64,000 nt of DNA from an unicellular cyanobacterium SU2 (GTDB lineage: Bacteria > Cyanobacteriota > Cyanobacteriia > Cyanobacteriales > Microcystaceae): NCBI GenBank assembly GCA_002110465.1, contig NEED01000049.1, positions 62,001 to 126,000 on the forward strand, written 5' to 3'. The notes under the pieces are model-generated. The model ran no database searches. It was not told the DNA's origin and was given only the letters and a program-made list of their open reading frames with translations. Shown in pieces: positions 1 through 64,000 of this stretch (its first letter is position 1; each line of letters begins with the position of its first letter). Position numbers and translations under genes: made by a program.

Positions 1-1
1 C

Positions 2-529
2 CCTCTCAAAATAAGCCTTTTGACAGACCTGTCACCCCGTGAGGTAACTGAGTCTATCTTCCCCGTTAAGGTAGAAATTAACAACCTAAGCCCCCAAACC
101 ACCTATTACTATCATGTAACTGATATAGCAGGGGATATCGAAACGGGACAATTTACCACCGCAGCCGAATTAGGAACCCAAGCAAGGTTAAATTTCGGGG
201 TTTCTGGCGATTGGCAGGGAGAATTAGCCCCTTATCCTGCCATTAGTAATGTGGCTGAGAAAACCCTTGATTTCTTTGTTGAACATGGGGACACTGTTTA
301 CGCTGATATTGCCTCCGACGCGGTTAAAAATCCTGATGGAACTCGTAAAGATCAAGTAGAGACAATTGAAGAATACCGCGCCAAACACAGCGAAGTTTAC
401 AGCGATCGCTTAGGGTTAAATACTTGGGAAGAATTACGACGTTCTACCTCTATTCTCGCCACCATTGATGATCACGAAGTCATTAACGACTTTCCAAAAT
501 GGTTTTGTTGGTGTATTAGCGTAGCGTAA
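2..529 (+). pseudogene. PhoD-like alkaline phosphatase, truncated fragment
   Basis: The reading frame is open to the left edge, so the true start lies outside the window. The protein carries the fibronectin-like N-terminal part of PhoD phosphatases (a 'LSPQTTYYYHV' strand) and the start of the metallophosphatase domain: GVSGDWQG, then FVEHGDTVYAD, then ATIDDHEVINDF. In intact PhoD proteins this last motif is followed by several hundred more residues. Here homology stops at NDF and the frame ends 11 codons later inside a palindromic repeat at 510-535. Most of the catalytic domain is therefore missing and the gene is probably dead. Family role: extracellular or periplasmic phosphate release from phosphomono/diesters. 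The next gene also scavenges organic phosphate. Confidence 0.8.
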
Positions 530-535
530 TACACC
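510..535. repeat. Palindromic repeat at the phoD break point
   Basis: Arms GGTGTATTA and TAATACACC flank GCGTAGCG, giving a perfect 9-bp stem. It provides the last codons and the stop of the truncated phoD-like frame, so it sits at or next to the break. Elements of the form GGTG..TTA-GCGTAGCG-TAA..CACC are scattered in cyanobacterial genomes. Confidence 0.65.
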
Positions 536-564
536 CTACAGTTCTGTTAACATTTACTTTATAA

Positions 565-690
565 ACAGTCTCTAATGCTGTTTTAAAGGAATTAAGAATT
601 ATTAAGGAAAATATCCCAGGTTCCTCACAATTACGAGAAGCATATAAAGCTTCTTGGGTAAAAGTAAAACCAGTAGAAAAATCTCATTAA
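565..690 (+). pseudogene. Gene 3' remnant
   Basis: A 41-codon open stretch with no start ends at the stop 688-690. Its residues (ending ASWVKVKPVEKSH) look protein-like, being charged and helix-prone, and are preceded by an in-frame stop at 562-564. It does not resemble the C-terminus of PhoD proteins, so it is more likely the tail of another decayed gene. Weak evidence; it could be chance. Confidence 0.25.
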
Positions 691-852
691 TTAAGGTTTG
701 ATAGCCAATCCCCCTTGTTAAGTTTATTGTTGTTTAGTTTGGGCAATTTTTTAACTTAACTGATCAATAAAAGTATTTTCAAGCTATTACGATATGATAA
801 TATTATATGGTAAGCGATTCCCCTCGCAAGAGCTTTCGGCTGCGCCTTCTTA

Positions 853-873
853 GGTTGCGTTGACAACGAAACC
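853..873. repeat. Small palindromic repeat remnant
   Basis: GGTT-GC-GTTG-A-CAAC-GA-AACC forms an interrupted palindrome resembling the GTTGGGTTTCGT...CAACCCAAC family of short cyanobacterial repeats. It sits between the phoD fragment and the MITE-like element, in a stretch with no gene. Confidence 0.4.
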
Positions 874-939
874 CAAAAATTAACGCCTATTATTCTTGAT
901 GTTATGATTTAGCTTAAACTATAGTTTAAACTGACTTAC

Positions 940-1078
940 GATCCCCCTAAATCTTCCTTTTAAAGGGGGACTTTGTTCTTATTCCCTCTTTAAATAAGGA
1001 GAACTTTGTTGTTATTTCTCTATTTGCCAGGGTAATTTTCTTATTATTCCCCCTTAAATAAGAGGGCTAGTGGGGATC
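940..1078. repeat. MITE-like element with GATCCCC terminal inverted repeats
   Basis: The element opens with GATCCCCCTAAATC and closes with GGGCTAGTGGGGATC, which are inverted copies. Internal subcopies of the 'TTTAAAGGGGGACTTTG' and 'CCCCCTTAAATAAG' type are also present. This is the layout of the abundant CCCCTAAATCCCCC repeat family of cyanobacteria. It encodes no protein. The imperfect internal matches suggest an old copy. Confidence 0.6.
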
Positions 1079-1128
1079 AAATCTGTGCAGCGAGAACTGC
1101 TACATAAGCTTTTAGACTTACTATTAAA

Positions 1129-1180
1129 AGGTTAAAAATAGATTAACCAAAGTTTAATTTTTAGACATGAATAGGTTAAG
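1129..1180. promoter_or_regulatory. Candidate Pho box (SphR/PhoB operator)
   Basis: Octamers repeat with an exact 11-bp period: AGGTTAAA (1129), AGATTAAC (1140), AGTTTAAT (1151), a poor copy at 1162, and AGGTTAAG (1173). The cyanobacterial Pho box is a direct repeat of PyTTAAPyPy(A/T) with 3-bp spacers; these are that motif on the opposite strand. The position, about 245 bp upstream of a secreted nuclease/5'-nucleotidase, fits phosphate-starvation control. Period and motif are seen directly; SphR binding is inferred. Confidence 0.55.
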
Positions 1181-1423
1181 AAAAAATATCTTGAATATGG
1201 TTTAATTTGTTTTGCAATTTTTGTAAACATATTGTAGATTTTGTAACTAGAAACAATATTTTTCTAAGCTTGTATCAGTTTAATTCAGTTCAAACGTTCA
1301 AATCGTGAATTTTTTGGGAAAAAACTTCTTAATTTTTCAGCATTTTTGAGGAAATACTGACCCTATTTTCTGTGTAGCCGTGTAACCCTTATTCAACTAT
1401 TAACCATCAACCAATCAATCATT

Positions 1424-4400
1424 ATGTTCAGCGAAGATTTCAATCTATTTTTAGGAGAGGGTTTTGCCCCTCAACCTGAAGAAGGACAATTAAATTCTAA
1501 TGCTTGGATTGTCACGGGATTATCTGAGGGAAATCTCAATTTTGGCGATACGGCAACCTCTGGAGACTTTGCTAGAGGTACAGCAAGGCGTGCCGTTTTT
1601 ACTGGCGGAGTTTATAGCTTTGAAGTCGAAAGCGGCAATAACATCTTAGGAATTCAACCCACAGGTACTGGCTTTACCCCTGGAGAAATTGTCTTAAAAT
1701 TGCAAAATACGGGAGAAAGTGAGCTTACAGAAGTAGACGTTGATTACAATATTTGGTCTTTTAATGATCAACCTCGTGCTAATTCCCTGAACTTTTCTTA
1801 CTCCAGCGACGGAACCAATTATATTACTCTCAATGAACTAGATTTTACTACCCCAGAAGCCGCAGATGCTTCCCCCAGTTGGCAAAATGAAGATCGTTCA
1901 ACCACAATTACAGGATTAACTTTAGCCCCTGATGACTTTTTTTATCTCAAATGGACAGGAGATGATGCTAGTGGTAGCGGCGGTAGCCGAGATCAATATG
2001 GTATTGATAATGTCGAAGTATCAGGATTAAGTTTACCCAATATTGAACCTTCAGACCCTATCGTTGCAGCCATTTACGAAATTCAGGGTTCAGGTGCTAC
2101 CAGTCCTTTAGAAAACCAAATTGTGACCACCACAGGGGTTGTCACCGCAGACTTCCGTGATCTTAATCCAGATGATTTTGCACCTTTACGGGGTGTTTTC
2201 ATTCAAGATACTACGGGAGATGGCGATATTGCGACCTCAGATGGAATTTTTCTTTTCTTGCCCGAACCTAACGAGTTTTCTGATTTTACCCTCGATATTG
2301 GGGATGTCATTGAAGTCACAGGGACAGTCACCGAAAACAGTCCTAGTAATTCCACCAGCGATGGACGGACAAACTTTACCCATCTTGACTTGGTAACAGA
2401 CATTGAAGTTATTGGCGAAGACACCGTTACTCCCACCTCTATTACCCTTCCCGAAACCGTTGAAGGGGAATTAGAACAATACGAGGGGATGTTAATTACC
2501 ACCCCCGAAATGACGGTAGCGCAAACCTTCTTTGTGGGACGTTATGGCCAGTTAACTCTAGCTTCTGCTGATGATAATGGGGATGCTGGACGACCTTATC
2601 AACCTACTAATCAATTTCGTCCGAATACCCCCGACGCGATCGCTTTAGCTGACGAAAATGCCCGACGTATTTTGATTTTAGATGACGGACAAGATAGCCG
2701 AAGATTAGGAGATAATCCTGATACTGTTCCCTTTTTAGGCGCACCACCGCCAGAGGTTATTCGTGCGGGTGATACCGTTACCGATCTCGTTGGGGTTTTA
2801 GATTTCGGACGTATTAATTCTAGTAGTAGCAATCCTAACTTAGATTATCGTCTACAGGTATTGGATACAGAAACTCCCACCTTTACCAATACTAATCCTC
2901 GTCCCGAAACCCTCGAAGATATAGGGGGACGCTTAAAAGTCGGCAGTTTTAACGTTCTCAATTACTTTACCTCCCTCAGACAAGATGATTCTGATGCGCG
3001 GGGTGCGTTCGATGAAGATGAACTGATTCGTCAACGAGATAAAATCGTTGCTGCTATCACCACCATTGATGCAGACGTTTTAGGGTTAATTGAAATCGAA
3101 AATAACGGCTATGGGGAAGATAGTGCCATTCAAGACCTGGTAAATGGCTTAAACGACGTTGCAGGAGAAGGAACTTACGCTTTCGTTGATCCAGGAGTAG
3201 AACAATTAGGAACCGATGTTATTACCGTTGGCTTTATTTACAAACCTGATAACGTCAGTCCTGTAGGAGATGTAGCGGTTCTCGATAAAACGGTTGATCA
3301 ACGCTTCGATACTGATAATCAACGTCCTGCATTGGCGCAAACCTTCCAAGAAATTGCCACGGGAGAAACATTCACCGTTGTTAATAACCATCTCAAGTCT
3401 AAAGGAAGTCCCCCACGGAATTTACCAGAGGGAGAAGAACCCGATCCTCGTGATCTCGATCTTGGAGATGGCCAAGGTTTCAGTAACTTCACTCGTACCC
3501 AAGCAGCAGAAGCGTTAGTAGATTGGATTGCTACTGATCCTACCAACAGTAATGATCCAGATGTGCTAATTGTGGGAGATTTAAACGCCTATGCCCAAGA
3601 AGATCCGATTTTTACGTTAGAAAATGGCGGTTATACCAATTTAGCTGAAGATGAAGCTTATTCTTTTATCTTTGATGGTGCGTCAGGGACTTTAGATTAT
3701 GCCTTAGTGACTCAAAGCTTGATCGATCAAGTTACAGGAGTAACGGAATGGCATATTAACGCAGATGAACCGAAAGTCATTGATTATGAAGATTTCTTCA
3801 ATCCCCCAGGATACTATAGCCCCGATTCTTTCCGTTCTTCTGACCATGATCCCGTTATTGTTGGCTTAGATCTCGCTACTACCGAAGAACCAGAACCCTT
3901 TACCCTGCAAATTCTCCATGCAGGAGACCAAGAAGGGGGATTAAATGCCCTAGAAGATGCAGAACGCTTTAGTGCGGTGTTAGATGCCCTGAAAAATCAG
4001 GACAACGATGGGGATGGCAATGCTGATTATGAGAATACAGTAGTTTTAGGGTCAGGAGATAGCTGGATTCCAGGAGTATTCTATGACGCGAGTGAAACGG
4101 CCTATGGTGCGCCAGGACGGGGAGATATCCTGATTCAAAATGAACTGGGATTTGATGCGATCGCCTTTGGTAACCACGAATTTGACCAAAATACAGGAGC
4201 GATTCGTGAAATCTTACTAGCTGACCCCGAAAATAACTACCCTGGAACCTTATTCCCCTATCTCAGTGCTAACCTAGACTTCAGCACCGATGAGAATCTA
4301 GCCGATTTAGTGACCGCCGATGGTCAAGAAGCCAGTACCATCCCCAACAGCATCGCCAAAAGCACCGTAATTACGGTTAATGGGGAGCAAATTGGGGTAG

Positions 4401-6334
4401 TCGGCGCAACCACTCCTACGTTATCTAGTATTTCTTTCCCTGGCGATGTGGGCGTAAATCCAGAAGATGCAACGGATGTTGATGCCCTCGCCGCCAGCAT
4501 TCAAACTTCAGTAGATGCCTTGACGGAAGCGGGAATTGACAAGGTAATTGCCCTCACCCATATGCAGGTGATTGATGTTGAGTTAGCCTTAGCCGAAAAA
4601 CTCACCGATGTGGATGTGATTATCGCTGGTGGGAACCATTTAGTAACAGTAGATGAGAATGATCGCCTACGGGATGGGGATAACAAACAACTCGACTATC
4701 CTGTATTCGAGACAGATGCCGCAGGAGACCCCATTGCCGTCGTCAATGCTAACGCTTTATACCGCTATGTTGGGCGTTTAGTCATTGATTTTGATGCCAA
4801 TGGCAATATTATTCCTGAAAGCTATGATTCTGATATTAGTGGTGCTTATGCCACCGATGATCAAGGGGTAGCTGATTTAGGAGGAACTCCAGATCCTGAA
4901 ATCACCACCATTACTGATACCCTCGAAGGCATTATTGTTCAACAAGACAGCAACTTCTTTGGGGTCACCGATGTCTTCCTCAATGCGAATCGTTCCGGTG
5001 GGGGTCCTGACGGGGTTCGTAACCAAGAAACCAACTTAGGGAACTTAACCGCCGATGCTAACTTAGCGATCGCTAAAGAGTTTGACTCGGACACAGTCAT
5101 CTCCCTGAAAAATGGGGGAGGAATTCGGGCTAATATTGGCAGTATTGTCACTCCAGGGGGAAGTACCGAACCGGTGCGCTTACCTCCCGAAGGCAATGAA
5201 CTCTCTGGTAAACCTGATGGGGGAATTTCCCAGATTGATATTCAAAACACCCTCGCTTTCAATAATGGTTTAACCTTGGTTACGGTTACCGCCGAAGAGT
5301 TACTCGCCATTCTTGAACATGGTATTGCTGAAAGTACCAACGACGACAACAGTGCGCAAGGACGATTTCCTCAAGTCAGTGGTATGGCCTTTAGTTTTGA
5401 CTTGGATCTCCCGACCGGCGATCGCATCCAATCTTTAGCCATTCAAGATGAGAATGGAAATATCGTTGATACAGTAGTTAGGGATGGTGAAATCGTCGGA
5501 GATTCTAGCCGTATCTTCCGCATGGTGACTCTCAATTTCTTAGCCGGTGGAGGAGATGGTTATCCGATTCCCCAAACGGATCGAGTGGATTTAGCGGCTG
5601 ACGATGCCGACCCCCGTACTGGTGTAGCGACTTTTGCCCCTGATGGGTCAGAACAAGACGCTTTAGCGGAGTATTTGGTAGAAAACTTTGATCCAACCCA
5701 AGATGCTAACAATAGTCCCTTTGATCAAGTGGATGTTCCCCGTGAAGGCGATGAACGGATTCAGAACCTCGATTTTCGTGAGGATACAGTCTTACCCGAT
5801 GTCGTTGAAGTCCCCCAAGTTGTCTCAGGAACTCCAGAAAATGATGATTTTGATACGGTTTTCTCGGAAGACTTTAAGGGAGACGAGCAAATCCTTATTG
5901 CTGGTAGCGGTGATGATCAGGTCAATCTTACCTATGCAGAAGGAGGAAACACGGTTCAGACCAATTCAGGGGATGACATCCTCTTTGCTGGTACTAATGA
6001 CCGCATTGATGCTGGTGCTGGTGATGATTTGCTATTCTTAGGGTCCGGTGGCGGAAATAACCGAGTAACGGGAGGTTCTGGCGGAGATATCTTCTATCTC
6101 ACCCAAGACGATGAGCTATTACCGGCTAATCCCAATACTATTGGTGATTTCAACGCATCAGAAGGGGATCAACTGGGATTCCTGGCGACTTCCTTAGCGT
6201 TTGGGTCAACTGAGTTGAATTTCCGTCAAGATGGCGCAAATACCATCATTACAGCCTTTGGACAAGATGTGGCGATTCTCAATGGAGTAAATGCCCTCAG
6301 CTTGATCGAAGACAATTTCGTATTTAACAGCTAA
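1424..6334 (+). CDS. Secreted ExeM/NucH-type nuclease fused to 5'-nucleotidase with RTX-like C-terminus
   Basis: 1636 residues with no Sec signal peptide. Residues ~1-205 form a beta-rich domain of unknown role. Residues ~210-330 resemble the OB-fold region of ExeM/NucH nucleases. Residues ~505-840 are an endonuclease/exonuclease/phosphatase domain with KVGSFNVLNYF, LIEIENNGYG, NNHLKSKG, IVGDLNAY and SSDHDPV. Residues ~850-1480 are a 5'-nucleotidase: metallophosphatase motifs GDSW, FGNHEFDQ and GGNH, then the C-terminal domain with NLGNLTADA and KNGGGIRANI. The first metal motif reads HAGDQEGG rather than the common D-x-H-G. Residues ~1490-1636 are rich in GSGDDQ, GAGDDLLF and GGSGGDIF, calcium-binding RTX-like turns expected of a type I secretion substrate. 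The likely role is to cut extracellular DNA and nucleotides and release phosphate. Start ATG at 1424; no clear Shine-Dalgarno. Confidence 0.88.
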   Translation: MFSEDFNLFLGEGFAPQPEEGQLNSNAWIVTGLSEGNLNFGDTATSGDFARGTARRAVFTGGVYSFEVESGNNILGIQPTGTGFTPGEIVLKLQNTGESELTEVDVDYNIWSFNDQPRANSLNFSYSSDGTNYITLNELDFTTPEAADASPSWQNEDRSTTITGLTLAPDDFFYLKWTGDDASGSGGSRDQYGIDNVEVSGLSLPNIEPSDPIVAAIYEIQGSGATSPLENQIVTTTGVVTADFRDLNPDDFAPLRGVFIQDTTGDGDIATSDGIFLFLPEPNEFSDFTLDIGDVIEVTGTVTENSPSNSTSDGRTNFTHLDLVTDIEVIGEDTVTPTSITLPETVEGELEQYEGMLITTPEMTVAQTFFVGRYGQLTLASADDNGDAGRPYQPTNQFRPNTPDAIALADENARRILILDDGQDSRRLGDNPDTVPFLGAPPPEVIRAGDTVTDLVGVLDFGRINSSSSNPNLDYRLQVLDTETPTFTNTNPRPETLEDIGGRLKVGSFNVLNYFTSLRQDDSDARGAFDEDELIRQRDKIVAAITTIDADVLGLIEIENNGYGEDSAIQDLVNGLNDVAGEGTYAFVDPGVEQLGTDVITVGFIYKPDNVSPVGDVAVLDKTVDQRFDTDNQRPALAQTFQEIATGETFTVVNNHLKSKGSPPRNLPEGEEPDPRDLDLGDGQGFSNFTRTQAAEALVDWIATDPTNSNDPDVLIVGDLNAYAQEDPIFTLENGGYTNLAEDEAYSFIFDGASGTLDYALVTQSLIDQVTGVTEWHINADEPKVIDYEDFFNPPGYYSPDSFRSSDHDPVIVGLDLATTEEPEPFTLQILHAGDQEGGLNALEDAERFSAVLDALKNQDNDGDGNADYENTVVLGSGDSWIPGVFYDASETAYGAPGRGDILIQNELGFDAIAFGNHEFDQNTGAIREILLADPENNYPGTLFPYLSANLDFSTDENLADLVTADGQEASTIPNSIAKSTVITVNGEQIGVVGATTPTLSSISFPGDVGVNPEDATDVDALAASIQTSVDALTEAGIDKVIALTHMQVIDVELALAEKLTDVDVIIAGGNHLVTVDENDRLRDGDNKQLDYPVFETDAAGDPIAVVNANALYRYVGRLVIDFDANGNIIPESYDSDISGAYATDDQGVADLGGTPDPEITTITDTLEGIIVQQDSNFFGVTDVFLNANRSGGGPDGVRNQETNLGNLTADANLAIAKEFDSDTVISLKNGGGIRANIGSIVTPGGSTEPVRLPPEGNELSGKPDGGISQIDIQNTLAFNNGLTLVTVTAEELLAILEHGIAESTNDDNSAQGRFPQVSGMAFSFDLDLPTGDRIQSLAIQDENGNIVDTVVRDGEIVGDSSRIFRMVTLNFLAGGGDGYPIPQTDRVDLAADDADPRTGVATFAPDGSEQDALAEYLVENFDPTQDANNSPFDQVDVPREGDERIQNLDFREDTVLPDVVEVPQVVSGTPENDDFDTVFSEDFKGDEQILIAGSGDDQVNLTYAEGGNTVQTNSGDDILFAGTNDRIDAGAGDDLLFLGSGGGNNRVTGGSGGDIFYLTQDDELLPANPNTIGDFNASEGDQLGFLATSLAFGSTELNFRQDGANTIITAFGQDVAILNGVNALSLIEDNFVFNS

Positions 6335-6349
6335 ATTGATTGGTTATAG

Positions 6350-6391
6350 GGTGGGCAAATTTGACTGAACTCATTACAGTTTTTGCCCACC
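6350..6391. terminator. Bidirectional hairpin between convergent genes
   Basis: GGTGGGCAAA at 6350-6359 pairs with TTTGCCCACC at 6382-6391, a perfect 10-bp stem with a 22-nt loop, between the stop codons of two convergent genes. There is no long U-run, so factor-independent termination is only likely, not certain. Confidence 0.55.
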
Positions 6392-6397
6392 TTATCG

Positions 6398-7564
6398 TTA
6401 AACATCTTTATTAAGTAGATCGGCGATCGCCTGTTGAGGATGATGGTCTTTGTGAGGAAGTTTCTGACGTGCATCAGTAATTAACCAATCTAGGGCGGCC
6501 GCTTGAACATCAATAGATGCCCCTGTTTTATCAACACAGTAGCGACCAAATACCAACTTATCCACTAAACGAACTCCTGGACCTAAACGAGAATATTCAA
6601 AAATAACACTATTATCTACTGTTGCACCGCTACACACCCAACAATTTGGGCCGATCATACTCGGTCCAATAATGGTTGCCCCATCTTCAATGTGGGTCAT
6701 CGCCCCAATATAAACGGGTCCTTGAATATTCACTTTATCCCAGTTAACTGCCACATTGAGTCCTGTATAAATTCCTGGTTTAACTTCCACCCCAGGAATA
6801 GCAACATTTTTAATTTCTCGTAGCAAAACCCCCCGAATAGCGTGCCAATAATCAGGAACTTTGCCAATATCCACCCATTCAAAGTCCATATTAACCGCAT
6901 AAAAAGGCGCACCTTTGTCGACTAATTGGGGGAACAATTCGCCACCGATATCATACTTTTGATTGGGGGGAATATAATCTATAATTTCAGGCTCAAAAAT
7001 ATAAATTCCTGTATTAATGTTGGTACTAAGGGCTTCTTCAACGGAAGGTTTTTCTTGAAAGGTTTGAATCCTTCCTTCTTCATCACTAACCACTACCCCA
7101 TAACTAGACACCACTTCCTGGGGAACGGATTTAGTCACAATAGTGGCGATCGCCCCCTTTTGCTTATGCCATTTTACGGCTGTGGTTAAATCTAAATCAA
7201 TTAGGGCATCCCCACAAAGCACTATAAAGGTATCATCAAAAAAGGGGTTAAAGTCTTGAATTCGTCTTAATCCTCCAGCTGAACCCAAAGCAGCCCCGAC
7301 TAATTCTCCATTATCAGCAATATATCCTTCAAAAGAATAGCCAATTTGTACGCCAAAGCCTTGCCCATCACGGAAATAACTTTCAATTTCTTCGGCCAAA
7401 TGACTGACATTGACCATTATCTCTGTAAAACCATGCTGTCGTAGGAGTTCAAGGAGAAACTCCATGACCGGTTTTTGGAGAATGGGAATCAGAGGTTTGG
7501 GAATGGTATGGGTAATTGGACGAACACGAGTGCCTTTTCCGGCGGCCAAAATCATGGCTTTCAT
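6398..7564 (-). CDS. Sugar-phosphate nucleotidyltransferase (mannose-1-phosphate guanylyltransferase-like)
   Basis: 388 residues from the ATG at 7564. An ATG 27 bases upstream is possible, but the family begins at MKAMILAAGKGTR. N-terminal Rossmann nucleotidyltransferase domain: signature LAAGKGTRVRPIT, KPLIPIL, the metal/sugar motif LCGDALIDLDL, and NINTGIYIFEP. The C-terminal third is a left-handed beta-helix of hexapeptide repeats (VYIGAMTHIEDGATIIGP and following). It activates a sugar-1-phosphate with NTP for cell-surface polysaccharide or glycoconjugate synthesis. The exact sugar cannot be told from sequence. A second, larger relative lies at 51331-53856. It stands alone, convergent with the nuclease gene. 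Confidence 0.82.
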   Translation of the reverse strand: MKAMILAAGKGTRVRPITHTIPKPLIPILQKPVMEFLLELLRQHGFTEIMVNVSHLAEEIESYFRDGQGFGVQIGYSFEGYIADNGELVGAALGSAGGLRRIQDFNPFFDDTFIVLCGDALIDLDLTTAVKWHKQKGAIATIVTKSVPQEVVSSYGVVVSDEEGRIQTFQEKPSVEEALSTNINTGIYIFEPEIIDYIPPNQKYDIGGELFPQLVDKGAPFYAVNMDFEWVDIGKVPDYWHAIRGVLLREIKNVAIPGVEVKPGIYTGLNVAVNWDKVNIQGPVYIGAMTHIEDGATIIGPSMIGPNCWVCSGATVDNSVIFEYSRLGPGVRLVDKLVFGRYCVDKTGASIDVQAAALDWLITDARQKLPHKDHHPQQAIADLLNKDV

Positions 7565-7655
7565 GAATGTTATTTCCTCAATCGCTGTCACAACTGTCTA
7601 GGATGACACTGCTCAGTTTACCATTTACCCTTTTGAAAAGTTAGAAAATTAATTA

Positions 7656-8432
7656 TCAAAGGACTTGTATTTTTAGGTCTTGGTAAAACTCCTCTTGAGA
7701 TAATTCCACTTTAGATTGGGAGGATAAGAGTAATAATGCCCAAAAAATCCCTACACGATCGCGTTTAACTTCGGGATCATTGACAGATTGTATTCGATGC
7801 CAACAAGTTAGTAATTCTTCTAATTTAATCCAGTTTTGAGTCTGAATAAACTCCGATAATTGTTCTTGAAAAAATGCTTCTAATTGTTGAGCTAATTCGG
7901 TTAAATTTTCCTGATGTGCCAGTTGGGTCACAATTGCTGTGGCTTCTTGGCGAGAGGCATTACGGGGTTGTTTTCGCCGTCGAGGACTAGGTGTTTTGGG
8001 ATTATCTAACTCTTGGGCAATTTCTTCAATATGGGTTATCAGTTCACTAAGGGTGACACGGCGTTGGCGAGGGGGAGAAGCAGCAGTGCGACGACGAAGT
8101 CTTTGTTCTAAATGAAGGGGTAAGTAACGGTTGGGTCCATTGGGCGCAATTTCAGCCAATTCTAATTCATTTTCTGTTGCTTCTTCGGCTAGTTCAAGGG
8201 TTTCGAGGGTATCAGCTTTGAAGCGCACTAACATCGAAGCCCAAAGAAAGGCTTGTCCAGATTTCGGTAAATTAGTCCGCTGATAGGCTAGATCTAAGTC
8301 ATCCGTAAGCCCTGACTCATCTAAAAAGCGGTCAATCACATCAATTACTTGAACATTCCAGGGATCAATCTCTCCCTGTTGCGCTAAATCGATTAAGCTG
8401 GCGATCGCTTCACTGGCTGAGGAGGTAGTCAT
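7656..8432 (-). CDS. scpA: Segregation and condensation protein A
   Basis: 258 residues with the ScpA kleisin pattern. The N-terminal helical segment is EAIASLIDLAQQGEIDPWNV, followed by VIDVIDRFLDE and the FLWASMLVRFKADTLE region. A charged middle with an Arg-rich stretch (RRRKQPR) follows. The C-terminal winged-helix-like part ends FWALLLLSSQSKVELSQEEFY. ScpA bridges SMC and ScpB in the bacterial condensin complex that compacts and segregates the chromosome. ScpB is not in this window. The opening residues (MTTSSASEA) suit the family start. A gene-poor kilobase lies upstream. Confidence 0.88.
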   Translation of the reverse strand: MTTSSASEAIASLIDLAQQGEIDPWNVQVIDVIDRFLDESGLTDDLDLAYQRTNLPKSGQAFLWASMLVRFKADTLETLELAEEATENELELAEIAPNGPNRYLPLHLEQRLRRRTAASPPRQRRVTLSELITHIEEIAQELDNPKTPSPRRRKQPRNASRQEATAIVTQLAHQENLTELAQQLEAFFQEQLSEFIQTQNWIKLEELLTCWHRIQSVNDPEVKRDRVGIFWALLLLSSQSKVELSQEEFYQDLKIQVL

Positions 8433-9128
8433 AATGCAAGTATAAATTGGTCGAGGGGCTGTTTACCCATCCTTGAGACAACAGCGTCTGTTATTTCTAT
8501 TATGTCTGATAGATGACATAACTCTACTCTTGTGAGTTCCAAACCAGTTGAAGATCTGCACAACAAGAAAGTTCCGCGACTGTTTTAATCTACTTGCTCA
8601 GCACAACGTAGAATTAAAAATGCAGAATTTAGAATAACTCTAAAATTTTTTTTATTTGACTGTTCATAAACAAGCAATCAATGATATTATAAGAGTAGGT
8701 TGTAAGGAATGCAATAAACTTTTCCTCAAACTTACTACTATTTTTTAATAGGGTGCGTTGTCTCGGGAACATCTAAAATTCTATTAATAAACGCTCCTGA
8801 GCATTGACTTATGGCAGTTATCATCAGACATGAGAGGGATAACGGCTGCATCTTTAGCTTGGCAATTGATGAACTACCATCCTTTAGCAGGTAAGATAGG
8901 GAATAAAATAACATAGATTGACATTTTGTTTGATCAAGCTAAGGAAATCAAAATAAAGAAAAGACAGTTAAAGATTAAGTTTTGTATTTAGTTCAATTGT
9001 TCTTTTGTCTACTAACTATTCTCATTGAGAGAGTCAATAGTTCAATAGGATTATTAATGTGTAAACTGCTTTAAATATTCGTATTTCCCCCTGCATAGAA
9101 TGGGTGAACCAAAAATAACGAAGATAAG
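8433..9128. other. Gene-poor intergenic stretch
   Basis: About 700 bp upstream of scpA (minus) with no convincing gene on either strand. The sequence is AT-rich, with short open stretches below 50 codons and no family resemblance. A 'GGGTGCGTTG' block near 8751 resembles fragments of dispersed cyanobacterial repeats. No tRNA or clear RNA structure was seen. Confidence 0.5.
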
Positions 9129-9290
9129 ATGTTCAAGAAAGTTACTCGAGTAGTAGAAAGTACCAAGAAATACTTTACAACCCATCGTCAACAGTTATCT
9201 ATTATCAGCGACCGTGGAAACAATCGTCAAAAAAAATCGTCAATTATCTATCAAGACATACCAGTTATTAACAAGCAGATTAATTATTAA
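9129..9290 (+). CDS. Small basic protein (53 aa), unknown function
   Basis: ATG at 9129 opens a 53-codon frame with about a quarter Lys/Arg/Gln (MFKKVTRVVESTKKYF at the N-terminus, ending VINKQINY). It is soluble in character, with no signal peptide, membrane segment or Cys motif. It lies alone in a 1-kb intergenic region and is followed 100 bp later by a hairpin. A weak purine-rich stretch (GAAGATAAG) precedes the ATG. Codon choice resembles nearby genes. No family recognised; it could be chance. Confidence 0.35.
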   Translation: MFKKVTRVVESTKKYFTTHRQQLSIISDRGNNRQKKSSIIYQDIPVINKQINY

Positions 9291-9389
9291 GAGAAGTTAC
9301 CAATTCATTTTAACGAATATCAACTATCTGTTACTTGTGAGACATTATATTCATGCTTATTCAGGGTGAAATGATGGGATAAAAGTTAA

Positions 9390-9412
9390 GTTAGCGTGGA
9401 CATGACGCTAAC
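9390..9412. terminator. Hairpin downstream of the small ORF
   Basis: GTTAGCGT (9390-9397) and ACGCTAAC (9405-9412) form a perfect 8-bp stem around GGACATG. The sequence after it is only moderately T-rich (AAGTATTTTATCT). It could end a plus-strand transcript from the small gene at 9129 or a minus-strand GapN/LDH transcript. Confidence 0.45.
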
Positions 9413-9469
9413 TAAGTATTTTATCTCTAAACTCACAAAAGACGTTAAAAGAGATCTTGGATAATTGAT

Positions 9470-11095
9470 CTACAAAATGAAATCAGTAGACAAGAAATTA
9501 GACTTATGTTCCCTGACAATTTCTGAAATTAATTGTTTATTGAGATCAAGTTCTTTTGCTGCTACCAAAGTCCGAATAGAAAAAGCCCTTAACGCATCAT
9601 GAACCGATAAGGTTCCTTCGGCTGAATCTTTTCGTCCTGTAAAGGGAAACGTATCAGGTCCTCTTTGACATTGACTATTCAAATTAACCCGACACACTTG
9701 GTTAACTAAAGGATCAACTAATTGGGCGATCGCTTCCGTATTCTGTCCAAAAATACTCACCTGTTGTCCATAGTCTGACTGGACTAAATAGTCAATAGGA
9801 GTCTCAATGTCATCAAAAGCAACAATAGGAATAACCGGTCCAAATTGTTCTTCTGAATAGACTTTCATTTGTTCGTTAACGGGATAAAGAACCGCCGGAT
9901 AAAAGAAGGTTTCGTTAATAGTTCCCCCGGCTTCATTAATCACCTCAGCCCCATGTTTTTTAGCATCTTCTACTAAGTCTTGAAGATACTGGGGTTTTCC
10001 AGGTTCAGCAATAGGGGTTAAGAAAACGCCTTCTTCCCAAGGCATTCCAAATTTCAGTTGACTTATCGCTTCAGTAAACTTTTCTAAAAACTTATCAACA
10101 ATAGTCCTATGAACAAAGAGAATTTTAATAGCGGTACATCGTTGTCCATTGTAAGAAAGGGTTCCTAAAATACATTCTTTGACAGCTAAATCTAAATCGG
10201 CATGAGGTAAAACAATCCCTGGATTTTTGGCTTCTAATCCTAAAATTGAGCGAAGACGATAGGATTTTGGATGCTGTTTTTTGAGATTATTAGCGGCTTT
10301 ACTACTGCCAATAAAAGCCAAAGCATCAATTCTTCCTGACTCCATTAACGGAGGTGAAATATTGCGTCCTTTCCCGTAAATTGTGTTAACAACTCCAGGG
10401 GGAAAAGCCTCTTTAAATGCTTCTAATAAGGGGTAGTTTAATAACACCCCAGGACGGGGGGCTTTAACAATAACCGTGTTACCCATGATTAAGGCAGGAA
10501 TTAGGGTCGTAAATGTTTCGTTGAGGGGATAATTAGCAGGTCCCATACTCAAGACAATTCCTAAGGGGGCGCGGCGAATTTGTCCGATGACTCCTTGAGT
10601 AATTTCAAAGCGAGAAGAAACCCGATCTAGATTTTTGAGGGCATCAATGGTATCTTCAATATAGTTAACAGTTCGGTCAAATTCTTTACAAGAATCTGTG
10701 TATGATTTGCCAATTTCCCACATCAAAAGATTGACCACTTCTGCCCGTTTTTCTTTCATCCGATAGGCAAAATCTTGGAGGCATTCAATACGTTGACCAA
10801 CGGACATAGTTGGCCATTTTCCCCGTCCATTATCATAGGCTTTTCCTGCTGCATCTAACGCAGATAAAGCGGCTTCTTGGCCTAAACTGGGAAAGTCTCC
10901 GATTTTTTGACGGGTCAATCCTTGAGGGGTTTTTAGATAAACAGGCGATAAAGATTCTTCTGTTTCTCCTTCCCAAATGGTTAAGTTTCCATCAATTAAA
11001 TATTCTCGTTGCTTAATAGTCTCTTTTAGACGGAATTCTGGGGGGATTTTTTCAAGAGAGGGAAAAATATTGTTGATTTTTGCAATAATACTCAT
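9470..11095 (-). CDS. Aldehyde dehydrogenase, GapN-like (NADP-dependent glyceraldehyde-3-phosphate dehydrogenase type)
   Basis: 541 residues of the aldehyde dehydrogenase superfamily. The cofactor-binding stretch is MGPANYPLNETFTTLIPALI, with KAPRPG. The catalytic glutamate lies in LGLEAKNPGIV and the nucleophilic cysteine in YNGQRCTAIK. FGPVIP and the C-terminal QCQRGPDTFPFTGRKDS follow. The last motif and overall pattern match non-phosphorylating GAPDH (GapN), which oxidises glyceraldehyde-3-phosphate directly to 3-phosphoglycerate and yields NADPH. The ~50-residue N-terminal extension makes it longer than typical GapN. It starts 27 bp after the lactate dehydrogenase stop, so both are probably one transcript. 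Together they would bypass ATP-yielding glycolysis and re-oxidise NADH in the dark. Substrate specificity is inferred. Confidence 0.75.
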   Translation of the reverse strand: MSIIAKINNIFPSLEKIPPEFRLKETIKQREYLIDGNLTIWEGETEESLSPVYLKTPQGLTRQKIGDFPSLGQEAALSALDAAGKAYDNGRGKWPTMSVGQRIECLQDFAYRMKEKRAEVVNLLMWEIGKSYTDSCKEFDRTVNYIEDTIDALKNLDRVSSRFEITQGVIGQIRRAPLGIVLSMGPANYPLNETFTTLIPALIMGNTVIVKAPRPGVLLNYPLLEAFKEAFPPGVVNTIYGKGRNISPPLMESGRIDALAFIGSSKAANNLKKQHPKSYRLRSILGLEAKNPGIVLPHADLDLAVKECILGTLSYNGQRCTAIKILFVHRTIVDKFLEKFTEAISQLKFGMPWEEGVFLTPIAEPGKPQYLQDLVEDAKKHGAEVINEAGGTINETFFYPAVLYPVNEQMKVYSEEQFGPVIPIVAFDDIETPIDYLVQSDYGQQVSIFGQNTEAIAQLVDPLVNQVCRVNLNSQCQRGPDTFPFTGRKDSAEGTLSVHDALRAFSIRTLVAAKELDLNKQLISEIVREHKSNFLSTDFIL

Positions 11096-11122
11096 GGTGT
11101 TTTTTTTGTCGTTTTTACAAAT

Positions 11123-12118
11123 TTAAAGATCAAGTTGTTTAAAAATATCTTTGAGAACTTGGGCTGAGTTTAATAATTGTTCCTTTTCTAGGTCGTTGAG
11201 AGATAAGTTAACGCTTTTTAATGCGCCTTTTTCGTTAACAACAGTGGGTAAACTTAAACACACATCATTGATGCCATAGAGTCCACTAATTAGGGTACTA
11301 ATAGTCAAAATTCGTTCGTGAGACTGTAGAATTGCTTTGACAATATCCGTCACCCCTAATCCAATAGCATAGGAAGTGTATCCTTTAAGTTTAATGATGT
11401 CATAGGCAGCATTTTTAACTTGATTAAAAATATTATTTAATTCTTCTTTTTCTGAATTAGATAAGTCATTCCACTCTCCTGAAACAATTTTGGTTCCTCC
11501 TATGTGTGCGCTACTCCATACTGGAAACTCACTATCCCCATGTTCTCCCATAATATAAGCATGAACACTACGAGAATCAATCCCTAATTTATGTCCAATT
11601 AAAGACCGAAAACGTGCCGTATCTAAAACCGTTCCTGAACCCAACACTCTCGCACTAGGGAATTGTGTAATTTTTAAAGTTACATAGGTTAGAATATCCA
11701 CAGGATTAGTAACAATAAGTAAGATGGCATTCGGGCAGTATTTAACGACATCACCTAAGATACCTTTGAAAATATTAACATTCCGTCCTACTAATTCTAA
11801 ACGAGTTTCTCCTGGTTTTTGAGCCGCCCCTGCTGTAATAATTACCATATCCGCATCTTTGCCTTCATCAGCAACAGTTCCCCCCTTCAATTCTGTAGGG
11901 GATAAAAAAGGCATTCCGTGCCTTAAGTCCATGACTTCCCCTTGCACTTTTTCTTGATTAATATCTTGTAAAATCAATTCATCAAAGCAGTTTTGAATCA
12001 AAATAGAATAAGCACAAGCCATTCCTACCTGTCCGACACCAATAATAACGCCTTTACGAGGACGAATAGGAGTCGGCTTCTCCGCATCAGGGTTAGGCGT
12101 AAAAATCTGCTCAAACAT
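11123..12118 (-). CDS. ldh: L-lactate dehydrogenase
   Basis: 331 residues of the LDH/MDH family. The NAD-binding glycine motif is GVIIGVGQVGMACAYS, with an acidic residue (LQDIN) at the end of strand 2 indicating NAD preference. ITAGAAQKPGETRLELVGRN is the mobile loop, VTNPVDILTYV holds the Asn, and the catalytic histidine is in IMGEHGDSEFPVWSSAHIGG. GQKPGETR with GEHGDSEF favours lactate over malate dehydrogenase. It reduces pyruvate to lactate with NADH, a fermentative sink in the dark. First gene of a two-gene unit with the GapN-like protein. No strong Shine-Dalgarno before ATG 12118. Confidence 0.85.
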   Translation of the reverse strand: MFEQIFTPNPDAEKPTPIRPRKGVIIGVGQVGMACAYSILIQNCFDELILQDINQEKVQGEVMDLRHGMPFLSPTELKGGTVADEGKDADMVIITAGAAQKPGETRLELVGRNVNIFKGILGDVVKYCPNAILLIVTNPVDILTYVTLKITQFPSARVLGSGTVLDTARFRSLIGHKLGIDSRSVHAYIMGEHGDSEFPVWSSAHIGGTKIVSGEWNDLSNSEKEELNNIFNQVKNAAYDIIKLKGYTSYAIGLGVTDIVKAILQSHERILTISTLISGLYGINDVCLSLPTVVNEKGALKSVNLSLNDLEKEQLLNSAQVLKDIFKQLDL

Positions 12119-12387
12119 AGTTTCTGAAGAGAATTTAATATCAATTTGTAGATTATGCTAATAGTCTAGGGTTAAGATTGCGTTAGGGTAGATTATTTCT
12201 AAGGTTATCTTAATAATTTAATTTGATAATTTAATAGATTTCTTGAGGATCTTGATTATCTTTATCAGTTAGTGCTGAAAAAATTGAATAAACCGAAGAT
12301 TTTTTAAATAATTGTCAAGCCAAAAAATCATCGATATTATTATCAATAATAGAGATTTTAATTTAAAGTGCCAATCTTTTCTAGTAT

Positions 12388-12520
12388 CAGACAGCGGTGT
12401 CAGTCTGTGGAGCGAGTGTAAGACCCGAACAGAGCAAATCTTCGGAGGCGACTGCATTAAAGCAGAAACCCAGATCTCACAATCTGGGTTTCTCTGCAGT
12501 TTTACGGCGCGAGAAGATAT
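12388..12520. ncRNA. Candidate structured RNA (strand unresolved)
   Basis: A small hairpin (CAGAC 12388-12392 / GTCTG 12403-12407) is followed by a long nested one. ATCTTC (12438-12443) pairs GAAGAT (12513-12518), ACTGCA (12451-12456) pairs TGCAGT (12495-12500), and AAACCCAGAT (12466-12475) pairs ATCTGGGTTT (12482-12491) with a 6-nt loop. It is clearly more GC-rich than the flanks. It lies between the zinc-ribbon gene's 3' end and the ldh promoter region. It could be an ldh leader, a terminator, or a free-standing RNA. A long rod with an internal hairpin is vaguely 6S-like, but no known consensus was recognised. Confidence 0.35.
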
Positions 12521-12530
12521 GAAATTTCCA

Positions 12531-12935
12531 TCATGTCATTTTTTTGTTGAAGCGTAGGATTTTAATAGCTCGATCTAACAGTCCTTTGTTCTGAAAATTA
12601 TGTTTAAATTGTTGGAATTCTCCAGCGTCAAACCAAAGGCCATGACACTTTAAGCAAGTTTCATACCAGATAGGATATTTATCAAAATCAAGCATTTTTA
12701 GCATTTTTTCTTGGCATCGAGGACAATTGACTGATTCTTGTAAAGATTGTGCCGCATTCTCTCCTTGAAAATTCCCTGAATCTATACTTTCCGAACCTTT
12801 AATACTTTTTAGTTGTTCTGCTTCTAAGGAGTCAAACCAAATTCCCTGACATTGACAACAGCGATCCACTTCAATATCTTGATAAATAATCTTTTCTAAA
12901 TTCCCCCCACATTTGGGGCATATTAGCGGGTTCAT
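12531..12935 (-). CDS. Tandem zinc-ribbon (TFIIB-type) protein
   Basis: 134 residues with two copies of a zf-TFIIB-like zinc ribbon. The first has CPKCGG then CCQCQGIWFD. The second has CPRCQEK then CLKCHGLWFDAGE. Each supplies four cysteines for one zinc, and each ends with the family's typical (I/L)WFD. A Lys/Arg-rich tail (IKILRFNKK) may touch nucleic acid. Family members are small cytosolic proteins of unclear function. It has its own promoter region. The structured element at 12388-12520 lies just downstream. Confidence 0.7.
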   Translation of the reverse strand: MNPLICPKCGGNLEKIIYQDIEVDRCCQCQGIWFDSLEAEQLKSIKGSESIDSGNFQGENAAQSLQESVNCPRCQEKMLKMLDFDKYPIWYETCLKCHGLWFDAGEFQQFKHNFQNKGLLDRAIKILRFNKKMT

Positions 12936-13050
12936 AGTTCTTGCCCATTAAATTTTTCTTCTTCTAAGATAGCCAAGATTCATCCAAGAAATCTCTAAAT
13001 ATTGACTTAATTGTAGAATTAAACTGCAAAAGATTAGACACAAATCCATA

Positions 13051-13650
13051 ATGAATAAACTATTAAGACGGGTTATTGGGTTAACTGGGGGAATTGCTAC
13101 CGGAAAAACCACAGTTTCTAATTATATTAATAAGATTTATCACATTGATATTTTAGATGCTGATGTTTATGCTAGGGAAGCTGTTCAACCAAATTCCCCT
13201 ATTTTACAAGACATTTTTGAGCATTATGGTCAATCTGTCCAATTGCCCGACGGACAATTAAATCGTCAGGCCTTAGGAGATATTATTTTTAATAATTTAG
13301 AGGAAAAGCAATGGTTAGAAAGTAAAATTCATCCCTATGTCAGAAATAAATTTGAGGAAGAAATAAGTCACTTAAAAGATTCAACAATTATTTTGTCAGT
13401 TCCTCTACTATTTGAAGCTAAATTAACTAGCATGGTAACAGAAATTTGGGTCGTTTACTGTCCTTATGAAGAACAAATTAGACGACTTATGAAACGCAAT
13501 AATATGACTCAACAACAAGCTATAACTAGGATTAAAAGTCAAATACCCTTAGAAGAAAAAGTTGCTGTCGCTGATGTTGTTTTAGATAATTCCTCAACTC
13601 TAGAAGCTTTATATCAACAGATTGATTATGCTTTAAGAGCTAATTCGTAA
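13051..13650 (+). CDS. coaE: Dephospho-CoA kinase
   Basis: 199 residues with the P-loop GLTGGIATGKTT at residues ~10-21, DADVYAREAVQP (substrate Asp region), LESKIHPYVR, SVPLLFEA, and the lid-type ERL equivalent YEEQIRRLMKRNNMT. It ends with LDNSSTLEALYQQI, where the usual DN(S/G) motif is present. The enzyme phosphorylates the 3'-OH of dephospho-CoA in the last step of CoA synthesis. Length matches the family. Single gene; downstream lies a dead transposase. Confidence 0.92.
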   Translation: MNKLLRRVIGLTGGIATGKTTVSNYINKIYHIDILDADVYAREAVQPNSPILQDIFEHYGQSVQLPDGQLNRQALGDIIFNNLEEKQWLESKIHPYVRNKFEEEISHLKDSTIILSVPLLFEAKLTSMVTEIWVVYCPYEEQIRRLMKRNNMTQQQAITRIKSQIPLEEKVAVADVVLDNSSTLEALYQQIDYALRANS

Positions 13651-13684
13651 AGAGAATGTAAAAAAACCGGTTCTACCAGACTTA

Positions 13685-14860
13685 TTATGCTAAACTATCA
13701 GCCAAATGCCAAAATAATAAAGCTCTATTTTTGAAGTTGTCAAAATTTCTAAACCCAAATCCACAACGCTTTAAAACTTTTAAACGGTTATTAATGCCTT
13801 CGACAACAGCGTTAGTTGTTCGTTGTTCAAAATAACCAACAATTTCTCCGAACCAGTTTTTGATAGTTCTAACTGTTTTCGGGAAGAAAGGGTTAGCTTT
13901 AATTAACTATTCCCCTAGTTTTAAAGCTCCTTCACCTAAGTTTTTACTATTCTCAAAAATTTCAGTAAACTCTTCTTTTAGTTGGTGCATAACTTCAATT
14001 TGTGGTGAAGCGTTTTTCATCTCTAATAGTTTTTCTTTTTGTTTTAATGTAAGGTTTTCCTCTCTTTTTAACAGAACATATTTACCCCCTTTCAAAGCCG
14101 AGAAAAGTTTTTGTCTTTGGTTGAGTTCTAAATCTTCAGCCGTCTTTTTTGGCTCAATTCTTCCTTGATTTAACTCTTGATGTAGAATTTTAGTTACATG
14201 AAATCTATCCAGTGTAACAACCGCTTTTGAACAGATTTTTTCGATGACTGTTTTGTACATTTTATATAAATCCATACTAACTTCTTCTATATTGTTTAAG
14301 ATTTCTTCTCCCCAAGACTTCAGATAATCTTCAAGAAATTTAGCTTTTCTTTCTTTAACTAATCCAATGAGTTTTCCTGTATCTAAATCCACTAAAACTC
14401 TAATAAATTTTCCTTATCCTTTAACTAAACTAATCTCATCTCTTCCCAATCTTTTTAAACTCTTTAGATTTATGACTAAAAATTTTCGACTCATAAAGTC
14501 AATCATTGATTCAAGTTCTGATTCAGTTAAATTATTCCTTTTAGCTACTGACTTTAAGTCACTATTAACGACTTGCTCTGTAATAAAATGAGCAAATCTT
14601 AGAGTATGTTTTTGTCGTTTCTTGACAAAATCTAATTCTTCACTGAATGGCTTTAAACAATTATCACACTTAAATTGTCTCCTATTAACTCTTAAATCGA
14701 CTTCATTTTCTCCCTAAGGAATATCTTTAATCAAAGAGTAATGATTCTGGTGAAGACGAGAACTATTTTTTTTACATTTAGGACATGAAGCTGTTTTTGA
14801 GTTATTTTAAACTTCTAAAATCAGAGTATTTTCTAATTGTTTTTGAGATTTTAAATTTCG
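13685..14860 (-). pseudogene. ISL3-family transposase, dead copy
   Basis: One continuous minus-strand frame carries an N-terminal zinc finger (CPKCKKNSSRLHQNH, later CDNCLKPF), an HTH-like region, and the DDE transposase core (VDLDTGKLIGLV, TLDRFHVTKIL). The typical C-terminal block is WFGEIVGYFEQRTTNAVVEG, INNRLKVLKRCGFGFRNF. It is interrupted by four in-frame stops: TAA 14807-14809, TAG 14714-14716, TAA 14414-14416 and TAG 13907-13909, with no frameshift. The natural stop is at 13685-13687. The 5' limit is approximate. No matching terminal inverted repeats or target duplication were recognised in the flanks (13651-13684 and 14861-15143), which otherwise contain nothing identifiable. Confidence 0.85.
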
Positions 14861-15143
14861 ATTTTCCCTGGCTTTTTTGAAGATACCTGAATTTCCCTAG
14901 ATGTCTTACCATACTTGGAATTAAGGCTTGCGCCCAAAGGTGTGTGATATTAACTCGCAATTTGCTGTATTAAGGAAAATATCTTTTTTGCCTATATTTA
15001 CAATACCCTTGGTATTCCCATTACAGCCGATATTTTATATCCTTTGTTCGGTTGGTTATTGAATCCTAGAAAAGACTGAGTAAGGAACGCCCCTGAGACG
15101 GAGTCAGGCATTCTCAAACCTTTATACCAGGGTTTATGGTTAA

Positions 15144-15217
15144 CGGGACTGACGGGGCTCGAACCCGCAACTTCCGCCGTGACAGGGCGGTGCTCTAACC
15201 AGTTGAACTACAGTCCC
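15144..15217 (-). tRNA. tRNA-Asp (GTC)
   Basis: Read on the minus strand it begins GGGACTG and ends CAGTCCC plus discriminator G. The T arm has GCGGGTTCGAGCCCCGT. The anticodon stem-loop CCGCC-CTGTCAC-GGCGG gives anticodon GTC (Asp). The D arm is AGTTCAACTGGTTAGAGC. 74 nt; CCA is not encoded. It sits between the dead transposase and the DUF4230 gene, a common kind of insertion neighbourhood. Confidence 0.95.
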
Positions 15218-15324
15218 TTTTTTTGAGCCGAATACTAATATAACTAAGTTAACCAGTATTTGTCAACCCCTACCGAAAAAATTCTTCGGATATTACATAA
15301 GCGACTCTGAACTTGCCTGTTGTG

Positions 15325-16038
15325 TCACATTTGTGTAACAGAACAACTCTCTGGATCAGGAGGGGTAGGAATGACGTTCACTTGAGAGTAACCCGTGGTT
15401 GTTAATAATTGAGTAACGGCGAGTTTAGCCCGTTGGTTAGCCTCATCTAAAATACCTTGATGACAAGCTGTACTCAGAATTTTATCGAGGGTTGACTGTT
15501 GTGCCAAGGTTTGGAGTTGGGGGGCAACGTCAGGCCCTAAACCTAAAAAGCCCCGATCATAATCATAGACCTTCGAGTGTTCTACATCCACTTTGTGATC
15601 AAGAATTTCTGGGGGAGGTAACTGAATTTGAATGGTGTTGTCATGAACTTTCACGGACTGAGAATTAAGGGTCGTTAAATCAATTCCAGCACGAACTTCT
15701 CCACGGGCAATATAAAGCAGTTTTGTCTGTCCTAAAACTAATTTACCTAATTTTCGTTTTTGGGAGGTAGGAACAACCGCATCCATGACAAATACTGCTG
15801 TTGTTAATTGGCTAATGCCTCGAATTTGGTTGACAATTAGGGATGAAACCTCTACCTGTGGGGTGGGAGGTGGGGCATTAAATAAAGCATCAATTCCTGC
15901 CATAATATGGCTTCCCGTACGCCATACCCCGATTAATCCCAATAAAATAATCAGAGAAATACTTCCTGTTGTTATTAAAGATAAGTTTTTGAAGAGGATA
16001 GGAAGGGAGCTTTTCTGAGGGGGTTTTAAGGAATTCAT
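15325..16038 (-). CDS. DUF4230 membrane-anchored protein
   Basis: 237 residues. One N-terminal transmembrane helix (ITTGSISLIILLGLIGVW, ~20-40) anchors a soluble domain outside the cytoplasm. The domain has the DUF4230 pattern: IRGISQLTTAVFVMDAVV, the LLYIARGEVRAGIDL strand, and IQLPPPEILDHKVDVEHSKV followed by YDYDRG. The C-terminal helix holds ACHQGILDEANQRAKLAVTQLL. The function of the family is unknown. It is the next minus-strand gene after the photosystem II assembly-type operon but is separated by ~370 bp, so is probably transcribed separately. Confidence 0.7.
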   Translation of the reverse strand: MNSLKPPQKSSLPILFKNLSLITTGSISLIILLGLIGVWRTGSHIMAGIDALFNAPPPTPQVEVSSLIVNQIRGISQLTTAVFVMDAVVPTSQKRKLGKLVLGQTKLLYIARGEVRAGIDLTTLNSQSVKVHDNTIQIQLPPPEILDHKVDVEHSKVYDYDRGFLGLGPDVAPQLQTLAQQSTLDKILSTACHQGILDEANQRAKLAVTQLLTTTGYSQVNVIPTPPDPESCSVTQM

Positions 16039-16407
16039 TACTAAATATATCTTTTAACAATTCCTTGATTATAATCAAAAGACTGTTTATTAACTAAATT
16101 CTCAGACAATAGCCCCTAAACTCCTAATGCACCCTACTGAATAAGTAGTCTGACATAAATCAACCAAACTATATTAACTTATGTTAACAAAGCTAGAACC
16201 TTTACCTGTTCCCCGTTCCCTGTTCCCTTTCTTTACAGGTAACTTTAAATTTGTCCGACCACTTATTTTGTTCACAAACAGCCTCTAAATCAAGATTTAA
16301 GCGAATATTTATCACATATCCAATGTACTAATTATTTCTTGCTCCAAAAAAGGGCAAGCTATAGCCTACCCTACTTCAGTCCACTGATTAAAATCAAAAA
16401 GTTAACT
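16039..16407. other. Intergenic region after the PAP-type operon
   Basis: Contains a 'CCCCGTTCCCTGTTCCC' short direct repeat near 16210-16230, a sequence dispersed in cyanobacterial intergenic DNA. Near 16350, AGGG-CAA-GCTATAGC-CTA-CCCT is a symmetric element that could fold as a weak terminator for the operon ending at 16408. No gene seen. Confidence 0.4.
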
Positions 16408-17355
16408 TTAGGAGAAAAGGTTCCCCACAGATATCGCTTCCGTAACATGAATATCTGCTTGATTATTGTCTTCCTCTTTTGGTTGATGGGCATTAGATAA
16501 TAGGTCTAAGGCTATCTCATCATCAGGAAGGGAATAACGAAGATCATAGAATTCTTTACTCAGTTCTCTTGCTTGGCGATAACTGTTAAGATCTTCCTGT
16601 TCAAAGTAGTATTTTGCTGCCAAGCGTAAATCTTCTACTGCTTGTTTGCGGTTTCCTAATTCTGCTAAGATAATTCCTCGATTATGGTAGGCTTGAGCAT
16701 AGGTAGGATCAAGATGTAGGGCTTCAGTGTAATTTTTAATAGCTGCTACTTTATCTCCTAACTTTTGAAAACTTAAGCCCCGTTGATAATAAGCATCAAC
16801 TTGATCGGCATTCATGCTGATTTGTTGAGAGATGCTCTCGATATGGTGCAACTCATTAACTACCCCTTTAAGGTGTTGTTGTTCCTTCTCTAAAATATGA
16901 GTAAATTGGTCTAACTCATTGTGTTTTCCGGTTAACGCATTCACTAAGGCTTTGACATCTTTAATATTGATTGTTAGTTTTTCTTCGAGGGTTTCTGACA
17001 ACTCCTGAATCTGATTATCAAAGCTCTGACTTTGCTTGTCTAACCGAGCGTCTGTCTCCTGTTGAAGCTGTTGTATTTCCTCAGAAAGAATTGACTGATT
17101 GTTATTAATCTCTTGGCTTAATTGAGCAATAGCGGCTTGTTGTATTTGAGAATTTTTAATACCTAGTTGCCTACGGTTTACTATTTGGAGAGCAAGGGCA
17201 ATAGAAACCGGAATACCCGCTAGAGCAATATTATTCAACGCAGAGCCAACTACTCCTCCTAATAACCCAACTCCTGAGAGAATATCGAAGATATCCGGTA
17301 GGCTATTTTCACTAACTTGCTCATCTACTACTTGATTTTCTGTTTGTGGTTTCAT
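16408..17355 (-). CDS. TPR/coiled-coil membrane protein, Slr0151-like
   Basis: 315 residues from ATG 17355. CAGGAG lies 11 nt upstream, supporting this start over an in-frame ATG at 17376. Order: acidic N-terminus, a hydrophobic Gly/Ala/Leu-rich segment (GVGLLGGVVGSALNNIALAG and on) likely in a membrane, a ~90-residue Gln/Glu-rich coiled coil, then two TPR units (AYYQRGLSFQKLGDKVAAIK and AYHNRGIILAELGNRKQAVE). The C-terminus is acidic. The operon position after ferredoxin and the architecture match Synechocystis Slr0151, a TPR protein reported to act in photosystem II assembly or repair. Last gene of the operon; the kinase gene slr0152 that follows in Synechocystis is absent here. Confidence 0.78.
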   Translation of the reverse strand: MKPQTENQVVDEQVSENSLPDIFDILSGVGLLGGVVGSALNNIALAGIPVSIALALQIVNRRQLGIKNSQIQQAAIAQLSQEINNNQSILSEEIQQLQQETDARLDKQSQSFDNQIQELSETLEEKLTINIKDVKALVNALTGKHNELDQFTHILEKEQQHLKGVVNELHHIESISQQISMNADQVDAYYQRGLSFQKLGDKVAAIKNYTEALHLDPTYAQAYHNRGIILAELGNRKQAVEDLRLAAKYYFEQEDLNSYRQARELSKEFYDLRYSLPDDEIALDLLSNAHQPKEEDNNQADIHVTEAISVGNLFS

Positions 17356-17401
17356 TATTAAATCAACTCCTGTCACATTGAATCGTTTTAGTTTACAAAA
17401 T

Positions 17402-17722
17402 CTAGTCTAAATATTCCTCAGCTTGATGAGTAAGAATCTTGCAATTTGAGGCAGGAGAAGCAGCGCAAAGTAAGACATAACCTGCGTCAATTTCTTTAGG
17501 ACTGAGAAACTCTATCGCTTTACCTGTTTGTTCTACTTTTCCTTCTATTAGTTTGCCTAAACAATCAAAACATGATGCCGCACGACAAGAATAAGGATGC
17601 TTTATCCCTTCGTCTTCAGCCACATCCAGAATGTATTCATCAGGAGCAACTTGAATGGTTTTAGCTAGTCCTTTTTTATCATTAACTAGAGCAACAGGAA
17701 AAGATTTGTTATCATGACTCAT
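17402..17722 (-). CDS. [2Fe-2S] ferredoxin, plant type (Slr0150-like)
   Basis: 106 residues with the plant-type cluster motif: Cys46, Cys51, Cys54 (YSCRAASCFDCLGK) and Cys86 (LLCAAS). The Cys54-Cys86 gap is two residues longer than in photosynthetic PetF. FD replaces the usual ST between the second and third Cys, and the acidic FNR-docking surface is weaker. It is probably a specialised electron carrier rather than the main ferredoxin. It lies 46 bp before the TPR gene in the PAP-type operon. Confidence 0.82.
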   Translation of the reverse strand: MSHDNKSFPVALVNDKKGLAKTIQVAPDEYILDVAEDEGIKHPYSCRAASCFDCLGKLIEGKVEQTGKAIEFLSPKEIDAGYVLLCAASPASNCKILTHQAEEYLD

Positions 17723-17770
17723 GATTGTTCTCCAATAGTTTAAAAATGCAGTAAAAAAATTAACCGAAAA

Positions 17771-18241
17771 TCAAGCACTAACAATGGTGTAATCTAATTC
17801 CAAAGCTGGTAAAATCACATTAGTCTCTTCCTCTGAAAGATAGAGTTTGATGACCTCCTGAATGATTTTATAATTACGTTTGGTATATTCTGTATAATCA
17901 AAGGATTTAACAATAGTTTGATACCAAATTAAAAGACCATCCCTTAATTTATCCAAGTCCCCAACCAGCATAGCCGCAGAAGAACAACGGAGAATAGCAG
18001 TCATATCTTTCCGACAGATTTCGGTAATATCCTGTCCTCCCATATGAAATAAATCTTCTTTCATAGATCGTTTTTCTGCTTCCCAACTCTCAATGAGTTG
18101 TTGTTCTTCTTTACGAATTTTCTCGTAAGCACTAATCCGTGTTTCAGTAGAATTTAGGTAATTTTCAAGAAATTGTAATTCTTGATCTGTTGCGTAACGG
18201 TCATCGATTTCTAAATTTAATCCCCCAAATTGTTTCAACAT
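17771..18241 (-). CDS. Phycobilisome-like protein keeping the bilin-type cysteine (Slr0149-like)
   Basis: 156 residues, all helical, with the phycobiliprotein fold signature EICRKDMTAILRCSSAAMLV (residues ~75-94), VGDLDKLRDGLLIWYQTI and a C-terminal helix. Aligned on the motif C-L-R-D-M-x-x-I-L-R-Y of phycocyanin/allophycocyanin, Cys76 falls on the chromophore-binding cysteine and Arg/Asp neighbours are kept. It is not a true phycobilisome subunit: the N-terminal X/Y helices are divergent and it sits with ferredoxins and V4R proteins. In the operon it lies 42 bp after one ferredoxin and 48 bp before another. Bilin binding is an inference from one residue. Confidence 0.72.
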   Translation of the reverse strand: MLKQFGGLNLEIDDRYATDQELQFLENYLNSTETRISAYEKIRKEEQQLIESWEAEKRSMKEDLFHMGGQDITEICRKDMTAILRCSSAAMLVGDLDKLRDGLLIWYQTIVKSFDYTEYTKRNYKIIQEVIKLYLSEEETNVILPALELDYTIVSA

Positions 18242-18283
18242 AATTTTTATTTTTTTGTTAATAGTTTTACCTTTTCAGAAAAT

Positions 18284-18766
18284 TCAAGTATTTTGGATTT
18301 TGGCTATATATTCTGATATCTCAACCTGGGTGTCTTTGAGTTGACTAATCATAGAACGGGTTACCAATTTGCCTGCTTCAACTAATACTGATCCCGTTAA
18401 AGGATGTAATATATTTTCTTCGGCTCTACGACCAATTAAATCTTCAATATCGTCAATTTGACTGACATACATCCCTGACGGAACTTCTACGACTACCCCT
18501 TCATTAATCACCCTTGCTTGACAGGCAAGTCGAGAAAATTTCTTGGCCGTGGTAATCACTTCTAAAGTCCGCATTTCTCGTCGGTTTATCGGGGATAAAC
18601 TATCCATGCCTTCTTTGATATAAACATGGCAGGTGGAACACATTCCTCGACCACCACATTCTTTTAAGACATTTAATTCATTGGCCAGTAAACCTGATAA
18701 AAGATTGTCATTGGTTTGAACAGAAACTTCTTGGTTTATCGGGTCAAGCTTGACAATTTTAGCCAC
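18284..18766 (-). CDS. [2Fe-2S] ferredoxin, bacterial/adrenodoxin type (Slr0148-like)
   Basis: 160 residues. The cluster ligands are Cys37, Cys43, Cys46 (ECGGRGMCSTCHV) and Cys82 (LACQARV), in the C-x5-C-x2-C spacing of adrenodoxin-like ferredoxins, unlike the plant-type neighbour. A ~60-residue C-terminal extension follows the fold (GMYVSQIDDIEDLIGRRAEE and on) and is absent from ordinary ferredoxins; it may be a docking segment. Member of the PAP-type operon, 28 bp downstream of the second V4R gene. Confidence 0.82.
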   Translation of the reverse strand: MAKIVKLDPINQEVSVQTNDNLLSGLLANELNVLKECGGRGMCSTCHVYIKEGMDSLSPINRREMRTLEVITTAKKFSRLACQARVINEGVVVEVPSGMYVSQIDDIEDLIGRRAEENILHPLTGSVLVEAGKLVTRSMISQLKDTQVEISEYIAKIQNT

Positions 18767-18794
18767 TTTTCTATGCTCCTTAAATTAACTAAAT

Positions 18795-19460
18795 TTAGCT
18801 TTGATTACGACATAAAAGATCCATAATTGTAGCATGATTATGACCTTCTTCTAACCAAGCTTCAGTAGATTTAATGCGCTCAGCTATACCGATAACGAAG
18901 TAATTACAATCAGAGCCTATTGATTCACAAGAAGTTTGAATACAGTGTAAATTTTGTCCCGTTAATTGAGTAAAAAAAGAACTTAAAATCCCTGCTTCTA
19001 AAAAGCCCATGCGTCGTTTTCCTTGGGGGGCAAATTGAGTGAAAGGAGAATTAACAATTTTGATAACCATAAATCCCTGCTGGTAATATTTTAGGTCAAC
19101 ATCTAAGGTTCCCCAGCCATGAGTTTTCCAAAATTGTTGCAAACATTGTAGGAATTCGATCATCTCCATTTGCTCTAAGGGTTGACCATAATAGGCTCCC
19201 AATTCTTCAGCAAACCGTCGATAAAAACTGTTTCCCCACCAACGACCACAACTAAACAAAGCAACGCTTGAACCTTGTCCTAGTTCATCTTCTAAGCTTC
19301 CATAAAGAGCTTGTAATAGGGTATCTGGTATTGCTAAAAGACGAGAACCACCACGATTTTCAATTAAACCAAATTCAAAGTCTCCTTGAACATAAGAATC
19401 AGGGGAAAAATAGTTTCCTTTTATGGGCTTATCTTTGACTAAATCAGCAACATTAATCAT
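18795..19460 (-). CDS. V4R (4-vinyl reductase-like) domain protein, Slr0147-like
   Basis: 221 residues with the V4R small-ligand-binding fold: SRLLAIPDTLLQALYGSL, the GRWWGNSFYRRFAEELG helix, the WGTLDVDLKYYQQGFMVIKI strands, and the Cys motif LHCIQTSCESIGSDCNYFVIG near the end. V4R domains bind hydrophobic or tetrapyrrole-related ligands and often have a zinc or ligand site at these cysteines. Its start overlaps the stop of the phycobilisome-like gene by 4 bp, so the two are translationally coupled. A paralogue opens the operon. Proposed role by synteny: photosystem II assembly. Confidence 0.78.
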   Translation of the reverse strand: MINVADLVKDKPIKGNYFSPDSYVQGDFEFGLIENRGGSRLLAIPDTLLQALYGSLEDELGQGSSVALFSCGRWWGNSFYRRFAEELGAYYGQPLEQMEMIEFLQCLQQFWKTHGWGTLDVDLKYYQQGFMVIKIVNSPFTQFAPQGKRRMGFLEAGILSSFFTQLTGQNLHCIQTSCESIGSDCNYFVIGIAERIKSTEAWLEEGHNHATIMDLLCRNQS

Positions 19461-19957
19461 GCGTCTTCTCCTACTATAACAAGTTGCTTATTGATTGGTT
19501 GGTCTAATAAAGCTTCGTAAGCTTGAGTTAAAAAAGGCTTAAGTAACTTGAATTTATTTTTATCAAGCATCTTCTGTAAACTATTTTCTAAAAGTTCATA
19601 AAGATGCTTTTCAATGTCTACCATTTCGTGAGCTTGGATTACATTAGTTAGCCATTCTAGTAAGCGATGTTGGAAATAATCGGGGTTATTTAATAACATA
19701 GCCATAGCCCCGTAACGCATAACACAAAGCCAATGTTTAATCGCCCGTTCAAGTAATTGGGGATTTTTTTCAGAAAAAGTTTCAACTAAATTATCAGCAA
19801 TCGGTTGAAAAATGGCAATTTCTCGATCCCGTAATAATTTATAGGTTTCTAACCGTTCCCGTAAAACATTCACTTGATTTTTAAAATTGGCCATTTCTGA
19901 AGGAGTAAGATAATGATCTTCTGCCTCATAGAAAAGTTTTTCAAAGTCTGTTTGCAT
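19457..19957 (-). CDS. Phycobilisome-like protein lacking the bilin cysteine (Slr0146-like)
   Basis: 166 residues, helical. The core helix RAIKHWLCVMRYGAMAMLLN aligns with the phycobiliprotein CLRDMEIILRY segment through 'MRY'. The residue at the chromophore-cysteine position is Ala72, so no thioether-linked bilin is expected; Cys78 is elsewhere in the helix. The N-terminal stretch DHYLTPSEMANFKNQVNVLR resembles the dimerising X/Y helices. It lies 10 bp after the triple-motif gene and overlaps the next V4R gene by 4 bp. It may form a heterodimer with the Slr0149-like protein, as alpha and beta subunits do; that is inference. Confidence 0.68.
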   Translation of the reverse strand: MQTDFEKLFYEAEDHYLTPSEMANFKNQVNVLRERLETYKLLRDREIAIFQPIADNLVETFSEKNPQLLERAIKHWLCVMRYGAMAMLLNNPDYFQHRLLEWLTNVIQAHEMVDIEKHLYELLENSLQKMLDKNKFKLLKPFLTQAYEALLDQPINKQLVIVGEDA

Positions 19958-19967
19958 GGTCTTTGTC

Positions 19968-20348
19968 CTAAAATAAATTAGATAAATTAGTAACGTTCAA
20001 GGATTCAGATGATGAAGGAGTAGAGGGAATCGCAGCAGATACAGAAACAGCCGAGGGAATAGGTTGATAAGAACTCCAATTTATGCGCTCGAAAAACTCA
20101 TTAACGGATATAGTGAGGGATAGGGGAGTATTTTGGGAAATAGAGAGTTTAGCAAATTTTTGGGCTGATTTACCCGTCCAGTTTCCCCGTCCGAGAAAGT
20201 CTCTAATAGTTAGACAAAATAACGAACTCGGTTCTACTGTATCTTGGTTAGTTTCTAAGTAGTCTAACTGTGACGTTTCACCTGTCCAATTGTAGTCACT
20301 AAAAAAGTCATGAACCTTGATAGGTCCCCATTGAGTTTGACTCATCAC
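19968..20348 (-). CDS. Small protein with three FF-x3-NW repeats (Slr0145-like)
   Basis: 126 residues. Three short copies of the same motif are seen: VHDFFSDYNWTG (FF 15-16, NW 20-21), IRDFLGRGNWTG (51-52, 56-57) and VNEFFERINWSS (85-86, 90-91), with linkers of ~35 low-complexity residues rich in Ser/Thr/Gln. No enzyme domain, signal peptide or membrane segment. The layout suggests a flexible scaffold offering three equal binding sites, perhaps to the V4R or phycobilisome-like partners. It overlaps the upstream V4R gene by 4 bp (ATGA) and is second in the operon. Function unknown. Confidence 0.72.
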   Translation of the reverse strand: MMSQTQWGPIKVHDFFSDYNWTGETSQLDYLETNQDTVEPSSLFCLTIRDFLGRGNWTGKSAQKFAKLSISQNTPLSLTISVNEFFERINWSSYQPIPSAVSVSAAIPSTPSSSESLNVTNLSNLF

Positions 20349-21070
20349 TTAAGGTACTCTCCTTGATGCAACCGCTTTTCAATGTCCTTAGACTGAGCTC
20401 CTTCATTAAGCCAGAAAGTAGCCGCATCGATACGATCTTGTTTTCCCAGAAGAAACTTACAGTAGGTTTCTCCCATGGAGTAACATTGAATTTCAATGCA
20501 ATTTAAGTCTTTTTTGACTAAATTAGTAAAAAAGCCAGCTAAAAGTCCCGCATAAATATGACAGACGGGTTTACCCACATCTCCTAACGTCCGCGCCACA
20601 GCCGAGTCAAAAATGTTAACAAACATAAAGCCGTTTTTCTGCTCACTCATGTCTACTTCCCAATTCCCCCAACCTTGGGCCGTAAAAGGCCACCACCAAG
20701 CTTCTAGAACGTAGGCGAGGTTAAGTTCTTGGAGAGGTTTGTCGTATTCATACTCAGAGAAAAACCATTTTTGGAAAAAGTCCGCATCTCGTTTTCCCCA
20801 ATCCTTACCAATGTTGTACATGACAACACCTGCCGCGCTTCCGACTTCGTGTTCGAGTCCTTCAATTAAACCAATAATGAAGTCTTCACTGGTTAAAATA
20901 TTCCGTGCATCGTTCCAATCAACAATAGTTCCTGTTTGGGTTTGAAAACAGAAAAAGTCCTCGAAACTATAATGATGATGTCTTTTGGGATATTTCTTTT
21001 TTAAGATATGTTCTGGTTGGTTAACAGATTGTTTAGCCTTTGTTTTCGCATTCATTGATGTGAAAACCAT
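20345..21070 (-). CDS. V4R domain protein, first gene of PAP-type operon (Slr0144-like)
   Basis: 241 residues. V4R fold: SAAGVVMYNIGKDWGKRDAD, a long helix, WGNWEVDMSEQKNGFMFVNI strands, and the end motif CIEIQCYSMGETYCKFLLG with the family cysteines. A basic 40-residue N-terminus precedes it. GAGG lies ~12 nt before ATG 21070; a second ATG five codons in is also possible. It is paralogous to the protein at 18795-19460. Family members bind hydrophobic ligands; the Synechocystis operon slr0144-slr0152 has been linked to photosystem II assembly proficiency. The promoter should lie in 21071-21200, where no HLR1 (RpaB) box was found. Confidence 0.8.
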   Translation of the reverse strand: MVFTSMNAKTKAKQSVNQPEHILKKKYPKRHHHYSFEDFFCFQTQTGTIVDWNDARNILTSEDFIIGLIEGLEHEVGSAAGVVMYNIGKDWGKRDADFFQKWFFSEYEYDKPLQELNLAYVLEAWWWPFTAQGWGNWEVDMSEQKNGFMFVNIFDSAVARTLGDVGKPVCHIYAGLLAGFFTNLVKKDLNCIEIQCYSMGETYCKFLLGKQDRIDAATFWLNEGAQSKDIEKRLHQGEYLK

Positions 21071-21354
21071 AAAATAAAAACCTCAAACTTTTTTGTTAAG
21101 TTGATTGTTGTCTGATTAACAATCTAAATTAACTATAGAAAAGAGATTTTTATTATCCATCTGTGGTTCTGGGTAAATCCTTAGCTAATTCTTCGGATTC
21201 TCTGGTATTTGTACGCAAGAAAATGTGATGAGACACCCTACTCTCTTATAGAAAGTACACATAATCATGGTTTGTTGATAAAAACTTTGATCTTTTGACT
21301 GAAGTTCCGTCTCATCAAAATACTGAAATTAGAGTCAACTTCGGGAAGTCAAAG

Positions 21355-21396
21355 GATTGCAGATTGCAGATTGTTGATTGTTGATTGTTGATTGTA
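21355..21396. repeat. Heptanucleotide tandem repeat (STRR)
   Basis: Six 7-bp units: GATTGCA twice, GATTGTT three times, GATTGTA once. Related inverted units occur at ~21524-21555 and ~57231-57262, so this is a dispersed short tandem repeat family. The whole 21071-21780 gap otherwise shows nothing beyond the operon promoter region and repeat debris; an 80-codon open frame across 21461-21703 is repeat-derived and not credible. Confidence 0.75.
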
Positions 21397-21780
21397 GATT
21401 TAAGACGGGCGGCTTAAAGGTCGGAAATAATTCTGACCCCGCGCCCTCATTTATTGTTGATTGTTGAGGGAAGATTTTAGATTTACCAATGCCGAAATAA
21501 ATGGCTTGTTCTCATTCAATCTGAAATCTGCAATCTACATTCTCCAATCTTTCTGTCATCGGATGAAAGCAAAGCCAATTATGACAAAATCTTTACAATT
21601 ATTGGTAACGCAAATGTTAACTAAGTATTGTAATCTGAGCTTGGAAAGACTTCGGACGTTACGTTCAGCGAATACTCAATACTTCCCTAGGAACAGAGAA
21701 TAGTAAACAATATTTCCTCGATTATTTAGATATTTTCTTTTAAATATTTGAGAGATTTTATCAATAGCTTTCTAAAAACT

Positions 21781-21981
21781 TTAGTTGAGCATTTTGATAT
21801 ATTGACATTGATCTATTGCTTGCTCAACTAACTCAGTGAGTTCTTGATTATCTGAATTTTTTGCATAGCATTTCATTTGCTCAAGACTATCTATTAATGA
21901 AAGGAGAGTAGACTTTCTTTCTTGCTGCTTTTCTGCTAGGATAACCCATAATGAATCAATAGAAAGAGGAGTAGAGGACAT
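21781..21981 (-). CDS. Small helical protein (66 aa), unknown
   Basis: The start at 21981 is chosen because GGAGAAG lies 5 nt upstream; an in-frame ATG 26 codons earlier lacks this. 66 residues, soluble and alpha-helical: SIDSLWVILAEKQQERKSTL, a middle KCYAKNSDNQELTELVEQAI, ending QCQYIKMLN. It looks like a two-helix hairpin. No family was recognised. Independent gene between the PAP-type operon promoter region and oligopeptidase; the 390 bp upstream of it hold no other gene. Confidence 0.55.
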   Translation of the reverse strand: MSSTPLSIDSLWVILAEKQQERKSTLLSLIDSLEQMKCYAKNSDNQELTELVEQAIDQCQYIKMLN

Positions 21982-22373
21982 AAAAACTTCTCCATTGAGT
22001 TGAAGGGATAGGCGTTGTGTAAAAATAACTTTTAGAGTAATTAATGGGTAACTTACCATTGAATATTAAAACTTCTTGATTCCTCAAACAAATAATAAAA
22101 GCAATGATTTTTTACTTGTTGTAGTGTTGTCCCTAAGAAAAGAAGTAATTGTTTATTTTTCATTGCTAGTTGCTAATCACGCTGATATTTTGAATACTAG
22201 ATTAATCAAAAAAGGTTAATATCTGGTTAAAATTTTCTGAGAAATTACTTAAAAAATTTAGATATACAATTTATAGGGTCAAGTAAATCTAACTACTATA
22301 ATCTGATCAATAAGTAATTCTTAGAAAGAAAGATCTTAATATAATAGCATTTCTCACGAATGACTAAAACAAG

Positions 22374-22402
22374 GGTGTATTATCCCTAATAGATAACACA
22401 CC
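22374..22402 (-). terminator. Terminator of the oligopeptidase gene
   Basis: GGTGTATTATC and GATAACACACC pair over 11 positions with one G-T wobble around CCTAATA. On the minus strand the hairpin follows the oligopeptidase stop (22413) by about 10 bp, and is followed by CTTGTTTTAG. Confidence 0.6.
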
Positions 22403-22412
22403 GCTTAAATGC

Positions 22413-24497
<2,085 letters not shown>

Positions 24498-24595
24498 AGT
24501 TTTAGGTTATGTACAAAGGGACAGTCTCTTTAATTTTACCTTAACCTATTTATGATTAGGAAGTAATTCCCAGACCGAATTGGGTTTTCACTAAA

Positions 24596-24633
24596 AAATA
24601 TTAAGATTTGCTCTAAATATTAAGGTTTGCTTT
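24596..24633. repeat. 19-bp tandem direct repeat upstream of the pseudopilin cluster
   Basis: AAATATTAAGATTTGCTCT (24596-24614) is followed directly by AAATATTAAGGTTTGCTTT (24615-24633), 16 of 19 identical. It lies ~160 bp before the first pilin-like gene and ~100 bp upstream of the oligopeptidase start on the other strand. A paired regulator site is one reading. Confidence 0.5.
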
Positions 24634-24790
24634 TAAATAAAGTCTTATTTCAAGAATTTTTTCTTAGATTTTTTAGCTTTAAAATTATTTATGGCAAAGG
24701 TCACATTTTAAGCGTGACTTGAATCACAAACAAACAGATAATCTAAAGTTTAGAATAGTTGTAATTGATATATTTTCCAATTTCAAAAAT

Positions 24791-25516
24791 ATGAAAAAAA
24801 ATAGAGTAACAGCAAGAACCAAAAATCTAGGATATACTTTGCCAGAAGTTTTAGCAGTTGTCTCGATAATTGGGGTATTAAGCACAATTACGGGACCAAT
24901 GAAAGCTTGGTATGAGAATTCTCTAGGAAATGGGACGAACCAAACTGTTGGATTATTTAATTTGATACGAATGCGTGCGATTTCCACTACCTCAGCTTAT
25001 CGAATAAAACCAGATCCTTTAGACCCTAACACTAAATTCAAAGTTGAAATTTCAAAGACTAGAGGTTGTGAAAGTTCAACCCAATTAATTGCAGATGCAA
25101 CAAGAGAAGATACAGAGCTAAGTGTAGCATCAGCTAGAGGTTTAGTCGTTGGCGACAGTATTAAAGTAGGTAATGATAAGACAAGCAATGAAATTATAGC
25201 CACTGATACCTCAACCATAACTTTAGGAGAGCCATTAGGGAGTTCTCAAACAGCAAATTCTACGGTGGAACTTGTTAATAATTGGTTAAATGATCCCAAC
25301 TTCGTAGAAGAAGATCTCTCCTTGCCAAAAGACATAGAAATGAGCAGTAACTATACAGACTGGACTTTATGCTTTGATAGTAGAGGAATTGCTAACCTTT
25401 ATGATGCCTATGGAGTCGTTAATAGTAATTTAACTCTAACTTTAGGCAAAAATTATAATAATAAAACTAATGAAATAACTGTCTTGCAAGGAGGTTCAAT
25501 CAAAGTTGGATCATAA
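24791..25516 (+). CDS. Type IV pilin-like protein (GspH/FimT class; Hps-type pseudopilin)
   Basis: 241 residues from ATG 24791; a TTG-initiated extension is not needed. The prepilin leader is MKKNRVTARTKNLG, then YTLPEVLAVVSIIGVLSTI: cleavage after Gly, Glu at +5, and a hydrophobic N-terminal helix. The C-terminal globular part has two cysteines far apart (RGCESS, TLCFDS), a pattern typical of FimT/GspH minor pilins, and a SARGLVVGDSIKVGN beta-segment. Acts in the inner membrane as part of a pseudopilus. First of four genes in tandem (24791-29557). Confidence 0.75.
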   Translation: MKKNRVTARTKNLGYTLPEVLAVVSIIGVLSTITGPMKAWYENSLGNGTNQTVGLFNLIRMRAISTTSAYRIKPDPLDPNTKFKVEISKTRGCESSTQLIADATREDTELSVASARGLVVGDSIKVGNDKTSNEIIATDTSTITLGEPLGSSQTANSTVELVNNWLNDPNFVEEDLSLPKDIEMSSNYTDWTLCFDSRGIANLYDAYGVVNSNLTLTLGKNYNNKTNEITVLQGGSIKVGS

Positions 25517-25589
25517 GTTAATTAAAATCTTTTTATAGTTATAAATTTTTAATTTTTTCTCCTTACTAACCTCAATTATTGTTAAAAAT

Positions 25590-26060
25590 ATGATAAAAAA
25601 ATCATTAATATTTTCAAGCTCAAGGCTGCGATTATTATCAGATTCCAAAAATATAAATCTGGGTTCAAGCTTTACAGAGAGTTTAGTCTCTATGAGTATC
25701 CTGACAATTACTTTGTCCGTCATGTTCCCAATGTTTGCTTTACAAAGACAAGAAAATATTAGCCAAAAAATATTGTCAGGAGCTGTTGCTCTGTCACAAG
25801 AGAGTTTGGATGATTTAAGGCGAAAAAAAATCCTCAATGTTCCTCTAGGTCAATCAACTAGTACCAAACAAAATTTAGGGTATTCTTATCAGATTACTCA
25901 ATATGTATGTACCCAAAAACCAATAATTGATATCGATGAGTCTGTCACTTGCTCAACGCAAGTTTCTAATCAGGATAATCTACGATATGTGCTTTTAAAA
26001 ATAGCAAAAAACGGACAAAAAATCTATACAGTTGAAACAGTATTTACCAAGCTTAAATAA
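25590..26060 (+). CDS. Type IV pilin-like protein (PilV class pseudopilin)
   Basis: 156 residues. The leader ends INLG, followed by SSFTESLVSMSILTITLSVM, the prepilin motif with Glu at +5 and a hydrophobic helix. The soluble part holds two Cys (YVCTQKP, VTCSTQV). The leader is unusually long (~25 residues) and Ser/Arg-rich. Sits 73 bp after the first pseudopilin and 8 bp before the third. PilV/GspI-like proteins form the tip complex that primes pilus assembly. Confidence 0.72.
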   Translation: MIKKSLIFSSSRLRLLSDSKNINLGSSFTESLVSMSILTITLSVMFPMFALQRQENISQKILSGAVALSQESLDDLRRKKILNVPLGQSTSTKQNLGYSYQITQYVCTQKPIIDIDESVTCSTQVSNQDNLRYVLLKIAKNGQKIYTVETVFTKLK

Positions 26061-26068
26061 GTTAAATA

Positions 26069-27112
26069 ATGAAAAGAAATACTGATCAATTTTATTTAAT
26101 AAACCTCTTATTGTTTAAAAAGAGAGGCTCTTTAAACAAAGGAGCCACTTTGAGTGAACTACTCTTAGGAACATTGATCGCCTCAACTGTCATAAGTCTT
26201 GCTGCTATGAGTTTTTCTTGGTTACGACAAATGTATGTTAAAGATCAACAGCGTAATGACGTTAATCAAACTCTCCGTAGTGTTTTTGAGATAGTTGGTT
26301 CAGATGTTAGACAAGCAGGAGAAGGTTTTGCTCAAGATCCCAATTTTCCCAGTATTGTTATTACTGAAAATTCAGGAAATTCTGAGATTAGTATTCGCCG
26401 TAGTTTATTAACTACTAGTCTGCCGGTTTGTCGTCAGATTGTCTCAGGAACATCTGATAATGTTTTAGTCGTTGATGATACGAGTTCTATTGCTGGTTGT
26501 GATCTAATTGATGATGATAATAATGGTTGGCCTGATAGTTTACAGACGTGGAAAGACTATCGTTTATCCAATGGGACAACTATTCGCGCTTTTATCTATG
26601 ATGGAGCAGGAAATGGAGAATTTTTTAAGTACTATGGGGAAGAAACTTTTCAAGCAGATGGGTCGGCGGTAACCCCTTCACCAGGGGCTGTCGCATCAGG
26701 TTCTCTTAATACCAATAATCACACCTGGCAAAATACCTATGGAAACAATAGTGCTAGCCGAATTTACTTGATAGAAGAACGTCGTTATCGACTACAAGGA
26801 GACACATTACAGTTAGTGATTAACGATGATGTAACTCAAACCTCTAGTGTTGTTGGTAATTTAGAAACATTCAACGTTATTGCCCATATTCAACAAGATC
26901 TATTAAACAATTCCTATCGAGAATATACCTGTACTGTTATTCCTCCTGTTGATTCTACTTCTTGCAGTGGCTCTCTTGTTTATGCTTATGCTTGGTCACA
27001 AATAAAATTCATTGAAATCAAACCTAAAGCTTTAATTTATGATAATTATTCCTCATCGATTAAAGCTGAACAATCTCAAAAGGTTTTCCCTCGCAATGTC
27101 TTAAATTATTAG
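26069..27112 (+). CDS. Type IV pilin-like protein (PilW class pseudopilin)
   Basis: 347 residues. The leader ends LNKG, then ATLSELLLGTLIASTVISLA, with Glu at +5 and a hydrophobic helix; WLRQMYVKDQQRNDVNQTLR and FEIVGSDVRQAGEGF continue as in PilW/GspJ proteins. Later segments include Asp-rich CDLIDDDNNGWPDS, which looks like a calcium-binding loop. It starts 8 bp after the PilV-like gene, so is co-transcribed. Its large size for the class suggests a tip adhesin-like role; this is inference. Confidence 0.75.
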   Translation: MKRNTDQFYLINLLLFKKRGSLNKGATLSELLLGTLIASTVISLAAMSFSWLRQMYVKDQQRNDVNQTLRSVFEIVGSDVRQAGEGFAQDPNFPSIVITENSGNSEISIRRSLLTTSLPVCRQIVSGTSDNVLVVDDTSSIAGCDLIDDDNNGWPDSLQTWKDYRLSNGTTIRAFIYDGAGNGEFFKYYGEETFQADGSAVTPSPGAVASGSLNTNNHTWQNTYGNNSASRIYLIEERRYRLQGDTLQLVINDDVTQTSSVVGNLETFNVIAHIQQDLLNNSYREYTCTVIPPVDSTSCSGSLVYAYAWSQIKFIEIKPKALIYDNYSSSIKAEQSQKVFPRNVLNY

Positions 27113-27121
27113 AAGAAATGA

Positions 27122-29557
27122 ATGATGAAAAGAAATACCTTAGTTAAGAAACACCTAGTAATTTTTTTGATTAGTCGCTATCAGAAATCAACAGAGAAAG
27201 GATATATTTTGGTTTTAGTTCTTGGTTTAGTCTTAGCGATTAATGCTTTGTTGATGGCATATGCTGTCCTAACTAAAGTTGAGCGCATTACTATGAGGGA
27301 TTCATCTGATCTCAATAGTGGCTTTTATGGGGCTGAAGCAGGACTTAACCTAAGAGCCGAAAAGCTTCGGCAGACTTTCGTTGATTATAACCAACCTTCA
27401 GGAATCAGTCCCTCCTCTATCTCTGCTTGCGCTGACTCTGACTCTACCAATGATGGAACGGGAGATTATGCCTGTCGAAATTATCAATTTGCTTCTGCCT
27501 CAAGCAATAGAGCAAGCCATATTGCTAGTACCTATGTCGTTGAGAGAAATGGTGGAATACCCAAATCAGGAGTTGTTCCTAGAGGAGAAGCTTACCAGAA
27601 CTTGAATATGCTTGAATATAGCTATTCAGTCTATTCAGTCGCTAAAAAAGAACACGCATTGTCATCTGAAGTAACAGCTATCTTACAACTGGATGTCAAA
27701 AGTCGTCTCATTCCAATGTTCCAGTTCGCAGCTTTTTATGCAAACGATTTAGAAATTCTTCCAGGTCCGACTATGAATCTCAGTGGACCGGTTCATACTA
27801 ATGGGGATTTGTATCTAGGTGCTAATAACAACAATGGACTTAATATTAATAGTCAAGTCACTTTGTCTGGAGACCTTTACAACAAACGAAAAAATAATAA
27901 TTCAACTTATCCTGATGGAAGAGTCAGAATTATTGACGCGGCGGGGACAACTTTTCTGAATCTTCTGTCCAATGGAACTGGTAGCACTAACCGAACAACG
28001 AATCCCATGGACCCCGTTCTCATCGGAACTGCTTGGGGAACTCAAGTCCAACTAGGCTTGGAATCAATTTCCCTTCCCCCTCCGAGTCTTCTTCAGAACA
28101 CAGGGGAATATTATCGCAAGGCAGATTTGCGGATTCTTTATAGACCTTTTCCAACTTCCAATGCTGCCCCAACTCTATCTATTGTTCCCTTTGAAGTCAC
28201 TGCGATTGATCGTAGTTCTGGCACTTCTGTCAACATAAAATATGGAGAATTGCGAAGCTTGGGTCAACCTATTTTAGTTACTAGGGAATTAGCCAGCACA
28301 ACAATACCAGAAAATTTTCGAGCCTGTAGTCCTTCAACTCCACCCACCTCACCCATTACTTCTTTAACACCAACTCAACAGATACAACTTCCACAACTTT
28401 TATACACAGCTATCCTTGCTCAACCCAAACCCATTCCTTATTCATCATTATCCGAACCATTAGAGGATAGCGATGATTTGTCTGAGGTAAGAACATACTT
28501 AGTGCGTTTAATAAACTCAACATTCTCTGAGTCTTTTTCTTCGGTTCCACTCGATATTAGAGAACTTAGCCCTGCTCAAATTGCTGCTTTAGATAATCGC
28601 TGTTTTGTTAGTGCGCCTTTACAGGATATTGGACGAGATGACCCCTCCCATAACTCTCTCCATCGCTTCTATAATGATCGTGAGCGTCGAGAGATGCGTT
28701 TATTACAACTAAATTTTCAGAGTTTAACAATCTGGAATAAAGTAGGTCGTTATGTTAAGTTCGATAATCAAGTGATGGTTGCTCATAATGCTGGTCAAGG
28801 ATTTTCAACTCAACACAGACTTTTCCCCACAGCACCCCCTAATGCTGACGCACCTTCTGGTTCTTTTCAAAATTTGGGACTAGCTGGTAATGATTCGAGC
28901 GAAGGGGGTTTGGTGATTCATGCAACAATCGATAGTAACGATTATCCTAATGCAGGTGGAAATACCAGTCCTTACGGTTTTGCTATTACCAAAGGACGAC
29001 AACTGATGAGTTTAGCGAAAAACCCAACCCATAGTAATGCCTTTGGTGTCACCTTTGCCACTGACCAGGCTGTTTATGTGCAAGGAGACTATAATAATAG
29101 CCTTAACAAGCAACCTGCAGCAATTTTAGCTGATTCTCTCAATGTTTTGTCTAATGCTTGCCTTAATGCTAACGAAGCTATCAATAAACGACCGAATAAA
29201 AACTGTGATATCGATGGGAGCAAAACAAATGCGGTGAATACTACTATTAATGCTGCTTTTTTGGCTGGAACCGATATAACCAACTCATCCTTAACGAGTG
29301 GGTATAATGGAGGGCTAGAGAACTATCCTCGATTTTCAGAGAATTGGAGTGGGAGAACCTTGACATATCGAGGCTCTTTTGTTAGTTTAGGGACTCCTTT
29401 TCATGTTAGAGGGCGATGGGGAAGACAAAGATATAACGCCCCCAACCGAAATTGGGACTATGACACCGATTTCAACAATGGAGATAATTTACCTCCGTTA
29501 ACTCCACGGTTTGTTTATTTAAGACAGGAGTCTTTTATTCGTAATTTTCAACAATAA
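27122..29557 (+). CDS. Large PilX-class/HpsA-like surface protein
   Basis: 811 residues. The N-terminus KSTEKGYILVLVLGLVLAIN is a PilX-like membrane segment (Gly before a hydrophobic helix, no Glu at +5), followed by RDSSDLNSGFYGAEAGLNLR, the 'AEAGl' motif of PilX/GspK-type proteins. The rest is large and beta-rich, with NLSGPVHTNGDLYLG and low-complexity Pro/Thr. Length and position next to three pseudopilins resemble HpsA of the hormogonium polysaccharide cluster, which secretes exopolysaccharide in filamentous cyanobacteria. The assignment is tentative; gene order differs (HpsA last here) and glycosyltransferases are absent from this window. Confidence 0.65.
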   Translation: MMKRNTLVKKHLVIFLISRYQKSTEKGYILVLVLGLVLAINALLMAYAVLTKVERITMRDSSDLNSGFYGAEAGLNLRAEKLRQTFVDYNQPSGISPSSISACADSDSTNDGTGDYACRNYQFASASSNRASHIASTYVVERNGGIPKSGVVPRGEAYQNLNMLEYSYSVYSVAKKEHALSSEVTAILQLDVKSRLIPMFQFAAFYANDLEILPGPTMNLSGPVHTNGDLYLGANNNNGLNINSQVTLSGDLYNKRKNNNSTYPDGRVRIIDAAGTTFLNLLSNGTGSTNRTTNPMDPVLIGTAWGTQVQLGLESISLPPPSLLQNTGEYYRKADLRILYRPFPTSNAAPTLSIVPFEVTAIDRSSGTSVNIKYGELRSLGQPILVTRELASTTIPENFRACSPSTPPTSPITSLTPTQQIQLPQLLYTAILAQPKPIPYSSLSEPLEDSDDLSEVRTYLVRLINSTFSESFSSVPLDIRELSPAQIAALDNRCFVSAPLQDIGRDDPSHNSLHRFYNDRERREMRLLQLNFQSLTIWNKVGRYVKFDNQVMVAHNAGQGFSTQHRLFPTAPPNADAPSGSFQNLGLAGNDSSEGGLVIHATIDSNDYPNAGGNTSPYGFAITKGRQLMSLAKNPTHSNAFGVTFATDQAVYVQGDYNNSLNKQPAAILADSLNVLSNACLNANEAINKRPNKNCDIDGSKTNAVNTTINAAFLAGTDITNSSLTSGYNGGLENYPRFSENWSGRTLTYRGSFVSLGTPFHVRGRWGRQRYNAPNRNWDYDTDFNNGDNLPPLTPRFVYLRQESFIRNFQQ

Positions 29558-30377
29558 ATTGATACTTCATAAAGGTTTATACAATGTAGTTTAAGCCTCG
29601 GCGGTGGTTAAAATAAGAAGTGTCCATAGCGGAAATAAATAACAGACCGATCTATGTTATAGTGAAGTCTATTACTAAAAATAGAGCTACACGGGGTAAC
29701 TTAGTAAAGTTGCTGCCAACATTTAAACCCATAGGATTTTAGGAAATATGATTCACACTGGTTACTTAACCTGGAAATCTAAATAAAAATAAATTGGGGT
29801 AACAGTGATGTTCTCCAAAAATTAAGCAAGTGCTAGAGTTTTAGCTTTCCAACGGGGTTATATTTAGATTAAAATAGCCTAGCAGTTGTATTTATTGTTC
29901 TTAATGGCTAATGTCCAACAAAGATAAAGTCGCTCAGCTAACTCGAACGATTTGCAATCAACATAACTTAAATGCTTGATTGACTATAATCATTAGTTAC
30001 CATACTCAAAAAACAGTTAAAATGTTTCTTATTGGTTTAGTTTCCAGCTTCATTCACCTAACAAGCGTCTTGCATACAATAAATGCTTTTGCTAACACAT
30101 TTATTTACACAGGAGTTGATTAAATATTGACTAAAAATTCTCGTTTTAAGATGGGTAGAGATTAACCCGAAAAACAGGCAACATCTGGGCAAAAAATACG
30201 TCAGCTTCATAAAACAGTCGGCGTTTGGGCGAAAGATAAAGGTGAGCATAATTTTTTCGTTTTCCATTGACTTGAAGTCAATTGCAATTAAATTTAGACA
30301 GTTTTTTGACCAATCTATATTGACAGGCACTCGACTCGTTAAGTGTCATTGTTAGCTACAAAGTTTGAGGGAATTGG
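29558..30377 (+). promoter_or_regulatory. Long leader/intergenic region before rne
   Basis: 820 bp between the HpsA-like gene and rne. Minus-strand frames here lack any family features. The stretch from ~30160 contains GC-rich, structured-looking blocks (ACATCTGGGCAAAA, TCGGCGTTTGGGCGAAAG) preceding a purine-rich GAGGGAATTGG just before the rne ATG. RNase E genes commonly have long autoregulated 5' leaders, and this fits that pattern. Transcription start not determinable from sequence. Confidence 0.4.
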
Positions 30378-32342
30378 ATGCCAAAACAAATTATTATCGC
30401 AGAGCAACATCATATTGCGGCTGTTTTCTGGGAAGATCAAATTCAAGAATTAGTAGTTGCCACAGGCAACCAACAAGTTAGTGACATTTATTTAGGAGTC
30501 GTTGAAAATGTCATCCCAGGAATTGATGCAGCTTTTGTCAATATTGGGGATGCTGAACGTAATGGATTTATTCACGTAACCGACTTGGGTCCTTTGCGCC
30601 TGAGAAGAAGTGCCGGAGCCATTACGGAACTGTTGACCCCTCAACAAAAAGTGTTGGTTCAAGTGATGAAGGAGCCAACAGGAAATAAAGGACCGCGACT
30701 GACAGGAAACATCACCTTACCTGGAAGATATTTAGTGCTGATGCCCTATGGTAAAGGGGTTAATCTGTCACGAAGAATCAAAAATGATGATGAAAGGAGT
30801 CGCTTACGAGCTTTAGCTATTCTGATCAAACCAGCAGGAATGGGGTTATTAGTTCGTACCGAAGCCGAAGGAAAAGCTGAAGAAGCCATCATGGAGGACT
30901 TAGAGTTTCTCCAGCGACAATGGGAGTCGATTCAAGTTCAAGCTACCTCAACCCGTCCTCCTTCCCTATTGAACCGCGACGACGATTTTATTCAACGGGT
31001 ATTACGGGATATGTACAGCGCTGATGTCAACCGCATTGTGGTGGACTCCCAAGCTGGTGTTAAACGAGTCAAACATCATTTAATGAATTGGAGCGGTGGC
31101 CGATCTCCTGAAGGGGTGTTAATTGATCACCACCGCGAAAATCTTCCTGTTTTAGATTATTTTCGCGTTAATGCTGCGATTCGAGAGGCACTTAAACCGA
31201 GAGTAGATTTACCTTCTGGCGGTTATGTCATTATTGAACCCACCGAAGCATTGACGGTTATTGATGTTAACTCAGGATCATTTACTCGTTCAGCCACAGC
31301 CAGAGAAACGGTTCTGTGGACTAATAGTGAAGCCGCGACAGAAATAGCCCGTCAATTACGTCTCAGGAATATTGGTGGCGTGATTATTGTGGACTTTATC
31401 GATATGGACTCACGGCGCGATCAACTCAAGCTATTAGAACATTTCAACAAAGCCCTAAAATCTGATAAAGCTAGACCCCAAATTGCCCAACTCTCGGAAC
31501 TAGGGTTAGTGGAATTGACTCGAAAACGTCAAGGTAAAAATATTTATGAATTATTTGGTCAACCCTGTCCCAATTGTGGTGGGTTGGGACATATGATTCG
31601 TCTTCCCGGAGAATCTGAATTAATTCCTCTAGAAACGGTCTCGGTAGCTTCTCCTTCTCCAATGGTGAAACCAATGGAAAAACAAATGGAAATGCCTGAA
31701 ATCCTTGGAGAATCAATTTTTGAAGATGAAATTGGCGATGCTCCTAACCCTTTAGAATTACTTCACCATCCAAGCTATCAAGAACAGAGCAACGTCCCTA
31801 ACACCACTCGCCGTCGCCGTCGCCGTCAACCTCAACCTCAACTTAAGGAAGAACCCGCGGCTAAAATTATGCCGAACATTACAGTAAAAGATAGCGACTA
31901 TGGAGAGGAGGCAGACACAGAATCGAAAAAAGAACAAAGACAACGACATTTACGCCGAGAAGAAATACCGATGGAAAAGGTATCGGTGGAAATGACTCCT
32001 TTAGAACAAGATATCTATGCTTTGATGGGAATTTCTCCCCTTGTCCGGCTTGATCGGGAGTTTAAAGATCCTAAGTCTGTGTTAGTTTCCGTGAAGGTTC
32101 CTGACGACTCAGTGAATGGGTTAAAGACACAAGAGGTTCAAGACGAACAACAGACACAAGAGGCTTCTCGTGAAGACAGATCATTGGTTATCTCCCAATC
32201 TCTTCCTGTTGAGGTGTCGGAGTTTTCTGGTGATGAAGATGAGAAGAAAGAGGATGATTCATCCACGAAATCACTAGAAAGTGACTCCGAACGTCCTGTT
32301 ATTCGCCGCCGCCGCCGCCGTTCCTCGGCCAAAGAATCTTAG
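30378..32342 (+). CDS. rne: Ribonuclease E (RNase E/G family)
   Basis: 654 residues. The S1 RNA-binding domain lies at ~35-120 (YLGVVENVIPGIDAAFVNIG, NGFIHVTDLGP). The catalytic DNase I-like core has VIDVNSGSFTR with metal Asp and IIVDFIDMDSRRDQ. The zinc-link is CPNCGG, where two protomers share zinc. After residue ~420 the tail is disordered and acidic. It contains an Arg tract at residues 478-483 and a C-terminal RRRRRRSSAKES (643-654). In cyanobacteria the basic C-terminal nonapeptide recruits PNPase. The enzyme initiates mRNA decay and rRNA/tRNA processing. rnhB follows, as in Synechocystis. Confidence 0.93.
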   Translation: MPKQIIIAEQHHIAAVFWEDQIQELVVATGNQQVSDIYLGVVENVIPGIDAAFVNIGDAERNGFIHVTDLGPLRLRRSAGAITELLTPQQKVLVQVMKEPTGNKGPRLTGNITLPGRYLVLMPYGKGVNLSRRIKNDDERSRLRALAILIKPAGMGLLVRTEAEGKAEEAIMEDLEFLQRQWESIQVQATSTRPPSLLNRDDDFIQRVLRDMYSADVNRIVVDSQAGVKRVKHHLMNWSGGRSPEGVLIDHHRENLPVLDYFRVNAAIREALKPRVDLPSGGYVIIEPTEALTVIDVNSGSFTRSATARETVLWTNSEAATEIARQLRLRNIGGVIIVDFIDMDSRRDQLKLLEHFNKALKSDKARPQIAQLSELGLVELTRKRQGKNIYELFGQPCPNCGGLGHMIRLPGESELIPLETVSVASPSPMVKPMEKQMEMPEILGESIFEDEIGDAPNPLELLHHPSYQEQSNVPNTTRRRRRRQPQPQLKEEPAAKIMPNITVKDSDYGEEADTESKKEQRQRHLRREEIPMEKVSVEMTPLEQDIYALMGISPLVRLDREFKDPKSVLVSVKVPDDSVNGLKTQEVQDEQQTQEASREDRSLVISQSLPVEVSEFSGDEDEKKEDDSSTKSLESDSERPVIRRRRRRSSAKES

Positions 32343-32361
32343 ATTAAATAAAGCTAAGATC

Positions 32362-32396
32362 AAGAAGGGACAATTTTATATTATTTGTTCCTTCTT
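32362..32396 (+). terminator. Hairpin between rne and rnhB
   Basis: AAGAAGGGACAA (32362-32373) pairs with TTGTTCCTTCTT (32385-32396), 12 bp with one G-U wobble, then AGTTTTG. It ends 17 bp before the rnhB ATG. It could end part of the rne transcripts or act as a processing or attenuation site. Confidence 0.5.
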
Positions 32397-32413
32397 AGTT
32401 TTGATTGAAATTA

Positions 32414-33031
32414 ATGAATATTGAGAAGGATTTATTGTCTTCACAAAAGTTAATAGCAGGAGTCGATGAAGTGGGGAGGGGAGCATTATTTGGCCCCGTG
32501 GTAGCTGCCGCAGTAATATTTCCTGTTTCAAGTACATCTTATCTTCAGGAAATAGGAGTCAAAGATAGCAAACAACTGTCTTCGACAAAACGTCTGCAAT
32601 TAGTTCCAAAAATTAAAGCCTTAGCTACGGATTATTCTGTTAGTTATGCTTCTGTTCGTGAGATTGATCGCCTTAATATTTTACAGGCTTCTCTTTTAGC
32701 GATGAAACGAGCAGTTCTTCATCTAACGATTGAACCAGAAATTTGTTTAGTCGATGGAAAGCAAAAGATTCCTGACTTAACCATTAATCAACAAGCCATT
32801 ATTGGCGGCGATCGCCTCTCCCCTTTGATTGCAGCCGCAAGTATCTTAGCTAAAGTTTGGCGAGATGAACTGGTTGTTCGTCTTGACTCCAAATATCCTG
32901 ATTATGATTTAGCCAATAACAAAGGTTATGGAACCCAAAAACATCGCCTCGCCTTAAAAAAATACGGACCTTCCCCTCACCATCGGCATTCTTTTCGTCC
33001 TTGCCAAGTTCAATTAACCCTTGATGTTTAA
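32414..33031 (+). CDS. rnhB: Ribonuclease HII
   Basis: 205 residues from ATG 32414. Motifs: GVDEVGRGALFGPVVAAAVI (catalytic Asp-Glu), DSKQLS, LVDGKQKIPD, and AAASILAKVWRDELV with the last metal ligand. KGYGTQKHRLAL and SPHHRHSF finish the family pattern. The enzyme cleaves RNA in RNA/DNA hybrids, including single misincorporated ribonucleotides. Second gene of a rne-rnhB unit. Its stop overlaps that of the convergent DUF1997 gene by 4 bp. Confidence 0.92.
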   Translation: MNIEKDLLSSQKLIAGVDEVGRGALFGPVVAAAVIFPVSSTSYLQEIGVKDSKQLSSTKRLQLVPKIKALATDYSVSYASVREIDRLNILQASLLAMKRAVLHLTIEPEICLVDGKQKIPDLTINQQAIIGGDRLSPLIAAASILAKVWRDELVVRLDSKYPDYDLANNKGYGTQKHRLALKKYGPSPHHRHSFRPCQVQLTLDV

Positions 33032-33621
33032 CTAGCTAAAGAATTAACGGAAGAATTAACTTGATTTTCTGGAGAAATTTTCTCTAAACAATGTTGCCCC
33101 GCCCACTGATAGTAATCTTTGAGTAATTGACTAAGTAGGCGTTGTTTAATTCGCAGCAAAACACTTTTGAGTAGTCTATTTCCGGTCTTTTCTAATAAAG
33201 ATTTTGGAGTCAACCATAAGGGGGGCGGTAAGATCACCTTAACTTCTAAATTAGCTTGACCTTTTAAGTAGGTTTTTCGGTCAGAATTTTCTGGGAAAAG
33301 TTTTCCCCTAAGCTTCAATGAAAAGCGATCATTAATATAATCGATACCTCGGATTTCGCAATCTTCAGACCGTAAATAAACCCGACCTTTACTATCACTC
33401 CAAACGCCTAAAACAACCGTTGGTTGGAAATGATAAATATCCATAAAATTGAGGGGACGCATCTTTAACCGAAATAAACATTCCGAAAGCGGTTCCATTA
33501 AATTTGGATCGGCGATCGCTCGCACTAACCGTTGGGGTTGTCGCAAATAATGGTTAACAGGAACTGGGGTGTCTTCAACAACGATCGACACTGATTCAGA
33601 AGCAGTAAATTTAACATCCAT
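33028..33621 (-). CDS. DUF1997 family protein
   Basis: 197 residues: VPVNHYLRQPQRLVRAIADP, FRLKMRPLNFMDIYHFQPTV, and RVYLRSEDCEIRGIDYINDRF match the DUF1997 pattern found in cyanobacteria and plastid-bearing plants. The fold is a START-like lipid/ligand-binding beta-sheet; VKVILPPPLWLTPKSLLE is the family's amphipathic C-terminal segment. No signal peptide. Function unknown. Convergent with rnhB (4-bp overlap of stop codons). Confidence 0.72.
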   Translation of the reverse strand: MDVKFTASESVSIVVEDTPVPVNHYLRQPQRLVRAIADPNLMEPLSECLFRLKMRPLNFMDIYHFQPTVVLGVWSDSKGRVYLRSEDCEIRGIDYINDRFSLKLRGKLFPENSDRKTYLKGQANLEVKVILPPPLWLTPKSLLEKTGNRLLKSVLLRIKQRLLSQLLKDYYQWAGQHCLEKISPENQVNSSVNSLAS

Positions 33622-33857
33622 AGAAAACTAATAAAACTGAATACTTTTTACTCAAATTATGTCTTTAACTTAATTTTAGTTTACACTTCTTAAAAAATTA
33701 AAGGGGGGGGATTCAGTAATCATACCCTTACGCTGACCAAAAAACCAAGATTTTGACAAATAATTAAGTTTTATCAGAAAACTATTGACAAAATTCTTTA
33801 TATATCTACTAATACTTACTCAACTTCTAGATTGAGTTAAATTACTTAATAATAGCG

Positions 33858-34778
33858 ATGCCAATTAAACCAAATCTCGATATAATCAATCAGGTTCTAC
33901 ATTCATTGCCTATGGCTATTTCCATTGCTCATCTAGGTCCGACGGGAACCAATGCAGAAACGGCTGCCTTAGCTTATCAGGGTTGGTTAGAGCAAAAACA
34001 AGGAAAACAATCTCTCCTATGCCCTTATCCGACCATTGCTCAAACTTTATATGCGGTTGCTCATGGGGAAACTCAACAGGCCGTTGTTCCGGTGGAAAAC
34101 TCGACAGAGGGAACAGTTGCTGTCACCCTCGATACCTTGTGGCAATTAGATCAACTCAAGATTCAACAAGAGCTAGTTCTCCCCATCTCTCATGCGTTGC
34201 TTTCTAGAGGCACATCTCTCAAAGGAATTCGGTCTGTTTATTCTCATCCCCAAGCCTTAGCACAGTGTCAGTCTTGGTTAGAGCAGAATTTGTCATCGGT
34301 TCATCTAATTCCGACCAATTCTACAACAGAAGCTTTACATGAGATCAATCCTGATCCAACGTCAGCCGCGATCGCCTCTCCCCGTGCCTCTAAATTGTAC
34401 AACGTACCGATTCTAGTCAATAACATCAATGATTATCCCGACAACTGTACACGATTTTGGATCTTAGGGTTAACACCGACGACGGTAAAAGGAAGCCGAA
34501 TTTCCTTGGGGTTTAGTGTGCCGGCTAATGTTCCTGGGGCCCTCGTTAAACCCCTAGAGATATTTGCGAAACGAGGGATTAATTTAAGTAGAATTGAATC
34601 TCGTCCTACTAAGCGATCACTAGGGGAATATCTTTTTTTTATGGATCTTGAAGTCAAGTCAGAACATAATCCAATTGACGAGGCTCTTGTCGAATTAACT
34701 ACCCACACAGAAGTGTTAAAGGTTTTCGGTAGCTATCAAGTATTACCACTCAAGGCAAGCGATATCGCTAAAATTTAA
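33858..34778 (+). CDS. pheA: Prephenate dehydratase
   Basis: 306 residues from ATG 33858; the conserved region begins at an internal ATG (33912, MAISIAHLGPTGTNAE), giving 288 residues, and neither start has a clear ribosome site. Catalytic domain: VVPVENSTEGTVAVTLDTLW and the key Thr in ILVNNINDYPDNCTRFWILG. A C-terminal ACT regulatory domain follows with GALVKPLEIFAKRGINLSRI and ESRPTKRSLGEYLFF, the phenylalanine-binding motif. It converts prephenate to phenylpyruvate and is normally feedback-inhibited by Phe. No chorismate mutase fusion. Confidence 0.92.
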   Translation: MPIKPNLDIINQVLHSLPMAISIAHLGPTGTNAETAALAYQGWLEQKQGKQSLLCPYPTIAQTLYAVAHGETQQAVVPVENSTEGTVAVTLDTLWQLDQLKIQQELVLPISHALLSRGTSLKGIRSVYSHPQALAQCQSWLEQNLSSVHLIPTNSTTEALHEINPDPTSAAIASPRASKLYNVPILVNNINDYPDNCTRFWILGLTPTTVKGSRISLGFSVPANVPGALVKPLEIFAKRGINLSRIESRPTKRSLGEYLFFMDLEVKSEHNPIDEALVELTTHTEVLKVFGSYQVLPLKASDIAKI

Positions 34779-34788
34779 GCGTTTAATA

Positions 34789-35427
34789 TTACTTTAGGAC
34801 ATCTTTAAGAGCCGTTCTTGCGGCTAAATGGTTGCGGGTAGAAGTGAGGATCTCTGATTCTCGTTTTAATCGAGTCACGGTATCTTGCATTTCTAAAAGG
34901 GTTTGTTGTTCTGTGGCCACACCGTAGAGATTTCCAGCCACCCAATAGGATAATTGTAGGGGAAGATCGGGCAAATCTTCGGGTAACTCAATTTTTTGAT
35001 CCGTCAACTTCCCTGAGAGACGAACCACATCTTTGAGTAATTGCTCGACTTCGTGAGCAAGGGGTCTTAAATCTTCTGATGGAGGCTCATCTTCTATCCA
35101 TTCAACTAACCCCACGCGATAGGGTTTTTCTCTGACAGTTTCGAGGAGTCGAAATCTTTGCTGTCCGAGGGTAAGAACTTTCATGCGATCGTCAGGTAAT
35201 CGCTGAAATCGAATGACTTCAGCACAACAACCGACATTGGCAATTTCGCCGTCAAGGGGATTAACCATCAACACCCCAAAACGACGATCATCCTCTAAGA
35301 TAGTATTCATCATCATACGATAACGAAATTCAAAGATATGAAGAGGAAGGGGACGGCCTGGAAATAAAACGACCTCAGGTAACGGAAATAGGGGAAGTTC
35401 TCTAACGGCAAGGGATGAAGATGTCAT
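34789..35427 (-). CDS. Lon N-terminal-domain protein (no protease domain)
   Basis: 212 residues with the Lon substrate-binding domain: VRELPLFPLPEVVLFPGRPL, LHIFEFRYRMMMNTILEDDR, FGVLMVNP, GCCAEVIRFQRLPDDRMKVL, and GQQRFRLLE. No AAA+ or Ser/Lys protease domain follows; the C-terminal helix bundle ends with LLEMQDTVTRLKRESEIL. Stand-alone LON-domain proteins are common in cyanobacteria and plastids. Exact role unknown; a substrate-recognition or chaperone-like adaptor is plausible. Convergent with pheA. Confidence 0.82.
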   Translation of the reverse strand: MTSSSLAVRELPLFPLPEVVLFPGRPLPLHIFEFRYRMMMNTILEDDRRFGVLMVNPLDGEIANVGCCAEVIRFQRLPDDRMKVLTLGQQRFRLLETVREKPYRVGLVEWIEDEPPSEDLRPLAHEVEQLLKDVVRLSGKLTDQKIELPEDLPDLPLQLSYWVAGNLYGVATEQQTLLEMQDTVTRLKRESEILTSTRNHLAARTALKDVLK

Positions 35428-35547
35428 GATACTTGAGCGCGTTTATAAGCTGTTATTTACTACTTTAGCCGATTTTTCTAGTTAGAGTGACCTGTGGCCC
35501 CCCACAATTCTAAGGGAGTAGATTGAAAAGGGATTTCTGTAAAACAA

Positions 35548-35632
35548 CGGAGAGGGTGGGATTCGAACCCACGTTGGTTTGACCCAAACCCGATTTCAAG
35601 TCGGGCGCATTCGACCACTCTGCCACCTCTCC
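35548..35632 (-). tRNA. tRNA-Ser (TGA)
   Basis: On the minus strand: acceptor GGAGAGG / CCTCTCC, D arm GGCAGAGTGGTCGAATGC, anticodon stem-loop CCCGA-CTTGAAA-TCGGG giving TGA (Ser), a long variable arm typical of class II tRNAs, and GTGGGTTCGAATCCCAC. 85 nt including discriminator G. CCA not encoded. Confidence 0.95.
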
Positions 35633-35657
35633 AAAAGGTTAAGCAATTTCTATCTTA

Positions 35658-36632
35658 TCAAAAATTGTCTGACTGACACGCATAGTTTAAACGAGTGGGA
35701 TATTGATCCAAGTTATCTGAGGCGATCGCCTCTTCGTGAGAATATAGAGATTGTTGGGAAGCGATCGCTCCATTAACGTTGACCCATACCAAAGAAATTT
35801 GGCTAACTTTTCCTTTTTTTAAAGAAACTAAAGAGAAATTACGCAACTTAACCCCATCTTTTTCCATGAGACGAGGAACACTTGCCGCATTCAAATAGAT
35901 TGTCCCTTGGGGATGATTTTTGACTTGGGTGCGTAGTCGAGAAGTTGTATGACGTAATCGATGGTGCATATGACCAAAGGTAACCAAAGGAATTGTTTTC
36001 CCTAACCGCCGAACTTGAGTGATAGCCTCAGCGAAATCAGGATCACCGTGATCACCCCCCAAGGGTTGCCAATCGCGTCCACAGATAGATTCTGGTTCTT
36101 CCCCTAATCCGGTCGGTCCATTATGTCCTAAGAAAATAACGGTGTTGTAGGTTGCCTGTTGTGCGGCAGCCACAATTTTAGCTGTAGATTCTTCAAAATT
36201 GCTCACTCCGTAGCGATCGCGTAGAAAGGTTTTATTTTTCCATTGGGGACCGCCCCAACTGTAGGGACGACTCCCCACCACCGAAAGATCTAATTCTGGA
36301 AAATCTAACTTACTGTACCCCACATGGGCTTTACCTAATAAATCCAATTGGGCTTGTACCCAATCTTCTTTGGTACGATCATAGGGACATTGTTTCCGTC
36401 CCCAAGCTGAAGCCGTATACCAAGCGTCATGGTTGCCCATGATGACTGCTTTCGGGAGGGTAAGTTTAGCAATTGAACGAACAATAGACACAGATTCATT
36501 GCCAAAATCCCCAACAAACAGAACCAGATCGACTCCTAAATTTTCTAGGGCAAAATTGTCATCTTTTTCCCATTGATTATGAACATCCCCCACCACGGCA
36601 ATCGTAATTTCTTGCGTTGAATAATTGGTCAT
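35658..36632 (-). CDS. Calcineurin-like metallophosphoesterase (TIGR04168 type)
   Basis: 324 residues. Metal motifs in order: IAVVGDVHNQWEKDD (D-x-H), LVLFVGDFGNES (GD), AVIMGNHDAWY (GNHD), FLGHNGPTG and TFGHMHHRL (H-x-H). This pattern and length fit a conserved cyanobacterial/plant family of unknown substrate. The long central insertion (KLDFPELDLSVVGSRPYSWG) is a family trait. No signal peptide, so cytosolic. Candidates range from small phosphodiesters to phosphoproteins; the sequence does not decide. Lies next to tRNA-Ser. Confidence 0.78.
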   Translation of the reverse strand: MTNYSTQEITIAVVGDVHNQWEKDDNFALENLGVDLVLFVGDFGNESVSIVRSIAKLTLPKAVIMGNHDAWYTASAWGRKQCPYDRTKEDWVQAQLDLLGKAHVGYSKLDFPELDLSVVGSRPYSWGGPQWKNKTFLRDRYGVSNFEESTAKIVAAAQQATYNTVIFLGHNGPTGLGEEPESICGRDWQPLGGDHGDPDFAEAITQVRRLGKTIPLVTFGHMHHRLRHTTSRLRTQVKNHPQGTIYLNAASVPRLMEKDGVKLRNFSLVSLKKGKVSQISLVWVNVNGAIASQQSLYSHEEAIASDNLDQYPTRLNYACQSDNF

Positions 36633-36857
36633 ATTAATTTTACAAAGACTGGCGGAACTCTCTATCTAAGCTTGGTTATTGCTGGAACTTCCAACTTAAA
36701 CGACCACCTAGAATCTTGCTATTTATCTTCAAGAGTTTCCTATTCTATTTATAGGCTTATCATATCATAGAGAGAAAACAAGACATCCCCCTAAGACCAT
36801 GTTCGTTTGCTCTTAGTTATGGGAACACTACGTTTAATCCCTGTCTGTGTGCCTGCA

Positions 36858-38969
36858 ATGAATAGTCAACCGCCCTTCCGCCATATATTGATTATTGAGG
36901 ATCAAAAAGCGCGACGGATTATTGCTCTCGAACAAGCGACCTATACCATCGGTCGAGCTTCAAGTAATGATATTGTTGTTTATGATCGTATCGTTTCCCG
37001 CCATCATGCCACCCTGGTTCGTATTAAACCGAGTCCTCGCCAGGATAACCATATTTATCGCATCATTGATGGGGATTTAGAGGGCAATCGTAGCACTAAT
37101 GGTTTAATTATTAACGGAAAAACTTATGAGTCCTACAATCTTAAACATGGTGATAGTATTTTCCTTGGGGCTAAAGCTAAAATCAGCTATCGTATCTTAT
37201 CGACTGCTTTAGAAATTGATCTCTTCAACCCCCTTGAAGATGTCCAAATTCATGGAACTGATGAGTTATCGGCAGTTGCTAATTCTTACCCATATGAATC
37301 GACGATAACCACAAGACAACCTTTGCAAGAAAGAGATCCCCAAGATTTAGTGCGATTAGCCTCATTTCCTGAATTAAGTCCCAATCCCATTATTGAAATG
37401 GATTTTTCGGGGAATTTAACTTATCTTAATCCAGCAGCCAGCATTAAGTTTTTTAATATTGAACAAGACAAACTTAAGCACCCAGTGTTAGCCGGGTTAC
37501 TTTCGGAAATCTCCAACCTCCAAGGTAATTTGCTCTTACGAGAAATCACAGTCAATCATGAAGTTTTTGAACAGTACGTTCATTATTTATCTGATAATCA
37601 ATTAATTAGAAGTTATCTTTTTGATGTAACTGAGCGGAAAAATGCCGAAAAGACTCTGAAATATCGAGCTTTACACGATACATTAACGGATTTACCCAAT
37701 CGGAGTTCTTTTGATGAACGTCTAGCCGCGTCCTTAAACCAAGCGCGACGGAATGGCTATGTGATGGCTGTACTATTTTTAGATTTAGATTCTTTTAAAA
37801 ATATCAATGATAGCCTTGGCCATACGATTGGGGATCAACTCCTTAAAAAGTTTGCTCAACGATTGAATTTATGCGTTCGTGCAGGGGATATGGTAGCTCG
37901 TTGGGGAGGAGATGAATTTACCTTACTATTGCCACAAATTAAAACGCCAGAGGATACCGTAAACTTAGCTCAACGGATTCTCCAAGAGTTAAAACATCCT
38001 TTTGACATTGGGGGACATCAATTACATATAAAAACCAGTATTGGTATTGCTATTTATCCTCAAGATGGAGAAGATGCAGAAACCCTTTTGAGAAATGCTG
38101 ATGCTGCTCTTTATCGTGCCAAAGAACGGGGGCGAAATCACTATCAATTTTATAAATCTACCATGACTTCTAAAGCATCAATGTTGCTGAAGTTAGAAAA
38201 TTTACTTTATAAAGCGATTGAAGAAAATGAGTTGAATTTACATTATCAACCTCAAATTAAACTAAAAACCAATCAGGTAACTGGAATGGAAGCTTTGATC
38301 CGATGGTATCACCCGGAATTGGGCAATGTTTCCCCTGTTAAATTAATTCCTTTGATTGAGAAAACTGATCTTATTATTCCCTTTAGTTTATGGGTTCTAC
38401 GAAGGGCTTGCCAACAATGTCAGCAGTGGCAAAAAGATGATTTGATTCAAGTTCCTGTAGCGGTTAATTTCTCAGCCAAACAATTTCAGCAACCGAACTT
38501 AGTACAAATAGTGGCTCAAATCTTGGAAGAAACCGGTTTAGAGCCTCAGTTTTTGGAATTAGAAGTTACCGAAACTGCTCTGATGCAAAATCTTCACTTT
38601 TCCCAGGAAACTCTCAAGGAGCTACGCCAATTAGGGGTTAATATTGCTCTCGATGATTTTGGAACTGGCTATTCTTCTTTACGGTGCTTGCAAAAACTTC
38701 CTGTCAATACATTAAAAATAGATCAACATTTCATTCAATCTTTAGAAGATAATTTTCAGGATACATCGGTTATTTCTGCTGTAATTGCTTTAGGCAAGAG
38801 TTTTCATTTAAGGGTAATTGCGGAGGGCGTAGAAACCCTTAAACAGTTAGAATTATTACAACGCCTAAACTGTGAAGAAGTTCAAGGTTATTGGTTTAGT
38901 CATCCTCTAGAACCTGAAGAGGCTAGACAATTTTTACGTAAAAAAATTGAAATAAACAAAATAACCTAA
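36858..38969 (+). CDS. FHA-PAS-GGDEF-EAL cyclic-di-GMP signalling protein
   Basis: 703 residues from ATG 36858, chosen because the paralogue downstream starts at the equivalent point; a longer start (36819) is possible. FHA domain ~10-105 (YTIGRASSNDIVVYD, VSRHHATLVR) reads phosphothreonine. PAS ~150-270. GGDEF ~270-435 has LDLDSFKNINDSLGH, the inhibitory I-site RAGD five residues before RWGGDEF, and an intact ADAALYRAKERGRN. EAL ~445-700 keeps EALIR, VNFSAKQF, EVTETAL, DDFGTGYSSL, LKIDQHF and AEGVET with all metal and catalytic residues. Both synthesis and breakdown of c-di-GMP look possible. 104 bp before a paralogue. Confidence 0.88.
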   Translation: MNSQPPFRHILIIEDQKARRIIALEQATYTIGRASSNDIVVYDRIVSRHHATLVRIKPSPRQDNHIYRIIDGDLEGNRSTNGLIINGKTYESYNLKHGDSIFLGAKAKISYRILSTALEIDLFNPLEDVQIHGTDELSAVANSYPYESTITTRQPLQERDPQDLVRLASFPELSPNPIIEMDFSGNLTYLNPAASIKFFNIEQDKLKHPVLAGLLSEISNLQGNLLLREITVNHEVFEQYVHYLSDNQLIRSYLFDVTERKNAEKTLKYRALHDTLTDLPNRSSFDERLAASLNQARRNGYVMAVLFLDLDSFKNINDSLGHTIGDQLLKKFAQRLNLCVRAGDMVARWGGDEFTLLLPQIKTPEDTVNLAQRILQELKHPFDIGGHQLHIKTSIGIAIYPQDGEDAETLLRNADAALYRAKERGRNHYQFYKSTMTSKASMLLKLENLLYKAIEENELNLHYQPQIKLKTNQVTGMEALIRWYHPELGNVSPVKLIPLIEKTDLIIPFSLWVLRRACQQCQQWQKDDLIQVPVAVNFSAKQFQQPNLVQIVAQILEETGLEPQFLELEVTETALMQNLHFSQETLKELRQLGVNIALDDFGTGYSSLRCLQKLPVNTLKIDQHFIQSLEDNFQDTSVISAVIALGKSFHLRVIAEGVETLKQLELLQRLNCEEVQGYWFSHPLEPEEARQFLRKKIEINKIT

Positions 38970-39073
38970 ACTAAAAGTTGCAATAATTTAACGTTAAAAT
39001 GCTAATCAAACTGGAGTTGACAACTAACTGGGTTAAAGGCTAAATAAATATTTTAAAGTTTTTCCTAAAAGCT

Positions 39074-40918
39074 ATGAATAAACAAATAAAAAATCCAAAT
39101 GATAATTACTTATTTATTGTAGAAGACGGTTGTTCAAGACAAATGTTTGTTCTTGAAGATGATAAATATTCTATCGGTCGTCATTCTCAGAATTCTATTA
39201 TTATTAAATCTCGAAAAATCTCACGTCAACACGCAACATTAATCCGAAAAATGAATCGAAAAAATCAACAAGATTCTTTTTGGATACTAGATGGAGATCT
39301 AGAAGGAAATGTCAGTCAAAATCATCTTTTTATTAATGGAGAAAAATGCTTACTTCATGAACTGCAAGATGGGGATTTAATCAATTTTGGTTGTGACGTT
39401 AGTGCCAGTTATCATATTCTCTCACCCCAAATCAATCCTGAAACAATTTTCCAAGATCATCAAAATAACTCAATTCCAATCAACGCGAATTCAAATCTAG
39501 ATAAGAAGACGACTCTCAGAGGAAATTTTCCGTCATTATATTCTCAAACTTTGGCGGCAAAAGAAACCCTAAATATTGTTGATTATTCCTTAGAAGAAAC
39601 CAGCGAGGAGGATACTTTTACTGTCGAGTCTTCCCTTGATCCTGTTACTCAATTACCGAACCGTATTCTCTTTAACGAATATATTTCCATTGCCTTAACC
39701 AATGCACGACAGAATGAAACGATAATGGCGATTCTTCTGATTGATATTAAAGACTTTACCAAACTTAATAATAACGTGGGATCTGGAGAAGGCGATCGGG
39801 TTTTACGAGAAGTTGGTGAACGCCTAAAAGCTGGCATCCGCTCAGGGGATATTGTAGGCCGTTGGGGGGGAGATGAATTTAGCCTCCTTCTAACTCAAGT
39901 GAAAGCCACTGATAATCTCGAGAAAATTGTTCAGCGTCTTCTAAGGATCCTAGAAGAACCCTTAACTGTCGACAACAACTCCTGTCGTCTATTTTACAAT
40001 TATGGACTGGCTGTTTATCCCCATAATGGCGTTGTAGCCCAAACCTTAATCGAACAGGCCGAATGCCAACTAGCAGACCACAAACAACTAAAGATTTCTA
40101 GCGTTACAGAGAATAATGATGGTCAGATCAACCCCAAATTATTAAAAATCGAACAAAGACTTTACAAAGCCTTAGAAGCGCAAGAATTTGTTTTATATTA
40201 TCAGCCACAAATAGATATTTTAACGGGGAAAATCGAAGCTGTAGAAGCCTTAATTCGTTGGAATCACCCAAAACAGGGTTTACTACTTCCCCAACAGTTT
40301 CTCCCTTGGTCTGAAAAAACTGATATTATTACTTCCCTCACCCGTTGGGTACTCGAAACTGCTTGTCTTCAAAATAAGCTCTGGCAAACTATGGGATTAC
40401 CTAGTGTTACCATATCTATTAATTTATCAGCTAATCAATTTTATCATCCCCAATTGATTGATCTTATTACTCAGGTTTTAGAGGCTACTGATCTTGATTC
40501 CAATTGGTTAGAGTTGGAAATCACTGAACTAACAATTTTAAAAGATATTGAGAAGGCTTATCCCATCTTAAAGGCATTACAGAACCTTGGCGTTGCCTTA
40601 TGTCTTGATGATTTTGGCAAAGGATATACAGCCATTAGTTATTTATCCAATAGTCCCTTTCAAAAACTCAAAATTGATCTATCTTTAGTCAATAAATTAA
40701 AGAATAATCCTGATAATACCGCCCTGATTTCTGCTTTAATTGCTTTGGGAGAAAAATTTCAGATGAAAGTAGTCGCTGAAGGGGTAGAAACCCAACAACA
40801 AATCAACACACTCTACGGCCTTCAGTGTAAGACAATGCAAGGATATAAGTTTACTGGTCCCCTACCCGCGACAGAGGCGACAGAATACCTCAAATCTCAT
40901 CAACAGAAGAAGAGTTAG
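39074..40918 (+). CDS. FHA-GGDEF-EAL protein, tandem paralogue with eroded GGDEF
   Basis: 614 residues. FHA ~12-110 (YSIGRHSQNSIIIKS, ISRQHATLIR). No PAS. GGDEF ~175-340 retains the signature RWGGDEF and I-site RSGD, but the nucleotide/second-metal region reads LIDIKDFTKLNNNVGSGEGD (the usual NDxxGH lost). The terminal motif ADAALYRAKxxGRN is replaced by AECQLADHKQLK, so the cyclase is probably weak or inactive. EAL ~350-605 keeps EALIRWNHP, INLSANQF, EITELT, LDDFGKGYTAI, LKIDLSL and VAEGVET, so phosphodiesterase activity is likely. A tandem duplicate of the previous gene. Confidence 0.85.
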   Translation: MNKQIKNPNDNYLFIVEDGCSRQMFVLEDDKYSIGRHSQNSIIIKSRKISRQHATLIRKMNRKNQQDSFWILDGDLEGNVSQNHLFINGEKCLLHELQDGDLINFGCDVSASYHILSPQINPETIFQDHQNNSIPINANSNLDKKTTLRGNFPSLYSQTLAAKETLNIVDYSLEETSEEDTFTVESSLDPVTQLPNRILFNEYISIALTNARQNETIMAILLIDIKDFTKLNNNVGSGEGDRVLREVGERLKAGIRSGDIVGRWGGDEFSLLLTQVKATDNLEKIVQRLLRILEEPLTVDNNSCRLFYNYGLAVYPHNGVVAQTLIEQAECQLADHKQLKISSVTENNDGQINPKLLKIEQRLYKALEAQEFVLYYQPQIDILTGKIEAVEALIRWNHPKQGLLLPQQFLPWSEKTDIITSLTRWVLETACLQNKLWQTMGLPSVTISINLSANQFYHPQLIDLITQVLEATDLDSNWLELEITELTILKDIEKAYPILKALQNLGVALCLDDFGKGYTAISYLSNSPFQKLKIDLSLVNKLKNNPDNTALISALIALGEKFQMKVVAEGVETQQQINTLYGLQCKTMQGYKFTGPLPATEATEYLKSHQQKKS

Positions 40919-41502
40919 GGCATAATTTCCCGTCCTACGGCTTCATAAGCTGACCAAGCAAATTTAGAGCGGGCATCAGGATAGTCTTTAATGATGACCC
41001 CCCGTTGGGAAGCTCTTTCAAAGGCAACTAACAGGGGTATCTCAGTTTTAAACAGAGGAAATTGCGCATCTTGTAAGATTTTTTTAGCTTCTCTTCCATT
41101 TTTAGTCCGAGCATCCACTTTAGTCAGTAGAATTTTAAAATTAGCCTTGAGGGGTTCTAGCTGTTCAACCGCTTTAAAGGTAGCATCTAAATCGAGATGA
41201 TTGGGGGTTGTCGGAACAATCAACAAATCACTCCCATCAGCAAGATCTTTAAATTCTTCGGGTTCGGGTCTGGCTCTCGTATCAACAATAATATGGGGAT
41301 ATTTACGGATAATCGCCGTTGATCCAGCTTGGGACGCTACATGGAAGGGAAGTTTGTCCTCTCTTGACCAAATTAGGGCAGAACGATTGCGATCGGCATC
41401 AATTAATAATGTAGGGGCTTTGGGTTGTAAATAGGCTGATAAATGGATCGCTGTGGTTGTTTTCCCAACTCCCCCTTTTAAGGCTGTAATTGAGATAATC
41501 AT
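40915..41502 (-). CDS. Orphan ParA-family ATPase
   Basis: 195 residues. Deviant Walker A MIISITALKGGVGKTTTAIH with the signature lysine (KGGVGKT), LLIDADRNRSALIW, IIVDTRARPEPEEF (Walker B), and IVPTTPNHLDLD. Short for the family and lacking an N-terminal DNA-binding domain, so like small plasmid/cargo-positioning ParAs. No parB, parS or cargo gene lies next to it. Cyanobacterial small ParAs position plasmids, carboxysomes or chemotaxis arrays; which applies is unknown. Its stop overlaps the convergent GGDEF-EAL gene by 4 bp. Confidence 0.8.
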   Translation of the reverse strand: MIISITALKGGVGKTTTAIHLSAYLQPKAPTLLIDADRNRSALIWSREDKLPFHVASQAGSTAIIRKYPHIIVDTRARPEPEEFKDLADGSDLLIVPTTPNHLDLDATFKAVEQLEPLKANFKILLTKVDARTKNGREAKKILQDAQFPLFKTEIPLLVAFERASQRGVIIKDYPDARSKFAWSAYEAVGREIMP

Positions 41503-41727
41503 GGAAAATTTTGGTTTATTTACCTAATAAATAATGAGTATTGTTGGATGATATGTTTAGAAATTATATTACCTTATCTGGTATCCCATGAGTATCATAG
41601 GTTGTTTTAGTTATTAATTATCTACTATCTATTCTCCTGTTAAGAATATTTATTATTTAGTGATGGCAAAAAATGACGATCACGAAGAAATTTAAGTTCC
41701 TCTCCTGATCTATAAATCAGTGACAAT

Positions 41728-41820
41728 AAAAAAAGCGTCACTTTTATGGAAACTTATTCACGAAAGTCACGTCAAGATAAATGTGTGTGAGGAGTAAGAA
41801 CGAAAGACAAAAGCTCTTGG
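41728..41820 (-). ncRNA. yfr1: Candidate Yfr1 small RNA
   Basis: The minus strand carries ACTCCTCACAC (41785-41795), the conserved single-stranded core of cyanobacterial Yfr1, followed by ACATTT. A 9-bp hairpin with one mismatch (CGTGACTTT 41763-41771 / AAAGTGACG 41736-41744) then leads into a seven-T run (41728-41734), i.e. an intrinsic terminator. Yfr1 is ~55-70 nt; this is somewhat longer if the 5' end lies near 41820, and its 5' hairpin is not obvious. Yfr1 regulates outer-membrane porin mRNAs by its CU-rich core. Confidence 0.45.
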
Positions 41821-41856
41821 GGTCGAAACACGGCAAGACTCCCAAGGGTTTTTTTT
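41816..41856 (+). terminator. Strong plus-strand intrinsic terminator
   Basis: CTTGGG-GTC (41816-41824) pairs with GAC-T-CCCAAG (41838-41846), then GG and eight T (41849-41856). No annotated plus-strand gene ends here, so it may end a short plus-strand RNA opposite the Yfr1 candidate, or protect the convergent gene. Confidence 0.6.
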
Positions 41857-41935
41857 CATAATTGAGACTTTGATCATCCCTGAATCTTCCCAAGGTCTGG
41901 GAATAATCGAATTGGGACAATTACTTTAATCATAA

Positions 41936-42229
41936 TTATTTTTCAAGAACATTACAAATTAAGTTACCAATTCCGTGATTGGTAAACTTTTCAACGGTTC
42001 CATCCTTTTTGGTAATAATGCGATCGCGGCAATTATAGACTCTTGGTGTACGCACTTTTCCATCAACCTTTTCTAACACTCGATATTCCCAATAATTTTT
42101 AGCACTTCTTTTGATTCTTTCAATACAGATGGAATGATCCTCAATTTTACGACAGAAAGAGGCATTAACAGTTTGTATCCAAGTAAAAGATAAAATTAAT
42201 ACAACAAATAAAATAAACGCTCTTACCAT
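41936..42229 (-). CDS. Small exported protein with four cysteines
   Basis: 97 residues from ATG 42229, chosen because it begins a signal peptide (MVRAFILFVVLILSFTWIQT, cleavage near NASF). The mature ~75 residues contain four Cys (FCRKI, SICIERI, YNCRDR, LICNVL), enough for two disulfides, and conserved-looking YWEYRVLEKVDGK. It is probably a small periplasmic or extracellular protein of unknown function. No family recognised. An in-frame start 23 codons upstream would bury the signal peptide. Confidence 0.6.
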   Translation of the reverse strand: MVRAFILFVVLILSFTWIQTVNASFCRKIEDHSICIERIKRSAKNYWEYRVLEKVDGKVRTPRVYNCRDRIITKKDGTVEKFTNHGIGNLICNVLEK

Positions 42230-42737
42230 TATTCTAAATCTTACAGTAATTGCTCTAGTCGCTTTCTTAAAACAACAGATCATCACCCAATGCACCAAAT
42301 AGGTAATGGGTGTATATTAAATCTCAGGTTATTGCGATAGTAACAGGGAAAATCAGGTTATAATTACCAAATTTCTTGATTAAATCAATTTATATTATAT
42401 CATTGGTCAGTAAAAATACATAATAACTTTATTCGTTGAGTATTCTCTTTAGTCTCAGTGAAATCGACCCGTGGAACAATCATCTATGAATCTTAATAAG
42501 CGTTAATGACTAGGTTATCTGACTTAGGGAATAGATAAAATTATTCAATTTAATAAAATATTAATAATCTCAACAATAATGCTATATTAAGAAAAAGCTA
42601 ACTTATAAATCAGTGATTAGAAAGTCAAGCCGAAATTTGGTAACACAATTACCATCTAAACTGACTTTTTAGTTAACGTCAAAACCGATCATTGTATTTA
42701 AGTTAGATGAAAAAACGTTTTGTCATAGGGAATGATA
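42230..42737. other. AT-rich intergenic region
   Basis: About 500 bp between divergent exported-protein genes. Only AT-rich promoter-like DNA is visible; no tRNA, repeat or credible small gene. Both flanking promoters presumably lie here. Confidence 0.5.
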
Positions 42738-43196
42738 ATGAAGCGTAAATATCAAATAAGTGCCAGCTTAATCTCTCTCTTAGGAATGTTAGGTATTTCT
42801 AAAGCCGTGAATGCCAGTTTAATGAGCAATCTCAATGTTGAAATTGCAGGATTGAGGGAAAGTCGCGGACAGATTTGCTTAAGTTTATTTTCAAGTAGTC
42901 GAGGCTTTCCTGATAGTAAAGAAGATGCAATTGAAAGTCAATGTGTAAAAATCAATAAAAATCCGATGCGGGTTACCTTTAATAATTTACCATCAAAAAC
43001 CTATGCTGTAGCGGTATTTTGGGACGATAATGAAGATGGTCAACTTAATCGCAACTTTCTAGGTATTCCCACAGAAAGATTTGGCTTTTCTAGTAATCCT
43101 GTGATTCAGGGTGGACCTCCCAAATTTGGAGATTCTGCTATTTTAGTAGTTGGGGACAACACAGATATCTTAATTCAATTACAATCTCTTTTTTAG
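42738..43196 (+). CDS. DUF2141 exported protein
   Basis: 152 residues. Start 42738 is chosen because AGGGA (42727-42731) abuts an earlier ATG at 42732 but is 6 nt from this one. A signal peptide (MKRKYQISASLISLLGMLGI, cut near VNA) precedes a DUF2141 beta-sandwich: GQICLSLFSSSRGFPD, and the hallmark FWDDNEDGQLNRNFLGIPTE and FGFS. The Asp-rich DDNEDGQLN loop may bind calcium. Periplasmic or secreted; function of the family unknown. Stands alone before the SelD fusion gene. Confidence 0.78.
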   Translation: MKRKYQISASLISLLGMLGISKAVNASLMSNLNVEIAGLRESRGQICLSLFSSSRGFPDSKEDAIESQCVKINKNPMRVTFNNLPSKTYAVAVFWDDNEDGQLNRNFLGIPTERFGFSSNPVIQGGPPKFGDSAILVVGDNTDILIQLQSLF

Positions 43197-43308
43197 TAAC
43201 TATCCATAATCCTTATTTTTGTAGTACAGTTACCTAGTATTGAATCGATGCTAGGTATTATGTTTTAAATAAGGATCTTTAATAATATTTGTTATCTAAG
43301 ATAGAATA

Positions 43309-45570
43309 ATGCAATCAAAATCCCTTACCATTACCCATGATCTAGTCCTAATTGGGGGAGGACATAGCCATGCAATCGCCTTAAAATTATGGGGAATGAA
43401 TCCAATTCCTGGAGTCCGCCTTACTTTAATTACAGATACCTCCCATACTCCCTATTCAGGAAGGTTACCCGGTCATGTAGCCGGTTTCTATAGTTTTGAT
43501 GAAACTCATATTGATTTGCGTCGTCTTGCTCGATTTTCTCAAACTCAATTTTATCTTGATCAAGCAATTAACTTAGACCTAATTAATAATCAAGTAATTT
43601 GTGCTAACCATCCTCCAGTTGCTTTTGATTATTTATCTATTGATATTGGCAGTACCCCTAAAACGATTAATATTCCTGGTGCATCTCAATATGCTATTCC
43701 TGCTAAACCGGTTCCTCAGTTTTTAGAAGCTTGGAATAAATTAGTGTCAATGGTAACAAACACTCCTGAACGAAAATATTCTATCGGTATTGTTGGTGGG
43801 GGTGCTGGAGGGGTGGAATTAGGGTTAAATATACATACTCGTTTGACTAAGATTATACAAAATGCTAATCAGTCTTTGGACAATATTAAAATTCATTTAT
43901 TTCATCAAGGAGATAGGCTGTTAACAGGACATAATTCTTGGGTTAGCAAGCGATCAGAAACTACCTTAAAACAAAAAAAAATACAAGTATACTTGAATGA
44001 AAAAGTTAGACAATTCTCCTCTGATGAAACCACATTTTCTAAAGTTGAATGTGAATCAGGGTTAAGGGTTAACTGTGATTTTGTTTTTGTCGTAACTCAA
44101 GCATCAGCACCCAATTGGCTGAGAAACTGTGGCTTAAAAACCGACCAAAGAGGATTTATTTTAGTTAACCATAAATTACAATCTATTTCCCATTCTAATA
44201 TTTTTGCGACTGGAGATATTGCGACAATTCAAGATAATCCTTGTCCTAAAGCGGGAGTTTTTGCTGTTCGTCAAGGAAAACCTTTATTTGAAAATTTACA
44301 ACGAGTTATTTTAGAGAAACCTTTAATATCTTATCACCCTCAAAAGTATTTTTTAAGCTTAATTGGAACCGGAAATAAAACGGCGATCGCTTCTTGGGGA
44401 TGTCTGGGATGGGAATCTTCTATTTTATGGCGTTGGAAAGATTATATTGATCGAAAATTTATGAGAAGGTTTGATGATCTGCCTTTAATGAATCAAAACC
44501 CATTGAATACCCTTGATCATGTAGATTCAAAAACAAATCATTTAATGCCTTGTGCTGGCTGTGGTTCAAAAGTAGGAAGTTCCACTTTAGAAAAAGTTTT
44601 AAATCGTTTAGAAATAAAACAAAACAATGATATTTTAGTTGGCTTAAATAGTCCCGATGATGCAGCAATTATAACCCTAGATTCTAAAAAATTATTAGTG
44701 CAAACTATAGATTTTTTTTCCAGTTTAATCAATGATCCTTTTGTCTTTGGTCAAATTACCGCTCATCATTGCTTAAATGATCTTTTTGCCATGGGAGCAA
44801 CTCCTCATAGTGCTTTAGGAGTTGTCAGTGTTCCTTACGGGTTAGAAAAAAACGTAGAAGAAACATTATACCAGGTGCTTTCTGGAGTTCTTAAAATATT
44901 AAATAACTCCCAAGTTTATTTAATTGGTGGTCATACGATAGAAGCTGAAAAATTAGCTTTAGGGTTATCCTGTAATGGTTTTATTTCTTCCAATAATTTA
45001 TTAACAAAAAGTGGAATGAAGTCTGGAGATAAGTTGATTTTGACTAAAGGAATTGGAACCGGAACTTTATTAGCTGCTGATATGAATTATAAAGCCAAAG
45101 GAAGATGGATCGATAATGCTATTGAATCGATGTTATTATCTAATCAAGAAGCAGTGAAAATCTTTAAAGAATTTGGAGTAACAGGGTGTACTGATGTAAC
45201 AGGTTTTGGATTAGTAGGACATTTAGTAGAGATGATCAAAGCTTCTCAAGTATCAGTTAGTTTAGAATTAGAAAAAATTTCTATATTAAAGGGAGCAATA
45301 CAAACAACTCAACAGGGAATGACTAGCTCTTTATATCCTCAAAATTTGCGAGCCAGTGATTATATTATTAATCGTGAAGACGTTAACCAAGCAAAAAAAT
45401 TCCCCTTACTATTTGATCCTCAAACGTCGGGGGGACTACTTGCATCAATTCCTTGTAATAATGCTGAGCAATGCTTGTTAACTCTAATTCAGTCAGGATT
45501 TAAAGATAGTTGTACTATTGGTCAAGTCTTGGAAAAAAATATAATGCAACCTTCTATCACAATTATTTAA
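43309..45570 (+). CDS. selD: FAD/NAD oxidoreductase-selenide, water dikinase fusion
   Basis: 753 residues. N-terminal ~385: pyridine nucleotide-disulfide oxidoreductase type, with FAD loop LVLIGGGHSHAIAL, NAD loop IGIVGGGAGGVELG, and FATGDIATIQ. C-terminal ~410-753: SelD with PCAGCGSKVGS, in which the catalytic Cys and the Lys (E. coli C17, K20 equivalents) are kept while a nearby second Cys is Ser. PDDAAII, FFSSLINDPFVFG, GGHTIEAE, TDVTGFGLVGHL and DPQTSGGLL follow. SelD makes selenophosphate for selenouridine tRNA or selenoprotein synthesis. This fusion is known in cyanobacteria; the oxidoreductase partner may reduce selenium. No selenium-using gene adjacent. Confidence 0.88.
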   Translation: MQSKSLTITHDLVLIGGGHSHAIALKLWGMNPIPGVRLTLITDTSHTPYSGRLPGHVAGFYSFDETHIDLRRLARFSQTQFYLDQAINLDLINNQVICANHPPVAFDYLSIDIGSTPKTINIPGASQYAIPAKPVPQFLEAWNKLVSMVTNTPERKYSIGIVGGGAGGVELGLNIHTRLTKIIQNANQSLDNIKIHLFHQGDRLLTGHNSWVSKRSETTLKQKKIQVYLNEKVRQFSSDETTFSKVECESGLRVNCDFVFVVTQASAPNWLRNCGLKTDQRGFILVNHKLQSISHSNIFATGDIATIQDNPCPKAGVFAVRQGKPLFENLQRVILEKPLISYHPQKYFLSLIGTGNKTAIASWGCLGWESSILWRWKDYIDRKFMRRFDDLPLMNQNPLNTLDHVDSKTNHLMPCAGCGSKVGSSTLEKVLNRLEIKQNNDILVGLNSPDDAAIITLDSKKLLVQTIDFFSSLINDPFVFGQITAHHCLNDLFAMGATPHSALGVVSVPYGLEKNVEETLYQVLSGVLKILNNSQVYLIGGHTIEAEKLALGLSCNGFISSNNLLTKSGMKSGDKLILTKGIGTGTLLAADMNYKAKGRWIDNAIESMLLSNQEAVKIFKEFGVTGCTDVTGFGLVGHLVEMIKASQVSVSLELEKISILKGAIQTTQQGMTSSLYPQNLRASDYIINREDVNQAKKFPLLFDPQTSGGLLASIPCNNAEQCLLTLIQSGFKDSCTIGQVLEKNIMQPSITII

Positions 45571-45580
45571 TTAATTGTTA

Positions 45581-46144
45581 TTAACGTCGAGGTCGAATTT
45601 CAATGATATCTTGCTTAATGGTAACGTCATAATTGCCATAAAAGTTTTGTCCTAAAAGTCCCAAATTTCCCAACCCCATTGAAGGAATAATAGAAACTGC
45701 GAGATTTTCAGAAACCAGTTGTCCTGCTTGAACAGAAGACACCAGTCCAATGCTGATAGGAACATTTCCCCCAGCTGTTTGTGCCACAGATCCCAGTTTT
45801 CCGGTAACTCCCATTTGTGAGGCCATATCAGGGGTGATGACAATACCACTAGCTCCCGTATCAAATAGCATCTCAAAGGTATGCTGGCCATTAAAAATAA
45901 CATCAACAACAGGAATGCCCGAGTCTCGACGTTTAATGGGAATTTGAAAGATGTTTGATGAACTAGCAGGACGGGAGTTGATCCGAGGAGAAGATTGACC
46001 CCCGCATAAATGACCTAAATCTATGCTTTGACCGTTTGGACTTTGCATGAAGCAGGGTTGCTGAGCTTGCATTGAGGTTACGTTAGCTATAGTAGCTATG
46101 CTAGTACCAACAATAAGGCTACTAAGGATTCTTTTGATGAACAT
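45581..46144 (-). CDS. Exported retropepsin-like aspartic protease
   Basis: 187 residues. Signal peptide MFIKRILSSLIVGTSIATIA, cut near AQQ. Single clan AA aspartic protease domain: FEMLFDTGASGIVITPDMAS holds the catalytic Asp, followed by VAQTAGGNVPISIGLVSSVQ and LGLLGQNFYGNYDVTI. One Asp per chain means it must dimerise like retropepsins. It is probably periplasmic or cell-wall associated. Its substrate is unknown. Convergent with selD, 10 bp apart. Confidence 0.8.
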   Translation of the reverse strand: MFIKRILSSLIVGTSIATIANVTSMQAQQPCFMQSPNGQSIDLGHLCGGQSSPRINSRPASSSNIFQIPIKRRDSGIPVVDVIFNGQHTFEMLFDTGASGIVITPDMASQMGVTGKLGSVAQTAGGNVPISIGLVSSVQAGQLVSENLAVSIIPSMGLGNLGLLGQNFYGNYDVTIKQDIIEIRPRR

Positions 46145-46351
46145 AAGGACTTAATCAATAACGTGAGAAGTTAAAAATCCAATCTAAGAATTCCCAAAAC
46201 TTAGAGAGAAATTTACACCGCTAATTATTTTTGTTCATTCTGGTGATGAAGATCACTTTTACAATGTGATTGATATCATAAGTTGGATCGACATTTTTTA
46301 GCATCAATTGGGAAACCTAAGTATAATCTCTTTACACACCATGAATTACTG

Positions 46352-46954
46352 ATGAATACCCATTTAATTATTTTTGCTTCTTTTTTTGTTGGTAGTTTAG
46401 CTATTTCACCCCTGTCTCTAGCTGGAGGTGAAGAATCTCTTCCTACTCATACAAATCAAATAAATAATTGTGATTATAGTAATTATATTATTACTGATGA
46501 GGGAAAGTGTATCGATATATTTAACTCAGATGCCAATCGATTTAACGCCTATGAAGATAAGTTTTTTAAGGCATTAGAAAGAGTTGGGGTATCTCTTAGC
46601 TATGAGAGTTGTGACTCTGGAATTCTCGGCCGTTATTTATCAAGGCCTAATCGGATGATTATTTGCCAAAATAATCGAAAGGATTTTAATCTTTATATTG
46701 AAACTTTAGCCCATGAAAGTTGGCACGTTGTTCAAGATTGTGCCGCAGGTTTAAATAACTATGAGATGGCTTCTATTGCTGCCAATAATTCTGATTTATC
46801 TCGGTCTATTTTAGTCAGTTTAAAATCCTCTGATTGGATGACTTTAAAGCTATATGATTCTCAGGCTTTACCTTATGAAGCTGAAGCTTTTTTAATGGAA
46901 AAATACCCCGATGAAGTTTTAGAAGCACTTGATCAATGTGCCGTCAATCTTTAA
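46352..46954 (+). CDS. Exported protein with HExxH motif
   Basis: 200 residues from ATG 46352, chosen since it starts a signal peptide (MNTHLIIFASFFVGSLAISP, cleavage near LAGG). The mature part has ETLAHESWHVVQDC: HESWH fits the zinc metalloprotease HExxH, with a later Glu in PYEAEAFLMEKYPDE as possible third ligand. Six or more cysteines could make disulfides. Family not recognised; a gluzincin-like peptidase is one possibility, but HESWH can also occur by chance. Convergent with trmH; both stops overlap a heptamer repeat. Confidence 0.6.
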   Translation: MNTHLIIFASFFVGSLAISPLSLAGGEESLPTHTNQINNCDYSNYIITDEGKCIDIFNSDANRFNAYEDKFFKALERVGVSLSYESCDSGILGRYLSRPNRMIICQNNRKDFNLYIETLAHESWHVVQDCAAGLNNYEMASIAANNSDLSRSILVSLKSSDWMTLKLYDSQALPYEAEAFLMEKYPDEVLEALDQCAVNL

Positions 46955-46973
46955 CTATCAACTATCAACTATT
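46953..46973. repeat. Heptamer tandem repeat spanning two stop codons
   Basis: Three AACTATC-type units. The complement, GATAGTT, is the same repeat family found between hupS and hupL. It supplies bases of the stop codon of the HExxH protein and lies over the last codons and stop of trmH. Confidence 0.6.
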
Positions 46974-47655
46974 CTTTGATTTGTCCGTCATCTCCCAAAG
47001 TAGGATAGGGTTTTCCTTTCTGGCGACAAATTTCTGCGATTTCAGGATAACCCCATTCAAATAAAACTCGATGGTACGTTTCAGAATCTAGACGAACATT
47101 ATCATACAGTTGTGCGGCTAACCGTTGACGTTGCGCTTCAAATAAAATGACCGCAGCAGCAACAGACACATTAAGAGACTGTACCATTCCCAACATAGGA
47201 ATAATAATGTGTTCATCGGCTAATTGGGCAGCTTCTTGTGTTACCCCCCATTTTTCCGCCCCAAAAATAATAGCACTCGGTTGAGTGTAATCTATTTGAC
47301 GATAATCTAGAGATTGAGAACTAAAATGAGCCGCATAGACCTTAAAATTTTGCTGTTTAAGGTAATTTATGGCTGTCTTAGTATCAGGATGAGTATTGAG
47401 AAAAACCCATTTTTCACTTCCTTGAGACACCTGAGAAAAAGTTGGTAATTCTGCCGTAACATTAACACTATGAACTTCAAAGATTCCCACAGCATCACAG
47501 GTGCGTATAATAGCAGATAGATTGTGGGGTTTATGGACATCTTCAGTTAGGACGGTCAAATCGGGTTGCCGTCGGTCTAAAACTTGTTTTAATCGATGGT
47601 AGCGTCTAGGAATCACGTTTTCTATTATAGGGGGCGATCGCCTCAAGGCAATCAT
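46969..47655 (-). CDS. trmH: tRNA (guanosine-18-2'-O)-methyltransferase
   Basis: 228 residues from ATG 47655. SPOUT fold: PRRYHRLKQVLDRRQPDLTV, VHKPHNLSAIIRTCDAVGI (motif 1 Asn-x-x-x-Ile-x-Arg), IIFGAEKWGVTQEA (motif 2) and IPMLGMVQSLNVSVAAAVIL (motif 3, SAM knot). The N-terminal ENVIPRRY and C-terminal VLFEWGYPEIAEICR extension place it in TrmH. It methylates ribose of G18 in tRNAs. Divergent from the CO2-hydration gene with ~37 bp between starts. Confidence 0.87.
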   Translation of the reverse strand: MIALRRSPPIIENVIPRRYHRLKQVLDRRQPDLTVLTEDVHKPHNLSAIIRTCDAVGIFEVHSVNVTAELPTFSQVSQGSEKWVFLNTHPDTKTAINYLKQQNFKVYAAHFSSQSLDYRQIDYTQPSAIIFGAEKWGVTQEAAQLADEHIIIPMLGMVQSLNVSVAAAVILFEAQRQRLAAQLYDNVRLDSETYHRVLFEWGYPEIAEICRQKGKPYPTLGDDGQIKE

Positions 47656-47692
47656 CAAATTAGACAATCAATCATAACTTAATAATTACACT

Positions 47693-48823
47693 ATGGTTAC
47701 TATTCAACTTGAACCTTCTCGTCATCCTCTCGCTGAGTATATCTATCGTTTGGAACAAGGAGAAGCACTCCTCAAAAACTCTCCTGATAATGTTCTAGAA
47801 GTGGTAGGTATTTTGAAAAGTTATGGGGTGGTACTAGATGCTTATTCTCGTAATCTAATTTATATTGCTGACTATCAATTTTTAGTTATATTTCCCTTTT
47901 TTAAATACTTTAATGGGGAGATTTCCTTCGAGAAATTATTACACCATTGGGGTCATGATCGGATTAATTTTGAGTATGCTGAATATTGTATGAAATCTAT
48001 GATGTGGCATGGAGGAGGAGGGTTAGATAGTTATTTAGATACCCCAGAATTTAAGGCAGTTGCTCAACAGGTTATTCAAGCTAAGTTTAAGAACAACTTT
48101 TTAATGTTAGCTTTAAACAAAATATTTCCTGATTTTTTCCCTGAACAGATGAGAATGATGTCCTATTATAGTGGGTTAGGGCAATTTTGGCGAGTGATGG
48201 CTGATATATTTTTATCTCTTTCTGATCGTTATGATCGAGGAGAAATAAAGTCAATTCCTCAAGTTGTTCAACATATCTTAGATGGGTTAGTTAAAGATGC
48301 GAATAAACCTATTACTTATGAAGTTAAAATTCATAATCAAGTCTACGATATTATTCCTAAATCTGCTGACTTAACCTTTTTATCTGATACAGCAGTTCCT
48401 TATGTAGAATCAATTTTCTTTCGAGGAACTCCCTTTTTGGGAACCATTTCTTACAATGCTCAAGCTTACCAAATTCCCCAAGAACAAGGGTTATTCAACT
48501 ATGGTGCTTTGTACGCTGATCCCCTTCCTGTCGGAGGGGCAGGAATTCCCCCTACTTTATTAATGCAGGATATGAGACATTATTTACCAGACTATCTTCA
48601 CCAATTTTATCAAAATAGTATTCGCCAAGAAGATGATTTATTAGTGAAAATTTGTCAGACCTTTCAAAAGTCTATGTTTTGTGTAACGACAGCAGCAATT
48701 AAAGGATTAGCTCCTTATCCTTTAGAGACAACTGACATTAAAGAAAAAATAGCCAATCGTACTTATTTGGAAGGGTGGATGGATCGATTTTTAGCCTCTC
48801 GTTTACTAATTGCTAATCAATAA
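47693..48823 (+). CDS. cupB: CO2 hydration protein (ChpX/CupB type)
   Basis: 376 residues. FPFFKYFNGEISFEKLLHHW, MKSMMWHGGGGLDSYLDTPE, VPYVESIFFRGTPFLGTISY and LPVGGAGIPPTLLMQDMRHY match the ChpXY family. These proteins attach to NDH-1MS complexes in the thylakoid and hydrate CO2 to bicarbonate coupled to electron flow, with zinc at the site. The shorter length, and the absence of ndhF/ndhD genes beside it, favour the constitutive CupB (ChpX) over CupA. His/Cys ligands are not assignable with certainty. Divergent from trmH with a 37-bp gap. Confidence 0.85.
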   Translation: MVTIQLEPSRHPLAEYIYRLEQGEALLKNSPDNVLEVVGILKSYGVVLDAYSRNLIYIADYQFLVIFPFFKYFNGEISFEKLLHHWGHDRINFEYAEYCMKSMMWHGGGGLDSYLDTPEFKAVAQQVIQAKFKNNFLMLALNKIFPDFFPEQMRMMSYYSGLGQFWRVMADIFLSLSDRYDRGEIKSIPQVVQHILDGLVKDANKPITYEVKIHNQVYDIIPKSADLTFLSDTAVPYVESIFFRGTPFLGTISYNAQAYQIPQEQGLFNYGALYADPLPVGGAGIPPTLLMQDMRHYLPDYLHQFYQNSIRQEDDLLVKICQTFQKSMFCVTTAAIKGLAPYPLETTDIKEKIANRTYLEGWMDRFLASRLLIANQ

Positions 48824-49044
48824 TTATAGGATTAGTTTATCTCTAACGATAAGGGGAATATAGCATTAGCAATAATTGATGACAAATGTCTTATTATCTG
48901 TCGGTTTTGTTGCTTTTCGAGACTCCCATTCTTGATTGCTCATACCCCCCATAATCAAGAGGAGATTCTCTCTGAAAACTGATTCGGTGATTGCTATATT
49001 TTTCTGGGTAGTTGATATAAATTAGAGTGGGTTAACTCCTATAT

Positions 49045-49194
49045 TCATAAGTCACATTTAGACACAAGCATTTTTTCTATTAAAGGACAGTCCTCACAGT
49101 TGATAGAATGACAATCGAATTCGCAGTAAGCTAAGTTAGTAGGGACTTCTTGAATAAGGTATTTTGTTAACTTTTTCCACCAATCTTCTTTCAT
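49045..49194 (-). CDS. Small Cys-rich protein (49 aa)
   Basis: ATG 49194 preceded by a strong AGGAGAGAG 5 nt away. The 49 residues begin MKEDWWKKLTKYLIQEVP and contain a C-x3-C-x4-C-x2-C cluster (CEFDCHSINCEDC) plus a fifth Cys near the end. This spacing is that of a metal or iron-sulfur ligand knot. It is too short to be found by usual gene length cut-offs, yet has the best ribosome site in the neighbourhood. I recall similar small cyanobacterial proteins, but cannot verify. No partner gene. Confidence 0.6.
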   Translation of the reverse strand: MKEDWWKKLTKYLIQEVPTNLAYCEFDCHSINCEDCPLIEKMLVSKCDL

Positions 49195-49311
49195 TGTCTC
49201 TCTCCTGTCTATCGATATATTCATTTTTAATATAAACAGGTTAGATGTCTATCAAACGACATTAATATGACGTTTCCATGAAACTTTTTCGATAGCTTGT
49301 TCAATTGAAAA

Positions 49312-49337
49312 AAACTCTCCTGACATCGGGAGAGTTT
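49312..49337 (-). terminator. Hairpin with minus-strand T-run
   Basis: AAACTCTCC (49312-49320) and GGGAGAGTTT (49328-49337) form a 9-bp stem. On the minus strand it is followed by TTTTTTTC, an intrinsic terminator. It lies upstream of the small Cys-rich gene and before dedA, so it would stop antisense reading or act as a leader attenuator. Confidence 0.5.
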
Positions 49338-49402
49338 GACACTTCTTTCAAAAGTGCGTCAAGATATCAATATAAAGTAAATCTTTGTAAAGCTAAGGTT
49401 AA

Positions 49403-50086
49403 ATGACTCTAGAGCTATTGTCACTGGATAATATACAAGAGATTGCACGTCAATACGGTTACTGGGCAGTGTTTATCGGAATTGCCTTAGAAAACACCGG
49501 AATTCCCATTCCTGGAGAAACCATTACCATTGTGGGAGGGGTTTTAGCTGGGAGTGGAGACTTAAGCTATGGGGTTGTCTTAGGAAGTGCGATCGCCGGA
49601 GCGGTTCTTGGCGATAATTTCGGCTATTGGATTGGTCGGTTAGGGGGTTGGCCATTTTTATTAAAGTTTGGGCGTTTATTTAGAATTCCCCAAGAAAAAT
49701 TAGAGGAAGTTAAGGCACAATTTAGCAATAATGCAGCAAAGGCAGTCTTTTTTGGACGTTTTGTAGCCTTGTTGCGGATTTTTGCTGGGCCGATGGCTGG
49801 AATTGCTAAGATGCCCTATGGTCAATTTTTGCTGTGTAACTTTGGTGGGGCGACGATTTGGGCATTGATTATGGTAACCCTTTCCTTTTTTGTGGGACGG
49901 ATTATTCCCCTACATCAATTAGTCCAGTCTGTAGCTCAATTTAGTATTGTTGCATTGGTTTTATTAATCGCTTCGATGGTCATTCCTCGGTGGTTTGATA
50001 GAAATCAGTGGTTTTCCCCTTTAACAAGCTCACCCTATCACTCAGGACAAAGCAAACTCTCTAAGCAATCAGAAGTCACCAAGTAA
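49403..50086 (+). CDS. DedA-family membrane protein
   Basis: 227 residues. DedA/SNARE-associated fold: YWAVFIGIALENTGIPIPGE with the characteristic E..GIPIPGE re-entrant loop, GAVLGDNFGYWIGRLGG, and FFGRFVALLRIFAGPMAGIA (the (F/Y)xGR...R..G.AG motif). Several transmembrane helices; the tail is polar. DedA proteins are inner-membrane transporters linked to lipid flipping and proton-motive force homeostasis. The gene is followed by the glutamine riboswitch locus but has its own upstream region. Confidence 0.87.
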   Translation: MTLELLSLDNIQEIARQYGYWAVFIGIALENTGIPIPGETITIVGGVLAGSGDLSYGVVLGSAIAGAVLGDNFGYWIGRLGGWPFLLKFGRLFRIPQEKLEEVKAQFSNNAAKAVFFGRFVALLRIFAGPMAGIAKMPYGQFLLCNFGGATIWALIMVTLSFFVGRIIPLHQLVQSVAQFSIVALVLLIASMVIPRWFDRNQWFSPLTSSPYHSGQSKLSKQSEVTK

Positions 50087-50167
50087 AAAGCTTTAACTAT
50101 TAAAGTTTGATTAATTCTTCCCCTATGATTACTAATCTTGAATGATGCTACCGCTAGGATTTTTAGG

Positions 50168-50208
50168 TGAGATTACCCTACTCATCTTTGAAAAAAAGTT
50201 GGTATGCT
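50168..50208 (+). promoter_or_regulatory. Putative promoter region of the riboswitch transcript (weak NtcA-like half site)
   Basis: TATGCT at 50203-50208 is a fair -10 element about 20 bp before the aptamer. TGA-N8-TAC at 50168-50181 keeps one half of the NtcA consensus GTA-N8-TAC. gif genes in Synechocystis are NtcA-repressed, so this is noted, but the site matches poorly. Confidence 0.3.
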
Positions 50209-50223
50209 ATTAAGTAATAGGAT

Positions 50224-50325
50224 AAATCGTTCATCCGCCTGCCTGGTGGACGGAAGTAGGAAGTTCCTGAGATCTTCCGAAGGAACGCGCCTCATTCGAT
50301 AACTCAACGAATTTGAAGGAGGCGA
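50224..50325 (+). promoter_or_regulatory. Glutamine riboswitch (glnA RNA / Downstream-peptide class) with SD-sequestering hairpin
   Basis: The aptamer has the cyanobacterial glnA-motif hallmarks: CGTTC (50228-50232) pairing GAACG (50283-50287), GGACGGAAGTAGG in the junction, and CCGAAGGAACGC closing it. After it, CGCCTC (50288-50293) can pair with GAGGCG (50319-50324), with ATTCG/CGAAT inside. This hides the ribosome site AAGGAGG right before the ATG at 50327. In Synechocystis a glutamine riboswitch of this class turns on translation of GS inactivating factor IF17; the same logic fits here. Motif seen; ligand response inferred. Confidence 0.85.
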
Positions 50326-50326
50326 C

Positions 50327-50488
50327 ATGAAATCTCAAACTCATAATCTTGGTATTCAATCCAAAGAATATTCTACCTCTATTGCAGAGCAATCGCGATT
50401 TCTAATTAGTCAGAATCGCCAAAAGCAGCAAAATCGCCAACTTTCGATGCTATACAGACTAGCCTCAGAAGTGGGAACTGGCTTTTAA
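50327..50488 (+). CDS. Glutamine synthetase inactivating factor (IF7/IF17, Gif family)
   Basis: 53 residues. The C-terminal half, SRFLISQNRQKQQNRQLSML followed by YRLASEVG, is the basic helix of IF7/IF17. These inhibitors bind glutamine synthetase type I through Arg residues, and the N-R-Q-x-S-M-L-x-R core is typical. The N-terminal part is short, so it is IF7-like in size, although riboswitch control is known for the longer IF17 (gifB). When glutamine is high the protein shuts GS down; the riboswitch upstream gives that signal. AAGGAGG 4 nt before ATG. Too short for standard gene length cut-offs. Confidence 0.75.
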   Translation: MKSQTHNLGIQSKEYSTSIAEQSRFLISQNRQKQQNRQLSMLYRLASEVGTGF

Positions 50489-50509
50489 GCGACAATTCTT
50501 AACAATTGT

Positions 50510-50529
50510 GGGTCAACAGTGGTTGACCC
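50510..50529 (+). terminator. Hairpin between the two small genes
   Basis: GGGTCAAC (50510-50517), loop AGTG, GTTGACCC (50522-50529): perfect 8-bp stem 21 bp after the first small gene. No strong U-run, so partial termination or processing giving unequal levels of the two genes is plausible. Confidence 0.55.
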
Positions 50530-50584
50530 CGACTAATTACTTGTCACGGATTTAACCTGAATGCTCATAACAGAAGGAAAGTAA

Positions 50585-50749
50585 ATGATGACTAGCAACA
50601 AGCAACAAGACATTACTCAAATTCATCGGACAAACATGATACGGAGTCTTAACCACCGTTTAGAAGTCGCTAGACAACGGGGAAACTCCCAGTTGATTGA
50701 ACAACTCGAAGCCGAAAGACGTTATTACGGAGATATTATCCCGCGTTAA
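50585..50749 (+). CDS. Small conserved-type helical protein downstream of gif gene (54 aa)
   Basis: ATG 50585 with GAAGGAAA 4-5 nt upstream; a second ATG directly follows. 54 residues: polar N-terminus, then a charged amphipathic helix RSLNHRLEVARQRGNSQLIE, continuing QLEAERRYYGD. The L-x-H-R-L-E...GN..L...LE.ER pattern looks like a small recurring cyanobacterial family, but I cannot name it. It lies 96 bp after the GS inactivating factor, likely the same transcript through an intervening hairpin. A role in nitrogen control is suggested only by position. Confidence 0.6.
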   Translation: MMTSNKQQDITQIHRTNMIRSLNHRLEVARQRGNSQLIEQLEAERRYYGDIIPR

Positions 50750-50756
50750 CTCAAGA

Positions 50757-50791
50757 AATCCCACTCCAAGTCTTGAATTTGGGGTGGGATT
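50757..50791 (+). terminator. Terminator after the small-gene pair, convergent with ssb
   Basis: AATCCCAC (50757-50764) pairs with GTGGGATT (50784-50791), extended inward by CC/GG. Starts 8 bp after the stop at 50749 and 19 bp before the ssb stop at 50810, so it serves both directions. Confidence 0.6.
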
Positions 50792-50809
50792 ATAGTATTC
50801 TCTCAACCT

Positions 50810-51262
50810 TTAAAAAGGAATGGGATCTTCTTCCCCAGAAGAGTCGGTTGGAGTAGAAGTGGGAACCGGTTGGGTTGATGGGGGATAAGCAGGGGATTGA
50901 TAAGAATCCATTGAAACAACATTATCCCCTGCAGCAGAAGTCCCTGGGGTAGTTGGATAATTATTGAGGGGATAAATGCGAGAAGCGACTAATTCAGCCC
51001 GTTTTTCCTTAAATCCTTCAGGACGATCAAAGGTACTCATTGAAAGACGACCTTCAATAATTAGGCGATCGCCTTGTTGATAACTTTCTTGCATTTGGGT
51101 TGCTAAACCGCCCCATCCGACAACTTTTAAAGTTGAAGTAGAGGCTTCTGTCCGTCGCCCTTCAAACTCCACTAACATTTGGGCAATGGGGGTTTGATTG
51201 TCTGGGGTATAACGTAATTCTGGAGGACGAATTACCGTGGCCATCAAAACACAACTATTCAT
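50810..51262 (-). CDS. ssb: Single-stranded DNA-binding protein
   Basis: 150 residues. OB-fold: MNSCVLMATVIRPPELRYTP, MLVEFEGRR, LKVVGWGGLATQMQESYQQG, RLIIEGRLSMSTFDRPEGFK. A Pro/Ser/Thr-rich linker follows, then the acidic tip EEDPIPF that recruits replication and repair proteins. N-terminus and length are typical of cyanobacterial SSB. It coats ssDNA in replication, repair and recombination. Confidence 0.85.
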   Translation of the reverse strand: MNSCVLMATVIRPPELRYTPDNQTPIAQMLVEFEGRRTEASTSTLKVVGWGGLATQMQESYQQGDRLIIEGRLSMSTFDRPEGFKEKRAELVASRIYPLNNYPTTPGTSAAGDNVVSMDSYQSPAYPPSTQPVPTSTPTDSSGEEDPIPF

Positions 51263-51330
51263 CGAATCAACTCCTAAGCTATCTATAGTTAATGATCAGT
51301 GTTAATGGTTATTGAACTTATTTTCATTGC

Positions 51331-53856
51331 TTACATACTGACTATTTCTCCTTGTTCTTGTTCAATAAAGCTTTGAACTTTTTGACGATAATCTTTGAGG
51401 GTAATATCAACCCATTCACGATCATCACTGTTAGCGAAGATATGAACTAAAGGTTCTCCTGCATCGGGTAGAATGAGAACCCAATTATCATTTTGGGGAT
51501 TAATTACCTTAACCCCATCAATTAACTCTAATTTATCTGGGGAGTTATTTTCTACCAGATAACGCATCAATGCCCCCTTTACTTTCCAGGGACAACGAAC
51601 TGAATAGGACTTATGGCACACTCGCGGTAATTCAGCCCGAATTTGCACCAGCGATCGCTCTTGAATAGTCAACATTTCTATCAGTTTAGCAATGCCAAAC
51701 ATTGCATCAAATCCTGGATGTAGTTGGGGAAAAATAAAACCCATATCCCCACTTCCCCCTAAAGAAACATTAGGGTTAGTTTGGGAAGCTTCCATCAAAG
51801 CGGTGGGGTTAGCTTTCGTCCGAATCACCTTCCCATCATGACGACGGGCAATTTGTTCGACAGCACTAGAGACTTCTACGGGAACCACTACCGTACTACG
51901 AGGATAGGCCGTAAAAATAGTATTAACCATCAACGCTGTCAGCAGTTCGCCGCGAATGGGTAAGCCCGACTCATCCACCAGGATAAATTGCTCCCCGTTG
52001 GCCGACACTTGAACCCCTAAATTAGCTTTAACGGCTTCCACCACTTGGCCGAGTTGGTGTAACAAGGATTCTCGTTCTTCGTTGGACACAGCCGTTTGAC
52101 GTAAACTCGCATTAAGAACCACTGCATCACAGCCAAATTTGGTTAAAAGTTGGGGAAGAATTGCCCCTGAAACCCCATAAACATAGTCAATAACGACTTT
52201 TGAGCCACTATTACGAAGTGCCTCAACATTGAGTTGAGTTTCAAAGGTGTTACGGTAGTTGTCAATAATTTGAGCAGGATAGGCCATATCTCCAATCTCT
52301 GAGATTCCTACCCGTCGCAGATCTTCTTTAAAATACGCTCCCTCGATTTTCTTTTCCTTAGATTTAGAAATATTAATCCCCTGTTCATCAAAAAATTCGA
52401 TGAGGATATGATCAGGGCGATCAGGATGAGCGCGTAAATGAACCCCACCAGCAACCCCCAATTTTGGGGTGAGAGTGCGAGTAATAGGAATTGCTGTCGC
52501 TTCCAGGTTTTGAATATCAATCCCCACAGACATCAACCCAGCAATCAAAGAACGGCTGACCATGCGCGAAACACTCCGCTGGTCACGGGAGACCACCACC
52601 TGAGAACCAGGTTTGAGAGTTGAACCGTAAGCTGCTCCCAATTTAACGGCAAATTCGGGGGTAATATCGATATTAGCTAATCCGGTTACCCCTCGTTGAC
52701 CAAACAAATTTCGGTGGGCTATATTGCCCCAAATCAAATTAATATTCAAGATAGCCCCCGATTCAATGCGTTTGCTAGGCCAGACACGAACACTTGAGCT
52801 AATTTGGGCTTCTTCTCCAATCGTGGACAAAGGACCCACCACCGCCCCCTCTAAAATTTGGGCGCGTCGATCAACCCGCGTTCCCCTAGCAATCACACAG
52901 GCTGCTAGATAAGCTTCATCCCCAATAGTCACCCCATTCCAAAGAATCGGACGTTTAAGGTCAGCTCCTGCACCAATGGTGACATTATCGCCGATCACGG
53001 TTCCTTTTTCCACAATGACCCCCGGGCCAATGCGACAGTTGTGACCAATGAGGACGGGGGGGATAATTTTGGCAGTCGGATCAATATATGTATTTTGGCC
53101 CAGCCAAAATCCTGGGGATTTCTCTTTGTAGGCAAAATCAATGGTTACTTTCCCTTCTAAGGCATCATAATGCGCTTCTCGATAGGCTTCTAAATGCCCA
53201 ACATCGCACCAGTACCCCTCAGCAATGAAGCCATAGATGGGTTCCCCTTTTTCTAACAGGAGGGGAAACAGATTCTTAGAAAAGTCTGATTCTTCGTTGT
53301 CGGGGAGGTATTGCAGGACTTCAGGTTCTAGGATGTAGGTTCCGGTATTGACAGTATCAGAGAAAATCTCGCTGGTCGAGGGTTTTTCTAAAAAACGGTT
53401 GATTCGTTGGTCTTTATCGGTGATCACCACCCCAAATTCGACGGGGTTAGGAACACGAGTCAGGACGAGGGTGGCTTTCGATTGTTTTTCTTTATGGAAG
53501 GCGATCGCCTCTTGAAGATCAAAGTCGGTGATACTATCCCCACTGATCACCACAAAGGTATCATCGAGCAGTTCTTCAATATTTTTGACACAACCTGCGG
53601 TTCCTAAAGGTTGATCGTCTTCTACTGCATAGGTCATTTCTACGCCAAAATCACTGCCATCTTGGAAGTAATCACGCATTACATCAGGAAGATAGTAGAG
53701 GGTGGCAATGACTTCTCTAATATTATTACGTTTTAATAAGTTAACGATATGTTCGGCAATGGGTCGATTTAGGACGGGAACCATTGGCTTAGGCAAATCG
53801 CAAGTTAGGGGTCGTAACCGAGTTCCCGATCCCCCAGCCATTAGCACTGCACGCAT
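51331..53856 (-). CDS. Nucleotidyltransferase-hexapeptide-phosphomannomutase-like fusion
   Basis: 841 residues. N-terminal ~1-235 mannose-1-phosphate guanylyltransferase-like domain: MRAVLMAGGSGTRLRPLTCD, KPMVPVLNRP, SGDSITDFDL. Middle ~250-370 left-handed beta-helix (IGHNCRIGPGVIVEKGTVIG). C-terminal ~385-835 phosphohexomutase-like domain. The catalytic serine loop (T-x-S-H-N-P) is replaced by GVHLRAHPDRPDH, and the metal loop DxDGDR by VDESGLP. The mutase half is therefore probably inactive, likely regulatory or structural, while the transferase half keeps its motifs. This three-part layout occurs in cyanobacteria. It is divergent from the smaller relative at 6398. Role: nucleotide-sugar supply for surface polysaccharide. 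Confidence 0.82.
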   Translation of the reverse strand: MRAVLMAGGSGTRLRPLTCDLPKPMVPVLNRPIAEHIVNLLKRNNIREVIATLYYLPDVMRDYFQDGSDFGVEMTYAVEDDQPLGTAGCVKNIEELLDDTFVVISGDSITDFDLQEAIAFHKEKQSKATLVLTRVPNPVEFGVVITDKDQRINRFLEKPSTSEIFSDTVNTGTYILEPEVLQYLPDNEESDFSKNLFPLLLEKGEPIYGFIAEGYWCDVGHLEAYREAHYDALEGKVTIDFAYKEKSPGFWLGQNTYIDPTAKIIPPVLIGHNCRIGPGVIVEKGTVIGDNVTIGAGADLKRPILWNGVTIGDEAYLAACVIARGTRVDRRAQILEGAVVGPLSTIGEEAQISSSVRVWPSKRIESGAILNINLIWGNIAHRNLFGQRGVTGLANIDITPEFAVKLGAAYGSTLKPGSQVVVSRDQRSVSRMVSRSLIAGLMSVGIDIQNLEATAIPITRTLTPKLGVAGGVHLRAHPDRPDHILIEFFDEQGINISKSKEKKIEGAYFKEDLRRVGISEIGDMAYPAQIIDNYRNTFETQLNVEALRNSGSKVVIDYVYGVSGAILPQLLTKFGCDAVVLNASLRQTAVSNEERESLLHQLGQVVEAVKANLGVQVSANGEQFILVDESGLPIRGELLTALMVNTIFTAYPRSTVVVPVEVSSAVEQIARRHDGKVIRTKANPTALMEASQTNPNVSLGGSGDMGFIFPQLHPGFDAMFGIAKLIEMLTIQERSLVQIRAELPRVCHKSYSVRCPWKVKGALMRYLVENNSPDKLELIDGVKVINPQNDNWVLILPDAGEPLVHIFANSDDREWVDITLKDYRQKVQSFIEQEQGEIVSM

Positions 53857-54002
53857 AAGTCCTCCTTCTGGTTTTCTGTGGGTGGCTCAACTGAGATTTT
53901 TCCAAACGTTTTACCGTTGAGCCTGTTTCAATCTTAATGTGTATCGTCTCACTCTTTGTTCCATAATTAGTAGGAGAATTGTCAAAAATTTCTCAACAAA
54001 AA

Positions 54003-54031
54003 AATAGAGACGCTTTTTTTACGTCTCTATT
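54003..54031 (-). terminator. Intrinsic terminator of the polyferredoxin gene
   Basis: AATAGAGACG (54003-54012) pairs perfectly with CGTCTCTATT (54022-54031); on the minus strand the hairpin is followed by a run of seven T. Located 36 bp past the stop at 54067. Confidence 0.8.
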
Positions 54032-54066
54032 GATTAGGTTTTAAGGATAGGATTCTTGAGAACAGA

Positions 54067-56514
54067 CTAAGCAGGATGAGTTACGGTTTTAAACTGTTCA
54101 AAAATTTCGCAAAATTCTTCGTAACTCAGTTGATGGTCTCCACTAGTATCTGCTAGTTTGAGCATTTCCTCGATGTCACTGTCAGACAGTCCTGTATCAA
54201 TGTCTCGTAAACATAAACGTAATTCTTCGAGACTGATGTTACCAGAATCGTCGGTATCAAAGAAACTGAAACGTTGTAACATGGCATCTTCAGGAGTATC
54301 GGCTAAATCTCGGTGAATTAAGTTGGTAAACTCAACGAAGGTGAGACTTTCACTATTAGGACGCCCTGTAATCATATCCATGACTTCTCTTACTCTTTGA
54401 GAAGAATAAGATCGACCTACAGCCCTTAATAATGAGTGCAACTCTGCCATTGATAAAGCATTGTTACCATCTTTATCAAACTTCTTGAAAGTTTGCTCAT
54501 AGAAAGCCATTTGTTGTTGATCAATTGGCCTAATATGACAAGAAACTCCTTCTTTTCCTTGAGCGATCGCATCTAAATGTTCAATCGCACTTAACGTATA
54601 GGCCATAGTTTGCCATAACTGATTAGGATTGGAATGAGTGAGGATTTCTTGTTCTTCTTCGGGGGTAATGGAATATTTTTCCCGAATTGACTCAACTTGT
54701 TTTAATTCTTCGGCAGATAACTTGTGTAATACCTCGTTGAAAGATTCGAAAGATTTTTTCCCTGTCATCACATCAAACAGATCTAATACCATAGCTTGAT
54801 GGGGATGATCTCTCGATGATTCAACAATGGTATCTAATAAAGCTTGACGATAGCTTTCTTGACGTAACCAATCTTCATGATTTTTACGGTTACTAATCTC
54901 GATGACACTGGGGTGTTCAACTTCGAGTTCCGTCATAATTAAGCCATGTTCTTCATCGCTAATATTGAGTTCTATGCGAATTTGTCGGAAGAATTCAAAG
55001 GTTCCTGCAATATCGACATAGCCTTCGTTTAACGCTTCTTTGAGGATACCTTTATAAGCTTGCAGTTGTTTCTCTTTGTCGAACCCAGGTAATACCTTAG
55101 CTAAGACATAAACTTCATCAACGGTTAAATCATCTAATGAACGACCATCAAGAAATTGAGAGACGTTTAGTTTTAATTTGCTTAACTGTTTACGCAGACG
55201 ACTTGCAAGACTTTCTCTTTGATAAACTGCAGGATTTCGTGACCAATTACGATACACCCATAATCCACTACAAACAGCCATTACCAAGGGGAAAAGATAG
55301 CGTAACTGTACGGGTAATAATCGCACAAAGTTACTACCACCAAAAATAAAGAAGAAGTTGAAAATAAAGAAAGTACACAGAATAAAGATGCGATGACGAA
55401 TCACTTCTGTGGCTACTAACTTATGCTTACGAAAACGATAAGCTTTGTAGAGTTTTTCAATTTTCCGACCAGCAAAATAACCCACTAACCCAAAAAGACC
55501 AATCGTTAAGGGAACAGCGACTAATTTAGGAATGGGAATTGCTTGATTAAAGATGTAGAAACCAGGATTAAATAAAGTCTCTAGCTGGTTTTCTTGATGC
55601 GCCCAAGCTGCAGAAAGCAGATATTCCCAATTTCCGGCAAATAAATAAGGATAGACGAAATAACCAACTGTTAGTCCAACATAGCTATAGTAAAGCCATT
55701 GATACTCAGGTTTGGTGATATTTTCCCAATAAGAGCGTTCTGAGTCAATATCAATACAGGGACTTTGACAAGCGACACAAGCACTGTGTTCTTTGCCTTC
55801 TGCATTCACAGTACGACACATTGACTGAGTAATTGTTTGACGTTCCCCAGTATGAGCTGCACTATTAAGAAGTCCTCTGGGTTCTCCAAATACTTGTTCT
55901 ACTGGGGCCATGGGACAAAAATATTGACACCAAGATTTGCCAGCATACAAATAATTGACGAGCATGGCTGACAAAATGGTTACAATTAGAAAAACACCTA
56001 GGGCGAGTCGATTGGAATTGACAAATAAAATTCGACTCGCTATTCCTATAAAAAAGAGAACTAGCTGTAAATACAGGTGATTACGAGCTAACCAAGAATT
56101 TTTATCAACTTTGACTAATTCGTGACGAGTTTTTCCCGTCTTCGGGTCAACTTTTTTACGGTGTCTTTGAAATCCTAAAGCACGAGGCAGTTGTGACATA
56201 AAGGATAAGGGACAAAGCCTGCGCCAAGCTTCAAGACCCATCACCATAATCACAAAGACACCGATGGGGACAATAAATGCCCAAAACATAATTGCACCAA
56301 TAGCATAGGGAACTTCAGGAATACAGTTTCCCTGAACTTTAACGCATTCTTGGGCAGTTACATTGCTGATACTAACTGGACTCCAGGTATTTTCTGGTAG
56401 GGTAAACCAATAGGAAATTGGATCGTAAAATAAAGAGGCAATAATTAATAGCCAACCAAGGGCTAAAACCCACCTCACACGGTGCATCTGTCGTTCGGGA
56501 ATTTTGGCAAACAT
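54067..56514 (-). CDS. Membrane polyferredoxin with C-terminal EF-hands
   Basis: 815 residues. N-terminal ~1-450: about seven transmembrane helices. Cys motifs belong to the NapH/CcoG-like 4Fe-4S membrane family: RRLCPLSFM, WCQYFCPMAPVEQVFG, and SMCRTV then HSACVACQSPC. Residues ~450-640 are a helical linker. The C-terminal ~680-815 holds EF-hands: FDKDGNNALSMAEL, a degenerate one, FDTDDSGNISLEEL, and LADTSGDHQLSYEEF, with three intact calcium loops. Only a few 4Fe-4S ligands are visible beyond the two to three clusters. It is plausibly a calcium-gated electron conduit between membrane and soluble partners. The hupSL genes lie ~2.6 kb away but on the opposite strand. Function unknown. Confidence 0.72.
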   Translation of the reverse strand: MFAKIPERQMHRVRWVLALGWLLIIASLFYDPISYWFTLPENTWSPVSISNVTAQECVKVQGNCIPEVPYAIGAIMFWAFIVPIGVFVIMVMGLEAWRRLCPLSFMSQLPRALGFQRHRKKVDPKTGKTRHELVKVDKNSWLARNHLYLQLVLFFIGIASRILFVNSNRLALGVFLIVTILSAMLVNYLYAGKSWCQYFCPMAPVEQVFGEPRGLLNSAAHTGERQTITQSMCRTVNAEGKEHSACVACQSPCIDIDSERSYWENITKPEYQWLYYSYVGLTVGYFVYPYLFAGNWEYLLSAAWAHQENQLETLFNPGFYIFNQAIPIPKLVAVPLTIGLFGLVGYFAGRKIEKLYKAYRFRKHKLVATEVIRHRIFILCTFFIFNFFFIFGGSNFVRLLPVQLRYLFPLVMAVCSGLWVYRNWSRNPAVYQRESLASRLRKQLSKLKLNVSQFLDGRSLDDLTVDEVYVLAKVLPGFDKEKQLQAYKGILKEALNEGYVDIAGTFEFFRQIRIELNISDEEHGLIMTELEVEHPSVIEISNRKNHEDWLRQESYRQALLDTIVESSRDHPHQAMVLDLFDVMTGKKSFESFNEVLHKLSAEELKQVESIREKYSITPEEEQEILTHSNPNQLWQTMAYTLSAIEHLDAIAQGKEGVSCHIRPIDQQQMAFYEQTFKKFDKDGNNALSMAELHSLLRAVGRSYSSQRVREVMDMITGRPNSESLTFVEFTNLIHRDLADTPEDAMLQRFSFFDTDDSGNISLEELRLCLRDIDTGLSDSDIEEMLKLADTSGDHQLSYEEFCEIFEQFKTVTHPA

Positions 56515-56879
56515 AAGTAATCGCTTCCAAACTTTATTAAAGACAAAATAGAGATTTTTCCAGGTTTATTCCACACTGGATCTTAAAAGAATGTGCCAAG
56601 ATTGATTGAGCTATCAATACTGACAAAAGAGATTGTTTTTAAATACTCAATTTTGTTAGCACTTCTTTACACATCAGAGAAATACTTGTCTAAATTTAAT
56701 AGACTTTTAAGGAAATAATTCACTTGGTTGAGATAAGGAGACTAACCTAAAACAATAAGTCGGAAGTTGCGTGATCTTTAACAATTAACTTTAAGTTTAA
56801 TTCCATTGGGTGAGAAAGTTTGTAGCTAATTTTGCTAATTTCTCAGATTAGTTGAGGTAAGAAAAAAAATATTAGAATA

Positions 56880-57190
56880 ATCGAGGCTTCTAGGAACCTT
56901 CCTAGATGATAACTGTCCGATTGATGAAGGTGAAAGTCCTTCCCTCTAAGGCTAAGAGTGACTCAAAACCTGTCCACGATGACCCAACTCGGAATTTGGG
57001 AGGTCGAAGCTGGAAGCAGGACGCAATCAGACACCGCCTGCTGGTGACACTGGCGTTAATAGGAGTTCTCAAGATGAAACAGGGTCTAGAAAAGCGACTC
57101 ATCCAAAGGCAGAAAAGCAGTAGGAAAACCTCTGACCTCATTGGGGCAATAAAACCCGTTAACCATTCCAATAGGATTAACTGAAATCTA
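56880..57190 (+). mobile_element. Possible group II intron fragment (domain I-like)
   Basis: The stretch GATGAAGGTGAAAGTCCTTC followed by CCTGTCCACGATGACCC and CTGGAAGCAGG resembles domain I of bacterial group II introns (the 'GGTGAAAGTCC' stem and 'ACTGGAAGCAGG' blocks). No reverse transcriptase frame and no domain V were seen, so it would be a truncated relic. A 92-codon open frame on this strand and one on the other strand have no family features. Low certainty; no consensus check was possible. Confidence 0.35.
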
Positions 57191-57230
57191 CCTTCTTCAA
57201 TCCCAAGCCCCTGTTTTTTAAGCTCCGGGT

Positions 57231-57318
57231 CAATCTACAATCTGCCCTCTGCAATCTGCAATTGTTTGACATCAATAAATATAAAGCCGTCCTCCGCTAT
57301 CGCTAAAGGACGGGGCTT
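57231..57318. repeat. Heptamer repeats and IS605-like end hairpin
   Basis: CAATCTA CAATCTG CCCTCTG CAATCTG CAATT is the inverted form of the GATTGCA heptamer family seen near 21355. Then AAGCCGTCCT (57284-57293) and AGGACGGGGCTT (57307-57318) form a bulged stem, followed by GAAACCC. The latter resembles the structured right end (guide RNA scaffold end) of IS200/IS605 elements in cyanobacteria. No TnpB or TnpA is nearby, so any element is a relic. On the minus strand it also follows the stop at 57351 and may act as a terminator. Confidence 0.4.
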
Positions 57319-57350
57319 GAAACCCAGATTTTTGGTCATTGCTTTTCAGA

Positions 57351-58841
57351 CTAAGGTAACCATTTGGGTTTGAAACCTGGTTCAAGTTCTTCTGGTTTAA
57401 TTTTGAGCGACTTTTCAGGATCTTTTAATTCTGGTAAGGGAAGTAACCAAACTTGGCCATCGGCGATCGCTTTTTGTTCGGTGGTCATTAAATCGTTTTT
57501 GGACTGGGGAACTGTTGTTACAACTTGATCAAACAGCAAGGCTACACCATCGGGGGACATACTTAATTGCACATCTCGATAGTTAGGCAAGGCGAGTAAG
57601 GGTAAATCTTGGGTATCATCGAGCTTAATTACCGACAGAAAGGGTTCTTCTTTATACTGACCCTCTTGTTCCTCAATTAGGTCAGTTTTTAGACAGTAAA
57701 GCAAGTTTTCTTCTCTGGGTTCAAATTCACAATCAATAATCGGATACAAGGTCCTGAATAACTCTTTTTCTTGACCATTACGATTGAGAAGCACTAGCGA
57801 TCGCGTATAATCTTGATTGTCTTTCACTAAGAGTATTTGCTTACCATCCGAGGAAAATCCTAAGCTTTTCTCATACCCCCCTAAAAATTCTGATGATCCT
57901 CCATCGGGAGTCAGGGGAACCATTCCTACCCCACCCCGTTGAGATACAGCGACACGCTTACCGTTTGGTGAAATGACAAAATTTCCCCCAGGAACTCCTA
58001 ATGGCCTGGGATCTTCTCCATTAGGAATCACCCATAATCCTGAATCCGCTGGATTTTTTCGATTAGTCCGCCAAATAACAATACTTTGACCATTTTGCGA
58101 CAAGTCAAACTCTAGATTTTGATACTCTTTGGCGTTTAGGATCGGTTCAAGTCTTCCAGCCCGTGGTGTTTCCACGCCATTAGGAGAGACTTGCAAACCT
58201 GTGGTAACAGTATACAATTGCTGTCTGGCTAATGCTTGACCCCTCAGACTCGGTTCATAAGCACTAAACAAAATTTTATCGCTATTGGGATAAATCCTAA
58301 AATCAGTAACTATCAGATCGAGGGGGGTTAATATCGTTTTTTTGGGTTGATTTGTCTCGGTAATATTATAGAGAATTAGTCGTCCCTTTTCTTCTGGCGC
58401 AACCCCAATGTAAGCAAAGGTGCGATCGCGGGTACTAAATAAACTAACAAACGGTTCAATAGGTTCTCGATCATAAATTCTTGGGACGTTTTGCAATTTT
58501 ATTTGATAATTTGTTCCGTAAATTGGGGGATAATCTAAGGTATAAATTAATTGTCGTCCTTGCCAACTAATTCTCCCAGGAAGTGGTGGTTCAATAGACA
58601 GGTTTTCTCGAACCGTATTTTTATCTACGGGACGATTAAAAACGAGGGTAAAGGTTTTATCTTGTAACCCAACTTTCTTATTATCCCAACTAAAATAACT
58701 TACCTTTAAGGGAACTTGTTCCCCGTTCACTAACATTGCTCCTAGTGTTAAGCTAAGAAGAATGATACATCCTAAAACAATCCAATCAAACTGTTTTAGT
58801 TTTTTGAGCCAAGGTCGTTTGTTTTCTGATGAGTGGTTCAT
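57351..58841 (-). CDS. Membrane-anchored Ig-like/beta-propeller protein
   Basis: 496 residues. One N-terminal transmembrane helix (LKQFDWIVLGCIILLSLTLG, ~18-38). An Ig-like (Big_5-type) domain at ~50-140 has FTLVFNRPVDKNTVRENLSI and YTLDYPPIYGTNYQIKL. Then beta-propeller-like strands with repeated motifs: DFRIYPNSDKILFSAYEPS, GGNFVISPNGKRVAVSQRGG, LGFSSDGKQILLV and LSMSPDGVALLFDQV (TolB/WD40-like 'SPDG' turns). Likely periplasmic, perhaps binding cell-envelope components. Function unknown. It lies between the polyferredoxin and hupSL and is divergent from hupS. Confidence 0.7.
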   Translation of the reverse strand: MNHSSENKRPWLKKLKQFDWIVLGCIILLSLTLGAMLVNGEQVPLKVSYFSWDNKKVGLQDKTFTLVFNRPVDKNTVRENLSIEPPLPGRISWQGRQLIYTLDYPPIYGTNYQIKLQNVPRIYDREPIEPFVSLFSTRDRTFAYIGVAPEEKGRLILYNITETNQPKKTILTPLDLIVTDFRIYPNSDKILFSAYEPSLRGQALARQQLYTVTTGLQVSPNGVETPRAGRLEPILNAKEYQNLEFDLSQNGQSIVIWRTNRKNPADSGLWVIPNGEDPRPLGVPGGNFVISPNGKRVAVSQRGGVGMVPLTPDGGSSEFLGGYEKSLGFSSDGKQILLVKDNQDYTRSLVLLNRNGQEKELFRTLYPIIDCEFEPREENLLYCLKTDLIEEQEGQYKEEPFLSVIKLDDTQDLPLLALPNYRDVQLSMSPDGVALLFDQVVTTVPQSKNDLMTTEQKAIADGQVWLLPLPELKDPEKSLKIKPEELEPGFKPKWLP

Positions 58842-59123
58842 AATTATAAAATTTTAATGATTTCCTTATTTTTAAGGTTATGATTTTTTGATTAGATGAT
58901 GTTTTGTTGACAAACAACCATTTTGTTTCTAGTTAAACCTTCAACGATAATCTATATTGACAAGTTTCTTAAATTTTACTTTTTTGTTTTTAGATTTAGA
59001 TTAACTTAAGTATCAGCTTCATTAACGTTCTCATTTTTTTATAAAAACTTCTTAAAGAAGGAAAATTCCCCAAAAAATCTGGTGCATGATTTAGATTAAC
59101 TAGATACCAAAAAAAGATAGCTT

Positions 59124-60086
59124 ATGGCTAATGTCCTTTGGCTGCAAGGTGGGGCTTGTAGTGGGAATACTATATCATTTCTCAACGCAGAAGAACCCAC
59201 CGTTGTAGATTTAATTACTGATTTTGGCATTAATGTTCTCTGGCATCCTTCCCTAGGGCTAGAATTAGGAGATAGCTTACAGCAACTTCTAAAAGATTGC
59301 GTTAGCGGCAAAATCGCTGTTGATATCCTGGTTTTTGAAGGAACCGTTGTTAATGCCCCCCACGGAACCGGAGAATGGAACCGGTTTGCCGGTCGTCCCA
59401 TGAAGGACTGGTTAACTGACCTCTCCAAGGTGGCTGCATTTGTGGTTGCTGTAGGAGACTGTGCGACCTATGGCGGTATTCCTGCTATGGAACCCAACCC
59501 TAGCGAGTCCCTTGGGGTGCAATTCCTCAAGCGCAAGGAAGGGGGATTTTTAGGGGCTGACTATCGTTCCCAAGCTGGTCTCCCTGTGATTAATATACCC
59601 GGTTGTCCGGCTCACCCTGACTGGATTTCTCAAATTTTAGTTGCGGTGGCTACGGGACGGGTTGGAGATTTAACCCTAGACGAATTCCATCGTCCTCAAA
59701 CCTTCTTTAAGTCCTTTACTCAGACCGGTTGTACTCGCAATATGCACTTTAGCTATAAAGCGACGACCCAGGACTTTGGACAACGGACCGGATGCCTATT
59801 TTATGATATGGGCTGTCGTGGACCGATGACCCACTCTTCTTGTAATAGAATCCTCTGGAATAGAGTTTCCTCTAAAACTCGTGCCGGAATGCCCTGTTTA
59901 GGGTGTACGGAACCTGAGTTTCCCTTCCATGATTTGAAACCAGGAACCGTCTTTAAGACTCAAACGGTGATGGGTGTTCCCAAAGAATTACCCCCAGGAG
60001 TCAACAAAAAAGACTATGCCTTAATGACAGTTATGGCGAAAGATGCTAGTCCATCTTGGGCTAATGATGATATGTTTACTGTCTAA
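59124..60086 (+). CDS. hupS: Uptake hydrogenase small subunit
   Basis: 320 residues. Starts MANVLWLQGGACSGNTISFL with the Cys-x2-Cys of the proximal cluster, VFEGTVVNAPHG, VAVGDCATYGGIPA, IPGCPAHPDW, then the medial and distal cluster ligands in QTGCTRNMHF, TGCLFYDMGCRGPMTH and AGMPCLGCTEPEFPF. It lacks a twin-arginine signal peptide, as in other cyanobacterial HupS, so the enzyme acts on the cytoplasmic side. It holds three Fe-S clusters passing electrons from the HupL active site. Recycles H2 made by nitrogenase. hupL follows after 153 bp. Confidence 0.95.
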   Translation: MANVLWLQGGACSGNTISFLNAEEPTVVDLITDFGINVLWHPSLGLELGDSLQQLLKDCVSGKIAVDILVFEGTVVNAPHGTGEWNRFAGRPMKDWLTDLSKVAAFVVAVGDCATYGGIPAMEPNPSESLGVQFLKRKEGGFLGADYRSQAGLPVINIPGCPAHPDWISQILVAVATGRVGDLTLDEFHRPQTFFKSFTQTGCTRNMHFSYKATTQDFGQRTGCLFYDMGCRGPMTHSSCNRILWNRVSSKTRAGMPCLGCTEPEFPFHDLKPGTVFKTQTVMGVPKELPPGVNKKDYALMTVMAKDASPSWANDDMFTV

Positions 60087-60093
60087 AACTTGG

Positions 60094-60128
60094 GCTTTCA
60101 TCTTCGATGTTGGGGGTGAAAGCTTTTT
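60094..60128 (+). terminator. Hairpin just after hupS
   Basis: GCTTTCA (60094-60100) pairs with TGAAAGC (60117-60123) and is followed by TTTTT, 8 bp after the hupS stop. It could lower hupL expression relative to hupS or stabilise the hupS message. A hairpin at this site is known in other cyanobacterial hupSL loci. Confidence 0.6.
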
Positions 60129-60176
60129 AGTGAATAGTGAATAGTTGATCGTTGATAGTTGATCGTTGATAGTTGA
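60128..60176. repeat. Seven heptamer repeats between hupS and hupL
   Basis: TAGTGAA twice, then TAGTTGA, TCGTTGA, TAGTTGA, TCGTTGA, TAGTTGA: seven exact 7-bp units. Same family as the repeat at 46953. Short tandem repeats in the hupS-hupL gap have been described in heterocystous cyanobacteria; here the unit sequence is GATAGTT-like. Confidence 0.75.
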
Positions 60177-60239
60177 TTAAATTTCTGTTCCCTGTTCCCT
60201 AAACCAACTGATTAGTTGAACTTTCTTGAGAGGAAAAAC

Positions 60240-61835
60240 ATGGCAATACAAACCTTAGAAATATCTCCTGTTGGAAGAGTTGAAGGAGATTTAGATGTTC
60301 GGGTAGATATTGAAGATGGACAGGTGGTAAACGCCTGGACAAAAGCCGAACTATTTCGGGGATTTGAGGTAATTTTAAAAGGAAAAGATCCTCAAGCTGG
60401 TTTAATTGTAACCCCCCGTATTTGCGGAATTTGTGGGGCCTCTCACCTCACTTGTGCTTCCTGGGCTTTAGATACCGCTTGGGGGACTGAAGTTCCTCGT
60501 AACGCGATTTTAGCGAGAAATTTAGGGCAATTAGTCGAAACTATTCAAAGCCATCCCCGTCATTTTTATGCCCTCTATGCGATTGATTTAACTAACAAAA
60601 AATACAAAAATAGTCCTTTTTATGAGGAAGCGTGTAAACGGTTTAGTGCCTTTACTGGGACATCATATGAATTAGCCATTACTACCTCAGCAAAACCCGT
60701 CGAATTGTATGCTTTGTTTGGAGGACAATGGCCCCATTCGAGTTACATGGTTCCTGGGGGAGTCATGTGTGCGCCAACCCTAACCGATGTTACACGGGGT
60801 TGGGGGATTATGGAATATTTCCGCACCAATTGGTTAGAACCGGTTTGGTTAGGCTGTTCTTTAGAACGTTACGAAGAAATCCAAACCTACGAAGATTTCC
60901 TAGAGTGGTTAGATGAAAGTCCTAATCATGCTAATTCTGACCTCGGTTTTTATTGGAGAATGGGCATAGATATTGGCTTACACAAATATGGCCAAGGCCC
61001 TGGACGCTATTTAACTTGGGGTTATCTCCCCCACGAAGATAAGTTTCAACATCCCACCATTGAAGGTCGCAATGGGGCGGTGATTATGAAAGGGGGTGTT
61101 TATGATAGCTTTACTGATATGCACCACATGGTCGATCATACCTTTGCGCGGGAAAATACAAGCCATGCTTGGTATGAAGAAGGAAAAGCAGACGTTCATC
61201 CCTTTGATCGCACGACTCAACCCCAGCATATCAATACTAACGACTATGAGGGTAAATATTCCTGGGCGACTGCGGTAAGTCACAAAGACTTAGGACGGAT
61301 GGAAGTGGGTTCTCTTGCGCGTCAGTTAGTCGCAGGTGGTAAACATGGTGAAAGCTGGCAGCATTATGATGGGTTAATTCTCGATATGTTCAAAAAGATG
61401 GGCGGTCCTAGCATTCACCTCCGAGAGTTTGCACGGATGCACGAGTCCGTTAAACTGTATCGGGAAGTCGAACGGTGTCTACGGGAATTCAAACTCAATG
61501 AACCCTGGTATATGAAACCGACTGAAAAAGATGGCCGCGGTTGGGGTGGAACTGAAGCGAGTCGCGGTGCGTTGTGTCACTGGGTTGAAGTAGAAGGAGG
61601 TAAAATTAAGAATTATCAGGTGATTGCTCCTACCACTTGGAATGTGGGTCCCAGAGACGGTAAGGATGTCCGTGGCCCTATTGAAGAGGCGTTGGTGGGT
61701 ATCCCTATCGAAGATCCTACCAACCCCGTTGAAGTGGGTCACGTCGCCCGTTCGTTTGATTCGTGTTTGGTGTGTACGGTACACGCCCATGATGCGAAAA
61801 CAGGGCAAGAATTAGCAAGGTTTAGAACCGCTTAA
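60240..61835 (+). CDS. hupL: Uptake hydrogenase large subunit
   Basis: 531 residues from ATG 60240, with GAGAGG 6 nt upstream; an upstream TTG in frame is not needed. Active-site ligands: RICGICGASHL (first CxxC, [NiFe] site) and RSFDSCLVCTVHAH near the C-terminus (second CxxC; the usual DPC reads DSC, as in cyanobacterial HupL). The ~15 residues after the histidine (AHDAKTGQELARFRTA) are the tail removed by protease HupW after nickel insertion. Oxidises H2 to return electrons to respiration. Separated from hupS by a hairpin and heptamer repeats. Confidence 0.95.
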   Translation: MAIQTLEISPVGRVEGDLDVRVDIEDGQVVNAWTKAELFRGFEVILKGKDPQAGLIVTPRICGICGASHLTCASWALDTAWGTEVPRNAILARNLGQLVETIQSHPRHFYALYAIDLTNKKYKNSPFYEEACKRFSAFTGTSYELAITTSAKPVELYALFGGQWPHSSYMVPGGVMCAPTLTDVTRGWGIMEYFRTNWLEPVWLGCSLERYEEIQTYEDFLEWLDESPNHANSDLGFYWRMGIDIGLHKYGQGPGRYLTWGYLPHEDKFQHPTIEGRNGAVIMKGGVYDSFTDMHHMVDHTFARENTSHAWYEEGKADVHPFDRTTQPQHINTNDYEGKYSWATAVSHKDLGRMEVGSLARQLVAGGKHGESWQHYDGLILDMFKKMGGPSIHLREFARMHESVKLYREVERCLREFKLNEPWYMKPTEKDGRGWGGTEASRGALCHWVEVEGGKIKNYQVIAPTTWNVGPRDGKDVRGPIEEALVGIPIEDPTNPVEVGHVARSFDSCLVCTVHAHDAKTGQELARFRTA

Positions 61836-61853
61836 TAAAGGCTTAAACTTTTT

Positions 61854-61874
61854 AGGGTGGGCAATGCCTACCCT
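61854..61874 (+). terminator. Hairpin after hupL
   Basis: AGGGT-GGGC (61854-61862) and GCC-T-ACCCT (61866-61874) fold into a short stem, 19 bp after the hupL stop. The sequence is also a copy of the widespread 'AGGGTGGGCAATGCCTACCCT' repeat. Confidence 0.5.
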
Positions 61875-62028
61875 ACTTGACCTTATCTTAAAAATTTCGA
61901 CCAAGACAAAGCTTAGTCAACGAAATCAGGATTTTGTTTAACCAATTGCTATATATACGTTAAGAGTTTACTTACTAAAGTTTTTCTTAAAATATCTTAA
62001 AGTAAAAGAAGAACCTTAGTATATACGT

Positions 62029-63276
62029 TTAGTCATCACTCCAGTTAGGCTCAATGTAGTCAAAATAGATATCATAAGTTTCTTTAGTATTCTCCAATTC
62101 AATTTCAGTTATTTTAAAATTTTCTTCAGTTATACCCAAATCATTTATAGATGAAATTGAAAATGAAATTAACACATTTATATCTAAATTAGTTTGAATA
62201 TTTTTAGTGGTTTTTCCACAGAAAGAATAAGTATAATCTACACGCTCATACTCCTCGAATATAAAACTACACTCTGCCTATATATTAACACTTAACTTTG
62301 ACTCAACAATTAAAGTTACAATATTATTATGACTATCAAAATTAATCGGCTCAAATATTATATTAGGATGTTCAAATAACTTAAATTCAAATCCATTAAG
62401 AGATATATCCATAAAGCCGTCCCATTCATAATAGCAATAACTAGCCTCTACGTAAGGTGCAAAATAAAAATTGTATATTTGCTCATCTAATAACTTAGAA
62501 ATAGCTTCTTTTACCTGATTTAGTTTGCCTTTTTTATATTTCTCTGATAAGCATTTACATATATAATTAGCTTCTACATCTTGGAATAGACTTAAAGCAT
62601 TTGCAAGATTATCAATTATCTCAAGATTTTCAGATTTTTGGCAAAAGTTTTTCCAATCATTATCAGACGAAACAACAAGAATCTTTGTTTCAGAATTTTT
62701 AGCTAATGCTTCTAAAGACATTAGTGCAATAGCATCAGGAAATTCACATTTCTTTTTTCCTGTTGCTTGAAATGGTGCTTCAGAATTAAAATACATTTGA
62801 ATTAAATCATGAATTTTTACATGATCTTGAGCTTCAATTATATAAAGAGAAGTAATTTCTTGAAACTGACGAAATTTTTTTAAAGCAATTTCTTGAGGTT
62901 TATGTGAATCAAAAATTTCTTTTTCTATGTCTTCAAGAACTTGATTATTAACTAGCAAATAATCTTTAGCTTCTTTTACAGCTATTATCATTTTATCTTG
63001 AGCCTTTTTCGCTTTATCTCTAAGTTGCGACAAAAGTTCTTCTTTTACAATTTCAGAAATGATTAATTTTATAGAACTATTATGAAATTGTTCAAGTTGC
63101 TTAAGTAATCCTGAATTTAGTCTTAAACCATTGCTCACAAAAATTTATGTATCTAATGTAATAGCTTTAAAGTTTCCTTTTCTAATTTCTCTTTTCAAAG
63201 GATCATCTTGCTGTTGTATAATTGCTACACATAAGAATAAAATACCAAGTTTTTCATGCTTTTTAAAAATAGCCAT
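62029..63276 (-). pseudogene. PIN-domain (DUF4935-like) gene broken by two in-frame stops
   Basis: A single minus-strand frame of 416 codons runs from ATG 63276 to the stop 62029-62031 without frameshift. It is interrupted by TAA at 63145-63147 and TAG at 62278-62280. Codons around the first read KAITLDT-stop-IFVSNGLRLN, the start of a PIN domain (catalytic Asp in LDT). Later PIN-like motifs are LIISEIVKEEL, KKCEFPDAIAL and ILVVSSDNDW. After the second stop the frame continues for 82 codons ending DYIEPNWSDD. The longest intact piece (62278-63138, GTG start) lacks the first catalytic Asp. PIN proteins are RNases, often toxins. Probably inactive; a read-through or sequencing error is the alternative. 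Confidence 0.75.
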
Positions 63277-63438
63277 GGTGTAAAAATAGGTTATTTCATC
63301 TTTAAAATTTTCTATTTTCATGTATCAACCATAAAATACTCATAGTCTATTTATTTCTATTTTCTAATTTCTCACCTCCCTAATATAACAAACTTACCCA
63401 AAAATGTTTGGAAAATAGCGATCGCCTGCTCATCATTC

Positions 63439-63456
63439 GGAATGCGATCGCATTCC
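63439..63456. repeat. HIP1-centred 18-bp palindrome
   Basis: GGAATGCGATCGCATTCC is a perfect palindrome around the HIP1 octamer GCGATCGC. Another HIP1 copy lies ~20 bp to its left. The rest of 63277-63558 holds no gene. Such clusters are typical of cyanobacterial intergenic DNA. Confidence 0.7.
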
Positions 63457-63558
63457 TAATCTAAATCTCAATACGGGTTTTTCAAAACTCTCTACAGGTT
63501 TCAATATGAGATTTTACTGATGACTGATAATTGATCAGGGATTTTAATCACTTAAAAG

Positions 63559-63765
63559 CTAAGTTTCTTGATAGATTTTTAAGTCAGTTTCTTGGGGATT
63601 AATTAATTGTCTTTGAGAAGCATTCAAAAATTCAATGCTAATTGGTTCATCTGTCTCATCATAACTAATAATAATTCCTCCTGCTTCTGAGATAGCATTG
63701 GATGGGGGAACATCTTTCATAATAAAAATTAAAATATCTGATTCTGGATCATACTTAACTTTCAT
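63559..63765 (-). CDS. DUF2283 protein, antitoxin-like
   Basis: 68 residues: MKVKYDPESDILIFIMKDVP, then ISEAGGIIISYDETDEPISI and EFLNASQR, the DUF2283 pattern (small beta-rich protein). Such proteins often pair with DUF4258 proteins and are thought to be antitoxins. The start overlaps the upstream gene's end by 12 bp, so the two are translationally coupled. Confidence 0.75.
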   Translation of the reverse strand: MKVKYDPESDILIFIMKDVPPSNAISEAGGIIISYDETDEPISIEFLNASQRQLINPQETDLKIYQET

Positions 63766-64000
63766 GGTTATCTTCCTGCCAATAGCGATTAATTTGATTT
63801 GTCCAGTATAATGTTAAAATCCTTCTCGTTTTGCCAATTCTTACAAAGACTATTCTTAGTAAACCGTTTCCTTTTTTAGATTGAGCAATCAATACTTCAT
63901 CTTCAATGATAACCTGTTGCGGATTATTTAATATAGTTTCTACGTCCTCCTTTGTAATTCCTAATTTTGATTGCCATTGCTTTTGCCGTTCTTCTGCATG
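63754..64000 (-). CDS. DUF4258-like protein, toxin-like (5' end outside window)
   Basis: At least 81 residues; the frame is open to the right edge, where it reads HAEERQKQWQSKLGITKEDV. It continues ETILNNPQQVIIEDEVLIAQ, GNGLLRIVFVRIGKTRRI, LTLYWTNQINRYW, the DUF4258 consensus (a RelE-like small RNase fold is proposed). It overlaps the DUF2283 gene, a common toxin-antitoxin layout in cyanobacteria. No activity can be claimed from sequence. Confidence 0.65.

What the first reader, a model, noticed from the sequence alone, without database searches (positions are those of the whole stretch)
50168..50791. Glutamine riboswitch controlling a GS inactivating factor and a second small protein
A full glnA-class aptamer, an SD-hiding hairpin, a Gif-family inhibitor, then a hairpin and an unknown 54-residue protein form a compact nitrogen-control unit. 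The second protein, being under the same riboswitch, may be a new part of GS regulation.
Basis: partly seen in the sequence, partly recalled or inferred. Interest (0 to 1): 0.7.

Follow-up and report, generated by a model that had tools for sequence, protein, structure and literature searches.

The report
Glutamine riboswitch over gif–pirA gene pair
A cyanobacterial RNA switch of the kind that senses glutamine sits in front of two tiny genes, a short relative of the proteins that shut off glutamine synthetase and a PirA protein that restrains arginine synthesis, so one sensor may brake both nitrogen uptake and nitrogen storage.

Summary
In detail: a type 1 glutamine riboswitch (RF01739, 52.7 bits), an SD-hiding hairpin, a short Gif-like ORF, a hairpin and a 54-aa ORF. 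The interpretation needs correcting. The 54-aa protein is not unknown: it is PirA (NF050139, 64.1 bits, cut-off 50), known as a PII-binding regulator of arginine synthesis. The Gif-like protein is a C-terminally short IF7 relative, below its family cut-off. The middle hairpin is a palindrome found at 10 places in the genome.

Riboswitch–short IF–PirA recurs at 10 of 108 riboswitch loci (62 genomes; 7 genera, 3 families); these PirAs form their own clade. Seven other riboswitches precede DUF4278–PirA fusions. No readable paper linked pirA to this riboswitch; Klähn 2018 was not held.

In the window's genus the three larger genomes keep the pair. The four reduced genomes (two titled diatom endosymbionts, two inferred) show no full-length GifA, DUF4278 or intact PirA; three keep riboswitch plus short IF, under purifying selection. 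Glutamine response and control of pirA are inferred.

The parts
50203..50208 (+). candidate -10 box (TATGCT), 23 nt before the aptamer
   Evidence: sequence; same place as TATATT in 6 of 6 f8 loci (22 nt before the aptamer); a consensus scan found 0 sigma-70-type sites in 50000-50900, so weak
50226..50291 (+). type 1 glutamine riboswitch aptamer (RF01739); P1 = 50228-50232/50283-50287
   Evidence: 52.7 bits, gathering 35, full length; fold
50288..50324 (+). SD-sequestering hairpin; the aptamer's 3' end serves as anti-SD
   Evidence: SD letters follow the anti-SD letters across loci
50316..50322 (+). SD (AAGGAGG) of the first gene
   Evidence: sequence; the GAGGC part is predicted paired with probability 0.98 to 1.0
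50327..50488 (+). short IF-like protein, 53 aa (gif-like)
   Evidence: NF052599 E 2.7e-7, 30.8 bits, residues 18-50; invariant R24, R37, R44 in 10 relatives; dN/dS 0.13
50510..50529 (.). palindrome GGGTCAAC-AGTG-GTTGACCC, dispersed in this genome
   Evidence: 10 places in the genome, reversed-pattern control 0; not in the gap of L003
50574..50578 (+). SD of pirA (AAGGA)
   Evidence: sequence
50585..50749 (+). PirA, 54 aa (a second start codon lies at 50588)
   Evidence: NF050139 E 8.2e-18, 64.1 bits, cut-off 50; dN/dS 0.23; clade of riboswitch-linked PirAs
50757..50791 (.). 15-bp hairpin, probable end of the unit, shared with the convergent ssb gene (50810-51262 -)
   Evidence: -22.2 kcal/mol; no T run long enough for the terminator scan

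Best explanation
This is a nitrogen-excess brake. When ammonium comes in and glutamine rises, glutamine binds the type 1 aptamer, the SD of the first gene, which otherwise pairs with the aptamer's own 3' end, becomes free, and the short IF is made. The short IF binds glutamine synthetase through its conserved arginines and lowers the enzyme's activity, closing a product-feedback loop. PirA is made from the same mRNA and takes PII away from NAGK, so arginine synthesis is held back at the same time. Shown here: aptamer, SD pairing, coding potential, family membership of PirA, conservation of the three-part order, a separate clade of these PirAs. Inferred: glutamine binding and the ON direction (from the tested gifB riboswitch of Synechocystis, as reviewed in PMC6316151), GS inhibition by a protein without the IF7 C-terminal half, transcription as one unit, and that pirA follows the switch (by translational coupling or mRNA stability).
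For: Aptamer over the gathering score. SD hairpin in 12 of 12 loci tested. Aptamer end and SD change together: tails GCGCC have GGCG in 62 and GGT[GA] in 2 of 78 (14 neither); tails GCAC[CTA] have 0 and 10 of 15 (5 neither); the remaining 15 tails have 0 and 5 (10 neither). Riboswitch–short IF–PirA at 10 of 108 loci, 7 genera, plus three named records L127, L131, L132. Gaps between the two genes of 13 to 42 nt in L006, L003, L004 and L127 leave little room for a promoter. PirA clade of the 13 bicistron rows 95/91. R24, R37, R44 of the short IF keep the spacing of R8, R21, R28 of the genome's own full-length GifA. GifB-type (DUF4278+IF) genes follow 31 of the 108 riboswitches.
Against: P1 and the SD hairpin do not overlap in the predicted fold, so how the ligand opens the hairpin is not explained by secondary structure. 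In the window the gap is 96 nt and in six f8 loci 108 to 230 nt, so pirA may have its own control there. The short IF falls below the IF7A cut-off, as do the short IFs of 9 other bicistron genomes (23.8 to 39.1 bits). The genome also has a full-length GifA and a stand-alone PirA, so the unit may be a secondary layer. No sigma-70-type promoter was found by the scan, and no NtcA-like site lies in the place where 5 of 6 f8 loci have one. The motif classes were chosen after the sequences had been looked at, and loci are related.
Confidence: 0.72

Rival explanations
1. The riboswitch controls only the short IF. pirA is a neighbour with its own promoter in the gap, regulated like stand-alone pirA by NtcA, and the shared place is a loose neighbourhood.
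For: 96-nt gap with a separate SD in the window, 108-230 nt gaps in six f8 loci; the platform hides only the first SD; weak -10-like and GT-N10-AC strings lie in some gaps.
Against: Gaps of 13, 31, 41 and 42 nt elsewhere; the order is kept in 10 of 10 genomes whose riboswitch precedes both, across 3 families; no sigma-70-type promoter in 50000-50900; PirA is joined to the same riboswitch a second way, as DUF4278–PirA fusions at 7 of 108 loci.
Confidence: 0.2
2. The short IF is not a GS inhibitor but a decoy or modulator: it keeps the GS-binding arginines but, lacking the C-terminal half, competes with GifA or targets another partner.
For: The match to IF7A covers only model positions 2-34 of 66; a full-length GifA exists in 10 of 10 bicistron genomes of the survey.
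Against: The conserved core is the part that holds the three arginines recalled as needed for GS binding; in three reduced genomes the short IF is the only IF found, which fits a modulator of GifA badly.
Confidence: 0.2
3. Chance: a spurious aptamer hit next to unrelated small ORFs.
For: Both proteins are very short and the first is below its family cut-off.
Against: Aptamer E 1e-8, PirA E 8e-18, dN/dS well under 1, conserved order in 7 genera.
Confidence: 0.01

Closest known systems
gifB (IF17) type 1 glutamine riboswitch of Synechocystis PCC 6803 (Klähn 2018, known here through the review PMC6316151)
   Same: Same aptamer class, in front of a gene with the IF core; the review reports that glutamine raises IF17 synthesis.
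   Different: gifB has a DUF4278 N-terminal part and one gene; here the IF is short, has no DUF4278, and is followed by pirA.
PirA (Ssr0692) of Synechocystis (Bolay 2021, PMC8092223)
   Same: Over the NF050139 cut-off; 54 against 51 aa.
   Different: The paper's passages describe NtcA repression of pirA; a riboswitch appears only in its reference list. The riboswitch-linked PirAs are a separate clade ending in LEAE[KR]xYY, where the 11 stand-alone PirAs of my tree end in a xAAYL/AADL-type tail.
GifA / IF7
   Same: Core with three arginines in the same spacing.
   Different: No C-terminal half, different N-terminal tail, below the IF7A cut-off.
N-terminally extended PirA of Thermosynechococcus and Synechococcus JA-3-3Ab, called elusive and possibly mis-annotated in Bolay 2021
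   Same: Seven loci here have PirA behind an N-terminal DUF4278 under a glutamine riboswitch, which argues that such proteins are real. I did not fetch those two strains.
   Different: Fusion instead of two genes.

Membership tests
Type 1 glutamine riboswitch (RF01739) | Covariance-model score over the gathering score | tested here: met
   52.7 against 35 bits, positions 1-53
Type 1 glutamine riboswitch (RF01739) | Lies in the leader of a nitrogen-control gene with an expression platform | tested here: met
   36 nt before an IF-like ORF; SD hairpin
Type 1 glutamine riboswitch (RF01739) | Binds L-glutamine and switches expression | not testable with these tools
   needs in-line probing and reporters
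GS inactivating factor IF7A (NF052599) | Score over the curated cut-off of 70 bits | tested here: not met
   30.8 bits; the other short IFs seen also fail
GS inactivating factor IF7A (NF052599) | Three arginines of the GS-binding core (R8, R21, R28 of IF7; recalled) | tested here: met
   R24, R37, R44 invariant in 10 rows, same spacing as in the genome's GifA
GS inactivating factor IF7A (NF052599) | C-terminal half of IF7 | tested here: not met
   match ends at model position 34 of 66
GS inactivating factor IF7A (NF052599) | Inhibits GlnA | not testable with these tools
   needs an enzyme assay
PirA (NF050139) | Score over the curated cut-off of 50 bits | tested here: met
   64.1 bits, model positions 7-48 of 48
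PirA (NF050139) | NtcA-repressed promoter | tested here: inconclusive
   an NtcA-like site 44 nt before the aptamer in 5 of 6 f8 loci; in the window only a one-mismatch string 63 nt before it
PirA (NF050139) | Binds PII and relieves NAGK of it | not testable with these tools
   needs purified proteins

The most novel reading that the evidence does not exclude
The riboswitch-controlled short IF is the last glutamine synthetase brake of the nitrogen-fixing endosymbionts of rhopalodian diatoms: they have dropped GifA, DUF4278 proteins and PirA but kept this glutamine-sensing unit under purifying selection, so it may hold GS low while fixed nitrogen is passed to the host. Alongside it, glutamine riboswitches of cyanobacteria form a PirA regulon by two routes (bicistron and DUF4278 fusion) that couples nitrogen entry to arginine storage.
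Probability: 0.35. Interest if true: 0.8.

Novelty: new variant of a known kind. Interest (0 to 1): 0.6.

Why it matters
Glutamine riboswitches are described in the readable literature as controls of GS inactivating factors and DUF4278 proteins. If this unit works as proposed, glutamine itself also sets PirA, and one sensor brakes both entry (GS) and storage (arginine). It offers an account of the N-terminally extended PirA proteins that were called elusive (PMC8092223). In the diatom endosymbionts it points to one gene to test for a question that a 2026 review of their genomes leaves open, the activity of their glutamine synthetase (PMC12903740, passages).

Tried and rejected
Unknown second protein: rejected, it is PirA. 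Pfam gave nothing over a cut-off for either small protein. Solved structures: none for ORF 1; the 13 rows for ORF 2 that I could judge by name are mostly designed helical proteins and I take them as composition matches. Middle hairpin as a regulatory part of the operon: rejected, dispersed palindrome. Intrinsic terminator between the genes: none found on the + strand by the scan. NtcA site in the window: inconclusive. The tree of IF cores groups the 15 bicistron-type rows only weakly (81/59), and GifB rows are not one group; 24 of the 31 GifB-type loci passed the 1e-6 limit set and entered that tree, the other 7 were dropped. The PirA tree rests on 42 columns. Riboswitch rows below the gathering score were not fetched or classified. 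The classes rest on profiles that I built from a few of the same loci; 37 of 108 loci matched none of the three. No structure prediction was run.

Full report
What is there. The window carries a type 1 glutamine riboswitch at 50226-50291 + (RF01739, 52.7 bits, gathering score 35), then an ORF of 53 aa (50327-50488), a palindrome (50510-50529), an ORF of 54 aa (50585-50749) and a 15-bp hairpin (50757-50791). Upstream lies a VTT-domain membrane protein on the same strand and downstream an SSB-family gene on the other strand.

The second protein is PirA. NCBIfam NF050139 gives 64.1 bits against a cut-off of 50. Bolay 2021 (PMC8092223; passages seen) describes PirA as a small protein that competes with NAGK for PII and so restrains arginine synthesis; in Synechocystis it is repressed by NtcA and accumulates after ammonium is added.

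The first protein is a short relative of IF7. It matches NF052599 at 30.8 bits (cut-off 70) over residues 18-50 and model positions 2-34 of 66. Ten aligned relatives share Q22, R24, L26, R31, N36, R37, M41 and R44. The spacing of R24, R37 and R44 equals that of R8, R21 and R28 in the full-length GifA of the same genome; that these three arginines matter for GS binding is recalled, not from a call. I do not file it as IF7A; I say that it probably works like one.

Conservation. I searched 386 genomes of the phylum: RF01739 reached E 0.001 in 72 and the gathering score in 62 (stricter filters, so some weak ones are lost); PirA reached E 0.001 in 116 and its cut-off in 103. I fetched every riboswitch row over the gathering score, 108 in 62 genomes (and the window), and classified the 800 nt downstream with profiles of my own: DUF4278+IF (gifB type) 31; DUF4278 alone 20; short IF then PirA 10; DUF4278+PirA fusion 7; IF alone 3; none of the three 37. 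The ten bicistrons lie in 7 genera of 3 families. Three more turned up in named records (L127 Cyanothece sp. UBA12306, which is G386; L131 and L132, two MAGs). All ten survey genomes with the bicistron also have a stand-alone PirA and a full-length GifA over the cut-off. In a tree of 31 PirA domains the 13 bicistron rows form one group (95/91), apart from 11 stand-alone and 7 fusion rows (only 42 columns).

Expression platform. The aptamer's 3' end (GCGCCUC) pairs with the SD (GAGGCG). Twelve of 12 loci tested fold this way, z -2.35 to -4.93, 0 to 8 of 300 shuffles as good. Across the 108 loci the two sides change together: tail GCGCC with GGCG 62, GGT[GA] 2, neither 14; tail GCAC[CTA] 0, 10, 5; other tails 0, 5, 10 (Fisher p 9e-11 for the first two classes, treating related loci as independent and with motifs chosen after looking; by genus 30 and 2 against 0 and 5). 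The predicted fold holds P1 and the SD hairpin side by side without overlap, so the opening step remains unexplained; the ON direction comes from the review's account of gifB (PMC6316151, section 2.6).

Does pirA follow the switch? Gaps between the genes are 13, 31, 41 and 42 nt in L006, L003, L004 and L127, 96 in the window and 108-230 in six f8 loci. The short gaps argue for one transcript; the long ones allow separate control. pirA has its own SD. Upstream of the aptamer, 6 of 6 f8 loci have TATATT at -22 and 5 of 6 an NtcA-like GTCAAAT[TG][TG]GATAC at -44; the window has neither in that form, and a promoter scan found none.

The genus. Searches covered 7 genomes of the window's genus. G000 (the window), G143 and G386 (4.6-5.2 Mb) have riboswitch–short IF–PirA, full-length GifA, stand-alone PirA and DUF4278: 3 of 3 each. 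Four genomes of 2.5-3.1 Mb have none of GifA over the cut-off, DUF4278 or intact PirA (G147 has a 23.7-bit PirA remnant with a stop), while GlnA is present in 4 of 4 and the riboswitch family in 4 of 4. G183, G268 and G387 keep riboswitch plus short IF; G147 does not. Among the three short IFs dN/dS is 0.11, 0.14 and 0.19 (few sites), and the C-terminus of the G387 copy differs. PMC12903740 (passages), a paper on these genomes, shows no occurrence of pirA, gifA, riboswitch or inactivating factor and says that the GS activity of the endosymbionts would be interesting to know.

Print. Papers holding both 'glutamine riboswitch' and 'pira': 6; 'ssr0692' and 'riboswitch': 4, all among them. The passages seen make no link between pirA and the riboswitch; in PMC9004378 12 of 15 places were shown. 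Klähn 2018 is not held, so an earlier mention there cannot be excluded.

Noticed in passing
L019 1709-1785 and downstream (G000:C22:101216-101292 -): The genome's second glutamine riboswitch precedes a 76-aa small membrane protein. By eye 18 of the 37 unclassified riboswitch loci have a like protein; Pfam and NCBIfam know no family for it.
   Followed up: partly
L005, L013, L014, L015, L016, L017, L099: DUF4278–PirA fusion proteins directly downstream of glutamine riboswitches; two of the seven were checked against Pfam and NCBIfam and pass both cut-offs.
   Followed up: partly
L052, L053, L129 (G183, G268, G387): Reduced, diatom-associated genomes keep riboswitch plus short IF as the only IF found.
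   Followed up: partly
window 50510-50529 and L133-L142: Dispersed palindrome GGGTCAAC-NNNN-GTTGACCC, often flanked by GTAG/CTAC, at 10 places in the genome.
   Followed up: partly
L078 (G170:C2:1066802-1067466): Three glutamine riboswitches in a row, each before a short DUF4278 ORF.
   Followed up: no
window 41781-41860 +: Cyano-1 RNA (RF01701, 54.5 bits, gathering 41).
   Followed up: no
L006 downstream of PirA (G105:C1): The bicistron is followed by a DUF4278 ORF and a further PirA-like ORF.
   Followed up: no
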